From Clostridia bacterium (GTDB lineage: Bacteria; Bacillota; Clostridia; Christensenellales; Christensenellaceae): a stretch of DNA of 64,000 nt. The notes beneath the pieces were generated by a model. It did not search any database. It saw only the letters and a list, made by a program, of their open reading frames with translations, and was not told the DNA's origin. Every line of letters begins with the position of its first letter. Positions within the stretch are counted from its first letter, which is position 1. The stretch spans positions 1 to 64,000 of the forward strand of contig JAFXKX010000019.1 of NCBI GenBank assembly GCA_017531505.1, in the 5' to 3' direction. The position numbers and the translations under genes were made by a program. This document shows positions 1-64,000 of this stretch, one piece after another.

Positions 1-1
1 G

Positions 2-97
2 ATCACCCCCATCGCTATCGAAAAGGGTCTGCGTTTTGCAATCCGTGAAGGTGGCAGAACCGTAGGTTCCGGCGTTGTTGCAGAAGTTATTGAATAA
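2..97 (+). CDS. tuf: Elongation factor Tu, C-terminal end (partial)
   Basis: The first 31 codons visible are the C-terminal end of EF-Tu, including the domain-3 strand motif [15 protein letters not shown], closing with TAA. EF-Tu is the GTPase that delivers aminoacyl-tRNA to the ribosome. The gene begins outside the window. Its place just before rpmG-secE-nusG matches the usual tuf context in Firmicutes, and a terminator follows directly, so the downstream genes have their own promoter. Confidence 0.96.
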
Positions 98-113
98 TTT
101 CAAAACAGATATA

Positions 114-144
114 AACAGCCGTCATTTTTGACGGCTGTTTTTCC
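114..144 (+). terminator. Rho-independent terminator after tuf
   Basis: A perfect stem AACAGCCGTC / GACGGCTGTT closes an ATTTT-type loop and is followed by a T-rich run, 17 bases after the tuf stop codon. Confidence 0.9.
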
Positions 145-175
145 TTGTTTTATCGTATAAATTGCATATTTTTTG

Positions 176-204
176 TTGACAATATTGTGGATTTGTGATA
201 AATT
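176..204 (+). promoter_or_regulatory. Sigma-A promoter of the rpmG-secE-nusG unit
   Basis: TTGACA (176-181) and TAAATT (199-204) are separated by 17 bases. It lies just after the tuf terminator and before the rpmG leader. Confidence 0.7.
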
Positions 205-210
205 ATCTTT

Positions 211-255
211 GGTGGCCGAAAGGGGCCCCTTTTTAGGTTGCAATTTTTTGTAACC
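211..255 (+). promoter_or_regulatory. Structured rpmG leader with two hairpins
   Basis: The palindrome AAAGGGGCCCCTTT (219-232) runs into a short T-run and could fold as a terminator-like hairpin. It is followed by an 8-bp hairpin GGTTGCAA / TTGTAACC (236-255) just ahead of the SD. This suggests an attenuator-type leader, but I do not recognise a named family. Confidence 0.4.
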
Positions 256-277
256 CAATAACTGGAGGTAAAAGATT

Positions 278-427
278 ATGCGCGAAAAAATCATTTTGGC
301 ATGCACCGAGTGCAAGCAGAGAAACTACAATACTATGAAGAATAAGAAGAACACTCCCGATAGACTGGAAGAAACCAAGTATTGCAAGTTCTGCAAGAAG
401 CACACTGTGCACAGAGAAACCAGATAA
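278..427 (+). CDS. rpmG: 50S ribosomal protein bL33 (zinc-binding form)
   Basis: The 49-residue protein has the L33 pattern with two CxxC pairs (CTEC and CKFC), so it is the zinc-binding C+ paralogue. It is part of the large ribosomal subunit near the E site. The start is ATG with SD CTGGAGGT about 8 bases upstream. It is first in the rpmG-secE-nusG order typical of Firmicutes. Length and composition match the family. Confidence 0.95.
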
Positions 428-451
428 CGAATAAATCCGGAGCGTAAAGTT

Positions 452-721
452 ATGGCAAAAACTGTTTTGCTGGGCAATGAAAAAGAACAGAAAGAAAAAG
501 CCCAGAAAAAAGCTGTAAAGGCAAAGAAAAAGCAAGGTAGAAGAGGCCCGATCCGTTTTGTAAAAGATATTTGGAGCGAGCTTAAGAAGGTTACCTGGCC
601 GACTAAGAAGGAATTGTTCAGCTATACTATGGCTGTCATTGCCGTAGTAGTAGGTGCTGCATTGCTGATCGGTCTGGTTGACTTTGGTCTTAGCCAGCTG
701 TTCAGCTTGATTGTAGGCTAA
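452..721 (+). CDS. secE: Preprotein translocase subunit SecE
   Basis: The 89-residue protein has a Lys-rich N-terminal region, the conserved amphipathic SecE segment (WSELKKVTWPTKKEL, about residues 45-59) and one transmembrane helix at about 62-85. SecE clamps the SecY channel in the inner membrane. Its place between rpmG and nusG is the canonical one. The N-terminal basic stretch is somewhat longer than in the shortest Gram-positive SecE proteins. Confidence 0.95.
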   Translation: MAKTVLLGNEKEQKEKAQKKAVKAKKKQGRRGPIRFVKDIWSELKKVTWPTKKELFSYTMAVIAVVVGAALLIGLVDFGLSQLFSLIVG

Positions 722-744
722 CGGAAAGAAAGGTATTCTTCAGC

Positions 745-1365
745 GTGGATAACGAAAAATTGGAAATCAATCAGTTGGAAGACCAGCAGGTCGAGTCCGA
801 GATGGCATCTTCTGAAGAAAGCAAACGTCTGTTTATCAAACAGGAAAAGACAGATAAACCTTATTGGTATGTTGTTTACACATATTCCGGTTATGAAAAT
901 AAGGTAATGACCAATCTGCTGAAAACAGTAGAGAATAATGGTTTGCAGGACGTGATTTACGATGTAAAAGTTCCTATGGAGGAAACGATTGAAGTAAAGA
1001 ACGGCAAAAAGAAACATGTTCAGAGAAAACTGTTCCCCGGCTATGTAATGGTCAAAATGCTGCTGACAGATGAATCCTGGTATGTCGTTCGCAATACGCG
1101 CGGTGTTACAGGGTTTGTTGGTCCGGGAAGTAAGCCGATCCCGCTTTCTGACATGGAAGTTCGTTCTATGGGCGTAGAGGATGTTCCTGTTCGTCTGGAT
1201 GTAGAAGTAGGCGAAAATGTGATGATCACATCCGGCCCGTTGGAAAGCTTTATTGGTATTGTCAATGAGATCAATACTGAGCGACAGAAGATTAAAGTAA
1301 CGGTATCGATGTTTGGCAGAGATACTCAGGTAGAACTGGATTTCGTCCAGGTAAAACGCGTATAA
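745..1365 (+). CDS. nusG: Transcription termination/antitermination factor NusG
   Basis: The protein has 206 residues. The NGN domain begins at the WYVVYTYSGYENKV segment (about 33-46) and a C-terminal KOW domain follows (about 150-206). It binds RNA polymerase and affects pausing and transcription-translation coupling. The likely start is GTG at 745. The approximately 30-residue acidic N-terminal extension makes it longer than the usual 175-180 residues. A start further in would trim this tail, but no better SD is visible. Confidence 0.94.
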   Translation: MDNEKLEINQLEDQQVESEMASSEESKRLFIKQEKTDKPYWYVVYTYSGYENKVMTNLLKTVENNGLQDVIYDVKVPMEETIEVKNGKKKHVQRKLFPGYVMVKMLLTDESWYVVRNTRGVTGFVGPGSKPIPLSDMEVRSMGVEDVPVRLDVEVGENVMITSGPLESFIGIVNEINTERQKIKVTVSMFGRDTQVELDFVQVKRV

Positions 1366-1382
1366 CAAAGTATAAAGAGATT

Positions 1383-1402
1383 TAAAGGCAAAGCCTTTTT
1401 AT
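1383..1402 (+). terminator. Short terminator-like hairpin between nusG and rplK
   Basis: AAAGGC-AAA-GCCTTT is followed by only a few T residues. It may be a weak terminator or part of the rplK leader fold, since it directly precedes the L1-site mimic. Confidence 0.35.
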
Positions 1403-1403
1403 C

Positions 1404-1436
1404 GTGGGAGGGGATAATGCCCCCCGCTTATACCAC
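1404..1436 (+). promoter_or_regulatory. Putative L1-binding site in the rplK leader
   Basis: GTGGGAGG, a short stem-loop, then ATACCAC copy the GUGGGAG...AUACCAC helix of the 23S rRNA L1 stalk, the known binding site of ribosomal protein L1. It lies 25 bases before the rplK start. L1 binding here would repress translation of the rplK-rplA mRNA. The pattern is visible in the sequence; the function is inferred from the L1 autoregulation system. Confidence 0.75.
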
Positions 1437-1461
1437 ATTGCACAACTTAGGAGGTGTACAA

Positions 1462-1887
1462 ATGGCTAAAAAAGTAGTAGGTCTTGTAAAGCTTCAGATT
1501 CCTGCGGGTAAAGCAACTCCCGCACCGCCTGTTGGTCCTGCACTGGGTCAGCACGGTGTTAACATCATGGATTTTGTTAAGCAGTTCAACGAAAGAACCG
1601 CCAAGCAGGCTGGTTTGATCATCCCTGCATTGATCACTATCTATGCAGACAGATCTTTCTCTTTCGTTCTGAAGAGCCCGCCCGCAGCAGTTCTTATAAA
1701 GAAGGCATGCGGCATTGATTCCGGTTCCAAAGTTCCGAACAAGGACAAGGTAGCAAAGATCACCAGAGCACAGCTCGAAGAGATCGCGGAACTCAAGAAG
1801 GCAGACCTTAACGCAGCAAGCTTGGAAGCAGCTGTCAGCATGATCGCTGGTACCTGCAGAAGCATGGGCGTTACCGTCGTTGATTAA
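1462..1887 (+). CDS. rplK: 50S ribosomal protein uL11
   Basis: The 141-residue protein has the full L11 pattern: an N-terminal domain with the Pro-rich segment [19 protein letters not shown] and a C-terminal rRNA-binding domain ending near GTCRSMGV. It forms the base of the GTPase stalk. ATG at 1462 has SD GGAGGTG 8 bases upstream. The reading frame extends further 5', but that part overlaps the L1-site leader and is not coding. Confidence 0.97.
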
Positions 1888-1900
1888 CAAATTGGACTGA

Positions 1901-1927
1901 GTGGGAGGCGTAAAGCCGAATAACCAC
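1901..1927 (+). promoter_or_regulatory. Second putative L1-binding site, ahead of rplA
   Basis: GTGGGAGG...ATAACCAC repeats the 23S L1-stalk pattern and abuts the rplA SD (AGGAGGT at 1928-1934). L1 bound here would directly cover its own ribosome binding site. This is the second such mimic in the operon. Confidence 0.72.
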
Positions 1928-1941
1928 AGGAGGTTTTATCT

Positions 1942-2634
1942 ATGAAGAGAGGCAAGAAATATTTAGAAAGCCTGAGTTTGTATGAAAAGAACACCCAGTA
2001 TGATGCCGCACAGGCTATCGATCTTTGTGTTCAGACTGCAAAGGCAAAGTTTGATGAATCTATCGAAGTATCTGTTCGTCTGGGCGTAGACCCCCGTCAT
2101 GCTGACCAGCAGGTCAGAGGCACCGTTGTTCTGCCCCATGGTACCGGTAAGACCGTAAAGGTACTGGTATTCGCAAGAGGCGACAAAGTTACCGAAGCAA
2201 AAGAAGCTGGCGCTGATTACGTTGGCGATATGGATCTGGTACAGAAGATCCAGCAGGAAAACTGGTTTGATTTCGACGTCTGCGTTGCAACTCCTGATAT
2301 GATGGGTGTTGTAGGTCGTATCGGTCGTATCCTTGGTCCGAAAGGCTTGATGCCTAACCCCAAGTCCGGCACCGTTACTATGGACATTGCTAAGGCAATC
2401 AGCGAAATCAAAGCCGGTAAAGTTGAATACCGTGTAGACAGAACTGCTATCATTCACTGTGCTATCGGTAAGAAGTCTTTTGAAAAAGAAAAACTGCAGG
2501 AAAACCTGGATGTTTTGATGAATGCTATCGTCAAAGCTAAGCCCGCAGCAGCAAAGGGTACCTATCTGAAGAGCGTAGTACTTTCTTCCACCATGGGCCC
2601 TGGTGTAAAAGTTAACCCTGCAAGCTTTAACTAA
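1942..2634 (+). CDS. rplA: 50S ribosomal protein uL1
   Basis: The 230-residue protein is a standard-length L1 with the signature region around [20 protein letters not shown]. It binds the mobile L1 stalk of 23S rRNA and, in many bacteria, its own mRNA as a translational repressor. ATG at 1942 follows AGGAGGT. It lies 54 bases after rplK, and the two are presumably co-transcribed. Confidence 0.97.
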
Positions 2635-2641
2635 GATTTTC

Positions 2642-2670
2642 TTGACAGCACGTTTATAGTGTGCTATAAT
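2642..2670 (+). promoter_or_regulatory. Consensus sigma-A promoter for rplJL
   Basis: TTGACA (2642-2647), 17-base spacer and TATAAT (2665-2670) match the consensus exactly, only 7 bases after the rplA stop codon. rplJL therefore has its own strong promoter. Confidence 0.9.
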
Positions 2671-2689
2671 TGGTAAGAATTGAATATTC

Positions 2690-2805
2690 GTTTCCTAAGA
2701 CAGCTGGTATCGTAAGAGTAAATCCCGCCGAGGTACACATAAACGCGAAAGAGTAATCATGCCCGTTTATTCCTCTTAGGAAGAATAAACGGGTTTTCTT
2801 TTTCA
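2690..2805 (+). promoter_or_regulatory. L10 leader with transcription attenuator
   Basis: The stretch carries the ribosomal L10-leader pattern: CCTAAGACAGCTGGT, then AATCCCGCCGAGGT. TTCCTAAGA (2692-2700) is complementary to TCTTAGGAA (2774-2782). That second arm lies in the loop of a terminator hairpin, CCCGTTTATTC / GAATAAACGGG (2762-2793), followed by TTTTCTTTTT. In known systems the L10-(L12)4 complex binds this leader and promotes termination to control rplJL. Confidence 0.85.
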
Positions 2806-2828
2806 AATATTTATAGGAGGTGAAACAC

Positions 2829-3332
2829 TTGAAAGACTATACTTTGAAAGCAAAACAAGAAGTCGTAGCGGGTGTTCAGGAGAAATTTGCCGCAGCGCAG
2901 AGCCTGGTATTCCTCGATTACAGAGGCATGACCGTTGCTGAAGTAACTGCTCTTAGAAATAAGATCAGAGAAGCCGGCGCTGAATATAAAGTAATCAAGA
3001 ACACTGTTATTAAGAGAGCTGCTGAAAATCTCGGTATTACCGGTCTGGATGCATTGCTCGAAGGTCCTACCGCAGTTGCTTACTGCGCAGCTGATCCTGT
3101 TACTGCAGCAAAGATCGTTTGCCAGTACGCAGAATCTATCAAGAAGACCGAAGTCAAGGGTGGTGTTTACGAAGGCAAGGCAATTGATGCCGCAACCGTA
3201 AAATCCTTGGCAGCTACTCCTTCCAGAGAACAGTCCCTGGCAAGACTTATGGGCAGCTTGAACTCTCCCATTTCCAGCTTTGTACGTGCTCTGGATGCAA
3301 TCAGAAAGCAGAAAGAAGAAGCTACAGCATAA
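2829..3332 (+). CDS. rplJ: 50S ribosomal protein uL10
   Basis: The 167-residue protein has the L10 rRNA-binding domain (FLDYRGMTVAEVTALR, about residues 27-42) and a C-terminal helix that binds L7/L12 dimers. TTG at 2829 is the likely start, since AGGAGG ends 8 bases before it; a GTG at 2820 would overlap the SD. L10 with L12 forms the stalk and is also the regulator of the leader just upstream. Confidence 0.95.
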   Translation: MKDYTLKAKQEVVAGVQEKFAAAQSLVFLDYRGMTVAEVTALRNKIREAGAEYKVIKNTVIKRAAENLGITGLDALLEGPTAVAYCAADPVTAAKIVCQYAESIKKTEVKGGVYEGKAIDAATVKSLAATPSREQSLARLMGSLNSPISSFVRALDAIRKQKEEATA

Positions 3333-3376
3333 AGGCTGTAAGCTAAAAATCAAACATTTATCGGAGGTAATATAGA

Positions 3377-3748
3377 ATGGATATGCAGCAGATTATTGAA
3401 GCTATTGAAAAAATGAATGTTCTCGAACTGGCTGACCTGGTAAAGGCTCTGGAAGAGAAATTTGGTGTAAGCGCAGCAGCAGCAGTAGTAGCTATGCCCG
3501 GCGCAGCAGCAGGTGCAGCAGCAGCTGAAGAAGAACAGACCGAATTCACCGTTGTTCTGAAGAGCGCAGGTGCTAACAAGATCAAGGTTATCAAGGTTGT
3601 TCGTGAACTGACCGGCCTCGGCCTGAAGGAAGCTAAGGACCTGGTAGATAACGCTCCCAAGCCCTTGAAGGAAAACGTTTCCAAGGAAGATGCTGATAAG
3701 ATCGCAGCTCAGATCACCGAAGTTGGTGGCGAAATCGAAATCAAATAA
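3377..3748 (+). CDS. rplL: 50S ribosomal protein bL12
   Basis: The 123-residue acidic protein has the L12 dimerisation domain, an Ala-rich hinge (about 35-50) and the conserved C-terminal domain ([20 protein letters not shown]). It recruits translational GTPases as part of the stalk. ATG follows GGAGGT. Unlike in most Firmicutes, rpoB does not come next; a strong terminator closes the unit. Confidence 0.97.
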
Positions 3749-3767
3749 GTTAAATCTTTGTGATTTC

Positions 3768-3798
3768 AAAACCCCTTTGCAAAAGCAAAGGGGTTTTA
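3768..3798 (+). terminator. Terminator after rplL
   Basis: A 13-bp stem AAAACCCCTTTGC / GCAAAGGGGTTTT with an AAAA loop is followed by TTATTATTT. Confidence 0.93.
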
Positions 3799-3837
3799 TT
3801 ATTTCTCCAAATATGTGTGCTGTACTATAAAAAGTTA

Positions 3838-3846
3838 TGATATAAT
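3838..3846 (+). promoter_or_regulatory. Extended -10 promoter for the GIY-YIG gene
   Basis: TGATATAAT is an extended -10 element (TG-n-TATAAT) 40 bases before the TTG start. No clear -35 is present, as is usual for extended -10 promoters. Confidence 0.55.
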
Positions 3847-3885
3847 AAGTAAAATCATTTGTTGCAGAACATAGGGAGGCAAATA

Positions 3886-4443
3886 TTGAACGTTCCGAAA
3901 AAAATTAAGATACATTGGTATCTCTATATATTGAAATGTGCGGACGATTCATTGTATACCGGTATTACAGATGATTTGAACAAGCGAGTTGCGGCACATA
4001 ATGCAGGAACCGGGGCAAAATATACCCGTGGTCGCGGACCGGTGCAGCTGATTTATTGGGAGCACTATTTGGCAAAGTCTGATGCTTTGCGCAGAGAGGC
4101 TACAGTCAAAAAACTGACGCGGCAGCAAAAGCAGCAGTTGTGTGAGCAATTCTGTGGTCAATTACAATATTTATCGACGGAACATGGAGAGTTGTTGTGT
4201 ATTACCGATGATCGTGCACTGCCGGCATCCTGCTATCTGCAGTTGCGGGAAGCGATGCAGCTGGAATGCTGCGATATCGATAAAACAGCGGCTGCGCTGC
4301 GCAAAACCCGCAATGTGACTATCTGGCAAGGGGAAAGTTTGGCGGCGTGTAAACGCATTTTCAGCGATGATTGCTATATCAAGTATGTGGGTGAAGTACT
4401 GGCTTATCCCAAATACTTGAACATGATTTCGGAGGAAGAATAG
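3886..4443 (+). CDS. GIY-YIG domain protein with uncharacterised C-terminal extension
   Basis: Residues about 10-90 are a UPF0213/YhbQ-type GIY-YIG domain: WYLYILKC, LYTGIT, RVAAHNAGTGAKYTRGRGPV and REATVKKLTR. This single-domain family is normally 80-100 residues. Here roughly 95 further residues follow that I do not recognise. TTG at 3886 is chosen because GGGAGG lies 6 bases upstream. The family is nuclease-like, but its cellular role is unsettled. The next gene starts 3 bases after the stop, so the two are probably co-expressed. Confidence 0.8.
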   Translation: MNVPKKIKIHWYLYILKCADDSLYTGITDDLNKRVAAHNAGTGAKYTRGRGPVQLIYWEHYLAKSDALRREATVKKLTRQQKQQLCEQFCGQLQYLSTEHGELLCITDDRALPASCYLQLREAMQLECCDIDKTAAALRKTRNVTIWQGESLAACKRIFSDDCYIKYVGEVLAYPKYLNMISEEE

Positions 4444-4446
4444 AAT

Positions 4447-4881
4447 ATGAATTTTCTAAAACACTGGTTTTCCGGGTTTGAAAAGGGCATGACAGAACTT
4501 CCTGAAGAAGCACAGAATTGTTTGTTAGGTGCCTGTGCAAAAGCGTGCTCACAATCCTACTCACTGCAGGTCTACAAGGAGATCCGCGACAAGTCAAAAG
4601 ATGTTTGCGAGTTTTTTGACAACCTGAGAGAAGCAATTCCAGCGATAGACATTTTGGAGATACAGGCAGGGACACATTATACTGTATGTTATCATAAATG
4701 CCTCTGCGATTTGTTTACGGAGGGGTGGATGAAGGATGGCGTACTTTGTGAATGTTCCAGATCAAGCCTTTTATATAATCTGCGGCAAGTATTCCCTGAA
4801 AAGGATATACAAGTGCAGTTAGAGCGGAGCATTTTGCGCGGAGGTAAGGGCTGCCGATTGGATGTCATCATATCAGAATGA
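4447..4881 (+). CDS. Cys-rich protein of unknown function
   Basis: The 144-residue protein has clustered cysteines (CLLGACAKAC early, then CYHKCLC, CECS and GGKGC near the end). The C-terminal layout (Cys-x-Cys, then a CECSR motif, then a GGKGC-like end) loosely resembles the ATC-hydrolase/DUF6144 type of small Cys proteins, but I cannot assign it firmly. A metal or haem site is possible. ATG at 4447 has SD GGAGGAAG inside the end of the GIY-YIG gene, suggesting translational coupling. Confidence 0.65.
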   Translation: MNFLKHWFSGFEKGMTELPEEAQNCLLGACAKACSQSYSLQVYKEIRDKSKDVCEFFDNLREAIPAIDILEIQAGTHYTVCYHKCLCDLFTEGWMKDGVLCECSRSSLLYNLRQVFPEKDIQVQLERSILRGGKGCRLDVIISE

Positions 4882-4885
4882 AAAT

Positions 4886-4920
4886 AAAAAGGAAAATGCA
4901 ATAGCATTTTCCTTTTTATT
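4886..4920. terminator. Bidirectional terminator between convergent genes
   Basis: The stem AAAAAGGAAAATGC / GCATTTTCCTTTTT has A- and T-runs on both sides, so it can serve the + strand Cys-rich gene and the - strand acetyltransferase. Confidence 0.88.
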
Positions 4921-4922
4921 TA

Positions 4923-5405
4923 TCAGAGTTTTAAAGTGGCGATACATTCGTTTTGATCAAATTCTCCGGTTTCAGCAAATCCTGCGCTCTGGTAAAGATG
5001 CTTTGCCACAGAATTTTCCGGTTCATAAGACAACCAGCAAAATTCGGCAGGTCCACATGGGAAAGAACGAACGAATTCCAAAGCGAGCAGCAATGCTGCC
5101 TTTCCATAGCCTGAATGCTGATAGCGTTGATCGATCATGAAACGCCATATACTGTAGTTGCCTTTGGCAATAGAAGGGGCATCGACCCAATGTTCATCGG
5201 AATCGAAGCCAATCATCAGAAAGCCGACAGGGGTATCATCGTTGTAAATACCAAAGGGAAAAGCATATCCGCCACTGCTGATGGCTGCATAGGCCTCAAT
5301 GATACTGATGTCATTGGCAGCCACAAAATTACGCTGATCATCCCGGACGCGCAGTTCCAGTATATCCCATACATTGCCGCCGTTTACTTTGTCTAATCGC
5401 AACAT
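4923..5405 (-). CDS. GNAT family N-acetyltransferase (polyamine acetyltransferase-like)
   Basis: The approximately 160-residue GNAT protein has motif A around YQHSGYGKAALLLAL and a C-terminal ENSVAKHLYQSAGF segment. The N-terminal pattern (QRNFVAANDISIIEAYA) resembles BltD/PaiA-type spermidine/spermine acetyltransferases; the substrate is inferred. Three ATGs lie in tandem at the start; the one at 5405 has the best spacing (7 bases) from GGAG. It is next to the polyamine transporter genes, which supports a polyamine link, but it has its own promoter. Confidence 0.85.
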   Translation of the reverse strand: MLRLDKVNGGNVWDILELRVRDDQRNFVAANDISIIEAYAAISSGGYAFPFGIYNDDTPVGFLMIGFDSDEHWVDAPSIAKGNYSIWRFMIDQRYQHSGYGKAALLLALEFVRSFPCGPAEFCWLSYEPENSVAKHLYQSAGFAETGEFDQNECIATLKL

Positions 5406-5440
5406 CATCATGCTCCGTGTGTATATTTCGGGTTGGATTC

Positions 5441-5469
5441 ATTATACATGGATTGTTTCCATAAGACAA
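5441..5469 (-). promoter_or_regulatory. Promoter of the GNAT gene
   Basis: On the minus strand TTGTCT (5469-5464), a 17-base spacer and TATAAT (5446-5441) precede the gene. Confidence 0.75.
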
Positions 5470-5471
5470 AT

Positions 5472-5505
5472 AAAACCCATAGCAGAAGATTGCTGTGGGT
5501 TTTAT
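5472..5505 (-). terminator. Terminator of the pot operon
   Basis: On the minus strand AAAACCCACAGCA pairs with TGCTATGGGTTTT (one mismatch) and is followed by ATTTG. It lies 23 bases after the potD stop and just before the GNAT promoter. Confidence 0.85.
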
Positions 5506-5527
5506 TGTATTGTCATTTCGTGGTTGT

Positions 5528-6583
5528 TTATTTTGCGGCGGTCTTGACTTCCATCCAGACATCGTTCCACAAGGACAAAGCATCTGTACCGATGTCTTTG
5601 AAATAGGTACAGCGGTTCAAGGTTTCTGCCTCAATTACATAAGCGCTGTTTTCCAACATTGCGGGATCCAGATATTGATCGATTGCAGAGTTGGGTGTGG
5701 TGTAGCCAACGTATTCGGAGTTACGTGCGGAAATTTCAGGATCGCACAGGAAGTTGATGAAACGTTCGGCAGCTTCTTTGTGCTCGGAATTTTTAAGGAT
5801 GACATAGTTGTCTACCCATACATTGCTGCCCTCGTCGGGAACAACATAGGCCAAATCACTGTTTTGATTGATAGCAGCTGCTGCAGAACCAGAGTAGTCC
5901 ACTGCCAATGCGACGCTGCCGCCGATCATGTCATATTGAATATTATCGGTACCATATGCCAAAACCAAAGGTTTTTGCTGAATCAGAAGCTGTCCTGCTT
6001 CTGCCAGTTCGTCGGGGTCTGTGGTATTGATATCATATCCCAATTTGCAAAGTGCAACCATGATAGAGTCGCGAATGGAGTCATACATCATGATCTTGCC
6101 GCTATATTTTTCGTCCCAAAGGATATCCCAGCTGGTGACAGGCTCATCTACCAGTTTTTTGTTATAGATGATGCCAACGGTACCAATAAAGTTAGGTATG
6201 GAGTATTTAGACTCGGGATCAAAGGCGCGGGTGGCAGAAAAATCAGAAACATATTTGAAGTTGGGAATATTATCGAGATTAATTTCGGCCAGTTTGTCTT
6301 CCGAGATGAGGCGCTCTACCATATAATCAGAGGGCACCAGCAAATCAATCTTGGACCCTTCTGTGGTACAAATGGTATACATCTCTTCGTTGGAAGTCGT
6401 AGTGGTATAGTTGATTTTGATGTCAGGGTTTTGTTCTTCAAATTCCTTGATCAGTTCGGGATCGAGGTATTCACCCCAGTTGAGTACATACAGGGTAGTC
6501 CTATCCTCTTTACCGCAGGAAGTTGTCAGCGGAACAAGAAACAGGATTGCCATTACAAAAGCTACAATCTTGGTTATTTTCAC
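5528..6583 (-). CDS. potD: Spermidine/putrescine ABC transporter substrate-binding lipoprotein
   Basis: The 351-residue protein has a signal peptide with a lipobox-like LTTSC and then a PotD/PotF fold: VLNWGEYLDPELIKEFE near the start, DLLVPSDYM, and VDYSGSAAAA in the middle. It would capture polyamines outside the membrane. GTG at 6583 is chosen because AGGAGG lies 10 bases upstream; in-frame codons further 5' lie before this SD. It is the last gene of xre-potA-potB-potC-potD. Confidence 0.92.
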   Translation of the reverse strand: MKITKIVAFVMAILFLVPLTTSCGKEDRTTLYVLNWGEYLDPELIKEFEEQNPDIKINYTTTTSNEEMYTICTTEGSKIDLLVPSDYMVERLISEDKLAEINLDNIPNFKYVSDFSATRAFDPESKYSIPNFIGTVGIIYNKKLVDEPVTSWDILWDEKYSGKIMMYDSIRDSIMVALCKLGYDINTTDPDELAEAGQLLIQQKPLVLAYGTDNIQYDMIGGSVALAVDYSGSAAAAINQNSDLAYVVPDEGSNVWVDNYVILKNSEHKEAAERFINFLCDPEISARNSEYVGYTTPNSAIDQYLDPAMLENSAYVIEAETLNRCTYFKDIGTDALSLWNDVWMEVKTAAK

Positions 6584-6631
6584 GTTGCAGAATCCTCCTA
6601 GGATAATAATATTTTTTATAGCAAAGGCCAA

Positions 6632-7462
6632 TTATCTGGCACGCTTTGTTTTTGGGGTTTTGGCAGGGATTTTGCCGTTACGTTCTGCCTGCTGACGTTC
6701 TGCGCGGACATTGATGACAATGAGCAATGTGATCACACACAGGAACATAATGGTAGACAGTGCGTTGATCTCGGGATTGATGCCGACCTTTGCCATCGAA
6801 TAAATATAGATGGACAGGTTACTGACTACACCCTGAGAGGAGAAGAAGCTGATAACAAAGTCGTCAAACGACATGGTAAATGCCATGATGAATCCGGAAA
6901 CAATACCGGGCATCAGCTGAGGTACGATGACTTTGCGGATCGCATAGGCGGGTGTTGCGCCCATATCCAGCGCTGCTTCGTACAGGTTCTTATCCATACC
7001 CTTGAGTCTGGGCATTACAGAGAAGATGACATAAGGAATATTGAATACGATGTGAGAGATCAGCATAGTCACATATCCGCGCGGGATTTTTGTGAAGATG
7101 AAGAACAGCAGCAGGGAAATACCTGTAACGATGTCTGCGTTCATCATGGGGATCTGCGTCAGATTCAACACCATATTCTTTTTCCACTTTTTAAAATCGT
7201 TGATGCCGATTGCCGCCAAAGTGCCGACTACGGTAGCAACCAAAGAGGAAATCACAGCGATGGATAAAGTTACCCAGATACTTTCCAGTATTAAGGGGTT
7301 GGTAAACAGTTTTTCATACCAATCAAATGTAAAGCCGGTCCATTTAGTCATGGATTTGCCTTCGTTGAAGGAGAAAATCATGAGCATCAGAATAGGCAGA
7401 TAAATGAAGACCAACAGGATCGCCAGATAAAAGCGTTTGCAGAAACTCCAGAGTTTTGCCAT
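6632..7462 (-). CDS. potC: Spermidine/putrescine ABC transporter permease PotC
   Basis: The 276-residue permease has six predicted membrane helices and an EAA loop (EAALDMGATPAYAIRKVIVP) that docks on the PotA ATPase. The C-terminus is basic. It starts one base after the potB stop, with its GGAGG SD inside the end of potB, so translation is coupled. Position after potB and the sequence pattern support PotC over PotB. Confidence 0.93.
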   Translation of the reverse strand: MAKLWSFCKRFYLAILLVFIYLPILMLMIFSFNEGKSMTKWTGFTFDWYEKLFTNPLILESIWVTLSIAVISSLVATVVGTLAAIGINDFKKWKKNMVLNLTQIPMMNADIVTGISLLLFFIFTKIPRGYVTMLISHIVFNIPYVIFSVMPRLKGMDKNLYEAALDMGATPAYAIRKVIVPQLMPGIVSGFIMAFTMSFDDFVISFFSSQGVVSNLSIYIYSMAKVGINPEINALSTIMFLCVITLLIVINVRAERQQAERNGKIPAKTPKTKRAR

Positions 7463-7463
7463 A

Positions 7464-8294
7464 TCAGATACCTCCTCCCGGCATAGAATCGTCGTCCGTC
7501 TTGCGGACCAAAGCCATACTGATGAGCATAAGGACCATCATAATGACTGCCAATGCAGAACCGGTATTCCAGTCTTTGAGCAGCATGAATTGATTCTCCA
7601 GCAGGTCGTCGAACATCATGGTCTGAGAACCGCCCAACAAACGGGAGATAACAAAGCTGGTAACCGCAGGCATGAATACCATGGTAATACCTGTGATGAT
7701 ACCCGGCTTGGTCAGCGGCAGTATCACATGGGTCAAGGTCTGCCATTTGTTGGCGCCGAGGTCTTCGGCAGCCTGAATATAGCTGCGGTCGATCTTGGTA
7801 AAGGCCGTATAGATAGGCAGCAGCATAAACGGCAGGAAGTTATATACCAAGCCGAAGATAACTGCACCCTCTGTATACAGCAACTGCATGGCGGGCAGGC
7901 CCAGCCACTGCAGGAATTGATTGATAGGGACATTGGCATCCAGCAGTGCGCGCCATGCGTAGGTGCGCAACAGGAAGTTCATCCACATGGGAAGCATAAA
8001 CAACAAGTTTACGATGCTGCCGATGCGGCTTTTTAGTTGCCAAAGGAACAATGCGGCGGGATAAGCCAGCACCAGACAAATTACAGTGGTGATCAATGCA
8101 TATTCCAGCGAGAGGATAAGTACCGACATACTGGAGCCGGAAAGCGCGGATTTGATGTATTCTGTAGTAAAGACCAAAGAACCAGAGTCTGTACGATGGA
8201 TAAATGCATAGAACAGAATGAGGAACAATGGAACTACGGTAAAGATGATCATCCATACAATGTATGGTACAGCAAAGGCTTTCTTTTTATTCAT
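7464..8294 (-). CDS. potB: Spermidine/putrescine ABC transporter permease PotB
   Basis: The 276-residue integral membrane permease has about six helices and an EAA loop around QAAEDLGANKWQTLTHVILP. It overlaps the potA stop by 4 bases (ATGA), the tight coupling typical of subunits of one complex. With PotC it would form the polyamine channel. Confidence 0.93.
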   Translation of the reverse strand: MNKKKAFAVPYIVWMIIFTVVPLFLILFYAFIHRTDSGSLVFTTEYIKSALSGSSMSVLILSLEYALITTVICLVLAYPAALFLWQLKSRIGSIVNLLFMLPMWMNFLLRTYAWRALLDANVPINQFLQWLGLPAMQLLYTEGAVIFGLVYNFLPFMLLPIYTAFTKIDRSYIQAAEDLGANKWQTLTHVILPLTKPGIITGITMVFMPAVTSFVISRLLGGSQTMMFDDLLENQFMLLKDWNTGSALAVIMMVLMLISMALVRKTDDDSMPGGGI

Positions 8295-9370
8295 TGTGTG
8301 ATCTCCAGAGATTCCGCCGTATCGTACTGAGAACGGTCCATGATGTGAATGTCATCGGGATCCAGATAGATGCCCATACGGCTGCCGACTTCTGCGGAGT
8401 CGATACTCTGAATCAGCCACTCAAACCCGTTATCATCTTTCAGGCGGATTTCATAATGCACACCCATAAAGACGATGGAGGTGACAACACCGTTGATGGT
8501 ATTGTCTGTAGGAGGTACGAGTTTGATATCTTCGGGACGTACAACAACAACTACAGGCTCGTTATCGTTATATCCTCTGTCCAGACAGCGGAAGTCTTTG
8601 CCCGAGAAGTGTGCGACATAGTCTTCCTTCATGATACCGTAAATGATATTGCTTTCGCCGATGAAGTCTGCAACAAAAGAGTTGACGGGCTCGTTATAGA
8701 TCATTTCGGGCGTGCCGATCTGTTGGATACGACCGTTGTCGATAACGGCGATCGTGTCGGACATGGAAAGAGCTTCTTCCTGATCGTGGGTGACATATAC
8801 AAAGGTAATACCCAGCTGCTTTTGCATACGCTTGAGTTCCAATTGCATTTCTTTACGGAATTTTAGGTCCAACGCACCGAGCGGTTCGTCCAACAGCAAC
8901 AGTTCGGGCTCGTTTACCAGCGCGCGCGCAATCGCTACACGCTGCTGCTGTCCGCCGGAGAGGGTGTCGGTAGTACGTTTTCCGTACCCTGCCAGACCAA
9001 CCAATTTCAGCTTTTCTTCTACCTTCTGACGAATTTCTTCTTTGGGCAGTTTTTTGATTTTCAGACCAAAGGCAACGTTATCAAAGACATTAAGATGCGG
9101 GAACAGAGCATAACGCTGGAAAACAGTATTCAACTGTCGTCTGTAAGGAGGCGTGTTTACGATGGATTTGCCGTCAAACAGAATATCACCAGAGGTCGGC
9201 GTCTCAAAACCGCCAAGCAAACGCAGCAAAGTTGTTTTGCCGCAGCCGGACGGACCAAGCAGGGTGAGAAATTCATTTTTACGAATATAAAGATTGATGT
9301 TGGATAATACTTCCACACCATCAAATTCTTTGCTTACATTTTTTAAGAGTACCAAACGCTGTTTATCCAT
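8291..9370 (-). CDS. potA: Spermidine/putrescine ABC transporter ATP-binding protein
   Basis: The 359-residue ABC ATPase has Walker A GPSGCGKTT (39-47), signature LSGGQQQR, Walker B LLLLDEPLGALD and a C-terminal TOBE-like regulatory domain. It drives polyamine import with PotBC. ATG at 9370 follows AAGGAG. Only 44 bases separate it from the upstream regulator gene, so they form one operon. Confidence 0.95.
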   Translation of the reverse strand: MDKQRLVLLKNVSKEFDGVEVLSNINLYIRKNEFLTLLGPSGCGKTTLLRLLGGFETPTSGDILFDGKSIVNTPPYRRQLNTVFQRYALFPHLNVFDNVAFGLKIKKLPKEEIRQKVEEKLKLVGLAGYGKRTTDTLSGGQQQRVAIARALVNEPELLLLDEPLGALDLKFRKEMQLELKRMQKQLGITFVYVTHDQEEALSMSDTIAVIDNGRIQQIGTPEMIYNEPVNSFVADFIGESNIIYGIMKEDYVAHFSGKDFRCLDRGYNDNEPVVVVVRPEDIKLVPPTDNTINGVVTSIVFMGVHYEIRLKDDNGFEWLIQSIDSAEVGSRMGIYLDPDDIHIMDRSQYDTAESLEITQ

Positions 9371-9414
9371 GTCTAAGCTCCTTTTTCAGATCTCAACGAT
9401 ATATACGTAACTTA

Positions 9415-9948
9415 TTAAAAACTGGGCGGAGAAGAGACCCAAATGAGCTTGAGCTCTTTCTTTCCCTGATTCACAATATAATGCGGTTCGCCCGCGCGAT
9501 AGTAGAAAGATGCATTTTTGCGCAGCCGCATCTTTTTGTTGCCTAAATATAATGTGCCGGTGCCGGACAAGACGTAACCGAATTCTTCGCCCTCATGAGG
9601 GTCTTCCACATCGGTACTGCAGCCAGGTTGTAATGTCAACAGGATAGGCTCCAGCATATTTTTCTGGGCATTGGGGACTAACCAAACGATTTGTTGACCA
9701 TCATGCTCTTTTTCGAACATATCTTCACTGGCAAATACGACCTTCTCCTCGCCCTTTTCGGAGAAAAATTCGCCGGGGGTGGTACCGAGGCATTCTAAAA
9801 TATCGATCAGTGTGATAATAGATGGAGAAGTCAAATTTCGTTCCAACTGCGAGATAAATCCTTTGGAGAGTTCAGCACGGTCTGCCAACTCTTCCTGTGT
9901 AAGGCCAAATTTTAAGCGCAAACTTTTGATCTTCGCACCGATATCCAT
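9415..9948 (-). CDS. XRE-family regulator with cupin domain, likely regulator of the pot operon
   Basis: The 177-residue protein has an N-terminal HTH (KIKSLRLKFGLTQEELA, SKGFISQLERN) and a C-terminal cupin_2 domain (DPHEGEEFGYVLSGTGTLYLG). This is the PuuR/SinR-cupin type often linked to polyamine genes. ATG at 9948 has GGGAG 8 bases upstream; a TTG at 9966 has no SD. It leads the potABCD operon, and a GTTTAC-N5-GTAAAC palindrome over the predicted transcription start suggests autoregulation, perhaps with a polyamine-related ligand bound by the cupin. Confidence 0.9.
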   Translation of the reverse strand: MDIGAKIKSLRLKFGLTQEELADRAELSKGFISQLERNLTSPSIITLIDILECLGTTPGEFFSEKGEEKVVFASEDMFEKEHDGQQIVWLVPNAQKNMLEPILLTLQPGCSTDVEDPHEGEEFGYVLSGTGTLYLGNKKMRLRKNASFYYRAGEPHYIVNQGKKELKLIWVSSPPSF

Positions 9949-9988
9949 ACCGCTTGCTCCCTTCAAAGAATTATTAAATAAACAAAAA

Positions 9989-10005
9989 GTTTACAATAAG
10001 TAAAC
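9989..10005. promoter_or_regulatory. Candidate operator of the XRE-cupin regulator (site 1)
   Basis: Perfect palindrome GTTTAC-AATAA-GTAAAC. It lies about +3 to +20 relative to the start expected from the promoter at 10015-10043, where a bound repressor would block initiation. Confidence 0.6.
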
Positions 10006-10014
10006 AATAAATAT

Positions 10015-10043
10015 ATTAAAACAGAAGTGAAGGAAAATGTCAA
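10015..10043 (-). promoter_or_regulatory. Promoter of the xre-potABCD operon
   Basis: On the minus strand TTGACA (10043-10038), a 17-base spacer and TTTAAT (10020-10015) precede the regulator gene by 67 bases. Confidence 0.8.
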
Positions 10044-10160
10044 TGTTTATGCGAAAAAACAGGGTTTTTTGCATTTTCTAAAAAAGTGTGGGAAAAATAG
10101 CGTTATAAAAGGCTTCTTCGGGAATTTGTATTTTCCGGAATGGTCATAAACAAGGCTCAA

Positions 10161-10181
10161 TAGTTTAGCGATAGTAAACTA
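10161..10181. promoter_or_regulatory. Candidate operator of the XRE-cupin regulator (site 2)
   Basis: TAGTTTA-GCGATAG-TAAACTA. It has the same half-sites and spacing (GTTTA-N7-TAAAC) as site 1, which lies 174 bases away. A distal copy could allow looping or cooperative binding. Apart from sites 1 and 2, the promoter and the terminator, I see nothing else in 9949-10270. Confidence 0.45.
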
Positions 10182-10228
10182 TTTCCGCATGGCATGCAAA
10201 AAATATTTTTTGATTATTCGGTAAAAAG

Positions 10229-10258
10229 AAAAGCACCTGTACGAAACAGGTGCTTTTT
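10229..10258 (-). terminator. Terminator of the zinc-ribbon/RCC1 gene
   Basis: The hairpin AAAGCACCTGT / ACAGGTGCTTT lies 13 bases beyond the stop codon on the minus strand and is followed by a T-run in that direction (TTTTCTTTTT). Confidence 0.88.
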
Positions 10259-10270
10259 GGTGTATTTGGA

Positions 10271-12727
10271 TTATTCTTCAGAAATTTCGGAGGAAATGTT
10301 TTCGGAACTGATATATTCGGAATCCGATATTTCAGTACTGTCTTCATTCAGACTCTCTTCATCTGCAGGTGCATTCAGAGCATCCAGCGCAGCCTGTTCT
10401 TCCTCGGTAAGGCAAAGGTTCTTCATGCCGCGTGCAATATAGAGCGGATCCTCCGGTGTGGTCAGATATACGCTGCCATCTGCAGCAATACCCATAGTAA
10501 AACTACTGCCGGCCTCGATGGCTACAATGTTGGTCCATTCGGATACATTGCATTGTCCGTAAGAATTACTGCCCGTGGCAACGACGGTACCATCTGTGCG
10601 CAAACCAACAGTATGGCTTTCACCGGCGGCAATATCCACGATATTGCGCCAGGACGAAACATCGAGTTCGTTATGTGATGCGTCAAACCAGCCGCTGACC
10701 GCATAAACACGTCCGTATTTATCCAGAGCAACAAGGTGGTTGGTGACATCGCCCTTTACCATAACAAGATCGTCCCAGCCTGCGATTTTATCAAAGGCTT
10801 CCTGCACACGATCGGAATAACTGTAATTCTGTGCGGGGGGCAAAGCGGCGGAACCGTCGGTACGGATCGCGATCTCACCGAATTTATCGTAAATACCGGC
10901 AATATTATCTCCGTGAAGACGTGCCAGCGTTTCGGCGGGCAATTCCTGGCTGTTATAAACCAGTGTGCCGTCTTCCTGATAACCGACGATGACATTATTC
11001 ATTTTTGCGAGACGTACGATATCGCTCCAGGAGGCAATATCCGGGGTAGCGACACCGGCATTGGTCGTATACTGCGCATAACTGATGAATCCGTCCGAGC
11101 GAAGGCCAATGATGAAATGCTGCGTCAATATCAGGCTCTCAGCATTGGTGATGGCTACATCCGGATAAGAACCGGACGAAAAATCGGTATAGTAGATATC
11201 GCCGTAAGCATCCAGAATGGCGAGAATATTATTATATGCACCGACACGACTGTCATAGGACAAAGCTTTTTCACGGAAAGGAAGCAGCTGTTCTTCCATC
11301 AACTGTTCTGCATGGCCGTAAGAGCCTGCATGGTTGAGATAAGAGATAGCGGTAAGAGAATCGCCCTCCGCGATTGCCTTCTCTGCTTTGTTCAGGTATA
11401 TAGCGGGAAGGATCCAGTAGAACAGTGCGGAGCAGACCAGCATGATGATCAACGCAACGGATATACTGATCGTAACGACTCTGCGTACGATCTTTCTGCG
11501 ATGCTCTGCGGCTGTGTGATCCGGCTCGGACTGCTTATCCTGAATAAACAGATGGATCGCCTTTTCTTTGCCGGACGGGCTGGATAAATAACGCTTTGCG
11601 ATAGAAGCATTATTTTTGTAATCCAGTTTCTTATATAGCAAACTATACAGGATCCAGTAAGTCAGCATGACAACCATCAGGCCGAAAATGCTGAGAGAAT
11701 ACAAAAACTGTGTGGTGCCGGCCGAAACTATGGAACGCAGCCCTATACCCCAAAGCAATACGATCCCCGCAAAAAGCAGGATGGAAGCGATGATGAGTAA
11801 AGTACGACGGGTTTGGCACTGTTTGATATATTGCTGCAGAAATTGCTGTTCCTGAGGATGCGCATCCCAAAAGGCCTGTGTAGATTGCCGGCTGGCCGCC
11901 TGTATCTGGCGGATCTCCTCCTGCTGTGCTGCGGCAGAGGGTAAACTACGGCGCAGAGAGGACAACTGTGCGGAACAAGCACTGCAAATGCTGCGAACAG
12001 AAGAGGTCAGGAGAGATTTTTGAACGGAATCGGATTTGGGATCGTAGTACGGATAACTACGCTTAAGGGCTGCTACCAGAGATTCACCGCGTTCAATGAG
12101 GGCGATCAGTACCTTTTCGGTATCCGGATACTGCTCTGCCATGGAAGGATCCAAATATCCGGCAGCATTGATGCACAACTCCAGTAAAGATGCCAGATCT
12201 TCCTGCAGGATCCGGATATCCTGCAATACAACATCGGCATTGTTTACATAGTGGATCAGTTCCTGCTGTTTGGCAGCCAGATAAGATTCGATGATTTCCA
12301 GCCAATGGGAAATATGTGCTGCGATCTGATCGGGCGTAAATTCGTTGGCTTCCATCGCAGCTTCGGCTTTATCCAACGCAAGGCGGATACGTACGGTGTC
12401 CGGCTCTTGTGTCAGAAATGCTTGTGCGATCCCCTGATAAAACAAGGCATCGGGACAACCTTTATCGATGTCCAATGCTGCCTTGGCTGCATCCAGAAAA
12501 AGCGTATATTCCTGAGATTGCAAGGCTTCTTTTGCTTGCAACAGGGTAGATTCCAAAGGATCGGAAGGTTGCTCCTGTGTTGATTCCGCAGCAACGGCGG
12601 GTTCGGATAGTTCTGTTTCTTCGGTAACAGAAAGTCCGCAAACGGGACAGATTGCCGGGGTTGCAGAAACATCTTCTGCCGGCATTTCATGCCCGCAATG
12701 GGGGCAATGGGTCAAATTGGTCGCCAT
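10271..12727 (-). CDS. Zinc-ribbon membrane protein with RCC1-like repeats
   Basis: The 818-residue protein starts with a zinc ribbon (C8, C11, C27, C30), followed by a mostly helical region (about 60-300). There are two adjacent membrane helices (about 308-365) and a third at about 418-445. A C-terminal part (about 530-760) holds repeats of the RCC1/beta-propeller kind, such as VDIAAGESHTVGLRTDGTVV followed by GSNSYGQC. It ends in a Ser/Glu-rich tail. ATG follows GGAGG. It stands alone with its own terminator. The function is unknown; a sensory or scaffold role on the outer face of the membrane is only a guess. Confidence 0.85.
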   Translation of the reverse strand: MATNLTHCPHCGHEMPAEDVSATPAICPVCGLSVTEETELSEPAVAAESTQEQPSDPLESTLLQAKEALQSQEYTLFLDAAKAALDIDKGCPDALFYQGIAQAFLTQEPDTVRIRLALDKAEAAMEANEFTPDQIAAHISHWLEIIESYLAAKQQELIHYVNNADVVLQDIRILQEDLASLLELCINAAGYLDPSMAEQYPDTEKVLIALIERGESLVAALKRSYPYYDPKSDSVQKSLLTSSVRSICSACSAQLSSLRRSLPSAAAQQEEIRQIQAASRQSTQAFWDAHPQEQQFLQQYIKQCQTRRTLLIIASILLFAGIVLLWGIGLRSIVSAGTTQFLYSLSIFGLMVVMLTYWILYSLLYKKLDYKNNASIAKRYLSSPSGKEKAIHLFIQDKQSEPDHTAAEHRRKIVRRVVTISISVALIIMLVCSALFYWILPAIYLNKAEKAIAEGDSLTAISYLNHAGSYGHAEQLMEEQLLPFREKALSYDSRVGAYNNILAILDAYGDIYYTDFSSGSYPDVAITNAESLILTQHFIIGLRSDGFISYAQYTTNAGVATPDIASWSDIVRLAKMNNVIVGYQEDGTLVYNSQELPAETLARLHGDNIAGIYDKFGEIAIRTDGSAALPPAQNYSYSDRVQEAFDKIAGWDDLVMVKGDVTNHLVALDKYGRVYAVSGWFDASHNELDVSSWRNIVDIAAGESHTVGLRTDGTVVATGSNSYGQCNVSEWTNIVAIEAGSSFTMGIAADGSVYLTTPEDPLYIARGMKNLCLTEEEQAALDALNAPADEESLNEDSTEISDSEYISSENISSEISEE

Positions 12728-12873
12728 ATGGACCTCCGTTGAATATAATTACAAATTAATATATAGCAATATTATAACAAAATGAGCAAACAAGCAAGTC
12801 ACCCCGTTACAGAGGGAAAAATCTTTCATAAGAATTTGCCTTCTGTTCAAATCTTATTTAAAAATGACAATAA

Positions 12874-12903
12874 AAAAACGCAAAACCGAAGTTTTGCGTT
12901 TTT
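12874..12903 (-). terminator. Terminator of fba
   Basis: The 12-bp stem AAAACGCAAAAC / GTTTTGCGTTTT closes a short loop, and on the minus strand is followed by a T-run (TTTTATTG). It lies 17 bases past the fba stop. Confidence 0.9.
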
Positions 12904-12919
12904 GTTATCTGATAGATGC

Positions 12920-13855
12920 TCAGGCCTTGCCGTTGCAGCCAAGAACGTTAACCAGCTTGTGGCGAACCATTTCCTTGATAGCAGTTCTTGCGGGGCTCAG
13001 ATACTGTCTGGGGTCGAAGTGCTCGGGATGCTCGGCGAAGTACTTTCTCAGAGTACCGGTCATAGCCAGACGCAGGTCGGAGTCGATGTTGATCTTGCAA
13101 ACTGCCATGGAAGCAGCTTTGCGCAGCTGTTCTTCCGGAACACCCAGAGCGCCGGGCATGTTGCCGCCGTACTGGTTGATCATGTCAACGAATTCCGGTA
13201 CTACAGAGCTTGCGCCGTGCAGAACGATGGGGAAGCCGGGCAGGATCTCGCTGATTCTTTCGAGGATGTCGAAACGCAGTTTGGGATCGGTGCCGTACTT
13301 GAACTTGTAAGCGCCGTGGCTGGTACCGATAGCGATAGCCAGAGAGTCAACGCCGGTCTTGCTTACGAATTCTTCAACTTCTTCGGGTCTGGTGTAAGAA
13401 GAATCTTCTGCGCTTACGTTTACTTCGTCTTCGATGCCAGCCAGTCTGCCCAGCTCAGCTTCTACTACAACGCCTCTGTCGTGAGCGTATTCAACAACCT
13501 TCTTAGCCAGTGCGATATTCTCTTCGAAGGGCAGGTGAGAACCGTCGATCATAACGGAAGTGAAACCGTTGTCGATGCAGCTCTTGCAGGTCTCGAAAGA
13601 ATCGCCGTGATCCAGATGCAGACAGATGGGCAAACCGGTTTCTTCAACAGCAGCTTCTACCAGCTTCTTGAGGTAAGTGGGGTTTGCGTAATTTCTGGCA
13701 CCCTTGGATACCTGAAGGATCAGGGGAGCGTTTTCTTCCTTGGCAGCTTCGGTGATGCCCTGGATGATTTCCATGTTATTTACATTGAAAGCGCCGATTG
13801 CATAGCCGCCTTCATATGCTTTTTTGAACATTTCAGTAGATGTTACTAAAGGCAT
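12920..13855 (-). CDS. fba: Class II fructose-1,6-bisphosphate aldolase
   Basis: The 311-residue protein has the class II aldolase signature with the metal-binding segment LHLDHGDSFE (about 79-88), VEAELGRLAG with a conserved Glu, and the HGASSV and NIDSDLR substrate loops. It cleaves fructose-1,6-bisphosphate to DHAP and glyceraldehyde-3-phosphate in the cytoplasm, using zinc. ATG follows AGGAGG. It diverges from gap, which uses one of its products. Confidence 0.96.
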   Translation of the reverse strand: MPLVTSTEMFKKAYEGGYAIGAFNVNNMEIIQGITEAAKEENAPLILQVSKGARNYANPTYLKKLVEAAVEETGLPICLHLDHGDSFETCKSCIDNGFTSVMIDGSHLPFEENIALAKKVVEYAHDRGVVVEAELGRLAGIEDEVNVSAEDSSYTRPEEVEEFVSKTGVDSLAIAIGTSHGAYKFKYGTDPKLRFDILERISEILPGFPIVLHGASSVVPEFVDMINQYGGNMPGALGVPEEQLRKAASMAVCKINIDSDLRLAMTGTLRKYFAEHPEHFDPRQYLSPARTAIKEMVRHKLVNVLGCNGKA

Positions 13856-13886
13856 TATAAGTTCCTCCTATGGATTTAAAATTCCT

Positions 13887-13914
13887 ATACTATTATTTTG
13901 CCATAGTTTATCAA
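13887..13914 (-). promoter_or_regulatory. Promoter of fba
   Basis: On the minus strand TTGATA (13914-13909), 16 bases, then TAGTAT (13892-13887). Apart from this and the gap promoter, I see nothing in the fba-gap intergenic region. Confidence 0.55.
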
Positions 13915-14095
13915 AAGGTCAAGACTTTTTAGCAAATTATTGGATATACTTTTCGTATCCGCATATGAATTTGTAAAATGCTGTATTTTCCGGATCGGAT
14001 CAGAATATAAGGATAATTCCGGCAGATTTGAAGAAAACGGACAAAAAATCCCACATCTTTTCGAAGAAAATAGAAAAGAAGATGCGTCTTTTTGC

Positions 14096-14124
14096 TTGAA
14101 AAAGGGATTTGGGTATACTATAAT
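14096..14124 (+). promoter_or_regulatory. Promoter of gap
   Basis: TTGAAA (14096-14101), a 17-base spacer and TATAAT (14119-14124), 69 bases before the gap start. Confidence 0.85.
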
Positions 14125-14193
14125 AAGACTGTATGTTTAATAATCGATAATTTAGGTATTCAAAAACCTAGAGATTCTTAGGAGGAACAAATA

Positions 14194-15207
14194 ATGGCAG
14201 TTAAAGTTGCAATTAACGGTTTCGGTCGTATCGGCCGTCTTGCATTCAGACAGATGTTTGGTGCTGAAGGCTACGAAGTAGTAGCAATCAACGACCTGAC
14301 CAGCCCCAAGATGCTGGCTCATCTTCTGAAGTATGACTCTGCTCAGGGCAGATATGCTCTGTGCGACAAGGTTTTCGCTGGCGAAGATTCCATTACTGTT
14401 GACGGTAAGGAAATCAAGATTTACGCACAGGCTAACCCCGCTGAACTCCCCTGGGGCGAACTGGATGTAGACGTAGTTCTCGAATGCACCGGTTTCTTCA
14501 CCTCTAAGGATAAGGCTTCCGCTCACATCGCTGCAGGCGCTAAGAAAGTAGTTATCTCTGCACCCGCCGGCAATGACCTGCCCACCATCGTTTACAATGT
14601 AAACCATGAAACTCTGAAGGCAGAAGACACTGTAATTTCCGCAGCATCCTGCACCACCAACTGTCTGGCTCCCATGGCTCAGACTCTGAACAATCTGGCT
14701 CCCATCAAGTCCGGTATCATGTCCACCATTCACGCTTACACCGGTGACCAGATGACTCTCGACGGTCCCCAGAGAAAGGGTGACCTGAGAAGAAGCCGTG
14801 CTGCTGCTATCAACATCGTTCCCAACTCCACCGGCGCTGCAAAGGCAATCGGTCTGGTTATCCCCGAACTGAACGGCAAACTGATCGGTTCCGCTCAGAG
14901 AGTTCCCACCCCCACCGGCTCCACCACTATCCTGGTAGCTTCAGTTGAGGGTAAGGTTACCAAGGAAGAAGTAAATGCTGCTATGAAGGCTGCTTCCAAC
15001 GAATCCTTTGGTTACACCGAAGAAGAACTGGTATCCTCCGACATCATCGGTATCACCTACGGTTCTCTGTTCGACGCAACTCAGACCATGGTTTCCGATA
15101 TGGGCGACGGCAACACTCTGGTACAGGTTGTTTCCTGGTATGACAATGAAAACTCCTACACCAGCCAGATGGTTCGTACCATCAAGTACTTCGCAAACGT
15201 TAAGTAA
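14194..15207 (+). CDS. gap: Glyceraldehyde-3-phosphate dehydrogenase, type I
   Basis: The 337-residue protein has an N-terminal NAD-binding motif INGFGRIGR and the catalytic-Cys segment [12 protein letters not shown] near residue 152. It oxidises glyceraldehyde-3-phosphate to 1,3-bisphosphoglycerate with NAD. ATG follows AGGAGG. Codon use is strongly biased, as in the ribosomal genes of the window, which fits very high expression. Confidence 0.97.
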
Positions 15208-15226
15208 GCGAATAGAAAAGTATAAG

Positions 15227-15259
15227 AAAGAAGCACGGATTTCCGTGCTTCTTTTTTTT
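15227..15259 (+). terminator. Terminator of gap
   Basis: The stem AAGCACGGA / TCCGTGCTT is followed by eight T residues. Confidence 0.92.
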
Positions 15260-15264
15260 GAGTG

Positions 15265-15295
15265 AAAAAAACGAGAGCAGAAGCTCTCGTTTTTA
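15265..15295 (-). terminator. Terminator of the convergent membrane-protein gene
   Basis: The stem AAAACGAGAGC / GCTCTCGTTTT (loop AGAA) is followed on the minus strand by a T-run. It lies 23 bases past the stop of the gene at 15318-15986. Confidence 0.88.
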
Positions 15296-15317
15296 TGTAT
15301 GCATCTTATTTATAACT

Positions 15318-15986
15318 TCAACCCTGCGGCAGAGTGTTTCCAGGATAAAAGGATTGATCGGGATATACCGGAGGGGTATACGGTGCTGCAGGAGCGGGAG
15401 GAACCATACCATCATCTTTTTTGCGGCAAGCAAACAGGAAGAAAGGTGCCAGGAAAGAGAAGATAACGGTGAGCACTGTAAACAGTGTTGCCTGTGCGGG
15501 ACGACAGGATTTGTAAACCTTGTGATATACGATGTTGACAAATACGATACACAGCACAGCAATGGCCAGTAGAATGATGCACAGAATGAGCATGGTAACA
15601 GTCAATCCAATCAAATCATTGATATAGCTGTCGTTGTAATAATAATCGATGGTGCGGAAGCCGATAAAGAACAGCAGAATGAATACCGCAATATACAAAA
15701 CAAACAGCGCAATATACAGCCAAAGCATCAGATGACGCTGTTTGTGGCGGACGTCTTTTACGGTGTAGTCATACTGATCTGCGATACAACCGAGGATCCA
15801 AAGATTTCCGAGCGGTACCCAAGCCCAGCCTGCACCACGGATGCCGCGGCGTTTTGCAATCTGATAAAGCGCCAAAGAAGAGAATATATAAGATACGATA
15901 GAAAAAGCCAGTGTTAATAAGGTGGAAACAGATGTGATTCCAAAGACAGAGGATGCAAACAGTTCATCATATACATTATAATTCAT
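15318..15986 (-). CDS. Multi-pass membrane protein of unknown function
   Basis: The 222-residue protein has about four to five hydrophobic helices and the segment IAKRRGIRGAGWAWVPLGN, a pattern I associate with an uncharacterised Clostridia membrane family. A Pro/Tyr-rich C-terminal tail (PPAPAAPYTPPVYPDQ) follows. ATG follows AGGAGG. It is monocistronic, with a terminator of its own. A strongly promoted short transcript lies just upstream on the same strand and could act as its leader. Confidence 0.75.
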   Translation of the reverse strand: MNYNVYDELFASSVFGITSVSTLLTLAFSIVSYIFSSLALYQIAKRRGIRGAGWAWVPLGNLWILGCIADQYDYTVKDVRHKQRHLMLWLYIALFVLYIAVFILLFFIGFRTIDYYYNDSYINDLIGLTVTMLILCIILLAIAVLCIVFVNIVYHKVYKSCRPAQATLFTVLTVIFSFLAPFFLFACRKKDDGMVPPAPAAPYTPPVYPDQSFYPGNTLPQG

Positions 15987-16044
15987 AAAACCCTCCTGAA
16001 ATAGTTACTATGTTTAGCATAGCATAGGTTGTATAAAAGGTAAA

Positions 16045-16133
16045 TAAAAAAGCCTCTAAGCAGCTGCATGAAATCTCATAAACAGTCTTAGAGGCAAAAA
16101 CGATGGCAAAATTGAATTTTCTAAAATTACTTC
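16045..16133 (-). ncRNA. Candidate small RNA or terminated leader
   Basis: A perfect consensus promoter predicts a start near 16133 on the minus strand. A hairpin GCCTCTAAG / CTTAGAGGC (16095-16052) followed by TTTTTT ends the transcript after about 89 nt. The gene at 15986 lies 60 bases further on, so this could be a stand-alone sRNA or an attenuating leader. A 7-codon ORF (MRFHAAA) sits in the hairpin but has no SD. I recognise no known riboswitch family. Confidence 0.5.
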
Positions 16134-16139
16134 GATATT

Positions 16140-16168
16140 ATTATATGTGAATAAAAATGCAATGTCAA
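16140..16168 (-). promoter_or_regulatory. Perfect consensus sigma-A promoter of the candidate sRNA/leader
   Basis: On the minus strand TTGACA (16168-16163), a 17-base spacer and TATAAT (16145-16140). Confidence 0.88.
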
Positions 16169-16250
16169 GATAAACATCATATCTTCATTGATAGTATACC
16201 CGATTTTTTTATTCCGAAACAAAAATAAAAATAAAATTTTCCGGAAAGCG

Positions 16251-16259
16251 TGGTATAAT
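16251..16259 (+). promoter_or_regulatory. Extended -10 promoter of the AbrB-family gene
   Basis: TGGTATAAT matches TG-n-TATAAT, 37 bases before the start codon. No convincing -35 is present. Confidence 0.6.
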
Positions 16260-16295
16260 GAAATCGTTTAGAGTTGAAATAAGAGGAGAAAAATT

Positions 16296-17402
16296 ATGAT
16301 GGATATGTCGACACAGATATGGGAGTTTGTACTGTATTTTATAGTGACCCTGATTGTGGCTATTGCAGGTGGTGTAATTGCAAGAAAATTAAAAGTACCG
16401 GCAGGCGGTATGCTCGGTGCTATGGTTGCAGTGGCTGCATTTAATATTATTACGGGAAAGGGTCTGTTTCCGACGGAACTGCGTCCGATCGTGCAGATCT
16501 TTTCGGGAGCGCTGATCGGCAATCGTGTATCCAAAAAAGACGTCAAGGAATTGAAAATTATTATATTCCCGACGTTGATTTTGCTGACCTTTATGGTATT
16601 GATGAATGTAACTTTGGGATTTACAGTACATAAGGTAGGCGGATTGGACATTGCGACATCGTTATTTGCAACTTCCCCCGGCGGATTATCCGATATGTCC
16701 CTTCTGAGTGAAGAATTGGGGGCAAATCCCACCTATGTATCGCTGCTGCAGCTGCTCCGCATCATTACGATCTATACCTTTATGCCGGCGATCATCCATA
16801 GACTGTATAAACGGGTGCGCGGCGGTGCCGAACAGAGTTCGGAGAAAAACAATCCGAAAGTGCAGCAGAACACACAGACGGCAGCAGAACTTACGCAGAA
16901 GGAGAAAACAGTTCGTCTGTTGAGCACATTGGGCTGTGGCTTTGTGGGAGGATTGATATTTTACATACTGGATGTGACTGGCGGCCCTATGCTGGGAAGT
17001 ATGCTGGGAACAGCATTGTTTAATATTTTTACAGGGAAAGGTTACTTCCCCAAAACCATACGTAATTATACACAGATCACTTCCGGTGCATTTCTGGGTA
17101 TGCGCATCGACATGGCGAGCGTATTGGGGTTGGGCGGATTGCTTGTTCCCACTGCCATTATGATCGCAGGGGTATTGTTTTTTGCATTGATGACTTCGTT
17201 TATTATGCATAAGATCACCAAACTGGATTATATGATCTGCCTGATGGCCAGCACACCGGGCGGTATGCAGGAGATCTCTTTGCTGAGCGAAGAATTGGGT
17301 GTCGATACGACTAAGGTTGCGGTGATGCAGACAGCGCGATTGATGTTTGTGGTGGCGTTGTTCCCCACGATGATCAGTTTCCTGACCGGCGCATTGGGCT
17401 GA
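16296..17402 (+). CDS. AbrB-family (AmoA-like) membrane protein with duplicated halves
   Basis: The 368-residue integral membrane protein is built of two homologous halves. FNIITGKGLFP / SGALIGNRVS and FATSPGGLSDMSLLSEELG in the first half recur as FNIFTGKGYFP / SGAFLGMRID and MASTPGGMQEISLLSEELG in the second. This is the internal duplication of the AbrB membrane family (unrelated to the AbrB transition-state DNA-binding protein). A transport role is often assumed for the family, but the substrate is unknown. ATG at 16296 has GAGGAG 7 bases upstream. It is a single-gene unit. Confidence 0.88.
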   Translation: MMDMSTQIWEFVLYFIVTLIVAIAGGVIARKLKVPAGGMLGAMVAVAAFNIITGKGLFPTELRPIVQIFSGALIGNRVSKKDVKELKIIIFPTLILLTFMVLMNVTLGFTVHKVGGLDIATSLFATSPGGLSDMSLLSEELGANPTYVSLLQLLRIITIYTFMPAIIHRLYKRVRGGAEQSSEKNNPKVQQNTQTAAELTQKEKTVRLLSTLGCGFVGGLIFYILDVTGGPMLGSMLGTALFNIFTGKGYFPKTIRNYTQITSGAFLGMRIDMASVLGLGGLLVPTAIMIAGVLFFALMTSFIMHKITKLDYMICLMASTPGGMQEISLLSEELGVDTTKVAVMQTARLMFVVALFPTMISFLTGALG

Positions 17403-17440
17403 TATGTGAAGAGAACGTAAATATAATAAGGTATTCTGTT

Positions 17441-17478
17441 AAAAGTCAAGTCTTGCGCATCTGCAAGACTTGACTTTT
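17441..17478 (+). terminator. Terminator after the AbrB-family gene
   Basis: A perfect 16-bp stem AAAAGTCAAGTCTTGC / GCAAGACTTGACTTTT. The T-run is short. The right arm also supplies the -35 (TTGACT) of the next promoter. Confidence 0.8.
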
Positions 17479-17497
17479 GTTGGATTGCCGATACAAT
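17470..17497 (+). promoter_or_regulatory. Promoter of the orphan solute-binding lipoprotein
   Basis: TTGACT (17470-17475), a 16-base spacer and TACAAT (17492-17497). The -35 lies in the preceding terminator stem. Confidence 0.7.
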
Positions 17498-17527
17498 TAT
17501 AACTACTATGGAACAAAGGAGCATATC

Positions 17528-18325
17528 ATGATGGCTCGATGGACAAGATGTTTGGCAGCATTGCTGCTGGCAGTAATGTTGTGTATGACAGTCGGCTGCG
17601 GTAAAAAAGATTCGCATACCGAAGAAATTATAGAACGCGGTACGCTGCGTATTTTGATCAGCCCGGAGTATCCGCCGTATTGTTATTGGGATGCGGACGG
17701 AAATCTGGTCGGTGCAGATGTAGAGTTGGCAAAACAGTTGGCTGCTCTTGTAAGCGCAGAACCTGAGTTTGTGGTAAAGAACTTTGCCGATTTGGAACAG
17801 GCTCTGATAGACGGAGAAGGCGATATCATTCTTTCCGCATATCCTGTAACAGAAACACTGCAGTGCACTTCCTTATATGTAGATGAAGCATTGTATGTGC
17901 TGACTGCGGCGGATAATGAGGATATTCTGACCGAACAGAATCTGGAAGGAAAGATCATCGGTGTGCAAAAAGATACACAGGGTGATATTTATGTGACAGA
18001 TATGGTCAGCGCCAAAAATGTAGAAAGATATACCTATGCCAGCGAAGCGGCACAGGCTTTGGCAGAAGGAAAACTGGAGGCTATCATTACCGATGGTCTG
18101 ACGGCAGGGTATTTGCTGGAACAGTATCCCGATCGGTTCAGAAGAGTCTATATCGGCGAAAATATGCAGCAGTTCTGCGCAGTATTGCCGGAAGGATCTG
18201 ATCTGTATGCAGAAGTGGATTCGATGATTTCCACGGTGAAATCCGGCGAAAAAGTGAAAGACTGGGTACTGGAACATACGATTGCCCCTGCTGAACCGCA
18301 AGACCAAACGACAGAAAACGAATAA
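17528..18325 (+). CDS. Family 3 solute-binding lipoprotein (amino-acid type), orphan
   Basis: The 265-residue protein has a lipoprotein signal (MTVGC lipobox) and a family-3 (amino-acid) binding fold in the normal lobe order. The N-lobe RILISPEYPPYCYWDADG comes first, then the C-lobe LEGKIIGVQKDTQGDIY and EGKLEAIITD. The last approximately 15 residues are an acidic/Gln tail. ATG at 17528 follows AAAGGA. No permease or ATPase is adjacent, and terminators flank it, so it may serve a distant transporter or act as a receptor. Confidence 0.88.
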   Translation: MMARWTRCLAALLLAVMLCMTVGCGKKDSHTEEIIERGTLRILISPEYPPYCYWDADGNLVGADVELAKQLAALVSAEPEFVVKNFADLEQALIDGEGDIILSAYPVTETLQCTSLYVDEALYVLTAADNEDILTEQNLEGKIIGVQKDTQGDIYVTDMVSAKNVERYTYASEAAQALAEGKLEAIITDGLTAGYLLEQYPDRFRRVYIGENMQQFCAVLPEGSDLYAEVDSMISTVKSGEKVKDWVLEHTIAPAEPQDQTTENE

Positions 18326-18330
18326 CAAAT

Positions 18331-18358
18331 AAAAAAACGGCCTTTGGCCGTTTTTTAT
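18331..18358. terminator. Bidirectional terminator
   Basis: AAAAACGGCC / GGCCGTTTTT with a TTT loop lies between two convergent genes, with A- and T-runs on both sides. Confidence 0.9.
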
Positions 18359-18367
18359 TTTTGTTTT

Positions 18368-19474
18368 TTAAGATGAATGAATTGCTTTCCACAGAGAAAT
18401 CGGCAGTTCGGCATCCGAAGTAAAGGGGAGTTCTACTTTCTTTCCGGTTCGGGCGGATTCATAGACGGCATAGACGGCTTCCATCACATCGCGTCCGTTT
18501 TGTGCGCTGAATACAGGCTGAGATCCGTCACGGATACAGTCTATAAAATGCTGCAGTTCCTGCGGATATCCCTGATTAAAGGCTTCTTCATAGATAGTAA
18601 AGGTCCAGCCGGTGGAGAGATCGGCTTTTTCCATGGCATAATCATATCCTTCCGTACTGTAAGTCAATGCGGCATTGCCCTGGAACAGATCTGCATAGGT
18701 AACACCTTTGGTGCCATAGACCTCGATACGGTCGTCCATACCGCCCGGTTTTGCCCAGCTGGTCTCAGAGAGACAGGTGACGGTTTTGCCATCGGCAGTC
18801 TCGTATTCCAAAATGACAACGGCATTGTCTTCGCCCTGCGTGATCTCGTTATGGTATACGGTAGATAAATTGGCCTGTACACTTTTGATGCGGCAGCCTT
18901 TGCCCAGCATCCATTTGAACCAACCGAAACCATGACAGGCAAGATCCAGTACACATCCGCCGCCGGAACGGTGTACATCATAGAACCAAGGGGTATGCGG
19001 ACCGGAATGACGCTCTGCCTGTTTGAGCATATAGACGTCGCCGACCGCGCCGGCATTGATGAGTGCGCGTACGCGTTCGTATTTGGGGGCAAAGCAAAGC
19101 TGCTCCGCATAGAATAGGGTAACGCCCTTCTCACGGGCTGCTGCCAGCATTTCATCTGCCTCACGCAAAGATACACAGAACGGTTTCTCGACAATGACGT
19201 GTTTCCCTGCTTCGATGGCTTTGAGACAATACGCATGATGCAGATAGTTGGGTAAGCAGATATCTACCACATCACAGCCGGATTCACGCAGCAACGCATC
19301 AATATCGCTGTAGTATTGTGCGATTTTGTGCTGTTCGGCAAATTGTTTTGCGTGTTCAGGATTGGGATTCCATACTGCGACAACTTCTGCACCGCGGACA
19401 AACCGCTGGAAAGATTCCATGTGGATATTGCTGATAAAACCGGTACCTAATACGGCTACTTTGATGACGGACAT
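18368..19474 (-). CDS. Gfo/Idh/MocA family oxidoreductase
   Basis: The 368-residue protein has an N-terminal Rossmann motif (VAVLGTGFISNIH), the family signature EKPFC near residue 96 and a C-terminal alpha/beta domain. Such enzymes oxidise sugars or polyols with NAD(P); the substrate cannot be told from sequence. ATG at 19474 is chosen because AGGAGG is 7 bases upstream; an ATG at 19480 is too close to the SD. It stands alone. Confidence 0.9.
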   Translation of the reverse strand: MSVIKVAVLGTGFISNIHMESFQRFVRGAEVVAVWNPNPEHAKQFAEQHKIAQYYSDIDALLRESGCDVVDICLPNYLHHAYCLKAIEAGKHVIVEKPFCVSLREADEMLAAAREKGVTLFYAEQLCFAPKYERVRALINAGAVGDVYMLKQAERHSGPHTPWFYDVHRSGGGCVLDLACHGFGWFKWMLGKGCRIKSVQANLSTVYHNEITQGEDNAVVILEYETADGKTVTCLSETSWAKPGGMDDRIEVYGTKGVTYADLFQGNAALTYSTEGYDYAMEKADLSTGWTFTIYEEAFNQGYPQELQHFIDCIRDGSQPVFSAQNGRDVMEAVYAVYESARTGKKVELPFTSDAELPISLWKAIHSS

Positions 19475-19521
19475 AAACATACCTCCTGCAAGATACTGCA
19501 TCTATAGACGCTTACATCTAT

Positions 19522-19530
19522 ATTATAGCA
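19522..19530 (-). promoter_or_regulatory. Extended -10 promoter of the oxidoreductase gene
   Basis: On the minus strand TGCTATAAT is an extended -10 element 48 bases before the start codon, right after the end of the preceding gene. Confidence 0.6.
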
Positions 19531-19537
19531 AAGAATA

Positions 19538-20257
19538 TCAAGGTGTACAGACTTCTTGCTGTTTGTCAGAGGTGTTTTCCCGGCGGTGTTTTCTGCGTAA
19601 AGAGAAAAAACCGATGACGCAGGTAAACAAAGCGCCGAGGGTATCGACAATGATATCCTCCATAGTATCAGCCACTGCGAGGCGCCCAATCAATTGCGTG
19701 CCGTTTTCCAGCATGAATTTCTGCATATTCATGTGAAAAACACCATCCATGATATATTCGTAGATTTCCCAGATACAGCCTGCAGCCAGGGCAAAACAGA
19801 ATGCAAACAAGGCAATAAAAGCAGGGCTCAAAGATATTTTCACACGACGGGAATCATTCATGATGTCGATGATGGAAAAGCCGAACGCACCCAGCATGAC
19901 TCCGCTGAAGGTGTGCAGGATCAGGTCCCAATGGGGGATCACAAAGTAGAAGTTGCGCACTTCACCAAGGTAGATAGCACAATAAAGGAAGACAAAGTAA
20001 AGCCCTTCCATAAAATTCGGAATGTCGATGCGGAACCGTTTCTCGATAATGGCCGGCAGGAATAATACGGCGATGCCCAACAGACACTGCAGCACCATTA
20101 ATAAATAATCGCTCTTGAGACGTTCGTGAGGCAGGGCATCTGCCGGAGACTCAGGCGCCGTAAACAGTTTGATGACGGCAAAAAATACAGATAGCAGCAA
20201 CATCACAAAACAGATCATACCGAGAATACTTTTGATGGTAACTTTTTGTTTTTTCAT
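19538..20257 (-). CDS. Multi-pass membrane protein of unknown function (DUF2238/YjdF-like)
   Basis: The 239-residue protein has about six hydrophobic segments. Polar residues within the membrane part (WDLILHTFSGVMLGAFGF; AAGCIWEIYEYIMDG; DTMEDIIVDTLGA) look like the conserved acidic/His motifs of YjdF/DUF2238-type proteins; this match is tentative. ATG at 20257 follows AAAGGA with 7-base spacing. The reading frame extends further 5', but that part overlaps sigF and lacks an SD. Confidence 0.75.
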   Translation of the reverse strand: MKKQKVTIKSILGMICFVMLLLSVFFAVIKLFTAPESPADALPHERLKSDYLLMVLQCLLGIAVLFLPAIIEKRFRIDIPNFMEGLYFVFLYCAIYLGEVRNFYFVIPHWDLILHTFSGVMLGAFGFSIIDIMNDSRRVKISLSPAFIALFAFCFALAAGCIWEIYEYIMDGVFHMNMQKFMLENGTQLIGRLAVADTMEDIIVDTLGALFTCVIGFFSLRRKHRRENTSDKQQEVCTP

Positions 20258-20369
20258 TGATAGATCCTTTGTTTGAAATGGTAAAAAGCATTGTAGCACA
20301 GATGATTTCTCGGGAGAATCGGGTTCATATAAATCTTGCATAATGTTCACAGACAGGAAATAAACATGG

Positions 20370-21074
20370 TCAGCAGGAGGATTCCCTCCATACCTGACGC
20401 AGTTTTTCCAATGTCCGATTGAGAATGCGTGAGATCTGTACCTGTGATACGCCGATGCTGTCGGCGATTTCCGACTGGGTCTTGTCGGCAAAAAAGCGCA
20501 GCATCAAAATCCGGCGTTCCCGGGGCGGGAGACATTGCAATTGATGTTTGAGCAGCAGTTTGTCGGTGGCGTATACATCGGTCGGTGCCGGCAATGTATC
20601 GGCAAGCGTCTGTTCGGATCCTTCGCTGACAGGGGTGTCAAAGGACAGTACGGGCCGGCATGATTCGAGGATCAGCGGGATTTCTTCTGCTGCAATATTG
20701 ACGGCAGAGGATAACTCCTGCAGCGTGGGCTTCCTCTGCAATTGTTCCTGTAAACAAGATTGTATCCGGAGAAGCCTGGTATATTGCGCTTTGGTATTGC
20801 GACTTATATGTACGGTGCTGTTGCCCCGCAAAAAACATCGAATCTCGCCGATAATCACAGGGAAGGCATAGGTAGAAAATTTTACACCAAAAGCAGTATC
20901 AAAATTATGGATGGCTTTCCATAACCCCAGACAGCCCAGCTGATAAAGATCGTCATATTCAATACCGGTATGCAGGAAACGGCGGACGATGCTTTTGACC
21001 AAAGGAATATGCTGAGAAAAGAGCGCGGTATCATCGCTGTTTTCGTATATGAAATCGTCCATAGGTTCAGGCAT
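20370..21074 (-). CDS. sigF: RNA polymerase sporulation sigma factor SigF
   Basis: The 234-residue sigma-70 factor has region 2 (DDLYQLGCLGLWKAIHNFD, FSTYAFPVIIGEIR), region 3 and region 4.2 (KTQSEIADSIGVSQVQISR). Its place after spoIIAA and spoIIAB identifies it as SigF, the first forespore sigma factor. ATG at 21074 overlaps the spoIIAB end by 8 bases, which couples translation. SpoIIAB would hold it inactive until septation. Confidence 0.96.
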   Translation of the reverse strand: MPEPMDDFIYENSDDTALFSQHIPLVKSIVRRFLHTGIEYDDLYQLGCLGLWKAIHNFDTAFGVKFSTYAFPVIIGEIRCFLRGNSTVHISRNTKAQYTRLLRIQSCLQEQLQRKPTLQELSSAVNIAAEEIPLILESCRPVLSFDTPVSEGSEQTLADTLPAPTDVYATDKLLLKHQLQCLPPRERRILMLRFFADKTQSEIADSIGVSQVQISRILNRTLEKLRQVWRESSC

Positions 21075-21522
21075 GTATCAGACACTCGGTATTTTGGGAA
21101 AGGATGGTTTTTTCCAATCGTACGACCGTTCCCTGCCCGGGCTGAGAGTGGACAGCGACGGTATCCATAAACGATTGCATGACCGTAAATCCCATGCCCG
21201 AGCGCTCGGCGCTGTTTCCGGTGGAAAAGAAAGGCTGCATGGCTTGTTCGATATTCTCAATGCCGCATCCGAAATCCTGTATTTCAAAGCGGACGGTATT
21301 TCCGTTGATGCTGCCCCGCAGCAGCACCTTACCGCTGCGGGCGGGGTATGCATGTACAATGGCGTTGGTGACAGCTTCAGAGATGGCCGTTTTGATATCT
21401 GTCAATTCGTCGATGGTACAGTCGAGCCGTGCGGCAAAAGCGGCGGCACATACTCTGGCAAACGCCTCATTCTGAGAATGGGCCGGGAAGGTAAGTTCCA
21501 TATAATTGTCTGTTGTTTGCAT
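21067..21522 (-). CDS. spoIIAB: Anti-sigma F factor / serine kinase SpoIIAB
   Basis: The 151-residue GHKL-type kinase has an N-box AISEAVTNAIVHAY and an ATP-lid segment GCGIENIEQA...ERSGMGFTVMQSFMD. It binds SigF and phosphorylates SpoIIAA. ATG at 21522 follows GGAGG. It is close to the usual approximately 146 residues. It is the middle gene of the spoIIA operon. Confidence 0.96.
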   Translation of the reverse strand: MQTTDNYMELTFPAHSQNEAFARVCAAAFAARLDCTIDELTDIKTAISEAVTNAIVHAYPARSGKVLLRGSINGNTVRFEIQDFGCGIENIEQAMQPFFSTGNSAERSGMGFTVMQSFMDTVAVHSQPGQGTVVRLEKTILSQNTECLIHA

Positions 21523-21538
21523 AGTTCCTCCGTGATGA

Positions 21539-21832
21539 TCATAGTTTTTCGATGATGCTGTATAAACCGGACATACGGAACAGCTTATCGATATGGGGAC
21601 TGACATTTTGTACATATAGTTTCCCGCCGCGATCTTTGGCGCGCTTGTATCTGCCGATCAGCAGACCGATACCGGAACTGTCCATCAATGTGACGCGGGA
21701 AAAGTCCAGTATCAATCCGCTGCGGCTGCGATCCAATGCCGCATCCAGCTTTCTGCGCAGGGCAGGGGCATTGTGATGATCCAATTCGCCCTCCAGGGCA
21801 ATGCACAGCGTGTGCAGCGCAGTTTTCTGCAT
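21539..21832 (-). CDS. spoIIAA: Anti-anti-sigma factor SpoIIAA
   Basis: The 97-residue STAS-domain protein contains the phosphorylation motif LMDSSGIGLLIGRYK, with the target Ser at about residue 52. The unphosphorylated form displaces SigF from SpoIIAB. It is shorter than the 117-residue Bacillus protein but has the complete core. ATG follows AGGAGG. It is the first gene of the operon. Confidence 0.95.
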   Translation of the reverse strand: MQKTALHTLCIALEGELDHHNAPALRRKLDAALDRSRSGLILDFSRVTLMDSSGIGLLIGRYKRAKDRGGKLYVQNVSPHIDKLFRMSGLYSIIEKL

Positions 21833-21861
21833 AAGTTACCTCCTAAAAAACCATACAACAT

Positions 21862-21890
21862 CTATTCCGCATTTTCGAAAAAATACCTTG
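21862..21890 (-). promoter_or_regulatory. Candidate sigma-H promoter of the spoIIA operon
   Basis: On the minus strand CAAGGTATT (21890-21882), an 11-base spacer and GCGGAATAG (21870-21862) approximate the sigma-H boxes (RNAGGAWWW / RNNGAATWW). No good sigma-A -10 is seen here, and spoIIA is a known sigma-H target in Bacillus. Confidence 0.5.
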
Positions 21891-21962
21891 ATAGAAAAAA
21901 TACGGCTTTTGACAGCTTTTGCGAAAGAGTATGATTTGCGCATTTTTGGAAATGCTTTGCGT

Positions 21963-24248
21963 ATGAAGAAGAAAAAAACAAGTATTTTCAGAAAGATACT
22001 GACTGTATGTCTGCTGGGGATGACTTGTATGCTGCTGTTTGCGGCGGCATACATTTTGGGGATTCGGGAATGGCAGGTGTTTGATACGGCACAAGTTGCC
22101 GATATGCAGCAGTGCACACTGCTTTATGATGCCGACGGCCGGGTGTATCAGGAACTGTATCATACAGAACGCAGATACTATACCAAACTTGATGCGCTGC
22201 CGGTGTATGTCGGACAGGCCTTTATTGCCATTGAAGATGCCAGATTTTATGAACATGCGGGATTTGATATTGTGCGTATCGGCGGTGCGCTGCTGGCAGA
22301 TCTGAAGAGCGGCAGCTTTTCGCAGGGGGCCAGTACGATCACACAGCAACTGATCAAACTGTCGTATTTACGCAGCGACAAATTGATCAGCCGTAAAGTG
22401 GCAGAGATCCTTATGGCCATTCGGCTGGAAAAGGCGTACAGTAAAGAAGAAATACTGGAACTATATCTCAACCGGGCTTATTTTGGCAGCGGTGCATACG
22501 GGATACAGGCAGCAGCACAGGAGTATTTTTCCATCGATGCGGCAGAACTCAGTCCGGCTCAGGCAGCGATGCTGGCCGGCTTGGTTAAATCTCCATCCGG
22601 GTATGATCCGAGAACTGCCTGGGAGAAAGTGCAGCAGCGGCAGCAGGATGTACTGGAGCAGATGCTGGAACAAGGGTTTTTGTCCCGCAGACAGTATCGC
22701 GAAGCAAAACAGGAATCGCTGGAAATATCTCCGCATCGGGAACAAACATATCAATACGGTTACTATACTGATCAGGTCATACAAGAGGCAGCGGAATTGC
22801 TGACAGTGACATACGCAGAACTCATGGAAGGCGGGTATCGGATCTATACCTATCTGGATACCGCCCAGCAAAGCAGAATAGAAAACTATTGCAGAGATCA
22901 TAAAGCGTTCCCCGCCAATGCAGATGACGGGGAAGTATGTCAATGTGCGGCGGTGGTATTGCATGCAAGGCATAACGGGATCGCTGCTATGGTAGGCGGC
23001 AGAGAACATACAACGCGGCTGGCGTTTAATCGGGCTGTGGCAATGCGCCGGCAGCCCGGGTCAGCCATTAAGCCGGTCATGGTATTTGCGCCTGCCATTG
23101 AATATCTGGATTATCAGACCACTTCGCTGCTGCTGGATGCACCGGAGGATTTTTTAGGTTACACACCGCGGAATGCGGGGGACCATTACCGGGGGTGGAT
23201 CACGCTGCGGGACACGGCAGCGTATTCTGTCAATTTACCCGCGGTCAAATTGCTGAATGAAGTAGGGGTCAACAGAGCAAAACAGTATGCCGCCACGGTA
23301 GGGATCCCTTTTACAGATAAGGATAACAACTTGTCATTGGCATTGGGCGGATTTACCACAGGGGTTTCTCCGCTGGAATTGGCTGCATCGTATATGCCCT
23401 TTGCCAGTGGGGGTTTTTATGATGCACCGGGTACTGTTGCGCGGATAGAAAGCCCGGATGGTACTGTGCTGTACGAGCGGAAAGAAACTCCCAATAATGT
23501 GCTGTCCGAACAAACAGCCTTTTTGGTAAACTCTCTTTTGCAGAGCAGCGTGCAGTACGGTACAGCCAAACGTGTGGGTCAGGCGGAGGTTCCGTTGTGT
23601 GCAAAGACAGGCACCAGTACCTATGACGATGCATCCAATAATAAAGATGCATGGATCGTAGCGTATAATCCGGAATACATCGTCTGCTGCTGGATGGGGT
23701 TTGATAATACGGATGATAAACATTATCTGCAAAAGGGAGTGACGGGCGGTACCTATCCGGCAGATATGGCCGCATGGATTTTTGAGGGAATATATGCACA
23801 AAGAGAAGCACCGGAATTTGAAGTGCCGCAAAGCATTGCAGCGGTGAAGATCGATACATACCGTATGCAGAATAATCTGGAGTTGCGCCCGGCATCTGCA
23901 GATGGGCACAGCGGGACAGAGTATTATAAAAAGACTTGTATTCCCCGGGAACTTGATCCCAAAGCGGATCAAATGCAGGTGAAGGAATGTACAGACGGTG
24001 CGGAAATTTCTTTTTCGGGCAGCGAAGCTTATATATATGCACTGGAGCGGCGCGAAATGGGCGCAGATACCTTTGTATTGCTGTCGAGGCTGCGCGGAGG
24101 AGAAAACTATCTGGATACGGACGTACAGCCGGACAAAGTCTATGTGTATCGCCTGACCCCGGAGGACTTTTATACGCCGCAATATGAAACGCTGTACTTA
24201 TATATACCGGGACAGACTGTGCAGAATACAGCCAATGTGATAGAATGA
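21963..24248 (+). CDS. Class A penicillin-binding protein (transglycosylase/transpeptidase)
   Basis: The approximately 761-residue bifunctional PBP has an N-terminal membrane helix (about 12-32) and a GT51 domain with catalytic EDARFYEHAGFD, GASTITQQL and RKVAEILMAIRLEKAYSKEE. The transpeptidase domain has SAIK (SxxK), SVN and KTGT. It polymerises and crosslinks peptidoglycan. ATG at 21963 begins MKKKK before the helix; the SD is weak, and codons further 5' run into the divergent spoIIA promoter. It is divergent from spoIIA and followed by pepF. Confidence 0.93.
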   Translation: MKKKKTSIFRKILTVCLLGMTCMLLFAAAYILGIREWQVFDTAQVADMQQCTLLYDADGRVYQELYHTERRYYTKLDALPVYVGQAFIAIEDARFYEHAGFDIVRIGGALLADLKSGSFSQGASTITQQLIKLSYLRSDKLISRKVAEILMAIRLEKAYSKEEILELYLNRAYFGSGAYGIQAAAQEYFSIDAAELSPAQAAMLAGLVKSPSGYDPRTAWEKVQQRQQDVLEQMLEQGFLSRRQYREAKQESLEISPHREQTYQYGYYTDQVIQEAAELLTVTYAELMEGGYRIYTYLDTAQQSRIENYCRDHKAFPANADDGEVCQCAAVVLHARHNGIAAMVGGREHTTRLAFNRAVAMRRQPGSAIKPVMVFAPAIEYLDYQTTSLLLDAPEDFLGYTPRNAGDHYRGWITLRDTAAYSVNLPAVKLLNEVGVNRAKQYAATVGIPFTDKDNNLSLALGGFTTGVSPLELAASYMPFASGGFYDAPGTVARIESPDGTVLYERKETPNNVLSEQTAFLVNSLLQSSVQYGTAKRVGQAEVPLCAKTGTSTYDDASNNKDAWIVAYNPEYIVCCWMGFDNTDDKHYLQKGVTGGTYPADMAAWIFEGIYAQREAPEFEVPQSIAAVKIDTYRMQNNLELRPASADGHSGTEYYKKTCIPRELDPKADQMQVKECTDGAEISFSGSEAYIYALERREMGADTFVLLSRLRGGENYLDTDVQPDKVYVYRLTPEDFYTPQYETLYLYIPGQTVQNTANVIE

Positions 24249-24277
24249 ATATATCCAAAGAACACAGGAGGGATACT

Positions 24278-26038
24278 ATGGACGGGAAATGGTCATTGGA
24301 TGCGCTGTACAGCGGGTATGATGACCCGCAGTATGCTGCGGATATGCGGCGGGCTGATGTACTGAGCGAGCAGATCAATGCATTTGCAAATACACTGAAA
24401 GAACGTTCCGCATGGGAAAATCTGCTGGCGGTATTGCCGCTGTTGGAACAGGAAGCGGAATTATATGATAAACTGTTTAGTTTTTGTATGCTTAAGCAGT
24501 CTGCCAATACAGCAGACGCCCAAAGCGCATCGTATATCGGTCGGCTGAATCAAAAGATCAGCAGCACCGCAAAGGCAAAAACAGTGATCAATCAATATAT
24601 TGCAGGTATCGAAGAGTTGGATACACTCATTGCAGAGGAGCCGTTGTTGAGCGAATACGCATACTATCTGCGCTGCATTCGGGAGGATGCGAAGTATTTG
24701 CTGAACGATGCGGTCGAGGAAGCATTGGCAAAATACAGTATGAGCGGCGGCGATGCATGGTCTGATCTGCAGGCATATGTTACTTCTTCCGTGAAGGCAG
24801 AGTATCACGGGGAAATGCGTACATTGTCTGCGCTGCGCAACCTTGCGTATGATGCAGATCCTGCAGTACGCAGAGCTGCGTATACGGCAGAATTGGCATG
24901 CTATGAGCAGATCAAAGATGCTGCAGCCTTTGCACTGAACAGTATCAAATTGCAGACGATCAGCGAATGTGAACTGCGCGGATACGCTTCCGCACTGGAC
25001 AAGACGCTGTACGAATCGCGTATGAAGCCGGAAACGCTGGAAGCGTTGTTGGCTGCCATGCAGGAATATATGCCCAATTTCCATACATATCTGAAGGCAA
25101 AAGGAAAGGCGTTGGGACACAAAAACGGATTGCCCTGGCAGGATATGTTTGCGCCGATGGGCAGCAATGAACAGAAATATACGGCAGAGCAGGCAAAAGA
25201 GTATCTGAAAGAGATCTTTGATAAAGTCAATCCGTATATGTCCGAGATTATCGAAAAGGCATTCCGTGAAAACTGGATCGACTTTTATCCCCGCGAAGGT
25301 AAAGTGGGTGGTGCATTCTGTGCAGATATTTCTGCCATCAAGCAGTTCCGGGTATTGACCAACTTTGATGGAAGTTTCAGCAGCGTGACCACATTGGCAC
25401 ATGAGTTGGGTCATGGTTATCATGACTTTATGGTGCAGGATAATCGCCCTTTGAACCGCAGTTATTCTATGCCGGTGGCAGAGACGGCGTCTACATTTAA
25501 TGAAAATGTAGTTATGGGGGAAGCATTGGCCGGCGCAAAAACAGATGCGGAGAAATTGGCATTGGCTGAGGCGGAACTGATGGAAGTGACGCAGATCATC
25601 TGTGATATCTATTCCCGCTATCTGTTTGAAAAATCGGTATTTGACAGCAGAAAAGAAGAATTCATGTTTGCAGATCAGTTGTGCGATATGATGAAACAGG
25701 CACAGATACAGGCATATGGCGATGGTATTTTGCCGGAAACGCTGAATCCGTATATGTGGGTGTGCAAGAGCCACTATTACAGTGCGGATCTGGCATTCTA
25801 TAATTACCCCTATGCGTTTGGCGGGTTGTTTGCGCGGGGGTTATATGCGATGTATCTTAAGGAGGGCGAAGCATTTTTGCCCAAGTACAACGAAATGCTG
25901 CGCAGTACACCCGTGACCGGTGTGGAAGAGGCGGCAATGATCTGCGGAGCAGATATAACGAAAAAGGAATTCTGGCTGCAGAGTCTGCAATCGTATACGC
26001 CGGTCATAGAACTCTTCTGTCAACTGACAGAAGGTTGA
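24278..26038 (+). CDS. pepF: Oligoendopeptidase F (M3 family)
   Basis: The 586-residue M3 metallopeptidase has the zinc motif LAHELGHGYHDF (HExxH) and the PepF N-terminal helical domain. It cleaves short peptides in the cytoplasm. ATG at 24278 is preferred because AGGAGG lies 5 bases upstream; another ATG at 24245 overlaps the PBP stop but has no SD. Probably co-transcribed with the PBP gene. Confidence 0.94.
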   Translation: MDGKWSLDALYSGYDDPQYAADMRRADVLSEQINAFANTLKERSAWENLLAVLPLLEQEAELYDKLFSFCMLKQSANTADAQSASYIGRLNQKISSTAKAKTVINQYIAGIEELDTLIAEEPLLSEYAYYLRCIREDAKYLLNDAVEEALAKYSMSGGDAWSDLQAYVTSSVKAEYHGEMRTLSALRNLAYDADPAVRRAAYTAELACYEQIKDAAAFALNSIKLQTISECELRGYASALDKTLYESRMKPETLEALLAAMQEYMPNFHTYLKAKGKALGHKNGLPWQDMFAPMGSNEQKYTAEQAKEYLKEIFDKVNPYMSEIIEKAFRENWIDFYPREGKVGGAFCADISAIKQFRVLTNFDGSFSSVTTLAHELGHGYHDFMVQDNRPLNRSYSMPVAETASTFNENVVMGEALAGAKTDAEKLALAEAELMEVTQIICDIYSRYLFEKSVFDSRKEEFMFADQLCDMMKQAQIQAYGDGILPETLNPYMWVCKSHYYSADLAFYNYPYAFGGLFARGLYAMYLKEGEAFLPKYNEMLRSTPVTGVEEAAMICGADITKKEFWLQSLQSYTPVIELFCQLTEG

Positions 26039-26043
26039 GCAGT

Positions 26044-26841
26044 ATGGCAAACAAGCGCGAATTGATCGGCAGATATGCTAAAACCCGTGAGGAGGAGATC
26101 CTGCTGGGCAGATTACTGGATCTGGCGGAACGGGCTGATCGGGGATATGCCGTATACAGCAGGTTCCTCAATCCCCATGAGCGCAGTATTGCGGAGCAGA
26201 TGCTGCGGCAAGGCGGATATCGCTGTGTGCAGGATGGCGGTTATGCCATGGCAGAGCGATGCGTGTTGGCTTTTTTACCGGACTATCTGGAGGATGCAAG
26301 GCAGGATGCAGGATTCCCTGTGCGCTTGCTGCGGGTGCAGGTCAGCGGGAGACATTTTGGCAGAGAACTGACCCACCGCGACTATCTGGGAGCGCTGATG
26401 AGTTTGCAGATAGAGCGGGAACTGATCGGAGATATTTTGACGGACGAGGATGGGGCTCAGATATTCCTGCTGGAGCAGACGGTCCCTGTCGTACTGCAGG
26501 AGTTACAGAAGGTCGGGAATAAATCTGTCATGGTCGCGGAAGTACCGTTGGAGGCATTGCAAAGCGGACAGGAGGAAAAACAGGAGCGAAGCGTATTTAT
26601 TGCTTCTCTGCGCTTGGATGCCGTTGTGGCGGAAGGATTTGGATTATCCCGCAGCAAAGCGTCGGAAGCCATCAAAAGCGGACTGGTGTATCTGCAGCAC
26701 GTAGAGTGTCTTCGCCCTGCACAAGAGGTACAGCCGGGGGAAGTAGTGGCATTGCGCGGCAGCGGGCGACTTACCGTAGGCGAACCGGACGGCATGAGTA
26801 AAAAAGGCAGAACACACATAAAGTTTTATTTATGGAAATAA
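26044..26841 (+). CDS. ylmH: S4-domain RNA-binding protein, YlmH family
   Basis: The 265-residue protein has a C-terminal S4 RNA-binding domain (RLDAVVAEGFGLSRSKASEA, about 195-214) and the YlmH N-terminal domain. YlmH belongs to the Firmicutes division/cell-wall neighbourhood and has been linked to rescue of stalled ribosomes. ATG at 26044 is 5 bases after the pepF stop. It is usually found near sepF-divIVA, but here it sits behind PBP and PepF genes. Confidence 0.88.
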   Translation: MANKRELIGRYAKTREEEILLGRLLDLAERADRGYAVYSRFLNPHERSIAEQMLRQGGYRCVQDGGYAMAERCVLAFLPDYLEDARQDAGFPVRLLRVQVSGRHFGRELTHRDYLGALMSLQIERELIGDILTDEDGAQIFLLEQTVPVVLQELQKVGNKSVMVAEVPLEALQSGQEEKQERSVFIASLRLDAVVAEGFGLSRSKASEAIKSGLVYLQHVECLRPAQEVQPGEVVALRGSGRLTVGEPDGMSKKGRTHIKFYLWK

Positions 26842-26876
26842 AAAGAAGGCAGCATGATTTGCTGCCTTCTTTTTTG
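26842..26876 (+). terminator. Terminator after ylmH
   Basis: The stem AGAAGGCAGCA / TGCTGCCTTCT is followed by TTTTTTGT. Confidence 0.92.
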
Positions 26877-26911
26877 TATGAAAAAATTTTAAAATTTTTT
26901 GAAAAAGGGTA

Positions 26912-26940
26912 TTGCCAAAAACGATTTAGCGTGTTAAACT
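26912..26940 (+). promoter_or_regulatory. Promoter of the amino-acid ABC operon
   Basis: TTGCCA (26912-26917), a 17-base spacer and TAAACT (26935-26940), 56 bases before the start codon. Confidence 0.7.
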
Positions 26941-26996
26941 GCTAACATGATGAAAATCAAAATATTTAAAATTTCTTTGGAAAGAGGTAAATTCTT

Positions 26997-27818
26997 ATGA
27001 AAAAAGTATTGGCAATGGTAATGACTTTGGTAATGGTACTGGCAATGGTAGGCTGCGGCAAGAGTAAAGATTTCGACTTTACATCGGCAGATGGCATTGC
27101 CGGCGCGATCGTAGTGGCAGAACAGGAATCTGCCGGTGAAGCAGTGGTATTGGAAGATGAATTTTTTGCAGAAGCAGACTATACCGCAGTAGACCTGCAG
27201 TCCAAAGCGCTGATGGAAGTATCCTCCGGCACAGCAGATGCAGCAGTGGTTGACTATGTTATGTCTATCGGCTCTATCGGCGAAGATACCGACTATGAAG
27301 ATCTGGTGCTGGTAGACGGCGTTGAATTCTCTCCCGAAGAATACGGCATTGCATTCCGCAAAGGTTCTGACCTTACTTATCAGGTAAACAAGGCGATCGC
27401 AGCGCTGAAAGATAACGGTAAACTGGAAGAAATCGCAAAGAAATATAAGCTGGAAGACCTGCTCCTGGGCGATGCTGATTTCGAAGAGATAGATCAGGCT
27501 GATTCCGACTGGGCTTACATTCAGGATAAGGGCGAACTGATTATCGGTATTACATTGTTTGCTCCCATGAACTATACGGATGACAATGGCGAACTGATCG
27601 GTTTTGAAACCGAATTTGCGAAGGCAGTTTGTGAAGAACTGGGTGTAAAGGCAAAATTCCAGGAGATCTCCTGGGCAGCGAAGGAAACCGAACTGGAAGC
27701 AAAGAACATCGACTGTATCTGGAACGGTATGACCATTACCGAAGAGTGTAAGCAGACGATGAGCATTTCCATCCCGTATATGCGCAATAAGCAGGTACTG
27801 GTTGTAAAAGAGAAGTAA
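26997..27818 (+). CDS. Amino-acid solute-binding lipoprotein with reversed lobe order (circularly permuted)
   Basis: The 273-residue protein has a lipobox (AMVGC20). Residues about 26-157 match the C-lobe of family-3 amino-acid binding proteins: the GVQ-GS-like IVVAEQESAGEAV, DAAVVDYV (81-88), EEYGIAFRKGSD (114-125) and the final helix VNKAIAALKDNGKLEEIAKK. Residues about 170-273 match the N-lobe: GELIIGITLFAPMNYTDDNG, GFETEFAKAV, IDCIWNGMTIT (238-248) and PYMRNKQVLVV (260-270). In normal proteins the N-lobe comes first and PY...VLVV leads into the C-lobe; here that is the C-terminus. The linker DADFEEIDQ joins the old termini. It is followed by its permease and ATPase genes. Confidence 0.88.
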   Translation: MKKVLAMVMTLVMVLAMVGCGKSKDFDFTSADGIAGAIVVAEQESAGEAVVLEDEFFAEADYTAVDLQSKALMEVSSGTADAAVVDYVMSIGSIGEDTDYEDLVLVDGVEFSPEEYGIAFRKGSDLTYQVNKAIAALKDNGKLEEIAKKYKLEDLLLGDADFEEIDQADSDWAYIQDKGELIIGITLFAPMNYTDDNGELIGFETEFAKAVCEELGVKAKFQEISWAAKETELEAKNIDCIWNGMTITEECKQTMSISIPYMRNKQVLVVKEK

Positions 27819-27836
27819 GAGAGTAGGAGAAACACT

Positions 27837-28481
27837 ATGTCGTTTATGCAGGTGACGGAAAGCCTGACAGCCGGCTTCCTTGAAAACTGCAAACTGTTCA
27901 CATTGACCCTGTTGATGGCATTGCCCTTAGGGCTGCTGGTTGCGGCAGGGTCAATGACCCGTTTTCGGCCGATTCGCTGGCTGAGCAGGATGTTTGTATG
28001 GGTGATCCGCAGCACACCGCTGATGCTGCAACTGTTTGTAGTGCTGTATGCGCCGGGATTACTGTTCGGTACGCCGATGAAGTCACGTATGACGGCGGCA
28101 TTGCTGGCATTTGTGATCAACTATGCGGCGTATTTCTCGGAAATATATCGTGGCGGTATCGAAGGGATCCCGCAGGGACAATATGAAGCAGGACAAGTGC
28201 TTGGGCTTACCCGGATGCAGATATTCTGGAAGATCATTTTTATGCAGGTCATAAAGCGCATCCTGCCACCTATGAGCAATGAGGTACTGACACTGGTCAA
28301 AGATACTTCATTGGCGCGCGTGATCGCGATTTCGGAATTATTGATGTCTGCGGAACGTTTTGCAGGCAAAGGGTTGATCTGGCCGCTGTTCTTTACGGGA
28401 ATCTATTTCCTGTTGTTCTGCGGCGGACTGACACTGTTGTTCTCGTATATCGAGAAAAAACTGGACTACTATAAGGGGTAA
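27837..28481 (+). CDS. Amino-acid ABC transporter permease (HisM/GlnP type)
   Basis: The 214-residue permease has about five membrane helices, the N-terminal segment WVIRSTPLMLQLFVV and an EAA loop EAGQVLGLTRMQIFWKIIF that docks with the ATPase. It starts 18 bases after the binding-protein gene with SD AGGAG. It would form a homodimeric polar amino-acid channel. Confidence 0.93.
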   Translation: MSFMQVTESLTAGFLENCKLFTLTLLMALPLGLLVAAGSMTRFRPIRWLSRMFVWVIRSTPLMLQLFVVLYAPGLLFGTPMKSRMTAALLAFVINYAAYFSEIYRGGIEGIPQGQYEAGQVLGLTRMQIFWKIIFMQVIKRILPPMSNEVLTLVKDTSLARVIAISELLMSAERFAGKGLIWPLFFTGIYFLLFCGGLTLLFSYIEKKLDYYKG

Positions 28482-28484
28482 GGA

Positions 28485-29255
28485 ATGTCGATTCTGGAAG
28501 TAAAAAATATAAATAAAACCTTTGGTAAAACAGAGGTGCTCAAGGGGATCGACTTTACCATCCAAAAAGGGGAAGTGTTGGTGATCCTTGGCTCATCGGG
28601 CAGCGGAAAAACGACGCTGCTGCGCAGTCTCAATTTTTTGGAGACTCCCGAACAGGGACAGATCTATCTGAATGACTCGCTGCTGGCCGATTTTGCCGAC
28701 AGTGCAAAAATGTCGGATGAACAGATCCGGGAGAAACGTCTGCATTTTGGGCTGGTATTCCAGTCGTTCCATTTGTTTCCGCAATACAGTGTTCTGGAGA
28801 ATCTGACATTGGCGATGAAAATACACCGGGACGCCAAGCGTAAAAATAAGGATATACTGGCGCAGATAGATGCAGAAGCAATGATGTTGCTCGACCGTGT
28901 CGGTCTGGCGGAAAAGCGGGATGCATACCCCTTCCAGTTATCCGGCGGGCAGCAACAACGTGTGGCGATCGCAAGAGCGTTGGCATTGAAACCGGATATT
29001 TTATGTTTTGACGAGCCGACCAGTGCTTTGGATCCGGAATTGACAGGGGAAGTACTGAAAGTAATCCGCGAACTCAAAGACAGCGAGACAACGATGATCA
29101 TTGTAACGCATGAGATGCATTTTGCACGGCACGTGGCAGATAAGATATTGTTTATGGCAGATGGCGTGGTGGAAGAAGAAGGTACGGCCGAGCAGATATT
29201 TGAAAGCCCGCAAAGTGAAAAGCTGAAAAACTTTTTATCTAAAATTTACGATTGA
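28485..29255 (+). CDS. Amino-acid ABC transporter ATP-binding protein (GlnQ/HisP type)
   Basis: The 256-residue ATPase has Walker A GSSGSGKTT, signature LSGGQQQRV and Walker B LCFDEPTSALDPE, with the FQSFHLFP Q-loop segment. Four bases separate it from the permease, completing a three-gene importer with the permuted binding protein. The sequence pattern is that of the polar amino-acid uptake family. Confidence 0.95.
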   Translation: MSILEVKNINKTFGKTEVLKGIDFTIQKGEVLVILGSSGSGKTTLLRSLNFLETPEQGQIYLNDSLLADFADSAKMSDEQIREKRLHFGLVFQSFHLFPQYSVLENLTLAMKIHRDAKRKNKDILAQIDAEAMMLLDRVGLAEKRDAYPFQLSGGQQQRVAIARALALKPDILCFDEPTSALDPELTGEVLKVIRELKDSETTMIIVTHEMHFARHVADKILFMADGVVEEEGTAEQIFESPQSEKLKNFLSKIYD

Positions 29256-29262
29256 CGCAATA

Positions 29263-29292
29263 AAAAAGAGCAGGATATGATCCTGCTCTTTT
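29263..29292. terminator. Bidirectional terminator after the ABC operon
   Basis: The stem AAAAGAGCAGGA / TCCTGCTCTTTT has T-runs in both directions between convergent genes. Confidence 0.88.
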
Positions 29293-29305
29293 GTTTATAT
29301 GATGA

Positions 29306-29491
29306 TTATCCGATAGTGGCCCAGAAATAGTTCTGGGAAAATCCACCGGAAGAAGAGTTCTCTCCCTCAATGACCTCGGAAGCTGTTGGCGGTACATATT
29401 CATTACGGCCGGACATATATTCCTTTGAAAAAAAGGCGATTCCCACTAAGAGTACAGCGCAAATTACAATGGTCCATATCAACTTTTTCAT
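29306..29491 (-). CDS. Small membrane-anchored protein
   Basis: The 61-residue protein has an N-terminal hydrophobic helix (MKKLIWTIVICAVLLVGIAF) followed by a short Ser/Gly-rich polar tail ending in FWATIG. It looks membrane-anchored with its tail outside. SD GGGAGGTG and a strong promoter support it as a real gene despite its size. I do not recognise a family. Confidence 0.7.
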   Translation of the reverse strand: MKKLIWTIVICAVLLVGIAFFSKEYMSGRNEYVPPTASEVIEGENSSSGGFSQNYFWATIG

Positions 29492-29541
29492 AAAAACACC
29501 TCCCTTGGCGATTATCTTAAAGATATGGATTTTGTAATTTT

Positions 29542-29570
29542 ATTATAGCATTACAGTAGCATGCTGACAA
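29542..29570 (-). promoter_or_regulatory. Promoter of the small membrane protein gene
   Basis: On the minus strand TTGTCA (29570-29565), a 17-base spacer and TATAAT (29547-29542). Confidence 0.8.
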
Positions 29571-29650
29571 TGAAAAAATTGTAAATACATAGGCAAAGAG
29601 AAATAAAATCTGTAAATATTACAAAAAAATAAAAAAATGTAAAAAAGGTA

Positions 29651-29735
29651 TTGCATTATGGAAAGAAGTATAGTAATATAGTCGAGGCGAAGTTATAGAT
29701 GACTTCCAAATGAATTTCGACAAACTTTTTTTTCT
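29651..29735 (+). promoter_or_regulatory. AT-rich stretch with a promoter-like pair and T-run
   Basis: In the gap between the small membrane gene and sigG, TTGCAT-N17-TAATAT (29651-29679) lies upstream of short inverted repeats and an 8-base T-run (29726-29733) on the + strand. This may be an untranslated transcript, but the hairpin and the start site do not fit well. I see nothing else in this gap. Confidence 0.25.
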
Positions 29736-29759
29736 TTTCTTATATATGCAAATTTTACA

Positions 29760-29792
29760 GAAGGCATACATCGAACGGTGTATGCCTTTTGT
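29760..29792 (-). terminator. Terminator-like hairpin after sigG
   Basis: AAGGCATACA / TGTATGCCTT around an 8-base loop lies 16 bases past the sigG stop; the minus-strand T-run is weak. Confidence 0.6.
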
Positions 29793-29804
29793 AATTTCCG
29801 GATA

Positions 29805-30578
29805 TTATTCATAGTATTTCCGCATATTCCGCAATGCGGCTTTTTCCAGTCGTGAGACTTGTGCCTGACTGATGCCGATCTCTTTGGAAACTTCCATTTG
29901 TGTTTTACCGGCAAAATAGCGCAGATAGATAATATTTCTTTCGCGCTCCCCCAGTTTGGCGACGGCATCGGACAATGCGATCGAAGATAACCACTGATCA
30001 TCGGAATGCTTCTGGTCAGACAGACTATCCAATATATACAATGTATCGTCACCGTCCTGATACAGCGGCTGAGAGAGCGATACCGGGTCTGCAATGGCAT
30101 CCAGAGCATAGACCACCTCTTCCACCGGCATTTCCAATTCTTTGGCGATCTCATCGATGGATGGTTCCTGCATATTGCGTTCGATGAGGGCAGTTTTTGC
30201 CTGATAAGCACGATAGGCAATATCTCTTAAAGATCTGCTGACACGCAGCAGATTGTTGTCGCGCAAATAGCGACGTATCTCACCGATGATCATAGGCACC
30301 GCATAAGTAGAGAATTTTACCTTCAGTGCAATGTTGAAATTATCGATCGCCTTCATCAGACCGATACAACCGATCTGAAACAGATCATCCATATTTTCAC
30401 CGCGCATGGAAAAACGCTGTACGATACTCAATACAAGGCGAAGATTTCCCCGGATAAATTGCTCTCGCGCCTGAGTGTCGCCGGCATATATTTTTTGAAA
30501 ATAAGTCTCCAACTGGTGCTCAGGGATAATGGGCAGTTGTGAGGTATCGACTCCACAGATTTCTACACGCATAGACAT
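29805..30578 (-). CDS. sigG: RNA polymerase sporulation sigma factor SigG
   Basis: The 257-residue sigma-70 factor begins with the SigG-typical N-terminus (VEICGVDTSQLP) and has region 2 (DDLFQIGCIGLMKAIDNFN) and region 4 (KTQMEVSKEIGISQAQVSRLE). It drives late forespore genes. ATG at 30578 follows AGGAGG. It lies 104 bases after sigE in the same direction, the conserved spoIIGA-sigE-sigG order. Confidence 0.97.
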   Translation of the reverse strand: MSMRVEICGVDTSQLPIIPEHQLETYFQKIYAGDTQAREQFIRGNLRLVLSIVQRFSMRGENMDDLFQIGCIGLMKAIDNFNIALKVKFSTYAVPMIIGEIRRYLRDNNLLRVSRSLRDIAYRAYQAKTALIERNMQEPSIDEIAKELEMPVEEVVYALDAIADPVSLSQPLYQDGDDTLYILDSLSDQKHSDDQWLSSIALSDAVAKLGERERNIIYLRYFAGKTQMEVSKEIGISQAQVSRLEKAALRNMRKYYE

Positions 30579-30614
30579 AGCAGCTTCCTCCTGTACAACA
30601 ATGGTTGCTGCTTT

Positions 30615-30644
30615 TATATTTGCCCGCTATAAGGGGAAGTATAC
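30615..30644 (-). promoter_or_regulatory. Candidate forespore (sigma-F/G-type) promoter of sigG
   Basis: On the minus strand GTATA (30644-30640), 15 bases, then GGCAAATATA (30624-30615). This resembles the GYATA / GGNRANANTW boxes of SigF and SigG promoters. In Bacillus sigG is a SigF target. Confidence 0.55.
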
Positions 30645-30682
30645 GATTGCTGACGGTACGAAATTTGCGGATAATCGACATA

Positions 30683-31390
30683 TCATATCAGTTTTTGGAT
30701 GTCTGTGCGAATACGTTGTATAATACGCTTTTCCAGCCGTGATATATAACTTTGCGAAATACCAAGCCGATCAGCGACTTGTTTTTGTGTGTGCTCCGGA
30801 TACCCGCCAAGTCCAAAGCGCATACTGATGATCTGTTGCTCGCGTCCGGAAAGCAGGCCGATGGCCTGATGGATCAATTGCCGCTCTACACTGCCCTCGA
30901 TTTCTTGATAGACTGTATCCGGCTCTGTACCCAGAATGTCTGACAGCAGCAGTTCGTTTCCGTCCCAGTCGGTATTGAGCGGTTCATCTAATGATACTTC
31001 GTTGCGTAAACGGGAGGTGCGGCGAAGAAACATCAGGATCTCGTTTTCGATACAGCGGCTGGCATAGGTGGCCAATTTGATATTCTTATCGGTATTAAAG
31101 GTGTTGACTGCTTTGATCAGCCCGATGTTGCCGATAGAAATCAGATCTTCCAGATGGATGCCCGTATTATCGAATTTACGGGCAATATACACCACGAGAC
31201 GAATATTGTGCTCGATCAGTGCCTGACGTATTTCCTCGGTACCTTCGCTCAGGTGGGTAAGAAGCGCGGCCTCTTCCTGCTTGGAAAGCGGCGGCGGAAG
31301 TACTTCGCTGCCGTTGATGTAATATAGGGTACGGTTACGGCAGAAAAGCCGGAACAGCCGGCAGAAGAACAGATTGCGAATTTTATACAT
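30683..31390 (-). CDS. sigE: RNA polymerase sporulation sigma factor SigE (precursor)
   Basis: The 235-residue sigma factor has a membrane-associating pro-region (about residues 1-25, with the [10 protein letters not shown] stretch), region 2 ([18 protein letters not shown]) and region 4 ([19 protein letters not shown]). SpoIIGA would remove the pro-region to activate it in the mother cell. ATG at 31390 follows AGGAGG and overlaps spoIIGA by 8 bases. Confidence 0.97.
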
Positions 31391-32228
31391 GGGGAGCCTC
31401 CTTTGATGTCGATAATGGATAAAGCTGCAGTCCGGCGGGTAGCAGCGCATAGACATCCTGACCGGGCGAGATATCACCGAGGGCAAGATATGCTTTTGCA
31501 GTATAGTTATGTCGCTTGTCCGAAAGTATGAGTTGTGCAGGCATAAATCCGTATAACTCCGTATTCCCGGCAGCGGTCCGGCAAAGAAAGCGGCGGACAG
31601 GTATTTCTGCCCGGGCAGGGTCTAATAACTTGTGGTATGCTTCGTGAGATATACATTTTTGCAGGCGGTAACGGTCTATGGCGATCACGCCGTTTCCCAT
31701 GGCATCACAAAGGGTATTTCCTGTATCACAGATCGCTTGCAGCTGAATGGTCTGCCCGTATAGGGTAAACTGCAATGTGTATCGCCGGCGGACTTCGGGG
31801 TTATAACGCTTTGAAAGACATTCTGTCAGCAGGAGTAATACCGAGATACCCAGAAGGACTATACGAAAAGGCATGCCTGCTTCCGCCTGCCCAAAAGGTG
31901 CAATGCCATATTCCAGCATCAGAGAGAGCAAGATGCCGCCAAACAGGAAGGCAACACAATAAAAACAAAGCAACCTCCGGAAGAAAACACGCAGTGGAAT
32001 GAGGCCGGCAGGCAAACACATTAGGGCGGCGATCACGATCTTGCATGGGGCTGCGGTGAGTATGGGCATATATAAGGCGATCGTGCTGTATGTGCCGCCG
32101 ATCGAGGCGCCGATACACAACTGCAAAGCGTGGGCGTGTTTTTCGCAGATGCGGCAGCTGAGCAGCAACAATAAAAAGTCCAGCAGAAAATTATCTATAA
32201 ATATCAGTTCGATATAGAGGTGTTGCAT
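31383..32228 (-). CDS. spoIIGA: Sporulation sigma-E processing peptidase SpoIIGA
   Basis: The 281-residue protein has about five N-terminal membrane helices (about 5-150) and a C-terminal aspartic-protease-like domain with CDTGNTL. It cleaves pro-SigE at the septum after the SpoIIR signal. ATG at 32228 has AAGGAG 7 bases upstream. A TATACT -10 (minus 32260-32255) precedes it without a clear -35 at normal spacing, as seen in Spo0A-activated spoIIG promoters. Confidence 0.93.
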
Positions 32229-32321
32229 AGATCTGCTCCTTAAAGAATGGGAACAGTATACTGTATGGGGCATTTGAAAAATGTAGAACAACGCTGTGTA
32301 GCCGAATAGGACAGAAAAATA

Positions 32322-32350
32322 TTGTGCAGAACAAACAGAAAGTATATACT
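32322..32350 (+). promoter_or_regulatory. Candidate promoter of pyk
   Basis: TTGTGC (32322-32327), a 17-base spacer and TATACT (32345-32350). Two further TATAAT boxes (32352 and 32371) lie close by, so the exact -10 is uncertain. Confidence 0.45.
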
Positions 32351-32398
32351 GTATAATGGTTGAATTTTTATATAATGCGATTAAAGGATAATGAATAG

Positions 32399-33814
32399 AT
32401 GAGAAAAACAAAGATTGTAGCAACGTTGGGACCCGCAAGTAATACACAGGAAAAGATGATGCAGCTGATTCAGGCCGGTATGGATGTGGCGAGAATGAAT
32501 TTCTCTCATGGAGATCATGAAGAGCAGCTGGCAAAGTTCAATGCTTTGAAAATGGCCAGAGAAACCATGGGTAGACATGTGGCAATCCTGCTGGACACCA
32601 AAGGCCCCGAGATCCGTCTTGGCCGGTTTGCAGGCGGCAGTGCGGAATTAAAAAAAGGGACAGTCTTTGTTTTGACTTCAGAGAAAGTATTGGGTGATGA
32701 ACACCATGCATCCATTACCTATCCGGACCTGTACCGGGATATCAAGGTGGGCAATGTGATCCTGCTGGATGACGGCAATCTTGAACTGAAGGTCGAGAAG
32801 ATCAAAGATCGTGATATTTATACCCGGGTCGTAGTCGGCGGTAAAATATCGGACAAAAAGGGTGTGAACACCCCCGGCGTACATCTGGGACTGGAATATT
32901 TAAGTGAAGTTGACAAAGAAGACATCCGTTTTGGTATTGCCAACGGGATCGATATGGTTGCGGCTTCGTTTACGGAAAGCGCAGAAAATGTATTGGCAAT
33001 GCGCGAATTCCTCAGAGAGGAAGGCGCAGGAGATATATACATCATTGCGAAGATAGAGAGTGAGCGCGGTCTTGCCAATGCAAAAGAGATTTTGGAAGTC
33101 AGTGATGGCATTATGGTTGCGCGTGGCGACATGGGCGTAGAGATCCCTCTGTATGAGGTCCCGGTAATGCAGAAACGACTGATCAATATGGCAAATGAGG
33201 CCGGCAAGATCGTCATTACTGCGACACAGATGCTGGAAAGTATGGTAAACAGTCCGCGCCCGACCCGTGCAGAAAGCACAGACGTAGCCAATGCGATCTA
33301 TGACGGGACCAGCGCTGTTATGCTGTCGGGCGAGACTGCATCCGGCAAATACCCGGTAGAGGCAGTACGTACGATGGCCAACATCGCTGAACGCACCGAA
33401 CGGGAAATCAATTATCAGAAACGGTTTTTTGAGGCAGATAAAGAAACACAGAGCGTGACCGATGCCATTACCCATGCGGCATGTACCATTGCCTATGATC
33501 TGAAGGCTGCTGCGATCTTTGCCATGACAAAATCCGGCAAGACGGCAGAACTGGCATCCCGTTTCCGCCCGGAAGTACCTATTATCGGCTGTGCGACCGA
33601 TGGTCCTGTGCTGCGCAGACTCAATCTGCACTGGGGTGTAGAGCCGATGGGTCTGCCGGTATGCGACGAAGCGGAAGAAATGTTCGAGATGGCGATTACC
33701 AAGGCAAAACGCATCGGACTGGTCAAGACGGGTGATCAGATAGTCATTACGGCCGGTGTGCCGCTGGGCATTCCCGGTCTTACCAATATGCTCAAAGTGG
33801 TGACTGTAGACTGA
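32399..33814 (+). CDS. pyk: Pyruvate kinase
   Basis: The 471-residue protein has the barrel motifs DTKGPEIR, KIESERGLANAKEIL and the active-site stretch MVARGDMGVEIP, then ATQMLESM. It converts PEP and ADP to pyruvate and ATP. It lacks the extra C-terminal PEP-utiliser domain of Bacillus Pyk (585 residues). ATG at 32399 follows AAAGGA. It is divergent from spoIIGA. Confidence 0.96.
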   Translation: MRKTKIVATLGPASNTQEKMMQLIQAGMDVARMNFSHGDHEEQLAKFNALKMARETMGRHVAILLDTKGPEIRLGRFAGGSAELKKGTVFVLTSEKVLGDEHHASITYPDLYRDIKVGNVILLDDGNLELKVEKIKDRDIYTRVVVGGKISDKKGVNTPGVHLGLEYLSEVDKEDIRFGIANGIDMVAASFTESAENVLAMREFLREEGAGDIYIIAKIESERGLANAKEILEVSDGIMVARGDMGVEIPLYEVPVMQKRLINMANEAGKIVITATQMLESMVNSPRPTRAESTDVANAIYDGTSAVMLSGETASGKYPVEAVRTMANIAERTEREINYQKRFFEADKETQSVTDAITHAACTIAYDLKAAAIFAMTKSGKTAELASRFRPEVPIIGCATDGPVLRRLNLHWGVEPMGLPVCDEAEEMFEMAITKAKRIGLVKTGDQIVITAGVPLGIPGLTNMLKVVTVD

Positions 33815-33833
33815 TCGGTACCAATCCCCCTGT

Positions 33834-33858
33834 CTCCTGCATAGATATAAAGCAGGAG
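33834..33858 (+). promoter_or_regulatory. Hairpin overlapping the ymxH ribosome binding site
   Basis: CTCCTGC (33834-33840) pairs with GCAGGAG (33852-33858). The right arm includes the first part of the AGGAGG SD, so the fold could hide it. Confidence 0.45.
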
Positions 33859-33865
33859 GTGGGTT

Positions 33866-34111
33866 ATGCGATTTTGTGATTTAAAGCAAAAAGAGGTTAT
33901 CAATATTGCCGACGGCAGGTCGTTGGGGTATATCTTCGACTTGATACTGCAGGAAGGCAGCGGTCAGATTCAGGCGATTGTATTGTTGGAAAACTGCGGT
34001 TTTTTTGGTATGATAAAGCCAAAGGAACTGATCATCCCGTGGCGGTGTATCTGCAAGATCGGTGATGATGTGATATTGGTGGAAACAGATACGGAATTAC
34101 GCCGCGTATAG
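33866..34111 (+). CDS. YlmC/YmxH-family PRC-barrel protein
   Basis: The 81-residue protein is a PRC-barrel domain of the YlmC/YmxH sporulation-associated family (LGYIFDLILQEGSGQIQAIV, GDDVILV). It precedes nrdR and pgeF, as in many Clostridia where this block follows sigG; here the sigma genes are on the other strand. ATG follows AGGAGGTG. The molecular role is unknown. Confidence 0.88.
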   Translation: MRFCDLKQKEVINIADGRSLGYIFDLILQEGSGQIQAIVLLENCGFFGMIKPKELIIPWRCICKIGDDVILVETDTELRRV

Positions 34112-34134
34112 CGGAAAAGATAGAGGAAATTTTC

Positions 34135-34590
34135 ATGAAATGCATTTATTGTGCGCATCCCGAGAGTAAGGTTGTGGATTCCCGTCCGTTGAATGACGGA
34201 GCGGCGATCCGCCGCCGCAGAGAATGTTTGCTTTGCGGCAAGAGATTCACTACCTATGAGAAGGCAGAGCAGATGCCCGTCATGGTCATCAAAAAAGATG
34301 GCAGCCGGGAGGCATTTGACGTAGACAAAATACAGCGCGGTATTCGTAAGGCATGCGAAAAGCGCAATGTATCCGCAGATACCATCGAAAGCATGGCATT
34401 GGAAGTGGAACGCCGTGTACAGGAACTGGCAGAGCAGGAAGTATCTGCCCGTATCATTGGCGATATGGTTATGGATGCACTGAAAAATGTGGATGAAGTA
34501 GCCTATGTGCGTTTTGCTTCGGTATACCGTGAGTTCAAGGATGTCAGCACATTTATGGCGGAAATTACAAAACTGGTATCGGAGAGATAA
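34135..34590 (+). CDS. nrdR: Transcriptional repressor NrdR
   Basis: The 151-residue protein has an N-terminal zinc ribbon (CIYC...CLLCGKRFTTYE) and an ATP-cone domain (about 48-138). It represses ribonucleotide reductase genes according to ATP/dATP level by binding NrdR boxes. Full length for the family. Its stop overlaps the pgeF start by one base (TAATG). Confidence 0.96.
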   Translation: MKCIYCAHPESKVVDSRPLNDGAAIRRRRECLLCGKRFTTYEKAEQMPVMVIKKDGSREAFDVDKIQRGIRKACEKRNVSADTIESMALEVERRVQELAEQEVSARIIGDMVMDALKNVDEVAYVRFASVYREFKDVSTFMAEITKLVSER

Positions 34591-35423
34591 TGGGATATAA
34601 CGCATATTTGAATCAGATCCATTACGGATTTCATAAAAACGAAAAGAACGGTGTGGTATATTTCTCGGCACCTGCGCTGGATGCATTGGGATTTATACGG
34701 CACGGGTTTACTTCGCGTATCGGCGGAGTTAGCAAGCCGCCGTACGACACCCTGAATCTCAGCTTCAAGCGTTCGCCGGATACACAGGCGACTGTGGAAA
34801 ACTTCCGTATTGCTGCCGATGCGATCGGTATCGATTTTGATAAGTTGGTGGTATGCAATTATTGTCATGGTGACGGTGTAGAGTTTGTAGGAACGCAGCA
34901 TCATGGCATGGGCATCACACGGGAAAACACATTGCCGCCTTGTGACGGTATCATTACGACAGATACGGATACTGCGGCAGTAACGCTGCATGCCGATTGT
35001 TGTGCGATCTTTTTTGCGGATAAGCATGGGCGTGCGGCCGGTGTGTGTCATTCCGGGTGGAAGGGCACTTGGTTGGGTACGATCGCAGCCATTATCCGTC
35101 GGCTGGTGAGCATCGGTATCGACAAAAAAGATATGTTGTTTGCCATAGGGCCGTGTATTCATTGGCAGCACTATGAGATCCGGGAGGATGTGGCCGGAAA
35201 GTTCCGCCCCAATTATCCGCACGCGGTCAAAGAGGCGGAAGGGAAATTGTTCCTAGACCTGGAAGGGGTACTGACCTATCAGCTGTATGAGCAAAATATT
35301 CCCGCGCAAAATGTCACGCTGTGCGGTTTGTGTACATATTCTGAAAAGGAGATGTTCTATTCTCATCGGCGGGATAAAGAATGCGCAGGAGCCATGGGCT
35401 CTTTTATCAGTCTTTGCAAATAA
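34590..35423 (+). CDS. pgeF: Peptidoglycan editing factor PgeF (YlmD/YfiH, laccase-domain)
   Basis: The 277-residue protein has the three zinc-ligand motifs of the family: CHGDGV (His), HADCCAIFF (Cys) and VCHSGWKGTW (His). In E. coli PgeF removes wrongly placed residues from peptidoglycan stem peptides; purine nucleoside phosphorylase activity has also been reported for the family. It follows nrdR with a one-base overlap. Confidence 0.92.
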   Translation: MGYNAYLNQIHYGFHKNEKNGVVYFSAPALDALGFIRHGFTSRIGGVSKPPYDTLNLSFKRSPDTQATVENFRIAADAIGIDFDKLVVCNYCHGDGVEFVGTQHHGMGITRENTLPPCDGIITTDTDTAAVTLHADCCAIFFADKHGRAAGVCHSGWKGTWLGTIAAIIRRLVSIGIDKKDMLFAIGPCIHWQHYEIREDVAGKFRPNYPHAVKEAEGKLFLDLEGVLTYQLYEQNIPAQNVTLCGLCTYSEKEMFYSHRRDKECAGAMGSFISLCK

Positions 35424-35433
35424 CGACAAGCAG

Positions 35434-35453
35434 GCAGCCGGCAGGCTGCTTTT
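35434..35453 (+). terminator. Weak terminator between pgeF and the cysteine desulfurase gene
   Basis: GCAGCC-GGCA-GGCTGC followed by TTTT. The short T-run suggests only partial termination. Confidence 0.5.
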
Positions 35454-35474
35454 GCTGCATACAAGGGGGCTTTT

Positions 35475-36620
35475 ATGATTTATTTGGATAATGCAGCCAC
35501 AACAAGATTGCGGGATGAAGTATTGGAAGCCATGCTGCCGTATCTGCAGGAGCAATACGGAAATGCATCCGGAGGCTATGCATTGGCCCGCAGTGCACAC
35601 AATGCATTGGATAAAGCTCGTCAGCAGATCGGTACGGTCTTGGGTGCAGCACAGCCGCGGGAAATATACTTTACTTCCGGTGGAACAGAAAGTGATAACT
35701 GGGCCATCAAAGGGGTGGCTTATGCAAACAGAGATAAGGGCAAGCATATTATTACAACGGCGATCGAACATCATGCGGTGCTGGAAACTTGTGCAGCACT
35801 GGAGGCACAGGGGTATGAGGTGACATATCTGCAGCCGGATGCGGAAGGCCGGATCAGCGCAGCACAGGTAGAACAGGCGATCCGTCCGGATACGATCTTG
35901 ATCAGCGTGATGTGGGCAAATAATGAAATGGGCACTATCAATCCGATCCGGGAGATCGGCACATTGGCAAAGGCTCATGGTATATATATGCATAGCGATG
36001 CCGTGCAGGCGGCGGGGCATTTGCTGATCGATGTACAGCAGGCACAGGTGGATCTGCTGTCGATTTCCGCACATAAGTTTTATGGTCCCAAAGGGATTGG
36101 GGCACTGTATATCCGTAACGGCTGCAAATTGGCAGATTTTATGGATGGCGGTGCACAGGAACGCGGTAAACGTGCGGGTACAGAGAATGTGGCGGCAATC
36201 GTCGGAATGGGTAAAGCGCTGGAATTGGCGGCGCAGGAACTGGCTGAGGAAGCAGAACGTCTGCAGGCTTTGCAGGCGCATATGCTGAAGCGTATCTCCG
36301 GAGAGATCCCGGACGCACAGATCAACGGTTCTCTGACGGATAGATTGGTGGGAAATGTCAATGTTTCATTGCCGGGGATCCGTTCGGATATTACATTGTT
36401 CAAAATGGATATGGCTGAGATCGCTTGTTCGGGCGGTTCGGCGTGTACTGCGGGTGCCATCGGTCAATCGCACGTACTGACGGCAATGGGGCTGGATTCT
36501 GCACGTATCGGGTCTGCCATCAGATTCAGTATGGGCAGATATACGACACGGCAGGATATCGACAGAGCAACAGATGTACTTGTACGCATTGCCAAAGAGG
36601 GCGGTATGTATACTTTGTGA
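35475..36620 (+). CDS. Cysteine desulfurase (NifS/IscS type)
   Basis: The 381-residue aminotransferase class V enzyme has the PLP-lysine motif SAHKFYGPKG near residue 203 and the active-site Cys motif SGGSACTAG near residue 326. It takes sulfur from Cys for Fe-S clusters or tRNA thiolation. No iscU or mnmA follows; instead a tiny gene follows 47 bases downstream. The start is ATG within MIYLDNAATT, the classic N-terminus. Confidence 0.93.
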   Translation: MIYLDNAATTRLRDEVLEAMLPYLQEQYGNASGGYALARSAHNALDKARQQIGTVLGAAQPREIYFTSGGTESDNWAIKGVAYANRDKGKHIITTAIEHHAVLETCAALEAQGYEVTYLQPDAEGRISAAQVEQAIRPDTILISVMWANNEMGTINPIREIGTLAKAHGIYMHSDAVQAAGHLLIDVQQAQVDLLSISAHKFYGPKGIGALYIRNGCKLADFMDGGAQERGKRAGTENVAAIVGMGKALELAAQELAEEAERLQALQAHMLKRISGEIPDAQINGSLTDRLVGNVNVSLPGIRSDITLFKMDMAEIACSGGSACTAGAIGQSHVLTAMGLDSARIGSAIRFSMGRYTTRQDIDRATDVLVRIAKEGGMYTL

Positions 36621-36667
36621 GCGGATTGCGCAAAGTAGGGATATCTTACAGAGAGGAGATATACCTT

Positions 36668-36808
36668 ATGAAAATGACCGGTGCATTTTTGGGCGGCCTG
36701 GTAGGCGCAGCGGCAGGGATTATGCTGATGCCTTATCTGAAGCCGTTTATGCGAAAAAAAGTAAAGATGCTGCGGCGTGCCGTACATGGTATGCATTGCG
36801 GAATGTAA
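36668..36808 (+). CDS. Small YtxH-like glycine-zipper protein
   Basis: The 46-residue protein MKMTGAFLGGLVGAAAG... has a glycine-zipper hydrophobic stretch (about 5-22) and a basic C-terminal part (KKVKMLRRAVHG). This layout resembles YtxH-type small proteins. The SD GAGAGGAG lies 9 bases upstream. It is probably co-transcribed with the desulfurase gene and ends at a terminator. Confidence 0.6.
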   Translation: MKMTGAFLGGLVGAAAGIMLMPYLKPFMRKKVKMLRRAVHGMHCGM

Positions 36809-36812
36809 GAGT

Positions 36813-36843
36813 AAAACAGGCTGCTTATGCAGTCTGTTTTACA
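36813..36843 (+). terminator. Terminator after the small YtxH-like gene
   Basis: AAAACAG-G-CTGC / GCAG-T-CTGTTTT hairpin with TTAT loop and trailing TTTT. Confidence 0.8.
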
Positions 36844-36899
36844 AAAACGATAATATCCATTAAAATTTTATAAATTCATGGAAACCGGGATCCCCTTGG

Positions 36900-36928
36900 T
36901 TGAAATCGTATACAAGATGATGTATAAT
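36900..36928 (+). promoter_or_regulatory. Promoter of ireB-ruvX-yrzB
   Basis: TTGAAA (36900-36905), a 17-base spacer and TATAAT (36923-36928). Confidence 0.85.
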
Positions 36929-36977
36929 TAGTGCATCATTATGATTGTACAGATGCAAAGGAAAGGAGCAGATGGAT

Positions 36978-37241
36978 ATGACAGGAAAAACTACTCGGTT
37001 TACACGTACGAAAGATCTGGACAACCCCGTAAGAGGTATTTTGCGGTTGGTTTGTGATGCTATGCAGGAAAAGGGATATAACCCCGTGGATCAAATCGTA
37101 GGGTATTTGGCCAGCGGTGATCCCACATATATTACCAGCTATAATGGCGCAAGAAATCTGCTGACCCGTCTGGACAGTGATGAAATTTTGGAAGAGATCA
37201 TCGGCTTTTACATTGAAAGTCTGAATAAAGAAGAGGCATAA
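36978..37241 (+). CDS. ireB: IreB-family regulatory phosphoprotein
   Basis: The 87-residue protein has the IreB/YrzL core (EKGYNPVDQIVGYLASGDPTYITS, split here as EKGYNPVDQIVGYL and GDPTYITS) and a Thr-rich N-terminus (MTGKTTRFTRT), the region phosphorylated by the IreK kinase in Enterococcus. ATG at 36978 has the better SD spacing (9 bases from AAGGAG); ATG at 36972 is only 3 bases away. It overlaps ruvX by one base. Confidence 0.9.
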   Translation: MTGKTTRFTRTKDLDNPVRGILRLVCDAMQEKGYNPVDQIVGYLASGDPTYITSYNGARNLLTRLDSDEILEEIIGFYIESLNKEEA

Positions 37242-37678
37242 TGATAGCGGATAAGCGTTTGATGGGTCTGGATATGGGCGATAAGCGGATCGGCATTGCA
37301 GTATCGGATCTGTTGATGTTGACAGCACAGGGTGTGGAATCCTATACTCGTACGGACAGCGAAAAGAAAGATATTGCGCATCTCTGCGAGGTGTGTAAAC
37401 AATATAATGTCGGTAAGATTGTTTGCGGACTGCCCAAAAACATGAATGGTACGCTGGGGCCGATGGCTGAGAAAGTACAGGCCTTTGCCGAAAAACTGCA
37501 AAAGGCATGCGGTCTGGAAATCGTTTTTGAAGATGAGCGGTTAACGACGGTCTATGCGGAAAAATTGTTGCTGCAGGCAGATATGAGCCGGCAAAAACGC
37601 AGAAAAGTAATTGACAAGATGGCAGCTGTGGCGATCCTGCAAAGTTATATGGACCGTACCGGCGGCTTCAGAATATAA
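37241..37678 (+). CDS. ruvX: RuvX/YqgF-type putative Holliday junction resolvase
   Basis: The 145-residue RNase H-fold protein has MGLDMGDKRIGIAVSD near the start (first catalytic Asp), VCGLPKNMNGT, and FEDERLTTVYAE (second acidic site). Such proteins process Holliday junctions or pre-16S rRNA 5' ends. It sits in the conserved ireB-ruvX-yrzB order with one-base overlap upstream. Confidence 0.94.
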   Translation: MIADKRLMGLDMGDKRIGIAVSDLLMLTAQGVESYTRTDSEKKDIAHLCEVCKQYNVGKIVCGLPKNMNGTLGPMAEKVQAFAEKLQKACGLEIVFEDERLTTVYAEKLLLQADMSRQKRRKVIDKMAAVAILQSYMDRTGGFRI

Positions 37679-37691
37679 TGAGGTAATCAAA

Positions 37692-38030
37692 ATGAACGAA
37701 GAAATGAATATGTATGAAGAAGAAATAATCACTCTTCTGGATGAAAACGATAACGAAATCAAATTCCTGCCTATCATGACCTTTGAAGGCGAAGATAAGA
37801 TCTATATGGCACTGAGACCTGCCGAAGAGGTTGAAAACTTCGAAGAAGATGAAGTTGTGATCATGGAGGCAAAATTCGTAGACGACGACGGCGAAGAATT
37901 CATGCTGATTGATATTCAGACAGAAGAAGAACTGAATGCTGCATTCGCATTATTTGAAGAATATTATTACGAAGAATGCGACGGTAACTGCGCTGAATGT
38001 GATGAGGAAGATTGCGAAGATCGTGAGTGA
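37692..38030 (+). CDS. DUF1292-family (YrzB) acidic protein
   Basis: The 112-residue, very acidic protein has the DUF1292 core (EEIITLLDENDNEIKFLPI). The C-terminal tail carries four cysteines (CDGNCAECDEEDC), which could bind a metal; the usual YrzB is shorter and lacks this tail. ATG at 37692 follows GAGGT. It is the last gene of the ireB unit. Function unknown. Confidence 0.87.
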   Translation: MNEEMNMYEEEIITLLDENDNEIKFLPIMTFEGEDKIYMALRPAEEVENFEEDEVVIMEAKFVDDDGEEFMLIDIQTEEELNAAFALFEEYYYEECDGNCAECDEEDCEDRE

Positions 38031-38042
38031 TTCGCATAACGA

Positions 38043-38116
38043 AGATCGACCTTTGCGGAAATAGTGGAAAGTGCGAAAAAAACACGGTTTCCCTATTGCA
38101 AAGGCCGATTTTTTTA
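38043..38116 (+). terminator. Long hairpin terminator after yrzB
   Basis: A long imperfect stem pairs ATCGaCCTTTGC...GGAAA with TTTCC...GCAAAGGcCGAT and is followed by TTTTTTTAT. The -35 of the rpsB promoter (TTGCAA) is embedded in its right arm. Confidence 0.8.
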
Positions 38117-38125
38117 TGCTATAAT
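38096..38125 (+). promoter_or_regulatory. Promoter and leader of rpsB-tsf
   Basis: TTGCAA (38096-38101), 18 bases, then TATAAT (38120-38125). The approximately 97-nt leader that follows can form GCAC/GTGC and CTCT/AGAG stems, possibly an S2 autoregulatory site, but I cannot assign it. Confidence 0.65.
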
Positions 38126-38228
38126 AACTTGGATAACGCACTTTTGCTGTGCTTTGCTCTCGTGCTCAAAAAGAGTGGACAAAGAAAAAGGCAGAAGGTG
38201 GTATAACGATTTAAGGAGGACATATAAA

Positions 38229-39035
38229 ATGTCAGTAATTTCTATGAAGCAGCTGCTGGAAGCAGGCGTACATTTTGGTCATCAGACCAGACGTTGGAAC
38301 CCCAAGATGAAACAGTTCATCTTCACCGAGAGAAATGGTATCTATATCATTGACCTCCAGAAGACTGTTAAGAAAGTAAACGAAGCTTACTTCTTCATCC
38401 GTGACGTTGCTCTGAGCGGCAAGCCCATTCTGTTCGTCGGCACCAAGAAGCAGGCACAGGAATCCGTTGAGTCTGAAGCTAAGCGCTGCGGCCAGCACTT
38501 CGTATCCAACAGATGGTTGGGCGGTATGCTGACTAACTTCAAGACCATTAAGACCAGAATCAACAAGCTGGAAAACATCGAAAAGATGGAAGAAACCGGC
38601 GACATCAATCTGCTTCCCAAGAAAGAAGTCATCAAGCTGATGAACGAAAAAGAGAAGCTGGAAAAGAACCTGGGTGGTATCCGCAACCTGAACGAAATGC
38701 CCGGCGCATTGTTCGTAGTTGACCCCAGAAAAGAAAAGATCGCTGTTGCAGAAGCTCACAAGATGGGTATCCCGGTAGTAGCTATCGTAGACACCAACTG
38801 TGACCCCGATGAGATCGATTACCCCATCCCCGGTAACGATGACGCTATCAGAGCTGTCAAACTGATCGTTTCCAAGATGGCTGATGCTATCCTCGAAGGC
38901 AAGCAGGGTGAGCAGCTGGAAGACGAAGTTGTAGAAGTTGAAGTTGTTTCTGAAGAAGAAGCAGAAGCTGAAGCAGCAGAAGCAATCGGCGAAGAAGTTG
39001 CAGCAGAAATGGTAGCTGCAGCAGAGCAGGAATAA
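38229..39035 (+). CDS. rpsB: 30S ribosomal protein uS2
   Basis: The 268-residue protein has the S2 signature ([19 protein letters not shown], about 8-26, and the later [13 protein letters not shown]). It has a long acidic Glu/Ala-rich C-terminal tail. It is part of the small subunit. ATG at 38229 follows AAGGAGG. It is followed by tsf, the conserved pair. Confidence 0.97.
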
Positions 39036-39064
39036 TCAACCCCGATATTGAAGGAGAGAAAACA

Positions 39065-39924
39065 ATGAGCATTCCGCTAAAGACGTAAAAGTATTGCGCG
39101 AAAAGACCGGCTGCGGTATGATGGACTGCAAAAAGGCTTTGACCGAAGCAGGCGGCGACATCGAAAAGGCTGCTGAACTGCTGAGAGAAAAGGGCCTGGC
39201 ATCTGCTGTTAAGAAGGCTGGCAGAATCGCTGCAGAAGGTATTGTAGCTGCATATAAGGAAGGCAACGTTGCTGTATTGCTGGAAGTAAACTGCGAAACC
39301 GACTTCGTAGCCAAGACCGAACAGTTCCAGGCACTGGTTAAGAGCGTTGCTGAAATCATCATCAAAGAAGCTCCCGCAGATGTAGAAGCTTTGATGGCAA
39401 CTGCTTGTGCAGAAGGTACTGTTGAAGAAATGATCAAGAATGCTGTTGCTACCATCGGCGAAAACATCAAGGTTCGTCGTTTTGCAAGAGCAGAAGGTTA
39501 TACCGATACCTACATCCACCTCGGCGGCAAGATCGGCGTTATGGTTGTAACCGATGTAGAACCCGAAGCAGGCGTAATTCATGACGTTGCTATGCAGATC
39601 GCTGCTGCAAAGCCCACCTACCTGGCAAAGGAAGATGTAGATGCAGACGAGATCGCACACGAAAAAGAAATTCTTCGTGCACAGGCACTCAACGAAGGCA
39701 AGCCTGAAAAGATCGTTGACAAGATGGTTGATGGCCGTATTCAGAAGTACTACAAAGAAGTATGCCTGCTGGAACAGCCCTTTGTTAAGGATGATTCCAT
39801 GAACGTATCCCAGATGATCGGCGGCAGATTCCAGGTACAGTCTTTCGTTCGTTACGAAATGGGCGAAGGCCTCGAAAAGCGCAACGACAATCTGGCTGAA
39901 GAAATCCAGAAGTTGCAGGGCTGA
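39065..39924 (+). CDS. tsf: Elongation factor Ts with apparent 5' frameshift
   Basis: The EF-Ts body is intact from [17 protein letters not shown] on (UBA-type N-terminus, then the core with CETDFVAKT). ATG at 39065 has a proper SD (AAGGAG), but its frame reads MSIPLKT then stop. If one T is added in GCATTCCGC (39070-39078), it reads [14 protein letters not shown], as expected for EF-Ts. As written, only a TTG at 39094 without SD could start the frame, losing about ten residues. EF-Ts is essential, so a sequence error is likely. Confidence 0.85.
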
Positions 39925-39936
39925 TAATTGAGCAAA

Positions 39937-39968
39937 GAAGAGCACAGAACATTCTGTGCTCTTTTTTT
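39937..39968 (+). terminator. Terminator of rpsB-tsf
   Basis: AAGAGCACAGAA / TTCTGTGCTCTT (loop CA) followed by TTTTTT. Confidence 0.93.
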
Positions 39969-39992
39969 ATATTATGTGCGATGAGGTTGTAC

Positions 39993-40021
39993 TTGCCCGA
40001 TAAAATATACTTTGATATAAT
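39993..40021 (+). promoter_or_regulatory. Promoter of pyrH
   Basis: TTGCCC (39993-39998), a 17-base spacer and TATAAT (40016-40021), with an extended TG-n motif. Confidence 0.75.
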
Positions 40022-40131
40022 AAATTGAGCAAATTATAGTTTGTCGCACTAAAATTTGGATATATCAATAGGGCTTTGGGGCAGAAGATAAATTTGCCCT
40101 TTCTTTTCGGAAAAAGTAGGAGGAAATTAAC

Positions 40132-40827
40132 GTGTCTTACAAAAGAGTAGTATTGAAGATCAGCGGTGAAGCGCTTTCCAACGGCAAAGATAATATCGAT
40201 TTTGCGATTGTCAAGGGCGTGGCGCAGCAGGTGGCAGAGCTGGTACGTATGGGTATCGAAGTATGCGTGATCATTGGCGGAGGCAACATCTGGCGCGGTC
40301 GTCAAGGAAAAGAAATGAACCGCGTAACGGCAGACCACATGGGTATGCTGGCAACGGTTATCAACTCTTTGGCATTCCAGGACACTTTGGAAGCTATGGG
40401 TATCCCGGCGCGTTTGCAGACTGCGATTGAAATGCGTCAGATCGCAGAGCCGTTTATCCGCTGAAAGGCAGTACGCCATCTGGAAAAGGGCAGAGTTGTA
40501 ATTTTTGCCTGCGGTACCGGTAACCCCTATTTTACTACAGATATGGCTGCAGCATTGCGTGCGGCAGAAATGGAAGCGGACTTGATCCTGCTGGCAAAGA
40601 ACGTAGATGGTATCTATGACAGCGACCCCAAGACCAATCCGAATGCAAAGAAGTACGACGAGATCTCTTATCTGGATTTCATCTCCAACGGTTTGCAGGC
40701 AATGGATACCACAGCTGTTACATTGTGTATGGAAAACAGAATCCCGATCCTGGCATTTGGTCTCAGCGAAGACAACGGCATTATGCGCGCTGTAAAGGGT
40801 GAGAAGATCGGTACGATCATTAAATAA
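40132..40827 (+). pseudogene. pyrH: UMP kinase gene interrupted by an in-frame TGA
   Basis: UMP kinase makes UDP from UMP. The frame gives a complete 231-codon Pyr[30 protein letters not shown], then EPFIR, TGA (40462-40464), [20 protein letters not shown] and a normal C-terminal part. The expected residue at the TGA is Arg (family RRKA), reachable from CGA or AGA by one change. Nothing else is damaged. GTG at 40132 follows AGGAGG. PyrH is essential, so the stop is either a sequence error, suppressed, or backed up by another copy. Confidence 0.85.
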
Positions 40828-40835
40828 ATCTCTAC

Positions 40836-40864
40836 TTGTAATGGAGTCATCCATCAAGTACAAT
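40836..40864 (+). promoter_or_regulatory. Promoter of the frr operon
   Basis: TTGTAA (40836-40841), a 17-base spacer and TACAAT (40859-40864). Confidence 0.65.
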
Positions 40865-40921
40865 AAAAGAGTAAAACGCATATCATTCATTTAGTAAAGA
40901 TATAATTCAGGAGGAGTTACC

Positions 40922-41485
40922 ATGGCAATGAACCATCCCGCATTGACAAAAGCGGAAGATAAAATGAAGAAGTCCATCGTTTCTTTGGAAAACGAATTTG
41001 CGAGCATTCGTGCAGGCAGAGCAAACCCGCAGTTGCTCAATAAAGTAACTGTCAATTACTATGGCACTCAGACCCCTTTGACTCAGGTAGGCAACGTGTC
41101 TGTTCCCGAGCCCCGTATGTTGATGATCTCTTTGTGGGATACCAGCATTCTGAAGGATGTAGAGAAGGCAATTCTGGCATCTGATCTGGGCTTGAACCCC
41201 TCTAACGATGGTAAGGTGATCCGCTTGGTATTCCCCGAGCCCACTGCAGAGCGTCGTCAGGAATTGGTAAAGCAGGCAAGAAAGACCGCAGAAGAAACCA
41301 AAGTTGCGATCCGTAATATCAGAAGAGATGCGGTAGAAACTGTCAGAAAAGCAAAGAAAGACGGCGAGATCACAGAAGACGATCTGGCTCAGTTGGAAAA
41401 ACAGTGCCAGGATGTTACCAACGAATATACCAAAAAGGTTGATGTTGTTCTCAAAGAAAAGGAAAACGAAATTCTGGAGATCTGA
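40922..41485 (+). CDS. frr: Ribosome recycling factor
   Basis: The 187-residue protein has the RRF signature (IRAGRANPQLLNKVTVNYYG early; PEPTAERRQELVK later). It splits post-termination ribosomes together with EF-G. ATG follows AGGAGG. It begins the frr-uppS-cdsA-dxr-rseP-ispG series and shares one base with the next small gene. Confidence 0.97.
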   Translation: MAMNHPALTKAEDKMKKSIVSLENEFASIRAGRANPQLLNKVTVNYYGTQTPLTQVGNVSVPEPRMLMISLWDTSILKDVEKAILASDLGLNPSNDGKVIRLVFPEPTAERRQELVKQARKTAEETKVAIRNIRRDAVETVRKAKKDGEITEDDLAQLEKQCQDVTNEYTKKVDVVLKEKENEILEI

Positions 41486-41694
41486 TGGAAAGAATTTGGC
41501 TTGGGCGGCCTGCTGATGAGGCCGCCCATTCTTTAGTAAAGGCAGGCTATACCGTGCGAATGGTGCCGTATGCAGGTCGCCGTGAGCAGCCGGGGGCAGA
41601 GGATGCGCGGGTGATGCGTTGTCGTATTGAGGGAAATACCGCAGAATTGACCGTATGTAAATTTGTGACGGATGTAATGCGGGATGTGGAGTAA
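41485..41694 (+). CDS. Small protein of unknown function between frr and uppS
   Basis: The 69-residue protein starts on the last base of the frr stop (TGATG) and ends 8 bases before uppS, so it is translated with them. The pattern (LVKAGYTVRMVPYAG, then DARVMRCRIEGNTAELTV) is loosely like small protease-inhibitor (I78) folds, but this is weak. The genomic slot supports a real gene. Confidence 0.65.
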   Translation: MERIWLGRPADEAAHSLVKAGYTVRMVPYAGRREQPGAEDARVMRCRIEGNTAELTVCKFVTDVMRDVE

Positions 41695-41702
41695 GCAGAA
41701 TC

Positions 41703-42431
41703 GTGGACAAACAGAAATTGGAGCAATACGGTCTGGAGGCGGAATTGCTGCCCCGACACATTGCAATGATCATGGACGGAAACGGGCGTTGGGCGAAAAA
41801 AAGATTGATGCCCCGCACATTCGGCCATAAAAAAGGAGTAGAACGTGTAAGAGAGATCGTGAAAACAAGCTCTCTTTTTGGTATACAGGCAATTACTCTG
41901 TATGCATTTTCGACAGAAAACTGGAAGCGCCCGGCTGAGGAAGTCAATGTACTGATGTCGCTGCTGGCCCAGTACCTGCAGAGTGAGATCGATGATCTGG
42001 ATCGCAACGGTGTGCGATTCCGTATGATCGGTGACCGCAGCGGACTTTCGACACAGCTGCAGCAGTTGATCGAAAATGCAGAACGTCAAACCGAAAACAA
42101 TACCGGTCTGATACTGACGGTAGCGATCAATTACGGCGGTCAGGCAGAGATCGAACAGGCTGCTGTAGCAATGGCAAAAGATGCAGCTGAGGGTAAATGT
42201 GTTCCCAGTGCAGAAGAATTCAAAAAGAGACTGTATACCAACGGACTGCCGCCGGTGGATTATTTGATCCGTACCAGCGGTGAACTGAGAATCAGTAATT
42301 TTTTGCTGTATCAGGCAGCGTATGCAGAGTTGTATTTTACGGAAGTGTATTGGCCGGATTTTGACGAGAGTCAATATGCACAGGCTTTGCGGGCATATAC
42401 CGCGAGAAACAGACGATACGGAGGAGTATAA
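41703..42431 (+). CDS. uppS: Isoprenyl transferase (undecaprenyl diphosphate synthase)
   Basis: The 242-residue cis-prenyltransferase has HIAMIMDGNGRWAKKR near the N-terminus (catalytic Asp), the FSTENWKRP motif and the C-terminal DYLIRTSGELRISNFLLYQ region. It makes the C55 lipid carrier for cell-wall synthesis. GTG start with GGAG about 11 bases upstream. It is followed by cdsA after 2 bases. Confidence 0.96.
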   Translation: MDKQKLEQYGLEAELLPRHIAMIMDGNGRWAKKRLMPRTFGHKKGVERVREIVKTSSLFGIQAITLYAFSTENWKRPAEEVNVLMSLLAQYLQSEIDDLDRNGVRFRMIGDRSGLSTQLQQLIENAERQTENNTGLILTVAINYGGQAEIEQAAVAMAKDAAEGKCVPSAEEFKKRLYTNGLPPVDYLIRTSGELRISNFLLYQAAYAELYFTEVYWPDFDESQYAQALRAYTARNRRYGGV

Positions 42432-42433
42432 TC

Positions 42434-43234
42434 ATGCTGAAAAGAATTCTTTCCGGCGCAGTGATCGTTGCAGTAGTAGCTGCTTTTCTGGCGCTGCAGG
42501 GCGTTTATCTGAAAGTGGGTGTGGCGCTGATCGGGCTGATCTGTCAGTACGAGATGCTGCAGACCATTAAGAATGGCGGGACAAAGACGATGGATATCCC
42601 GGTGTACATTTTTACATTGGCATTGTTCCCGGCATACTATTTCCTGGGGTCTAACGGTGTGTTGGTGGTATATGCATTGACGCTGATGAGTCTGTTCATG
42701 TTGAGAACGCTGAACGACAAATATGATTATCACAGTGTGGCATATAGTGCTCTTTCCATGTTGTATCCGCAGCTGTTCATGGTGTTCTTCTATCAGATCG
42801 TATGTGTAGAAGATGCGCATATATCGCTGATGATGATCTTGTTCAGCATCGTAGCAGCATCCTTCAGTGATACGTTTGCATATTTTACCGGCAGATTTTT
42901 CGGTAAGAACAAACTGTGCCCTGCTATCAGCCCCAATAAGACGGTGGAAGGTGCTATCGGCGGTCTGATCGGCGGTACGGTAGGTACCGGTCTGGTCGCA
43001 TTGATTTTTGGCGAAACGGTTGTACCGTTGTATGTATATTTCATCTTCGGCATGCTGTTGGCTGCGCTTTCTCAATTTGGCGATCTGGCATCTTCTTTGA
43101 CCAAGCGTTTCTTTGGTGTTAAGGATTTTGGCAAATTAATTCCCGGACACGGCGGGATTTTGGACAGAGTGTGCAGCATCATTTTTGTACTGCCTGTAAC
43201 ACTGTTGTTCTTTGTGCTGTTCTACGGAGTATAA
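42434..43234 (+). CDS. cdsA: Phosphatidate cytidylyltransferase
   Basis: The 266-residue multi-helix membrane enzyme has SDTFAYFTGRFFGKNKLCP and the C-terminal CDS signature KRFFGVKDFGKLIPGHGG...DRVC. It converts phosphatidic acid and CTP to CDP-diacylglycerol. The last signature Asp (DRxD) is replaced by Cys here, which is unusual. ATG follows GGAGG. Confidence 0.93.
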   Translation: MLKRILSGAVIVAVVAAFLALQGVYLKVGVALIGLICQYEMLQTIKNGGTKTMDIPVYIFTLALFPAYYFLGSNGVLVVYALTLMSLFMLRTLNDKYDYHSVAYSALSMLYPQLFMVFFYQIVCVEDAHISLMMILFSIVAASFSDTFAYFTGRFFGKNKLCPAISPNKTVEGAIGGLIGGTVGTGLVALIFGETVVPLYVYFIFGMLLAALSQFGDLASSLTKRFFGVKDFGKLIPGHGGILDRVCSIIFVLPVTLLFFVLFYGV

Positions 43235-43245
43235 GGAGATAACCA

Positions 43246-44400
43246 TTGGCATTGAAAAAAGTGGTGATCCTGGGTTCTACCGGTTCTATCGGTACCAATA
43301 CCCTGCAGGTATTGGAGGATATGCAGGATCAATATGAAATTTATGGTCTGGCTGCCAACAGCAGTGTGGAACAGCTGTTGGCCCAGGCACAAATGTATCA
43401 TCCCGCCGTTTTGGCGCTGACTGATGAAAAGGCAGCCAAAGCGCTGCGGGATTGTGGTCGTTTTCAGGGAAAAGTGCTGCAGGGTGAGCAGGCACTGGTG
43501 GAGATCTGTCAGGATGCAGATCTGGTGGTGCTGAGTGTTGTAGGCGTTTCGGGATTGAAACCCTTCGTGTACTGTTTGGAGCATGGTATTACGGTGGCTT
43601 TGGCGACAAAAGAAGCCATGGTATATGGCGGACGTCTGGCGCGTGATCTGATGGATAAAACGGGAACGACCGTTTTGCCGCTGGACAGTGAGATCTCTGC
43701 GATTTTCCAGAGCCTGCAGGGCAATAAGAAGGAGCAAATACAGGAGATATTGCTGACAGCTTCGGGTGGTCCGTTCAGGACATGGCCGTTGGAACAGATA
43801 AAGACGGCTACATTGGCACAGGCTCTGAAACATCCCAACTGGAGTATGGGCGCAAAAATCACGATCGACAGTGCTTCTATGGCGAATAAAGGGCTGGAGA
43901 TCATTGAAACGCGCTGGATGTTTGATATCGATCCGGATAAGATCACCGTAGTGGTGCATCCGGAAAGCATCGTGCATTCTGCCGTACGCTTTGCCGACGG
44001 CTCTGTCATGGCACAGTTAGGCGCAACAGATATGCGTCTGCCCATTGCCTATGCACTGAGATATCCCGAGCGTGTACCCAATTGCGGCAGACAGCTGGAT
44101 CTCTTTGAGATCGGAGCACTGCATTTTGAAAGACCCGATTATGAAAAATTCCCATGTCTGCGGTTGGCAAAACAGGCAGTGACACAGGGATCGGCTATGC
44201 AGATGGTATATAATGCGGCCAACGATGCCGCTGTAGCCATGTTCCGCAGCGGACAGATCGGTTTCTGGCAGATCAGTCAGGTGATCGAGGAAGCATTGCA
44301 AAGCTTTGCCGGGACAAAGGTACATTCTTTTGAGGAGATATACGCAATGGACGGACAGATCCGTGCATTTGCCGCAGAGGTTGCAGGACGGTTTGTATAA
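43246..44400 (+). CDS. dxr: 1-deoxy-D-xylulose 5-phosphate reductoisomerase
   Basis: The 384-residue enzyme has the NADPH motif GSTGSIGTNTL, LPLDSEISAIFQ (metal-binding acidic residues) and SWSMG-like NWSMGAKITIDSA. It is the second step of the MEP isoprenoid pathway. TTG at 43246 has AAGGAG 7 bases upstream. With ispG nearby it shows MEP-pathway isoprenoid supply, consistent with uppS. Confidence 0.96.
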   Translation: MALKKVVILGSTGSIGTNTLQVLEDMQDQYEIYGLAANSSVEQLLAQAQMYHPAVLALTDEKAAKALRDCGRFQGKVLQGEQALVEICQDADLVVLSVVGVSGLKPFVYCLEHGITVALATKEAMVYGGRLARDLMDKTGTTVLPLDSEISAIFQSLQGNKKEQIQEILLTASGGPFRTWPLEQIKTATLAQALKHPNWSMGAKITIDSASMANKGLEIIETRWMFDIDPDKITVVVHPESIVHSAVRFADGSVMAQLGATDMRLPIAYALRYPERVPNCGRQLDLFEIGALHFERPDYEKFPCLRLAKQAVTQGSAMQMVYNAANDAAVAMFRSGQIGFWQISQVIEEALQSFAGTKVHSFEEIYAMDGQIRAFAAEVAGRFV

Positions 44401-44511
44401 TACATTTCGCCAGATTTCGGTAAAATTTTTATGAAGTCTGCAGGATGGTGCATTTCAGGCTTGTTTTTTCGCGTATAATATTCCTGATCCTGATAGATCG
44501 GAGGAAAAACT

Positions 44512-45552
44512 TTGGAAGTTTTCAATACAATTTTAACAGTGATATACGGACTGCTCATGCTGACTTTGCTGGTCGTGATTCATGAGGGCGGACATTTCTT
44601 TGTAGGAAAATCCTGCGATATCCGTATCGATGAATTCTCAGTAGGGTTTGGTCCCAAATTGCTGCATAAAGAAAAGAACGGTATATGCTATTCGGTACGG
44701 GCTTTACCCTTGGGCGGGTTTGTGCAATTTTATGGCGAAGACGAAGAAGTGGATGCGGACTATGAGCCCAGAGCGTTCAATAATCGCCCGATCTGGCAGC
44801 GTGCGCTGACGATTGCGGCAGGCCCGGCGATGAATATTCTGTTTGCGCTTCTGCTGACAGTAGGTATTTTGGTGGGGTATGGTGACTATGTGCCGCAGAT
44901 CATAGAGGTACAGGAGGGTATGCCTGCCTACGAGGCGGGGCTGCAGCCGGGTGACCGCATTGTAATGGTACAGGGTAAACACATTGACTTCAGCATGGAA
45001 CTGGATCTCAGCGCGATCCGGACGGAAGATACAGTAGCGATCGGTGTAGAGCGGGAAGGCGAATATCACGAATATCTGCTGCAGCCGATTGTGGATGAAG
45101 AAACGGGCGACAGAGTGGTGGGATTGACCTATTCCGCTGCGGTCATACAGAAATTCGGGTTCTTTGAAGCGATCGGTCTGAGTTTCAAATGGTTGTGGCT
45201 GATCGTCAAAGAAATGTTTGCCGCACTTGGCGGAGCGCTGTTTGGCGGTGCAGGTCTATCGCAGCTGTCCGGACCGGTGGGGACGATTGCCGTTGTAGGG
45301 GAATCGGTACGCTATGGTTTTGAGACGATCCTGCGCATCGCAGCATTGCTGTCCATCAATCTGGGCATTATGAATATTTTGCCGTTTCCGGCTTTGGATG
45401 GTGGCAGACTGGTCATGCTGGGTATCGAAAAAATAAAAGGCAGCCCTGTAAATCGTAAGGTGGAAGGATACATCAATCTGATCGGTTTCGGATTGTTGTT
45501 GGTACTGATGGTGGTATTGACCTATCAGGATATTATCAGATTATTCACATAA
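44512..45552 (+). CDS. rseP: Site-2 protease family RIP metalloprotease RseP
   Basis: The 346-residue membrane protease has HEGGH (24-28) in the first helix, a PDZ domain (about 110-175; AGLQPGDRIVMV) and NILPFPALDGGRL in the last part, giving the third metal ligand. It cleaves proteins within the membrane, often anti-sigma factors or signal remnants. TTG at 44512 follows GGAGG. A TATAAT (44474-44479) 32 bases upstream suggests its own promoter. Confidence 0.94.
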   Translation: MEVFNTILTVIYGLLMLTLLVVIHEGGHFFVGKSCDIRIDEFSVGFGPKLLHKEKNGICYSVRALPLGGFVQFYGEDEEVDADYEPRAFNNRPIWQRALTIAAGPAMNILFALLLTVGILVGYGDYVPQIIEVQEGMPAYEAGLQPGDRIVMVQGKHIDFSMELDLSAIRTEDTVAIGVEREGEYHEYLLQPIVDEETGDRVVGLTYSAAVIQKFGFFEAIGLSFKWLWLIVKEMFAALGGALFGGAGLSQLSGPVGTIAVVGESVRYGFETILRIAALLSINLGIMNILPFPALDGGRLVMLGIEKIKGSPVNRKVEGYINLIGFGLLLVLMVVLTYQDIIRLFT

Positions 45553-45572
45553 CGGGAAAGTTGCAGAAGAAA

Positions 45573-46610
45573 ATGATGAAACGAACGGTAACAGTCGGCA
45601 ATGTTCTCCTGGGTGGAGATCAGCCGGTACGTATACAATCTATGACCAATACGGATACAGCGGATGTAGAGGCAACTGCAGCCCAGATCAATGCACTGGC
45701 GGCAGCAGGCTGTGAGATCATCCGTGTGGCAGCATATGACGTACACAGCGCACAAAGTATTGCAAAAATCAAGCAAAAGTGCAGTATCCCGATTGTGGCC
45801 GATGTACATTTTGATCATAAGATCGCCATTGCGGCTATTGAAGCGGGCGCAGATAAAGTGCGTATCAACCCCGGTAATATCGGTAGCGAGGACAGGATCC
45901 GGATGGTTGCCGATGCGGCAAAGATGCATGGGATCCCGATCCGTGTAGGCGCCAATTCGGGGTCGCTCGGTAAGGCATACCGTGGAATGGACAAGAGTGA
46001 AGCGCTGGTACAGAGTGCGCTGGAAAATATACGGATACTGGAGAAGATCGGATTTGAGGATATTGTGATCGCTCTGAAAGCATCCGATGTAGCGGCCAGC
46101 GTACGGGCATACCGCAAAATGGATGCTTTGACCGATTATCCGCTGCATTTGGGTATTACCGAAGCAGGTGCCTATGAGAGTTCGATTGTAAAATCTGCAA
46201 TGGGCATCGGAGCGCTGCTGCTGGATGGCATCGGAGATACGCTGCGGGTATCTATTACGGGCGATCCGGTGCAGGAGATCCGGGCTGCGAAAGAGATTTT
46301 GCAGTGTGCCGGACGCCGCACTTTTTCACCGGAACTGATCGCTTGCCCGACTTGCGGTCGTACCCGCATTGATCTGGAAGCATTGTATCATCAGGTAAAA
46401 GCATTAACGCAGGATATCCCGCAGTATCTGAAGATCGCGGTGATGGGATGCGTTGTAAACGGCCCCGGAGAAGCCCGTGATGCGGATATCGGTATTGCAG
46501 GCGGAGAAGGATTTGGCCTGATCTTTAAGAAGGGTGTGCCTGTGGCAAAGGTGCCGGAGGCAGAATTGATCCCGGTATTTGAAAAGGAATTGAAAGAACT
46601 TTTGCAGTAA
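45573..46610 (+). CDS. ispG: 4-hydroxy-3-methylbut-2-en-1-yl diphosphate synthase (flavodoxin)
   Basis: The approximately 345-residue Fe-S enzyme has IQSMTNTDTADV, VADVHFDHKIA and RINPGNIG. Its 4Fe-4S cysteines are in CPTCGR and CVVNGPGEA. It carries out the penultimate MEP-pathway step. ATG at 45573 is the likely start (a second ATG follows directly); a TTG at 45561 has poor SD spacing. Confidence 0.95.
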   Translation: MMKRTVTVGNVLLGGDQPVRIQSMTNTDTADVEATAAQINALAAAGCEIIRVAAYDVHSAQSIAKIKQKCSIPIVADVHFDHKIAIAAIEAGADKVRINPGNIGSEDRIRMVADAAKMHGIPIRVGANSGSLGKAYRGMDKSEALVQSALENIRILEKIGFEDIVIALKASDVAASVRAYRKMDALTDYPLHLGITEAGAYESSIVKSAMGIGALLLDGIGDTLRVSITGDPVQEIRAAKEILQCAGRRTFSPELIACPTCGRTRIDLEALYHQVKALTQDIPQYLKIAVMGCVVNGPGEARDADIGIAGGEGFGLIFKKGVPVAKVPEAELIPVFEKELKELLQ

Positions 46611-46637
46611 ACCGAAAGTTTCGTACGGAGGTTATCA

Positions 46638-49600
46638 GTGGAACGGGTGACAGAATATCGGCAGAATGGAATGCCTGCACTGGAGTTCAGTGCTGCGCAG
46701 GTGCGCAGTGATCTCTGCTCTTTTTTGGACGGAGCAGGCAAGACTGCACACATTACATTGGAAAGAATGGCGTATAGCCGCGGACGCGGACGCTATATGC
46801 TCTTTTTGCATGCCGATAAATTGCTGACCATGGAGCAATTGATCCGTTTCAAAAAGCGTATGTTGTCCAAAGTGCCGGAATTGACACAATTTTTGATCGT
46901 AGTACGTCAGCCTGGTGAGCAACTGTTGGAAAATCCTAAATTGCTGGAACAACTGCTGCAGGCCTTTATGGTCAGCGAGGAACCTTCGCTGGTACCTTTT
47001 ATCAAAGAATCGCGTATTACCATGGAAGGGAATGCGCTCACGATAGCATTTGCACGGGATTTGGGACCCGGTTTGGCGGAGCGTCTGGGGATGGCAGATC
47101 GGATCCATTTATTTTTGAAGGATAACTATGGGTTTGATCTGTATGTAAAACAGTTTATTTGTGCAGAGAATATTGTAAGAGTAGAAGAAAATGACGGCGA
47201 ACTGACGACTGTTTTTGACAGTCAGATGCAGCCGGCACCTGTTCTCCGCGAAAAAGCAACAGTACCGAAGGAGACACCGCCGTGGGAATCCCAGCCTTCT
47301 GCACCCAAACCTGCTCCAAAGCAGGAAAGGGCACAAAAGCGAAACTATGGCAGGAACCGTATGGACGGTGAAAATACCAAGATCATTGATTTGACACCGG
47401 ATGAAACAGCGATCATTCAGGGTGAAGTTATTTCGGTGGAGGAGAAGGTAACAAAAGACGGAAAAAGTACGATTTTCTCTATGGCAGTCACAGATCTTTC
47501 TTCGACTGTGCGCTGCCGTCGTTTTTATAAAAAAGCAGGCGAAGAATTTACTGCGCCGGCAAAGAAGGGCGATTACATCCGTGTAAAAGGCGTATATGCC
47601 TACAATACTTACAGCAGGGAGTATATGCTCAATTTCACAGACGTGCAAATGCTGGAAAAGCCGCCGGCACGTATGGATAATGCACCGCGTAAACGTGTAG
47701 AACTGCACCTGCATACCAATATGAGTGCGCAGGATGGTATGGCAGATCCCAAAAAGTATATTGCACAGGCAGCAAAATGGGGGCATAAGGCGATCGCCAT
47801 TACGGACCACGGCGTTGTACAGGCATTCCCCTTTGCGGCAAATGCAGGTAAAGATGAAGGCATCAAAGTCATTTTCGGCATGGAAGCCTATATGGTAGAT
47901 ACCTCCCGCAAAGTGTACGAGGGGCAGGATCATTTGTTTACCGACGAACTGGTGGTATTTGATATTGAAACCACGGGCCTTTCCAAAGATTTGTGTGAGA
48001 TCATTGAGATCGGTGCGGTACGCGTGGCCGATGGTAAGGTGCTGGATCGGTTCCAGTCTTTTGCAAAACCTAAGAGCCCGATCCCGTATGATATTACAAA
48101 ACTGACCGGCATCACCCAGAGTATGGTGGAGGATGCACCGGATATCGAGACGGTGATCCGCGATTTCTGGGCGTTTGCGGGGGATACCTGTCTGGTGGCA
48201 CACAATGCGGAGTTTGATACCGGATTTGTGTTCAAAAAATCAAGAGAAATGGGGATCGAGGTCTGCAGCGATGTATTGGATACATTGATGCTGGCACGGG
48301 TACATTTGAAAGAGATGCGTTCCCGCAGTCTGGACAAGTTGGCGGCGCTCTACAATGTGCCGCTCAAACATCACCGTGCGGTCAACGATGCGGAAGCTAC
48401 CGCACAGGTCATGTACGGTATGTTTGCAGAGATCGCAGAGAAGGGCTATACCAGATTTTCGGAACTCAATCATTTGTCGGATTCGGAAGCGTTGGTCAAG
48501 AGTGCGCAGAAGCCGAATCACTTTATTATTCTGTGTAAAAACCAGACCGGTCTGGTCAATTTGTATAAACTGGTTTCTTTGGGGCATCTGAAGTACTTCA
48601 AAGGTCGCCCCAGAATACCCAAGAGTGAATTGATTCGTCACAGAGAAGGGTTGATTTTCGGATCTGCGTGCGAACAGGGCGATGTATACCGTGCCGTGCT
48701 CAACGGGGAGCCGGACAGCCGTCAGGAAGAATTGGCAAAATTCTATGACTATCTGGAGATACAGCCGCACGGCAACAATGAATTTATGATCCGTAACGGG
48801 GTCGTGGCAGATGCCGAAGCATTGTCTGCCATCAATCGTAAGATCTATGCGTTAGGCAAAAAACTGAATATCCCCGTTGTGGCGACCGGCGACGTGCACT
48901 TCCTCAATCCGGAGGATGAATACTACCGCCGTATCGTCATGGAGACTTCCGGTTTTAAGGATGCCGATAATCAGGCACCGCTGTATTTCAAAACAACTGA
49001 AGAGATGCTGCAGGAATTTGCATACCTTGGACCGCAGGTGGCAGAAGAGGTGGTTATTGACAACCCCAATGCCATTGCAGATATGATCGGGAGTATCGAA
49101 TTGTTCCCGGGAGAGACGGCCATGCCGGTCGTTGATCACGCAGATGACGAGATCCGGGAAGCTGCTTTGAAAACGGTCAAAGAATTGTATGGCGATCCTA
49201 TGCCGGATAATATTGAGAAGCGTTTGTTCAAGGAACTGAACAACATTATCAATAACGGATTCGGTGTGTTGTACTGGGCTGCTATGAAACTGGTTACCAA
49301 GTCTATGAGCGACGGTTATCTGGTAGGTTCCCGTGGTTCGGTAGGTTCCTCGTTTGCGGCATTTGCCATGGGTATTACCGAGGTAAACCCCTTGGCACCC
49401 CATTATCGTTGCCCCAAGTGTAAACATTCGGATTTTAATATCGATAAAAAGTATGCTTGCGGTCCGGATATGCCGCCGGGGGTTTGTCCCCATTGCGGTA
49501 CGGATTATGTGGCGGACGGATTTGATATTCCCTTTGAAGTATTCCTTGGGTTGAATGCAGAAAAGGTACCGGATATTGACCTGAACTTTTCAGGAGAATA

Positions 49601-51026
49601 CCGCCCCCGGGCAAACAAATATGTAGAAGAATTGTTTGGATCGGAATATGTATTCCGGGCAGGCACGATCAGTGCGATCAAAGACAACATTGCCAAAGGC
49701 CTTGTACGTAAGTATATGGAAATGCACGAGCGTACGCCTTCCGAAGCGGAGATCGAGCGTCTGGCGATGGGCATCAGCGGCGTCAAAAAGACGACCGGTC
49801 AGCACCCGGGCGGGTTGGTTATCGTGCCCCGCGGTCATGAGATCTATGAATATACGCCGATCCAGAAACCGGCCGATAAAGAAGCGGTGGATACCGTTAC
49901 CACGCACTTTGACTTTAACTCCATGCATGATATTCTGATCAAGCTGGATATACTCGGTCACGATAATCCGACGATCATCCGTATTCTGCAGGATATGACA
50001 GGCGTGGAACCGTTGGGCATTAATGTGGCAGACGAAAAGGTCATGTCACTGTTCCTGGGGACCGAAGCTCTGGGGATTACTGCAGAACAACTGAACGGTA
50101 TTGATTTGGGTGTGCTGGGGATCCCTGAGTTTGGTACGCACAATACCATGCGTGTACTGAAACAGACCAAACCCAAAACCGTAGCGGAACTGATCCGTAT
50201 TTCCGGCCTGACCCATGGCACGGACGTATGGGGCGGCAATGCGGAGGAGTTGATCAAATCCGGAACGACTACTCTGACCGGCTGTATCTGTACCCGTGAC
50301 GATATTATGCTGTCGTTGGTAGATTACGGTGTGGATCATCAGATGGCATTCTTTATCATGGAGAGTGTGCGTAAAGGCAAGTGGGCTAAGAAAAAGGAAA
50401 AGAAACAGGAAGAGTGGGAAGCCGCAATGCGGGAGGTAAATGTACCCGAATGGTTTATCGGCTCTTGCCGTAAGATCCAGTATATGTTCCCCAAAGCCCA
50501 CGCAGTGGCTTATGTATTGATGGCATTGCGTATCGCATACTTCAAAGTGTATTATCCCAAGGAGTTTTACGCGGCAATGTTTACGATCAAAGCGGCGACC
50601 TTTGATGCGAAAACCATTTTGCAGGGCATTCCTGCGGTAGAAGCGGAATTGCGGCGTATCAATGAACTTGGTATGAAAGCCACCAAGACAGAGTCGGATA
50701 CCGGCGTAACGCTGGAACTGGCATTGGAGATGCTGCAGCGCGGCATCAAAATTCTGCCGCCCGATCTTAAAAAGAGCAAAGCAAAACACTTTACCGTAGA
50801 AGAGGACTATGTACGTATGCCGTTTGTGGCATTGCCCAGCCTTGGCGAAAAGGCAGCGGAACTGCTGGAAGAAAAACGGGATGTCATGGAATTCTGCTCT
50901 ATTGAGGAGATCAAGAAGGAATGCAAGATATCGCAGAGCGTGCTGGATGTTATGCGGGAGATGGGAAGCCTCGGCGACCTGCCGGCAAAGGCACAGCTCA
51001 GCATCTTTGATGCATTCGGAATGTAA
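46638..51026 (+). CDS. polC: DNA polymerase III PolC (Gram-positive type alpha subunit)
   Basis: The 1462-residue replicative polymerase has an OB-fold region (about 255-345), a PHP domain (HLHTNMS, from about 356) and a proofreading exonuclease (FDIETTGLS, about 440). A zinc-binding insertion (CPKCKHSD...CPHCG, about 925-955) and the catalytic PDIDLNFSGEYR (about 978) follow. It is slightly longer than Bacillus PolC (1437). GTG at 46638 follows CGGAGG. Confidence 0.98.
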   Translation: MERVTEYRQNGMPALEFSAAQVRSDLCSFLDGAGKTAHITLERMAYSRGRGRYMLFLHADKLLTMEQLIRFKKRMLSKVPELTQFLIVVRQPGEQLLENPKLLEQLLQAFMVSEEPSLVPFIKESRITMEGNALTIAFARDLGPGLAERLGMADRIHLFLKDNYGFDLYVKQFICAENIVRVEENDGELTTVFDSQMQPAPVLREKATVPKETPPWESQPSAPKPAPKQERAQKRNYGRNRMDGENTKIIDLTPDETAIIQGEVISVEEKVTKDGKSTIFSMAVTDLSSTVRCRRFYKKAGEEFTAPAKKGDYIRVKGVYAYNTYSREYMLNFTDVQMLEKPPARMDNAPRKRVELHLHTNMSAQDGMADPKKYIAQAAKWGHKAIAITDHGVVQAFPFAANAGKDEGIKVIFGMEAYMVDTSRKVYEGQDHLFTDELVVFDIETTGLSKDLCEIIEIGAVRVADGKVLDRFQSFAKPKSPIPYDITKLTGITQSMVEDAPDIETVIRDFWAFAGDTCLVAHNAEFDTGFVFKKSREMGIEVCSDVLDTLMLARVHLKEMRSRSLDKLAALYNVPLKHHRAVNDAEATAQVMYGMFAEIAEKGYTRFSELNHLSDSEALVKSAQKPNHFIILCKNQTGLVNLYKLVSLGHLKYFKGRPRIPKSELIRHREGLIFGSACEQGDVYRAVLNGEPDSRQEELAKFYDYLEIQPHGNNEFMIRNGVVADAEALSAINRKIYALGKKLNIPVVATGDVHFLNPEDEYYRRIVMETSGFKDADNQAPLYFKTTEEMLQEFAYLGPQVAEEVVIDNPNAIADMIGSIELFPGETAMPVVDHADDEIREAALKTVKELYGDPMPDNIEKRLFKELNNIINNGFGVLYWAAMKLVTKSMSDGYLVGSRGSVGSSFAAFAMGITEVNPLAPHYRCPKCKHSDFNIDKKYACGPDMPPGVCPHCGTDYVADGFDIPFEVFLGLNAEKVPDIDLNFSGEYRPRANKYVEELFGSEYVFRAGTISAIKDNIAKGLVRKYMEMHERTPSEAEIERLAMGISGVKKTTGQHPGGLVIVPRGHEIYEYTPIQKPADKEAVDTVTTHFDFNSMHDILIKLDILGHDNPTIIRILQDMTGVEPLGINVADEKVMSLFLGTEALGITAEQLNGIDLGVLGIPEFGTHNTMRVLKQTKPKTVAELIRISGLTHGTDVWGGNAEELIKSGTTTLTGCICTRDDIMLSLVDYGVDHQMAFFIMESVRKGKWAKKKEKKQEEWEAAMREVNVPEWFIGSCRKIQYMFPKAHAVAYVLMALRIAYFKVYYPKEFYAAMFTIKAATFDAKTILQGIPAVEAELRRINELGMKATKTESDTGVTLELALEMLQRGIKILPPDLKKSKAKHFTVEEDYVRMPFVALPSLGEKAAELLEEKRDVMEFCSIEEIKKECKISQSVLDVMREMGSLGDLPAKAQLSIFDAFGM

Positions 51027-51051
51027 TTAAACGCCGGATTTATCAGTTTTA

Positions 51052-51080
51052 TTGACTATTGTCCGGCGAGGCTTTATAAT
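51052..51080 (+). promoter_or_regulatory. Promoter of secDF
   Basis: TTGACT (51052-51057), a 17-base spacer and TATAAT (51075-51080). The inverted repeat CGCCGGA (51032-51038) / TCCGGCG (51062-51068) encloses the -35. Confidence 0.82.
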
Positions 51081-51141
51081 GGTATAGTTAGAAAAACTAT
51101 CAGTCCAAGTGCTCAGGCACAAGGTACCGGAGGAATTTTAT

Positions 51142-52440
51142 ATGAAAACACGCAGCCTTATCCTATTTTTATTGATTGCTGCCATCATTATGACCAGTGC
51201 ATGGGGTGTATTCTGTGGCGTATCTCTTGGCGCAGAACGGTTTGCTCCCATGGAAGTATTGCAGGGCGGCGCCGATCTGCAGGGCGAGGCATCTATTTTT
51301 TTGCAGTTGACTCCCGCAGAAGGTGTGGAAGTAACTGAAGAACAGATCAACGAGATGACTGATATCTTGTATGCACGTCTGGATAATCAGGGTTTCAAAC
51401 AGTCCAGCGTTATGCTCATTGGCGAAAATGAGTTTGAAGTTCGTTTGCCTGTCAATACAAACAGTGATTTTCAGGATCTGGATCAGATCGCAGAAATTTT
51501 GTACACGGTAGGCAATGTTTATATCACAGAGAAGTCTGATAAGAATGCCGTACTGATCACCCGCGAAATGATCGAACGTGTCGAACTGCAGTCTAACGCC
51601 AGCGGAAAATTCTCTTTCTTCCTCATCATGACCGATGAAGGTAAAGAAGAACTTGAGAAGGTAACTACCGAAATCTCTGAAAGAAAACGCGAAGACGAAA
51701 AGTATGTACGCGTTTATGTGGATGATACGCAGGTGTCAGAACTGAGCATCCGTCAGCCCTCTACAGAAGGCTATTTTGGATTCTCTTCTTCCTATACCGA
51801 ATATAAAGCAGAGCGTCTGGCAAACATTTTGAATGCCGGCTGTTTGCCCGTTGCATTGGAAACTGTTGCAGAGGAAAATGTTTCTGCGCGTATGGGTATT
51901 GAAGCATGGGATGATATGATCCTCTGCTTTGGTCTGGTTACCGCTGCCATGATGTTCATTCTGGTATTGGTATTCCGTGTATCCGGCTTGATCAATGCAT
52001 TGACCCTCGCAGCATATCAGGCTGCACTGGCTGTTGTGCTGGCTGCATTGGGCATCAGATTGGATGGCGCAGGTATGGCTTGTCTGGCAGCTGTCTTTGG
52101 GTATCTGATCGTCAGCCTGGTATACAACAATCACGCATTCAAAAAACAGTTTGAAGGCGGCAAAAATATTCGTGCAGCATACAAAACCGCTTATACCGAA
52201 ACAACGGCAACGGTTACCAATATGGGAATGATCCTGCTGGTAGGGTTTGTGGCATTGTTGGCAAGCGGTACTGCAGCACTGGAATCCATGGCATATGCAT
52301 ATGGCGTTGCACTGCTGATGGCATATCTGTGTGTCATGTTGGTAAACCGTATGCTGTTTGCGCTGATGGTGCGCGTAACTGCCGATAAGCCGGCTCTCTA
52401 TTTCCCTGTAAAGAAGACTACCGAAGGAGGCAATGCATGA
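51142..52440 (+). CDS. secD: Diverged SecD-like translocon accessory protein
   Basis: The 432-residue protein has one N-terminal helix, a P1-like periplasmic-type domain (about 40-250) and five C-terminal helices, the SecD layout. It lacks the usual DxxV-ERIREE-like loop; YNNHAFKKQFEGGKNIRAAY stands there instead. SecD normally uses the proton motive force to pull secreted proteins, so function may be altered. ATG at 51142 follows GGAGGA. It overlaps secF by 4 bases. Confidence 0.8.
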   Translation: MKTRSLILFLLIAAIIMTSAWGVFCGVSLGAERFAPMEVLQGGADLQGEASIFLQLTPAEGVEVTEEQINEMTDILYARLDNQGFKQSSVMLIGENEFEVRLPVNTNSDFQDLDQIAEILYTVGNVYITEKSDKNAVLITREMIERVELQSNASGKFSFFLIMTDEGKEELEKVTTEISERKREDEKYVRVYVDDTQVSELSIRQPSTEGYFGFSSSYTEYKAERLANILNAGCLPVALETVAEENVSARMGIEAWDDMILCFGLVTAAMMFILVLVFRVSGLINALTLAAYQAALAVVLAALGIRLDGAGMACLAAVFGYLIVSLVYNNHAFKKQFEGGKNIRAAYKTAYTETTATVTNMGMILLVGFVALLASGTAALESMAYAYGVALLMAYLCVMLVNRMLFALMVRVTADKPALYFPVKKTTEGGNA

Positions 52441-53327
52441 TGCAGAGCAGAAATTTGAAACTTGGTATTCTGGTATTGGTCATTGCGCTGGTTGCTGCAC
52501 TGATTTTCGGTGTAGGTCTCGGTCAGGATTTTACAGACGGATATCTTGTACGGATTAACAGTGCAAATGCTTTTGACGAAGTAACGGTAAACAAGATTTA
52601 TGAAGCATTCGGCGGCAAATTGGGTGAACTGCGTATTCAGTATGCACAGGATCACTACAATGCGCAGCTTTTGATCCATGTTCAGAAGGCAGAGCAGGCA
52701 GATGCCGATAAGATGGTAGAGATTGCACTTGAGGATAATGAAGGTGCTTATTTGCGCGGTTTTGATACCGTGACCAATCATAACGGTGCAGCAGCCTTCC
52801 GTAAATATACCTTCCTCGTACTCGTTGTATACCTGCTGGGTATGGCGTATGTATGGTACCGTCAGGGCAGAAGCGGCGGTGTGGCTGCTTTGGCAGGCAG
52901 CTCTGCTGCATTCCTGCTGGTGATTGCTATACAGAGCATTGCAGGTATGTATTTCAGTGAAGCTACCTTCATGGGTGTCAGTGTGCTGACCATCGTATTT
53001 GCGCAAATGATGATCTATCTGCTGAATGACAGTGCCGATGCAAAGGCTGGCTTGCTGGCAGGAGAAGATGCAGATACATTGGCAAAAAAAGCCTGGATCG
53101 GCGGTAAGAGCAAAGTGATCGTGCTTACTGCGGCAATTGCGATCTTCGCATTGACCGGCTGCGTTATGGCAGAAGGCATAATCAGAAACTTTATGACGGC
53201 TATCCTGATGGGCGCTTGTTCAGCGGCGCTGATGACAGTTCTGATCGGCTTGCCGACATACGTACTGTTCGCGCATAAATATATGCTGAAGGCTGGCGCA
53301 AAAAAGAAAGCAAAGGCGATCAAATAA
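52437..53327 (+). CDS. secF: Diverged SecF-like translocon accessory protein
   Basis: The 296-residue protein has an N-terminal helix, a short extracytoplasmic domain and five further helices as in SecF. The conserved ND-x-VVxxDRIRE loop is reduced to LLNDSADAKAG. It starts inside the secD stop (ATGA) with GGAGG upstream, so the pair makes one complex. The C-terminus is Lys-rich. Confidence 0.78.
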   Translation: MMQSRNLKLGILVLVIALVAALIFGVGLGQDFTDGYLVRINSANAFDEVTVNKIYEAFGGKLGELRIQYAQDHYNAQLLIHVQKAEQADADKMVEIALEDNEGAYLRGFDTVTNHNGAAAFRKYTFLVLVVYLLGMAYVWYRQGRSGGVAALAGSSAAFLLVIAIQSIAGMYFSEATFMGVSVLTIVFAQMMIYLLNDSADAKAGLLAGEDADTLAKKAWIGGKSKVIVLTAAIAIFALTGCVMAEGIIRNFMTAILMGACSAALMTVLIGLPTYVLFAHKYMLKAGAKKKAKAIK

Positions 53328-53340
53328 CATAAGTGTGAGA

Positions 53341-53375
53341 TTGAGGCGGTCCGATTTGAACCGCCTCAATTTGTA
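53341..53375 (+). terminator. Terminator after secF
   Basis: The perfect 10-bp stem TTGAGGCGGT / ACCGCCTCAA is followed by a T-rich, not pure, tail. Confidence 0.7.
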
Positions 53376-53392
53376 TATTTGGAGTGACAGAG

Positions 53393-55756
53393 ATGAGATA
53401 CATCTGCAATCAACAAAAGAATATGCCGCAGCAGGTGCAGGAGGCTTATGATGCATTGGGAATCAACCCCATCACTGCTCGCCTTTTGTATGGTCGAAAT
53501 ATATTGCCGGATCAGGCGGCGGATTTTTTGGCACCGGACCTGGATACCTTAAACGACCCGTTTTTATTTGAAAATATGCGGTCTATATGTGATCGGTTGT
53601 TAAAAGCGGTCGATCGGCAGGAACAGACCGTGATCTATGGCGATTACGACTGTGACGGTGTATGCGGCAGTGTCATTTTGAAGAAGACGCTGGATGCGAT
53701 CGGGTTGCCTTGCAGAGTGTATTTGCCGGACCGCGCTACAGAAGGATACGGCACCAATCATGCTGCTTTTGAACGCTTGATCGGCGAGGGTACACAGCTG
53801 TTTGTCACGGTCGACTGCGGTATCCGCAGTAATGAAGATGTGGCATTTGCGAAAGAGCGCGGCATAGATGTGATCATCCTTGATCACCATGAGTGTGGCG
53901 AGGAATTGCCGGATACACCGTATATCTTAAACGGCAAAAAAACGGGAGAGCCGTATCCGTATCCGTATTTGTGCGGTGCAGGTGTGGCATTTAAGCTGGC
54001 ACAGGCATTGCTGGGCACAAAGGCCAATCGTTTGCTGGAGTTTGCTGGGATCGCTACCATTGCCGATATGGTGCCGCTGACAGGGGAAAACCGTATTTTG
54101 GCATATTACGGTCTGCAAAATCTGAAAAACAATCCCTCTATGGGTATCAAAAGCTTGATGGCGGCGGCAGGTATCAAATTACAGACACTGGACGAAGGCA
54201 GCGTCGGATTCGGCATTTCGCCGCGGATCAATGCGGCGGGTCGACTTGCCCATGGAAGTCTCGCGGTGGACTTGCTGTTGTGCGAGGATGCACAGCAGGC
54301 AATGCAGCTTGCGAGCGAATTGAATGCGCTCAATGAAAAGCGGCAGGCTTTGCAAAAAGAGATGATCGCGCAGGCGGAACAAAAGGTTAAGGACACCAAA
54401 GATCTTTCCCGGGCACGGGTGCTGATGATTGCACAAACCGGCTGGGATAAGGGTGTAGTAGGGTTGGCTGCGGCATCTGTGGCTGCGACGTTCCACAGAC
54501 CGACAGTGGTACTGTCTGAAAAGGATGGTATGCTGACGGGATCTGCCCGTAGTTTACCGGGGATCAATTTGTATGAACTGCTGCGCGTGTGCGAGCAAAA
54601 ATATCATCGGTTCGGCGGTCATGAAATGGCTGCAGGATTGACGTTTCCGGCGGAATTGCTGCCGGAAATCGAGGAGGCGGTCAATGCAGCTGCCGCAGAG
54701 CGCTACGAGGAAGATGCATTTTTACCGACGGTTTATTACGATATCAAAATCGAACTGGAGGATATTGATAACACGCTGGCGGAACAGATACAGGCCCTCA
54801 GACCTTTTGGACAGGATAATGCAGAGCCGGTTTTTCTGCTGAAAAATTACAAACCGACGCGGGTTTCCAAATTGGGAGACGGATCGCATCTGAAAATGCA
54901 GGAGAAGCAGGCAGATATTCTGTGGTTCCGTGCTGCGCAGGAGGTGCAGCCGGATACGGTTTATGATCTGACGGCGAATCTGAATGTCAATGAGTTCCGC
55001 GGAAAACGGACCAATCAGCTGATCGTGCGGACAATGCAGAGGCAAGCACCCTCTATGCAGGAAGTGCTGCGGTATTGTGCACAGACATATATGCGGGTTT
55101 TTCCGGCTGAGATCGAAGCCTTGGCAAAGCAGCAGACAACAGAAGGACCGGAAAATGTTCAGCAGTTGTTTGAAGAAATACAACGACTGCAGAAGAACAG
55201 TGTATTTGGTACGGTGATTTTTGTAGGCTCGGTACCGGGTATGCATATTGTATCGCAGTTGAAGAGTATGGGACTGGAGATGCGGGAGTGTCTGCGGCTG
55301 CAACCCAATGATGCACAGAACTGTATCTGTTACGGTTTTTCTGCTCAAAATCTGCAAAATTACAACAACATCGTGCTGATCGGATGTTTTTCTGCAGATT
55401 TGGACGGTATATCCGAAAAAAATTGTTTCAATTATGCCGGGGAGTGTATCAAAAAATTATACAGACAAGAACTGGAACAATATATGGTATGGGAAGATCA
55501 GCTGATGTCCTATGCAAAAGCGCTGTATACCGCAGGTGCCGGCGGGTTTTCCACATTGGGAGAACTGCTTCGTGGAGCTGCGGAACTGCTGCATACCAAA
55601 AATTTCAAAAAAGTTTGGTTTGCATGGAAAGTTTGTACGCAGCAGAAGTTGCTACAAATGCGGAAAAATGATAAGATATATGTTACATTTAATGACATAA
55701 AACCTAATTGGAGTGAAAATACACTGCTCAATGCAGCAAAGATGCTGCTTAGTTGA
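53393..55756 (+). CDS. recJ: Single-stranded-DNA-specific exonuclease RecJ
   Basis: The 787-residue DHH/DHHA1 phosphoesterase has YGDYDCDGVCG (about 83-93), LDHHECG (about 162), the DHHA1 GFGISPRINAAGR and FGGHEMAAG regions and an OB-fold. About 200 extra C-terminal residues, as in Firmicutes RecJ, follow. It degrades single-stranded DNA 5'-3' in repair. ATG at 53393 is preferred because GGAG is 8 bases upstream; a GTG at 53384 overlaps it. Confidence 0.94.
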   Translation: MRYICNQQKNMPQQVQEAYDALGINPITARLLYGRNILPDQAADFLAPDLDTLNDPFLFENMRSICDRLLKAVDRQEQTVIYGDYDCDGVCGSVILKKTLDAIGLPCRVYLPDRATEGYGTNHAAFERLIGEGTQLFVTVDCGIRSNEDVAFAKERGIDVIILDHHECGEELPDTPYILNGKKTGEPYPYPYLCGAGVAFKLAQALLGTKANRLLEFAGIATIADMVPLTGENRILAYYGLQNLKNNPSMGIKSLMAAAGIKLQTLDEGSVGFGISPRINAAGRLAHGSLAVDLLLCEDAQQAMQLASELNALNEKRQALQKEMIAQAEQKVKDTKDLSRARVLMIAQTGWDKGVVGLAAASVAATFHRPTVVLSEKDGMLTGSARSLPGINLYELLRVCEQKYHRFGGHEMAAGLTFPAELLPEIEEAVNAAAAERYEEDAFLPTVYYDIKIELEDIDNTLAEQIQALRPFGQDNAEPVFLLKNYKPTRVSKLGDGSHLKMQEKQADILWFRAAQEVQPDTVYDLTANLNVNEFRGKRTNQLIVRTMQRQAPSMQEVLRYCAQTYMRVFPAEIEALAKQQTTEGPENVQQLFEEIQRLQKNSVFGTVIFVGSVPGMHIVSQLKSMGLEMRECLRLQPNDAQNCICYGFSAQNLQNYNNIVLIGCFSADLDGISEKNCFNYAGECIKKLYRQELEQYMVWEDQLMSYAKALYTAGAGGFSTLGELLRGAAELLHTKNFKKVWFAWKVCTQQKLLQMRKNDKIYVTFNDIKPNWSENTLLNAAKMLLS

Positions 55757-55773
55757 AAAGGGAGGAGTACGGT

Positions 55774-57927
55774 TTGACGGAATATTACAGTGAGTTTATA
55801 AAAAAATATCCGATGTATGCAGATCCGCTGGTGGAAAAAGCATTTGCCATTGGCGAAAAAGCACATGAAGGGCAGTTCCGTGATTCGGGAGAACCGTACG
55901 TCATTCATCCATATGCAGTAACGAATATTTTGGCGGAACTGGGTATGGATAAAGTGAGCATTTGTGCGGGTATGCTGCATGATGTACCGGAAGATGTCGA
56001 TGAGTACCCCATTGAGTTTATCCGCGATCAGTTTAATGATGAAGTGGCTAATATTGTAGACGGGGTAACCAAATTGAAGAAGTTTGGTTTCCAGTCTAAA
56101 GAGGAAGCCCAGGCGGAAAGTATGCGTAAAATGTTTCTGGCGATGGCGGCGGATGTTCGCGTGGTGATCATCAAGCTGGCAGACCGTTTGCATAATATGC
56201 GTACATTAGGCTACAAGACCGGAGCAAAGCGAAAGTCGAAAGCACAGGAAACGCTGGAAATTTATGCACCTCTTGCACATCGCTTTGGTATCTTTACATT
56301 CAAGTGGGAATTCGAAGATCTGGCTTTTAAATATCTGGAACCGGATAAGTTCTATGAAATCGCAGAAAAATTGAGTTCCACCCGTGCGGAACGCGAAGCA
56401 TATATTCGTGAGGTCATTGAAAAAATCCGTAAAAACCTGGAGCCTTTGGGTATCCAGTACGAAATCGAAGGCCGACCCAAGCATATCTACAGCATCTATC
56501 GTAAATTGGCGGATAAATCCAAGACATTTGAAGATCTGTACGATATTGTGGCGGTGCGCGTGATCGTGGAATCGGTAAAGGATTGTTATGCCGTATTGGG
56601 CACAATCCATGCTGTATGGCCTCCTATGCCCGGCAGATTCAAGGACTATATTGCTGTGCCCAAACCCAATATGTATCAGTCACTGCATACAACACTGATG
56701 GGAGAAGACGGTAAGCCTTTTGAAGTGCAGATCCGTACATTTGATATGCACAAAACGGCAGAATACGGTATTGCGGCACACTGGAAATATAAAGATGGTA
56801 CGACCAACAATCAGTCGGATCTGGATAAGAAGATCGGTTGGCTGCGCGAGATGATGGAATGGCAGAACGACATGAAAGACTCCAAAGAGTTTGTGGAAGC
56901 CATGCGTACCAATTTCTTTACAGATACGGTATTTGTCTTTACGCCGAAAGGCGATGTGCGTGACCTGGCAGTCGGCAGCACGCCGTTGGACTTTGCATAC
57001 AGTATCCACTCGGCCATTGGCAATAAGTGCGTAGGCGCAAAGGTCAATGGGCGTATCGTTCAGCTCAACTATAAACTGCAGACCGGTGATATCGTAGAGG
57101 TAATCACCAGTTCTGCCAGTAAAGGCCCCAGCCGCGACTGGCTCAATATTGTACAGACGGCAACTGCCCGTACAAAGATCCGCGGTTGGTTCAAGAAAGA
57201 AATGAAGGAAGAAAACATCGTCAAAGGCAAGGCGATGCTGACTTCGGAGGCGAAGAATAAAGGATATGATTTGGCAGAACTACTCCAACCTGATTGGCTG
57301 CAGGAACTGTTCAAAAAATTGACGATCAACTCCGAAGATGATATGTTTGCGGCTGTCGGTTACGGTGGGTTTACCACCAATCAGATACTGTTTAAGCTGA
57401 TCGAAAAGTATAAGCAGACGCATAAGGAAGAAGTGAAAGAATTGCCTGCACTGCAGACGGAAAAGAAGTCTCTTGGTGGAGATGGCAATATTTCCGTAAA
57501 AGGCTACAGCGATATGGTGGTGCGTTTGGCGCGTTGCTGCAACCCGTTGCCCGGTGACGATATTATCGGCTTTATTACCCGCGGCAGAGGCGTTTCTGTG
57601 CATCGCGCAGACTGTTCCAATCTGAAAGGAGCGGAGTTCCCCGAAAGCCGCCGTATTGAGGTGGAATGGAGAAATTATAAGCCGGCAAAATACAGTGTGG
57701 AACTTCAGTTGGAATGCGAAGACCGTGCAGGTCTGATGGCAGATGTGGCACAGGTGTTTTTCTCTTCCGGGTACTCTATGTCTTCTGTAAGCGGCAGACC
57801 GGCAAAAAACAAAGTATATTTGATCAATGCAGTGATCAACATTTCTTCTCCCGAGAGCCTGGAAGAAATTTTGAAAAAACTGCGTGCTGTCAAATCGGTC
57901 ATCAAAGCATATCGTGTGAATAACTGA
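55774..57927 (+). CDS. rel: Bifunctional (p)ppGpp synthetase/hydrolase Rel
   Basis: The 717-residue Rel protein has an HD hydrolase domain with HDVPED (about 69-74), a synthetase domain (EIEGRPKHIYSIYRK, YDIVAVRVIV), then TGS, helical and C-terminal ACT domains. It makes and destroys the alarmone (p)ppGpp in response to uncharged tRNA. TTG at 55774 follows GGAGG with 8-base spacing. It lies right after recJ and ahead of dtd, a standard order. Confidence 0.96.
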   Translation: MTEYYSEFIKKYPMYADPLVEKAFAIGEKAHEGQFRDSGEPYVIHPYAVTNILAELGMDKVSICAGMLHDVPEDVDEYPIEFIRDQFNDEVANIVDGVTKLKKFGFQSKEEAQAESMRKMFLAMAADVRVVIIKLADRLHNMRTLGYKTGAKRKSKAQETLEIYAPLAHRFGIFTFKWEFEDLAFKYLEPDKFYEIAEKLSSTRAEREAYIREVIEKIRKNLEPLGIQYEIEGRPKHIYSIYRKLADKSKTFEDLYDIVAVRVIVESVKDCYAVLGTIHAVWPPMPGRFKDYIAVPKPNMYQSLHTTLMGEDGKPFEVQIRTFDMHKTAEYGIAAHWKYKDGTTNNQSDLDKKIGWLREMMEWQNDMKDSKEFVEAMRTNFFTDTVFVFTPKGDVRDLAVGSTPLDFAYSIHSAIGNKCVGAKVNGRIVQLNYKLQTGDIVEVITSSASKGPSRDWLNIVQTATARTKIRGWFKKEMKEENIVKGKAMLTSEAKNKGYDLAELLQPDWLQELFKKLTINSEDDMFAAVGYGGFTTNQILFKLIEKYKQTHKEEVKELPALQTEKKSLGGDGNISVKGYSDMVVRLARCCNPLPGDDIIGFITRGRGVSVHRADCSNLKGAEFPESRRIEVEWRNYKPAKYSVELQLECEDRAGLMADVAQVFFSSGYSMSSVSGRPAKNKVYLINAVINISSPESLEEILKKLRAVKSVIKAYRVNN

Positions 57928-57938
57928 GGAGAATAGCT

Positions 57939-58388
57939 GTGAGAGCAGTCGTAACAAGAGTAAATCAGGCATCTGTCTCCATTGACGGTGCAGTATACAG
58001 TGAGATCGGCAGCGGCCTGTTGGTATTGTTGGGGTCTGAAGAGGGGGATACCCAGAAGGATATCGACTATATTCGCGACAAAGTATGCGGTCTGCGCATT
58101 TACGAGGATGCCGAAGGCAAAATGAATCTGAGCCTGCAGGATGTGGGCGGAGAAATTCTGATCGTTTCGCAGTTTACGCTGTTGGGAGACGCCCGCAAAG
58201 GCAAGCGCCCCAGCTATATCCGTGCAGGTGCACCGGCTGAAGCGAAAGGCATTTATGATCAGGCGGTAGAGTCCTTCAAATCTACGGGGATTTCTATCAA
58301 GACCGGTGTGTTTCAGGCACACATGGAAGTGGCTTCGGTCAATAATGGGCCGGTGACCATCCTGCTGGACAGCAGAAAGGTATTTTGA
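57939..58388 (+). CDS. dtd: D-aminoacyl-tRNA deacylase
   Basis: The 149-residue protein has the Dtd motifs SQFTLLGD and GPVTILLDS (Gly-Pro chiral check). It removes D-amino acids from tRNA. GTG start with GAGGAG 7 bases upstream. It is 11 bases after rel, a very common pairing. Confidence 0.96.
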   Translation: MRAVVTRVNQASVSIDGAVYSEIGSGLLVLLGSEEGDTQKDIDYIRDKVCGLRIYEDAEGKMNLSLQDVGGEILIVSQFTLLGDARKGKRPSYIRAGAPAEAKGIYDQAVESFKSTGISIKTGVFQAHMEVASVNNGPVTILLDSRKVF

Positions 58389-58407
58389 GCGAAGAAGGAG
58401 CAACTGT

Positions 58408-59046
58408 ATGTTGGAGATAGAGAAAATCGTCAGCGCGACGATGGATGTCAATACCTATATCGTATGGCAGGAGGGGGATTCCCGTGCCATTGTGATCGAC
58501 CCGTCTTTTGAGGTGGACCGGGTCTTGTATTGTCTGCAAAACGAATCGCTGCAGTGCGAGGCGATTTTGCTGACCCATGGGCATTTTGATCATATTGCCG
58601 GTGTAAAAAAACTGAAGGAAGAAACAGGGGCAAAGGTATATATTCATACCAAGGATGCACCCATGTTGACAGAGGCAGAAAAAAACCTCAGTGCAGGATT
58701 TGGCATCGGCATTACGGCTGTTGCAGCAGATGAACTGCTGGAGCAGGCCATTGTGACCATAGCGGGCATGGAGGTAAAAGTGCTGCATACCCCCGGACAT
58801 TCGGAAGGCAGTGTGTGCTACTTTATCGAGGAAGCTCTGTTCTCGGGGGATACCTTGTTTAATCTGAGCATCGGTCGTACAGATTTTCCCGGCAGTGATT
58901 GGGGACAGATGAAGAAGACGTTGGAAAAAATCAAACTGATCGAGGGAGACTATATGGTCTATTCCGGTCATGGGAATTCCACCTCGTTGGCGTATGAGGT
59001 AGATAACAATCCTTATCTGGGAGAGAAAAAATGGTCTCTTTGCTGA
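58408..59046 (+). CDS. MBL-fold metallo-hydrolase (glyoxalase II-like)
   Basis: The 212-residue protein has THGHFDHI (metal motif, about 56-63), HTPGHSEGSV and FSGDTLF, and a final GHG. This is the YcbL/glyoxalase II-like class; the substrate is not known. Its end overlaps hemZ by 16 bases. Confidence 0.92.
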   Translation: MLEIEKIVSATMDVNTYIVWQEGDSRAIVIDPSFEVDRVLYCLQNESLQCEAILLTHGHFDHIAGVKKLKEETGAKVYIHTKDAPMLTEAEKNLSAGFGIGITAVAADELLEQAIVTIAGMEVKVLHTPGHSEGSVCYFIEEALFSGDTLFNLSIGRTDFPGSDWGQMKKTLEKIKLIEGDYMVYSGHGNSTSLAYEVDNNPYLGEKKWSLC

Positions 59047-60488
59047 CGAATACAGAGGAATACTTTGCAGATCTTTGCGATGAGATCCGTTTGTTCTTTG
59101 ATGTGCGTAAAATCCCTGTTGTACAAGAAATTGACAAACAGGGTTTTTGCGTTGTACACGAATTTACAAAGCAAACCGAATTTTGTCACCACGCAGCGTT
59201 GTATCTGGACGGTGTGTGTGTAAAAGAATATGCGTATCACAGTCCGCTGGTGTCGGATGCGAATGAACTTGCCTACAAACGGGCAGCGAAGCATGGCGCC
59301 AAAATTGCGGTATATCGATGCCTGAGCGCATATTTCGGTATACAAAAGGCATGGGGCTCGCTTACAGGGGTGCGGCCCACAAAAATGCTGCGCGATTTGT
59401 GTATGTCGTACGGGGCGGAACAGGCAGAGCAGATGTTCCTGAAGGACTATGATGTCAGTGAGGGAAAATTACAGCTGGCAAAACAGATCTGCGATATACA
59501 GATCCCAATTTTGCAGACGGTAGAGCCGCAAAAAGATTTGGATATGTATCTGGGGATCCCGTTCTGCACTTCCCGCTGTGCATATTGTTCATTCTATGCG
59601 GCAACGACTACCAAGGACGGCAATAAAGAGCAGGCTTATGTAGATGCATTGCTGCGTGAACTGGCATTGCTGCAGCCTGTGATCGAGGCGCATCGGGTAC
59701 GTAGTATTTATATTGGCGGCGGCACACCGACCGCGCTCAATGCAGAACAACTGTATCGCGTGCTGAAAGCAGTATCTGCCTATGCAGCCGGTGCGGAATT
59801 TACTGTAGAGGCCGGACGGCCGGATACCATTACGCAGGAAAAACTGGCTGCCATTCAGGAGGCAGGCGCACAGCGTATCAGTATCAACCCGCAGACCACT
59901 TGTGCGCGTACTCTGCCTATCATTGGTCGTAAGCACAGTGTGGAATCTTTCTTTGAGGCAGCGGAATTGGCTAAAAAATTTAATTTTGAAGCCATCAATA
60001 TGGATCTGATCGCGGGACTTCCCGGAGAAGGAGAAAAAGAACTGATGCAGTCTGTGAGGGATTGCGTGCGGCTGCAGCCGGAGAATATCACAGTGCACAG
60101 TCTGGCAATCAAAAAAGGATCTAAATTCGGCATGGAGAACGTAGGTCAATTTGCCGGTGCCGAAGAGGCAGAGCGTATGGTGGAACGGGCGCGGATGTAT
60201 CTGGCGGAACAAGGGTATCAGCCTTATTATATGTATCGTCAGAAATATATGGCCGGCAATATGGAAAACATCGGCTATGCCCGCCCGGGCAAGGTGTGTA
60301 TCTACAATGTGGATATCATGGAAGAAGCGGTGAGTATTCTGGCACTGGGTGCGGGATCAGCCAGCAAACGGGTATTGCCTGCGCAGGGAAAGATCGAGCG
60401 CTTTATCGGTTTGAAAGACATTCCTTCGTATCTGGCAAGGGTGGAAGAAATGGCGGCAAAAAAGGCAGTGCTGTTTGCACAAGGTTGA
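59031..60488 (+). CDS. hemZ: Coproporphyrinogen dehydrogenase-like radical SAM protein HemZ
   Basis: The 485-residue radical SAM protein has the CTSRCAYCSF cluster motif (CxxxCxxC, about 179-186) and a GGGTPT motif. The approximately 170-residue N-terminal domain is typical of HemZ. It is named for oxygen-independent haem synthesis, but in organisms without haem genes the role may differ. ATG at 59031 follows GGGAG and is translationally coupled to the MBL-fold gene. Confidence 0.92.
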   Translation: MVSLLTNTEEYFADLCDEIRLFFDVRKIPVVQEIDKQGFCVVHEFTKQTEFCHHAALYLDGVCVKEYAYHSPLVSDANELAYKRAAKHGAKIAVYRCLSAYFGIQKAWGSLTGVRPTKMLRDLCMSYGAEQAEQMFLKDYDVSEGKLQLAKQICDIQIPILQTVEPQKDLDMYLGIPFCTSRCAYCSFYAATTTKDGNKEQAYVDALLRELALLQPVIEAHRVRSIYIGGGTPTALNAEQLYRVLKAVSAYAAGAEFTVEAGRPDTITQEKLAAIQEAGAQRISINPQTTCARTLPIIGRKHSVESFFEAAELAKKFNFEAINMDLIAGLPGEGEKELMQSVRDCVRLQPENITVHSLAIKKGSKFGMENVGQFAGAEEAERMVERARMYLAEQGYQPYYMYRQKYMAGNMENIGYARPGKVCIYNVDIMEEAVSILALGAGSASKRVLPAQGKIERFIGLKDIPSYLARVEEMAAKKAVLFAQG

Positions 60489-60513
60489 CTTTGCAAAAGT
60501 GCATCAGTATAAT
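60485..60513 (+). promoter_or_regulatory. Promoter of hisS-aspS
   Basis: TTGACT (60485-60490, over the hemZ stop), 17 bases, then TATAAT (60508-60513). No T-box leader is seen; only 87 bases separate hemZ and hisS. Confidence 0.8.
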
Positions 60514-60575
60514 TGAAATAATGATGTTTTATAGATAAGTTTATGCAGAAATGCATATTTATGGAGGATAGAGTT

Positions 60576-61832
60576 TTGGATATCAAAGCACCAAGAGGTA
60601 CCAAAGATATTTCGATCAAAGACAGTTATAAATGGCAGTATGTAGAGGATAAGATCCGTCGTCTGACAGAACTTTACCGTTATCAGGAGATTCGTACTCC
60701 TATTTTTGAACATACGGAGCTGTTCGCAAGAGGCGTTGGCGATACCACAGATGTGGTACAGAAGGAAATGTATACTTTTGAAGATAAAGGCGGAAGATCC
60801 ATTACGTTGCGCCCCGAGGGCACGGCAGGTGCAGTCCGCAGTTTTATCGAATCGGGTATTGCGGCAGGTCCGCAGCCGACCAAGATGTATTACCTCTCTG
60901 CGCCGGTATTCCGTTATGAAAATCCGCAGGCAGGCAGACTCCGTGAACATCACCAGTTTGGTGTAGAGGCATTTGGCGCAAAGGACGCTTCTGTGGATGC
61001 AGAGGTCATTTCTCTGGCGCTCAATGTACTGCAGGATCTGGGTGTACACAATCTGAAACTGAATATCAACTCCATTGGCTGCAAGCATTGCCGCCCGGCA
61101 TATAACGATGCGCTCAAGGCGTATTACAATGAACGCAAAGATCAGCTATGCAAGACTTGTCTGGATCGTTTGGAGCGCAATCCGCTGAGATTGCTGGACT
61201 GTAAGGAAGAACGTTGTTCCCGACTGGCGGAAGAGGCACCGAAGATGGTGGAATATCTCTGCCCTGATTGTGCAGAACACTTTACAGCGCTGCAAAACTA
61301 TCTTGACGAGCAGGGGATCGCATTTGCAATCAACCCCAAGATTGTACGCGGGCTGGATTATTATACAAAGACGGTATTTGAGATCATCTCCTCCGAGATC
61401 GGTGCACAGGGCACTGTTTGCGGCGGCGGCAGATACGACGGATTGGTAAATCAGTTGGGTGGTCCTGAAATGCCGGGTATCGGTTTTGGTATGGGTATCG
61501 AGCGTCTGCTGATGGTAATGGAGAGTGCCGGCGTTAAGATCCCCGAACCGCAGGGTGTACAGATATTCTTGTGTACCATGGGGCAGGATGCGAGAACAGA
61601 GGCTTTCAAGCTGATGGGCAAACTGCGTAAAGCAGGTATCAGCGCAGATATGGACCATGCTGCAAGAAGTATGAAAGCACAGTTCAAATATGCCGATAAG
61701 ATCGGTGCGCAATATACGCTGTCTATCGGAGAAAATGAACTGGAAGCCAAAAAGGCAAATCTGAGAAATATGCAGGACGGTAGCCAGACGGAAGTCTCTT
61801 TGGAAGATATTTCGGGCTGGATGAATCAATAA
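60576..61832 (+). CDS. hisS: Histidyl-tRNA synthetase
   Basis: The 418-residue class II synthetase has motif 1 around the PIFEHTELF segment, motif 2 ([18 protein letters not shown]) and motif 3 ([10 protein letters not shown]), plus the His-specific RGLDYYT. TTG at 60576 has GGAGG 8 bases upstream; ATG at 60543 has no SD. It is followed by aspS after 14 bases. Confidence 0.96.
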
Positions 61833-61846
61833 AGAGGATAAAATCT

Positions 61847-63634
61847 ATGAGCAGTGAACTGAAAGCATGGAAACGCACAGGAATGTGCCTGAATTATTCG
61901 GAAGCAAATATTGGTGAAAAGATCACTTTGACCGGTTGGGTAGACAATCGCCGCAATCTGGGTGGATTGATCTTTGTATGGCTGCGTGACAGAAGCGGTA
62001 TTATGCAGATCGTGTTTGACGAAAGCTTGGATCAGACTTATTTTGCAGATGCGGAAAGCATCCGTAACGAATTTGTGATTTCTGTAAAGGGTGAGATCAT
62101 CGCTCGTCAGCCGCAGAATGTAAACCCCGATTTGCCTACCGGTAAAATTGAGGTCCGCGCTACCCAACTCAAAATCATCTCTAAGGCGATGACCCCTCCC
62201 TTTGAGATCGAAGATGACAGCAACGTGCGTGAAGAACTGCGCCTGAAGTACAGATATCTGGACCTTCGCCGTCCTGTATTGCAGAGAAATCTTATCCTGC
62301 GCAGCAAGATCGCAAACACTATGCGCAGATTCCTGGATGAAAACGGTTTTGTAGAGATTGAGACTCCTATTTTGCAGAAGAGCACGCCCGAAGGCGCAAG
62401 AGAGTACCTGGTACCCTCCCGTGTGCACCCCGGTAGCTTCTATTCTTTGGCACAGTCTCCTCAGATCTTCAAACAGCTGCTGATGGTATCCGGTATGGAC
62501 CGTTATTATCAGCTGGCTAAGTGCTTCCGCGATGAAGACTTGCGTGCAGACCGTCAGCCGGAGTTTACTCAGCTGGATATGGAATTGTCCTTTGTGGATG
62601 AAAACGATATTATCGGTATCAACGAAGGTCTGATGGCCCGTATCATGAAGGATGTATTTGGTCAGGAATTGCCCCTGCCCATGCCCAGAATGACCTATCG
62701 CGAGGCTATGGATCGCTACGGTAGTGATAAGCCGGATACCCGTTTTGGTATGGAACTGAAGGATCTGTCCCACATTGCAGCAAACTGCGGCTTCAAGGTA
62801 TTTGAAGATGCGGTAGCCAATGGCGGCAGTGTACGCGGTATCAATGCGAAGAAGGCAGGTATGTCCAGAAAAGAGATCGATGCATGTGGTAACTTTGTAA
62901 AAACTTATGGTGCAAAGGGTCTGGCTTGGATTAATTATAAAGAAGACGGCATCAATTCCCCCATTGCAAAGTTCTTCTCCGAAGAAGTGATGCAGCAGAT
63001 TCTGGAGGCAATGGATGCCCAGCCCGGCGACGTGCTGTTCTTTGTGGCAGACAAAAACAAGGTAGTATTCGATGCTCTTGGTGCATTGCGTATCGAACTG
63101 GCTAAGAAACTGGACCTGATTGACGAGAAAAAACTGAATTTCCTGTGGGTAACTGAATTCCCAATGTTCGAACTGGATGAAGAATCCGGCAGATATGTAG
63201 CAGTACACCACCCCTTCACCAGCCCCATGGACGAAGACGTGGAGTTCCTGGAAAGTGAACCCGGTAAAGTACGTGCTAAGGCATACGATATCGTACTGAA
63301 CGGTGTGGAACTTGGCGGCGGCAGCGTGAGAATTCATGACAGCGAACTGCAGCAGAGAGTATTCCGTGCAATTGGTTTCAGCGATGAAGCGGCATGGAGA
63401 AAGTTTGGCTTCCTGCTCAGCGCGTTCAAGTATGGTACACCTCCCCATGGTGGTTTGGCACTGGGCTTCGACCGTATGGTCATGCTGCTCACCAATTCTA
63501 AGAGTATCCGTGACGTTATCGCATTCCCCAAAGCACAGAATGCAGCCTGCCTGATGACAGAAGCTCCGGCAGAAGTGGAAAATGCACAACTGACTGACTT
63601 GCACATCCGTGTAACAGTCGGCGAAGAGGAATAA
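61847..63634 (+). CDS. aspS: Aspartyl-tRNA synthetase
   Basis: The 595-residue class II synthetase has an N-terminal OB anticodon domain, [11 protein letters not shown] and [18 protein letters not shown] (motif 2). A bacterial GAD insertion (about 290-420) and motif 3 ([12 protein letters not shown]) follow. It charges tRNA with Asp, possibly also tRNA-Asn if no AsnRS exists. ATG follows GAGGA. Confidence 0.97.
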
Positions 63635-63681
63635 ATCTACCCTGTATCGGAAAGGATACATAAAAAAGGAGGAGTATTGAG

Positions 63682-63993
63682 ATGTTGGTAATCACAGCAG
63701 AAAACTTTGAAGCAGAAGTATTGAAATCGGAAAAACCGGTCGTTATCGACTTTTGGGCAACATGGTGCGGTCCCTGCAGAATGTTTGCACCGACATTTGA
63801 AAAAGTCGGTGAAGAACTGGCGGATACCGTAAAGTTTGCAAAGGTAGACGTAGATGAACAGGAAGATCTGGCAAGAATGTTCCGCGTAATGAGCATTCCG
63901 ACCCTGATCGGATTCAAAGACGGCAAGGCTGTCAAGAAGACGATGGGTGTTATCGGGGAAGCAGATCTGAAAGAGTTTGCATTGTCTATCTGA
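63682..63993 (+). CDS. trxA: Thioredoxin
   Basis: The 103-residue protein has the active site WATWCGPCRM (about 28-37) and the cis-Pro loop MSIPTL. It reduces protein disulfides with thioredoxin reductase. ATG follows AGGAGG. The stop is 7 bases before the window end, so later genes are not visible. Confidence 0.97.
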   Translation: MLVITAENFEAEVLKSEKPVVIDFWATWCGPCRMFAPTFEKVGEELADTVKFAKVDVDEQEDLARMFRVMSIPTLIGFKDGKAVKKTMGVIGEADLKEFALSI

Positions 63994-64000
63994 ATACTGA

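Follow-up and report, generated by a model that had tools for sequence, protein, structure and literature searches.

Does a family-3 solute-binding protein (SBP) from a Clostridia genome carry the parts of its fold in reverse order, and if so, is this a single accident or has it happened repeatedly? The question is raised by a gene in a 64,000-nucleotide stretch of DNA from a Clostridia bacterium (positions 1 to 64,000 of contig JAFXKX010000019.1, assembly GCA_017531505.1; here called the window), for which the original prediction, made from the sequence letters, was a naturally circularly permuted amino-acid binding protein.

Pfam model PF00497 matched the window protein in two stretches (E 6.4e-32; 110.5 bits versus a curated cut-off of 26.4). 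It is thus one domain in two reversed partial matches, as had been expected for this search, and NCBIfam models likewise gave one SBP_bac_3 domain split into two reversed segments. The stretches were also reversed when the protein was compared by phmmer with PDB chains: for AncQR (4zv1), residues 178-272 correspond to chain positions 9-104 and residues 64-150 to 145-230. We then used a reference profile of 245 columns made from 42 normal-order relatives; with residues numbered on the 275-codon open frame, residues 24-159 cover columns 108-243 (185 bits) and residues 169-274 cover columns 3-108 (207 bits). The two segments are complementary and free of gap or overlap, so no part of the fold is absent and none is duplicated. 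The objection that both matches might belong to the same lobe, raised beforehand, is thereby answered. Judged from these alignments, chance as the source of the reversed order is out of the question. The standard chain order of SBP_bac_3 (N-part, lobe II, C-part) is reversed here, which makes the window protein a permuted homologue and not a standard member of the family. An identity as tandem substrate-binding domains (SBDs) of the GlnPQ type, with two complete SBDs per chain, was rejected, as each part is present in a single copy.

A break at the inter-lobe hinge had been proposed, and the Pfam, phmmer and profile segments agree on it with the structure model (Table 1). The protein had also been described as a C-lobe followed by an N-lobe. 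The reversal stands, but the supposed C-lobe (residues 26-157) consists of lobe II (about residues 36-102), hinge strand 2 and the two C-terminal helices of lobe I. Because residues 122-157 belong to lobe I, this lobe forms one unbroken stretch (residues 122-273), and a single covalent strand joins the lobes where normal proteins have two. The chain ends with the hinge-1 strand NKQVLVVKEK. The linker has 13 non-profile positions, versus 11-16 in other close proteins of the same cut type (type A, see below) and more in divergent ones.

Table 1. Coordinates of the window gene, its parts and its operon (window positions)
Feature	Position	Strand	Details or basis
Terminator-like hairpin (GAAGGCAGCA...TGCTGCCTTC + T run), end of upstream gene	26845..26875	+	sequence by eye
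SBP_bac_3 (family-3) solute-binding lipoprotein, circularly permuted, type A (cut at hinge 1)	26997..27818	+	273 aa, ATG start
Lipoprotein signal peptide, residues 1-20, lipobox MVGC at end (Cys20)	26997..27056	+	sequence; lipobox scan
Short tether from lipid anchor to hinge 1 / lobe II, residues 21-35	27057..27101	+	alignment; model (low-confidence start, ordered fold after)
Lobe II, residues 36-102, mid-chain in normal proteins	27102..27302	+	profile columns, model
Hinge strand 2, residues 103-121, sole covalent crossing between lobes	27303..27359	+	DSSP strand E103-121 of model
Lobe I C-terminal helices, residues 122-157, protein end in normal form	27360..27467	+	profile, model
Linker, residues 158-169, ancestral C-terminus to ancestral N-terminus	27468..27503	+	non-profile positions
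Lobe I N-terminal part, residues 170-261, protein start in normal form	27504..27779	+	Pfam, phmmer, profile, model
Codon TGT = Cys251, at relatives' ligand-carboxylate-binding Arg (GlnBP R75 position)	27747..27749	+	sequence, alignment
Hinge strand 1, residues 262-273, C-terminus of rotated chain	27780..27815	+	profile, model
Amino-acid ABC importer permease, 214 aa	27837..28481	+	PF00528; HEQRo_perm_3TM above cut-off
Polar-amino-acid ABC importer ATPase, 256 aa	28485..29255	+	closest NCBIfam L-cystine TcyN, under equivalog cut-off
Terminator-like hairpin (AAAGAGCAGGAT...ATCCTGCTCTTT), end of three-gene operon	29265..29295	+	sequence by eye

The SBP, permease and ATPase genes lie only a few bases apart, ribosome-binding sites precede both the SBP open reading frame (ORF) and the permease, and terminator-like hairpins flank the trio. 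Complete permease and ATPase genes had been predicted to follow the SBP, and both were found intact directly downstream. Domain scores identify the trio as a polar-amino-acid importer operon (PF00528, 75.8 bits; TIGR01726, 66.9 versus 42.2; ABC_tran, 124.6). The cut-offs of the NCBIfam cystine importer equivalogs TcyJLN (PRK11260/15100/11264) were missed, at 108 of 312, 115 of 300 and 291 of 406 bits; by sequence similarity, TcyJLN are the closest named relatives of the operon without including it as a member. Just downstream on the opposite strand (29805-32534), we noted by eye in the translations a putative sporulation sigma cluster with two sigma-70-family factors and an apparent SpoIIGA.

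How widespread is this order? We scanned 84,980 species genomes and also searched the order, class and phylum of the window organism. The same order was present in 26 loci of other genomes (L005-L030; 57-71% identity over the matched part), which excludes an assembly error. It is hardly conceivable that an artefact of assembly or annotation reduced a tandem of normal SBP genes, or an SBP with two domains, to a C-lobe plus N-lobe. Tandem SBP domains do exist in Firmicutes (GlnPQ, 6h30, which spans the junction profile), and neighbouring SBP genes occur in the family: three normal-order genes in a row at L032 (a Spirochaetales genome, 3833-6395) and two at L042. Dozens of separately assembled genomes, however, show the rotated order, one of them on a 1.3 Mb contig (L115), and the stop codon and the permease start are normally spaced. 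Truncation by assembly, named in advance as a possible refutation, thus fails as an explanation.

Normal-order relatives from the 84,980-genome scan are similarly close to the window protein, with N-parts up to 79% identical. Compared in rotated register, identity reaches 75% (type A L015 versus normal L041; 68% for the window protein). Rotation cuts recur at four places, namely near profile columns 31, 108, 138-145 and 174-185. Type A, to which the window protein belongs, has its ends near column 108 at hinge 1; type B starts near column 145 and ends near 138, in a loop of lobe II; type C starts near column 180 and ends at 174-185, in the lobe II loop that immediately precedes hinge strand 2; type D starts near 31-34 and ends near 30-32, in a lobe I loop after the first strand. 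Among the matches listed there are at least 103 distinct rotated proteins (46 A, 24 B, 25 C and 8 D, with identical rows merged). They represent related gut bacteria: at least 69 species-level genomes in 46 genera and 28 families, to which the loci of the 84,980-genome scan are added; most of the genomes are metagenome assemblies. Three phylum-sample genomes outside the class of the window organism (G984, G720, G763) carry the junction in one stretch. The best plasmid-record match, from Pusillibacter faecalis, is a normal-order relative. A search for homologues had been suggested as a check, and the permuted form indeed recurs in at least 28 families; the four cut points and the repeated origins described below had not been foreseen.

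Eight rotated proteins, all cut at hinge 1 (L137, L138, L139, L186, L193, L208, L209, L222), belong to clearly distinct family-3 subfamilies, arginine-binding-like and others. The rotation is therefore not limited to the cystine-like group. Locus L022 (1233-2833) contains a normal-order and a rotated SBP gene in the same orientation, the former overlapping the beginning of the latter's open frame; their proteins are only distant relatives.

To count origins, rotated proteins were re-ordered to the normal order in silico and aligned with normal relatives. A FastTree tree of 193 rows contained 16 switches between normal and rotated order, at least 7 of them forced by strong branches, and an IQ-TREE tree of 121 rows contained 15 by parsimony, of which well-supported branches account for at least 6. 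Placing all rotated forms in one clade was 725 lnL units worse, and the cost of a single clade for each type was 585 units for A, 383 for C and 129 for B (p 0.002). When the N-part and the rest of the protein were given separate trees, a single rotated clade was rejected in each (266 and 440 lnL units); since both parts reject it separately, a mosaic of lobes is no explanation. The tree searches were quick, the model simple and the sequences derived from metagenome-assembled genomes, so the exact number of switches is uncertain. Whatever the exact count, there were several separate rotation events as judged from these sequence trees.

Might there nevertheless have been a single ancient permutation that was passed on to many descendants, the cut point later moving slightly and some lineages returning to normal order? 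Types B, C and D do partly share one region of the tree, and parsimony does not distinguish gain from loss. Apart from the rejection of an all-rotated clade, however, type A proteins stand inside well-supported normal groups at several places: in the IQ-TREE tree L152 is the sister of a normal group, and L139 and L208 are placed among arginine-binding-like normal proteins. L171 and L172 stand beside type C, and reversions to normal order would demand equally many rearrangements. We therefore consider a single origin very improbable. The IQ-TREE tree also suggests switches from one rotated order to another, as two type C proteins (L119 and L128) are nested in type B and type A L165 is sister to type C L162. 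It appears probable that chain order is evolutionarily labile in Clostridia family-3 binding proteins, with many separate permutations at four recurrent places and rotated-to-rotated switches (C inside B, A beside C).

Structure models are in line with the rotated order. AlphaFold2 gave confident models for the window protein (29 type A sequences; pLDDT 89.5, pTM 0.80) and for the type C protein L033 (16 sequences; pLDDT 87.5, pTM 0.79), and the former agrees with the proposal that a two-lobe fold can still form after a break at the hinge. The elements of the type A model follow each other as lobe II, then long strand, helix and helix, then the lobe I N-part; in the type C model the order is long strand, helix and helix, then the lobe I N-part, then lobe II. 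As modelled, the type C order is a cyclic rotation of the type A order. In the type C model, residues 108-287 can be superposed on both lobes of normal SBPs (best 5t0w; Z 17.4, rmsd 1.9, 175 residues), and only the moved piece falls outside. For the type A model, sequential aligners returned single-lobe matches (ArgBP domain 1) and Foldseek whole-chain TM scores (query) of at most about 0.45; such low values are expected of a permutant. A viral structure library gave only remote flytrap matches. The best VIA-align match to the window model was the remote, eukaryotic PfVFT1 of Plasmodium falciparum (5jkq, a structure reportedly from Parker et al. 2017), with residues 122-264 on chain positions 30-195 (Z 12.2, rmsd 2.9, 132 residues, 18% identity). 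The two align in C-part-to-N-part order of lobe I, which suggests that lobe I of PfVFT1 also has this order; PfVFT1 is possibly a eukaryotic natural permutant. It was absent from the best 50 matches of the type C model, an absence that carries no weight.

Several observations speak for function. Permease and ATPase genes directly follow 74 of the 76 rotated ORFs first examined; of the two exceptions, L117 is followed by a permease only and L035 by neither before the sequence ends. A lipoprotein signal stands just before the cut in 93 of 103 rotated proteins by lipobox scan, all four types included. The dN/dS values of eight pairs covering all four types were 0.03-0.20 and indicate purifying selection in the relatives; between the window protein and its nearest relative (L005) synonymous sites are saturated, so these values speak for the relatives. 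At one locus (L140:3120-6222, minus strand) we noted two adjacent ORFs (open frames of 507 and 531 aa), both encoding a rotated SBP in fusion with a BPD_transp_1 permease domain, and then one ATPase.

Ligand-site residues, which we take to be Gly68, Thr70, Arg75 and Asp157 in GlnBP numbering, offer a further view. The Gly, Thr and Asp are retained in nearly all rotated forms and kept in the window protein as Gly244, Thr246 and Asp86; the Arg75 position is occupied by Cys251. An Arg is present there in 42 of 46 type A proteins, and several rotated proteins and a few normal ones have a hydrophobic residue. Cys251 could have arisen by a single C-to-T change, and the window copy may bind a changed ligand or be on the way to losing its function, so the functional claim is strong for rotated forms in general and weaker for this copy. 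One might go further and take the window protein for a decaying or repurposed member, for example with a non-amino-acid ligand, and for no amino-acid importer subunit at all. The putative change from Arg would fit this, as would the missing Arg of several relatives, rotated or normal; yet the reading frame and operon are intact and the other checked ligand-site residues are retained, and we regard this as rather unlikely. Very probably, then, the window gene encodes a working SBP_bac_3 amino-acid-type binding lipoprotein that was rotated at hinge 1 as one case of a recurrent rotation and feeds the downstream permease and ATPase. We infer transport activity and an amino-acid ligand: the lipoprotein would deliver its ligand to the (probably homodimeric) permease and the ATPase from the two genes that follow. 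Closure on the ligand should resemble that of any Venus-flytrap SBP, since the cleft is lined by nearly the same residues as in the normal form. In type A proteins one covalent strand would connect the lobes, with the lipid anchor at the hinge and lobe II and not at the start of lobe I; any gain from this new anchor position is presumed.

How could such rotations come about? Permutation by duplication (PMC3320104), in the form of tandem duplication followed by trimming, is the likeliest route here. An in-frame tandem duplication and fusion of the gene would probably be followed by loss of the redundant ends and by a new start and stop. The cut would in every case fall at one of four sites on the surface or at a hinge, and the rotated gene would keep or regain a signal peptide at its front. 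The original prediction had named duplication with trimming at both ends. This is plausible, but a clear duplicated remnant was found in none of the 103 rotated proteins (two weak self-matches, E about 0.01, were taken as chance), and no tandem-fused intermediate was seen among the rotated proteins and relatives examined, so the duplication route is one that we only infer. Apparent overlaps in L101 and L125 proved to be signal-peptide sequence aligned to the profile, not leftover duplicates. Excision of a gene circle with reintegration, or fission into lobes and fusion in the other order, would agree with the cleanness of the rotations, whose start and end columns are complementary without redundant residues. 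No split lobe genes were present beside the loci looked at, however, and four cut places at loops suit trimming to what folds. These other routes are unlikely, though they keep some weight beside duplication.

An SBP with a natural permutation has been described before: TpMglB-2 (Tp0684) of Treponema pallidum, a sugar-binding protein of 'Type Ic / Cluster Bc' (Brautigam et al. 2016, PMC4990184), whose group occurs in treponemes and Gram-positive bacteria. As in the rotated family-3 proteins, a binding lipoprotein of an ABC importer was permuted while its two-lobed fold and ligand site were kept. TpMglB-2 differs in having the Type I / Cluster B sugar-binding fold, whereas the window protein matches PF00497 and not MglB-type proteins. 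It also represents one permutation class with a fourth hinge crossing added, in contrast to four cut classes, several origins and, for type A, one crossing fewer. Normal SBP_bac_3 proteins (cystine TcyJ-like, GlnH, ArtJ, AncQR 4zv1 and 3hv1) are homologous in both parts and have the same operon partners, but their chain of N-part, lobe II and C-part is unrotated. The tandem SBDs of GlnPQ (6h30) resemble the window protein locally, where the first SBD's C-terminal part leads into the N-terminal part of the second, and are a model of the duplicated intermediate; unlike the window protein, a single rotated domain with a separate permease, they are two complete normal domains fused to the permease.

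No solved rotated family-3 SBP was among the best 60 junction-profile matches, where only the tandem 6h30 spans the junction. The open-licence literature on permutation and SBPs yielded engineered biosensors, general permutation work and TpMglB-2, and no family-3 permutant; permutation-detection papers and CPSARST held no SBPs. Nor did we find in the open-licence literature an SBP family with more than one cut point or repeated origins of SBP permutation. The earlier statement that no such subfamily had been described thus holds for family 3 in this literature, and not for SBPs as a whole, given the permuted sugar-binding TpMglB-2 (PMC4990184). A precedent for SBP permutation exists; the surprising part is its recurrence in family 3.

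In databases the rotated SBPs carry ordinary annotations, and sequential aligners break them into pieces. The usual account of circular permutation is of a rare event that happens once in a family. The family-3 rotations contrast with this, as normal and rotated proteins are close relatives (up to 75% identity) and four rotations stand beside the same transporter partners. They form a natural experiment on topology, which may tell in which loops new termini are tolerated, whether one hinge strand is enough, and whether there is selection on the position of the tether. The last question is tied to the proposal made for TpMglB-2 by its authors (PMC4990184), namely that binding proteins on a tether may be well served by permutation, since nearly all rotated forms are predicted to be tethered. 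For biosensors built from binding proteins, the rotated forms suggest ready-made sites of permutation. If true, the lability of chain order would place family-3 SBPs among the protein families in which natural permutation has been most frequent and would provide a natural series for studying the effects of termini and tether on folding and flytrap closure.
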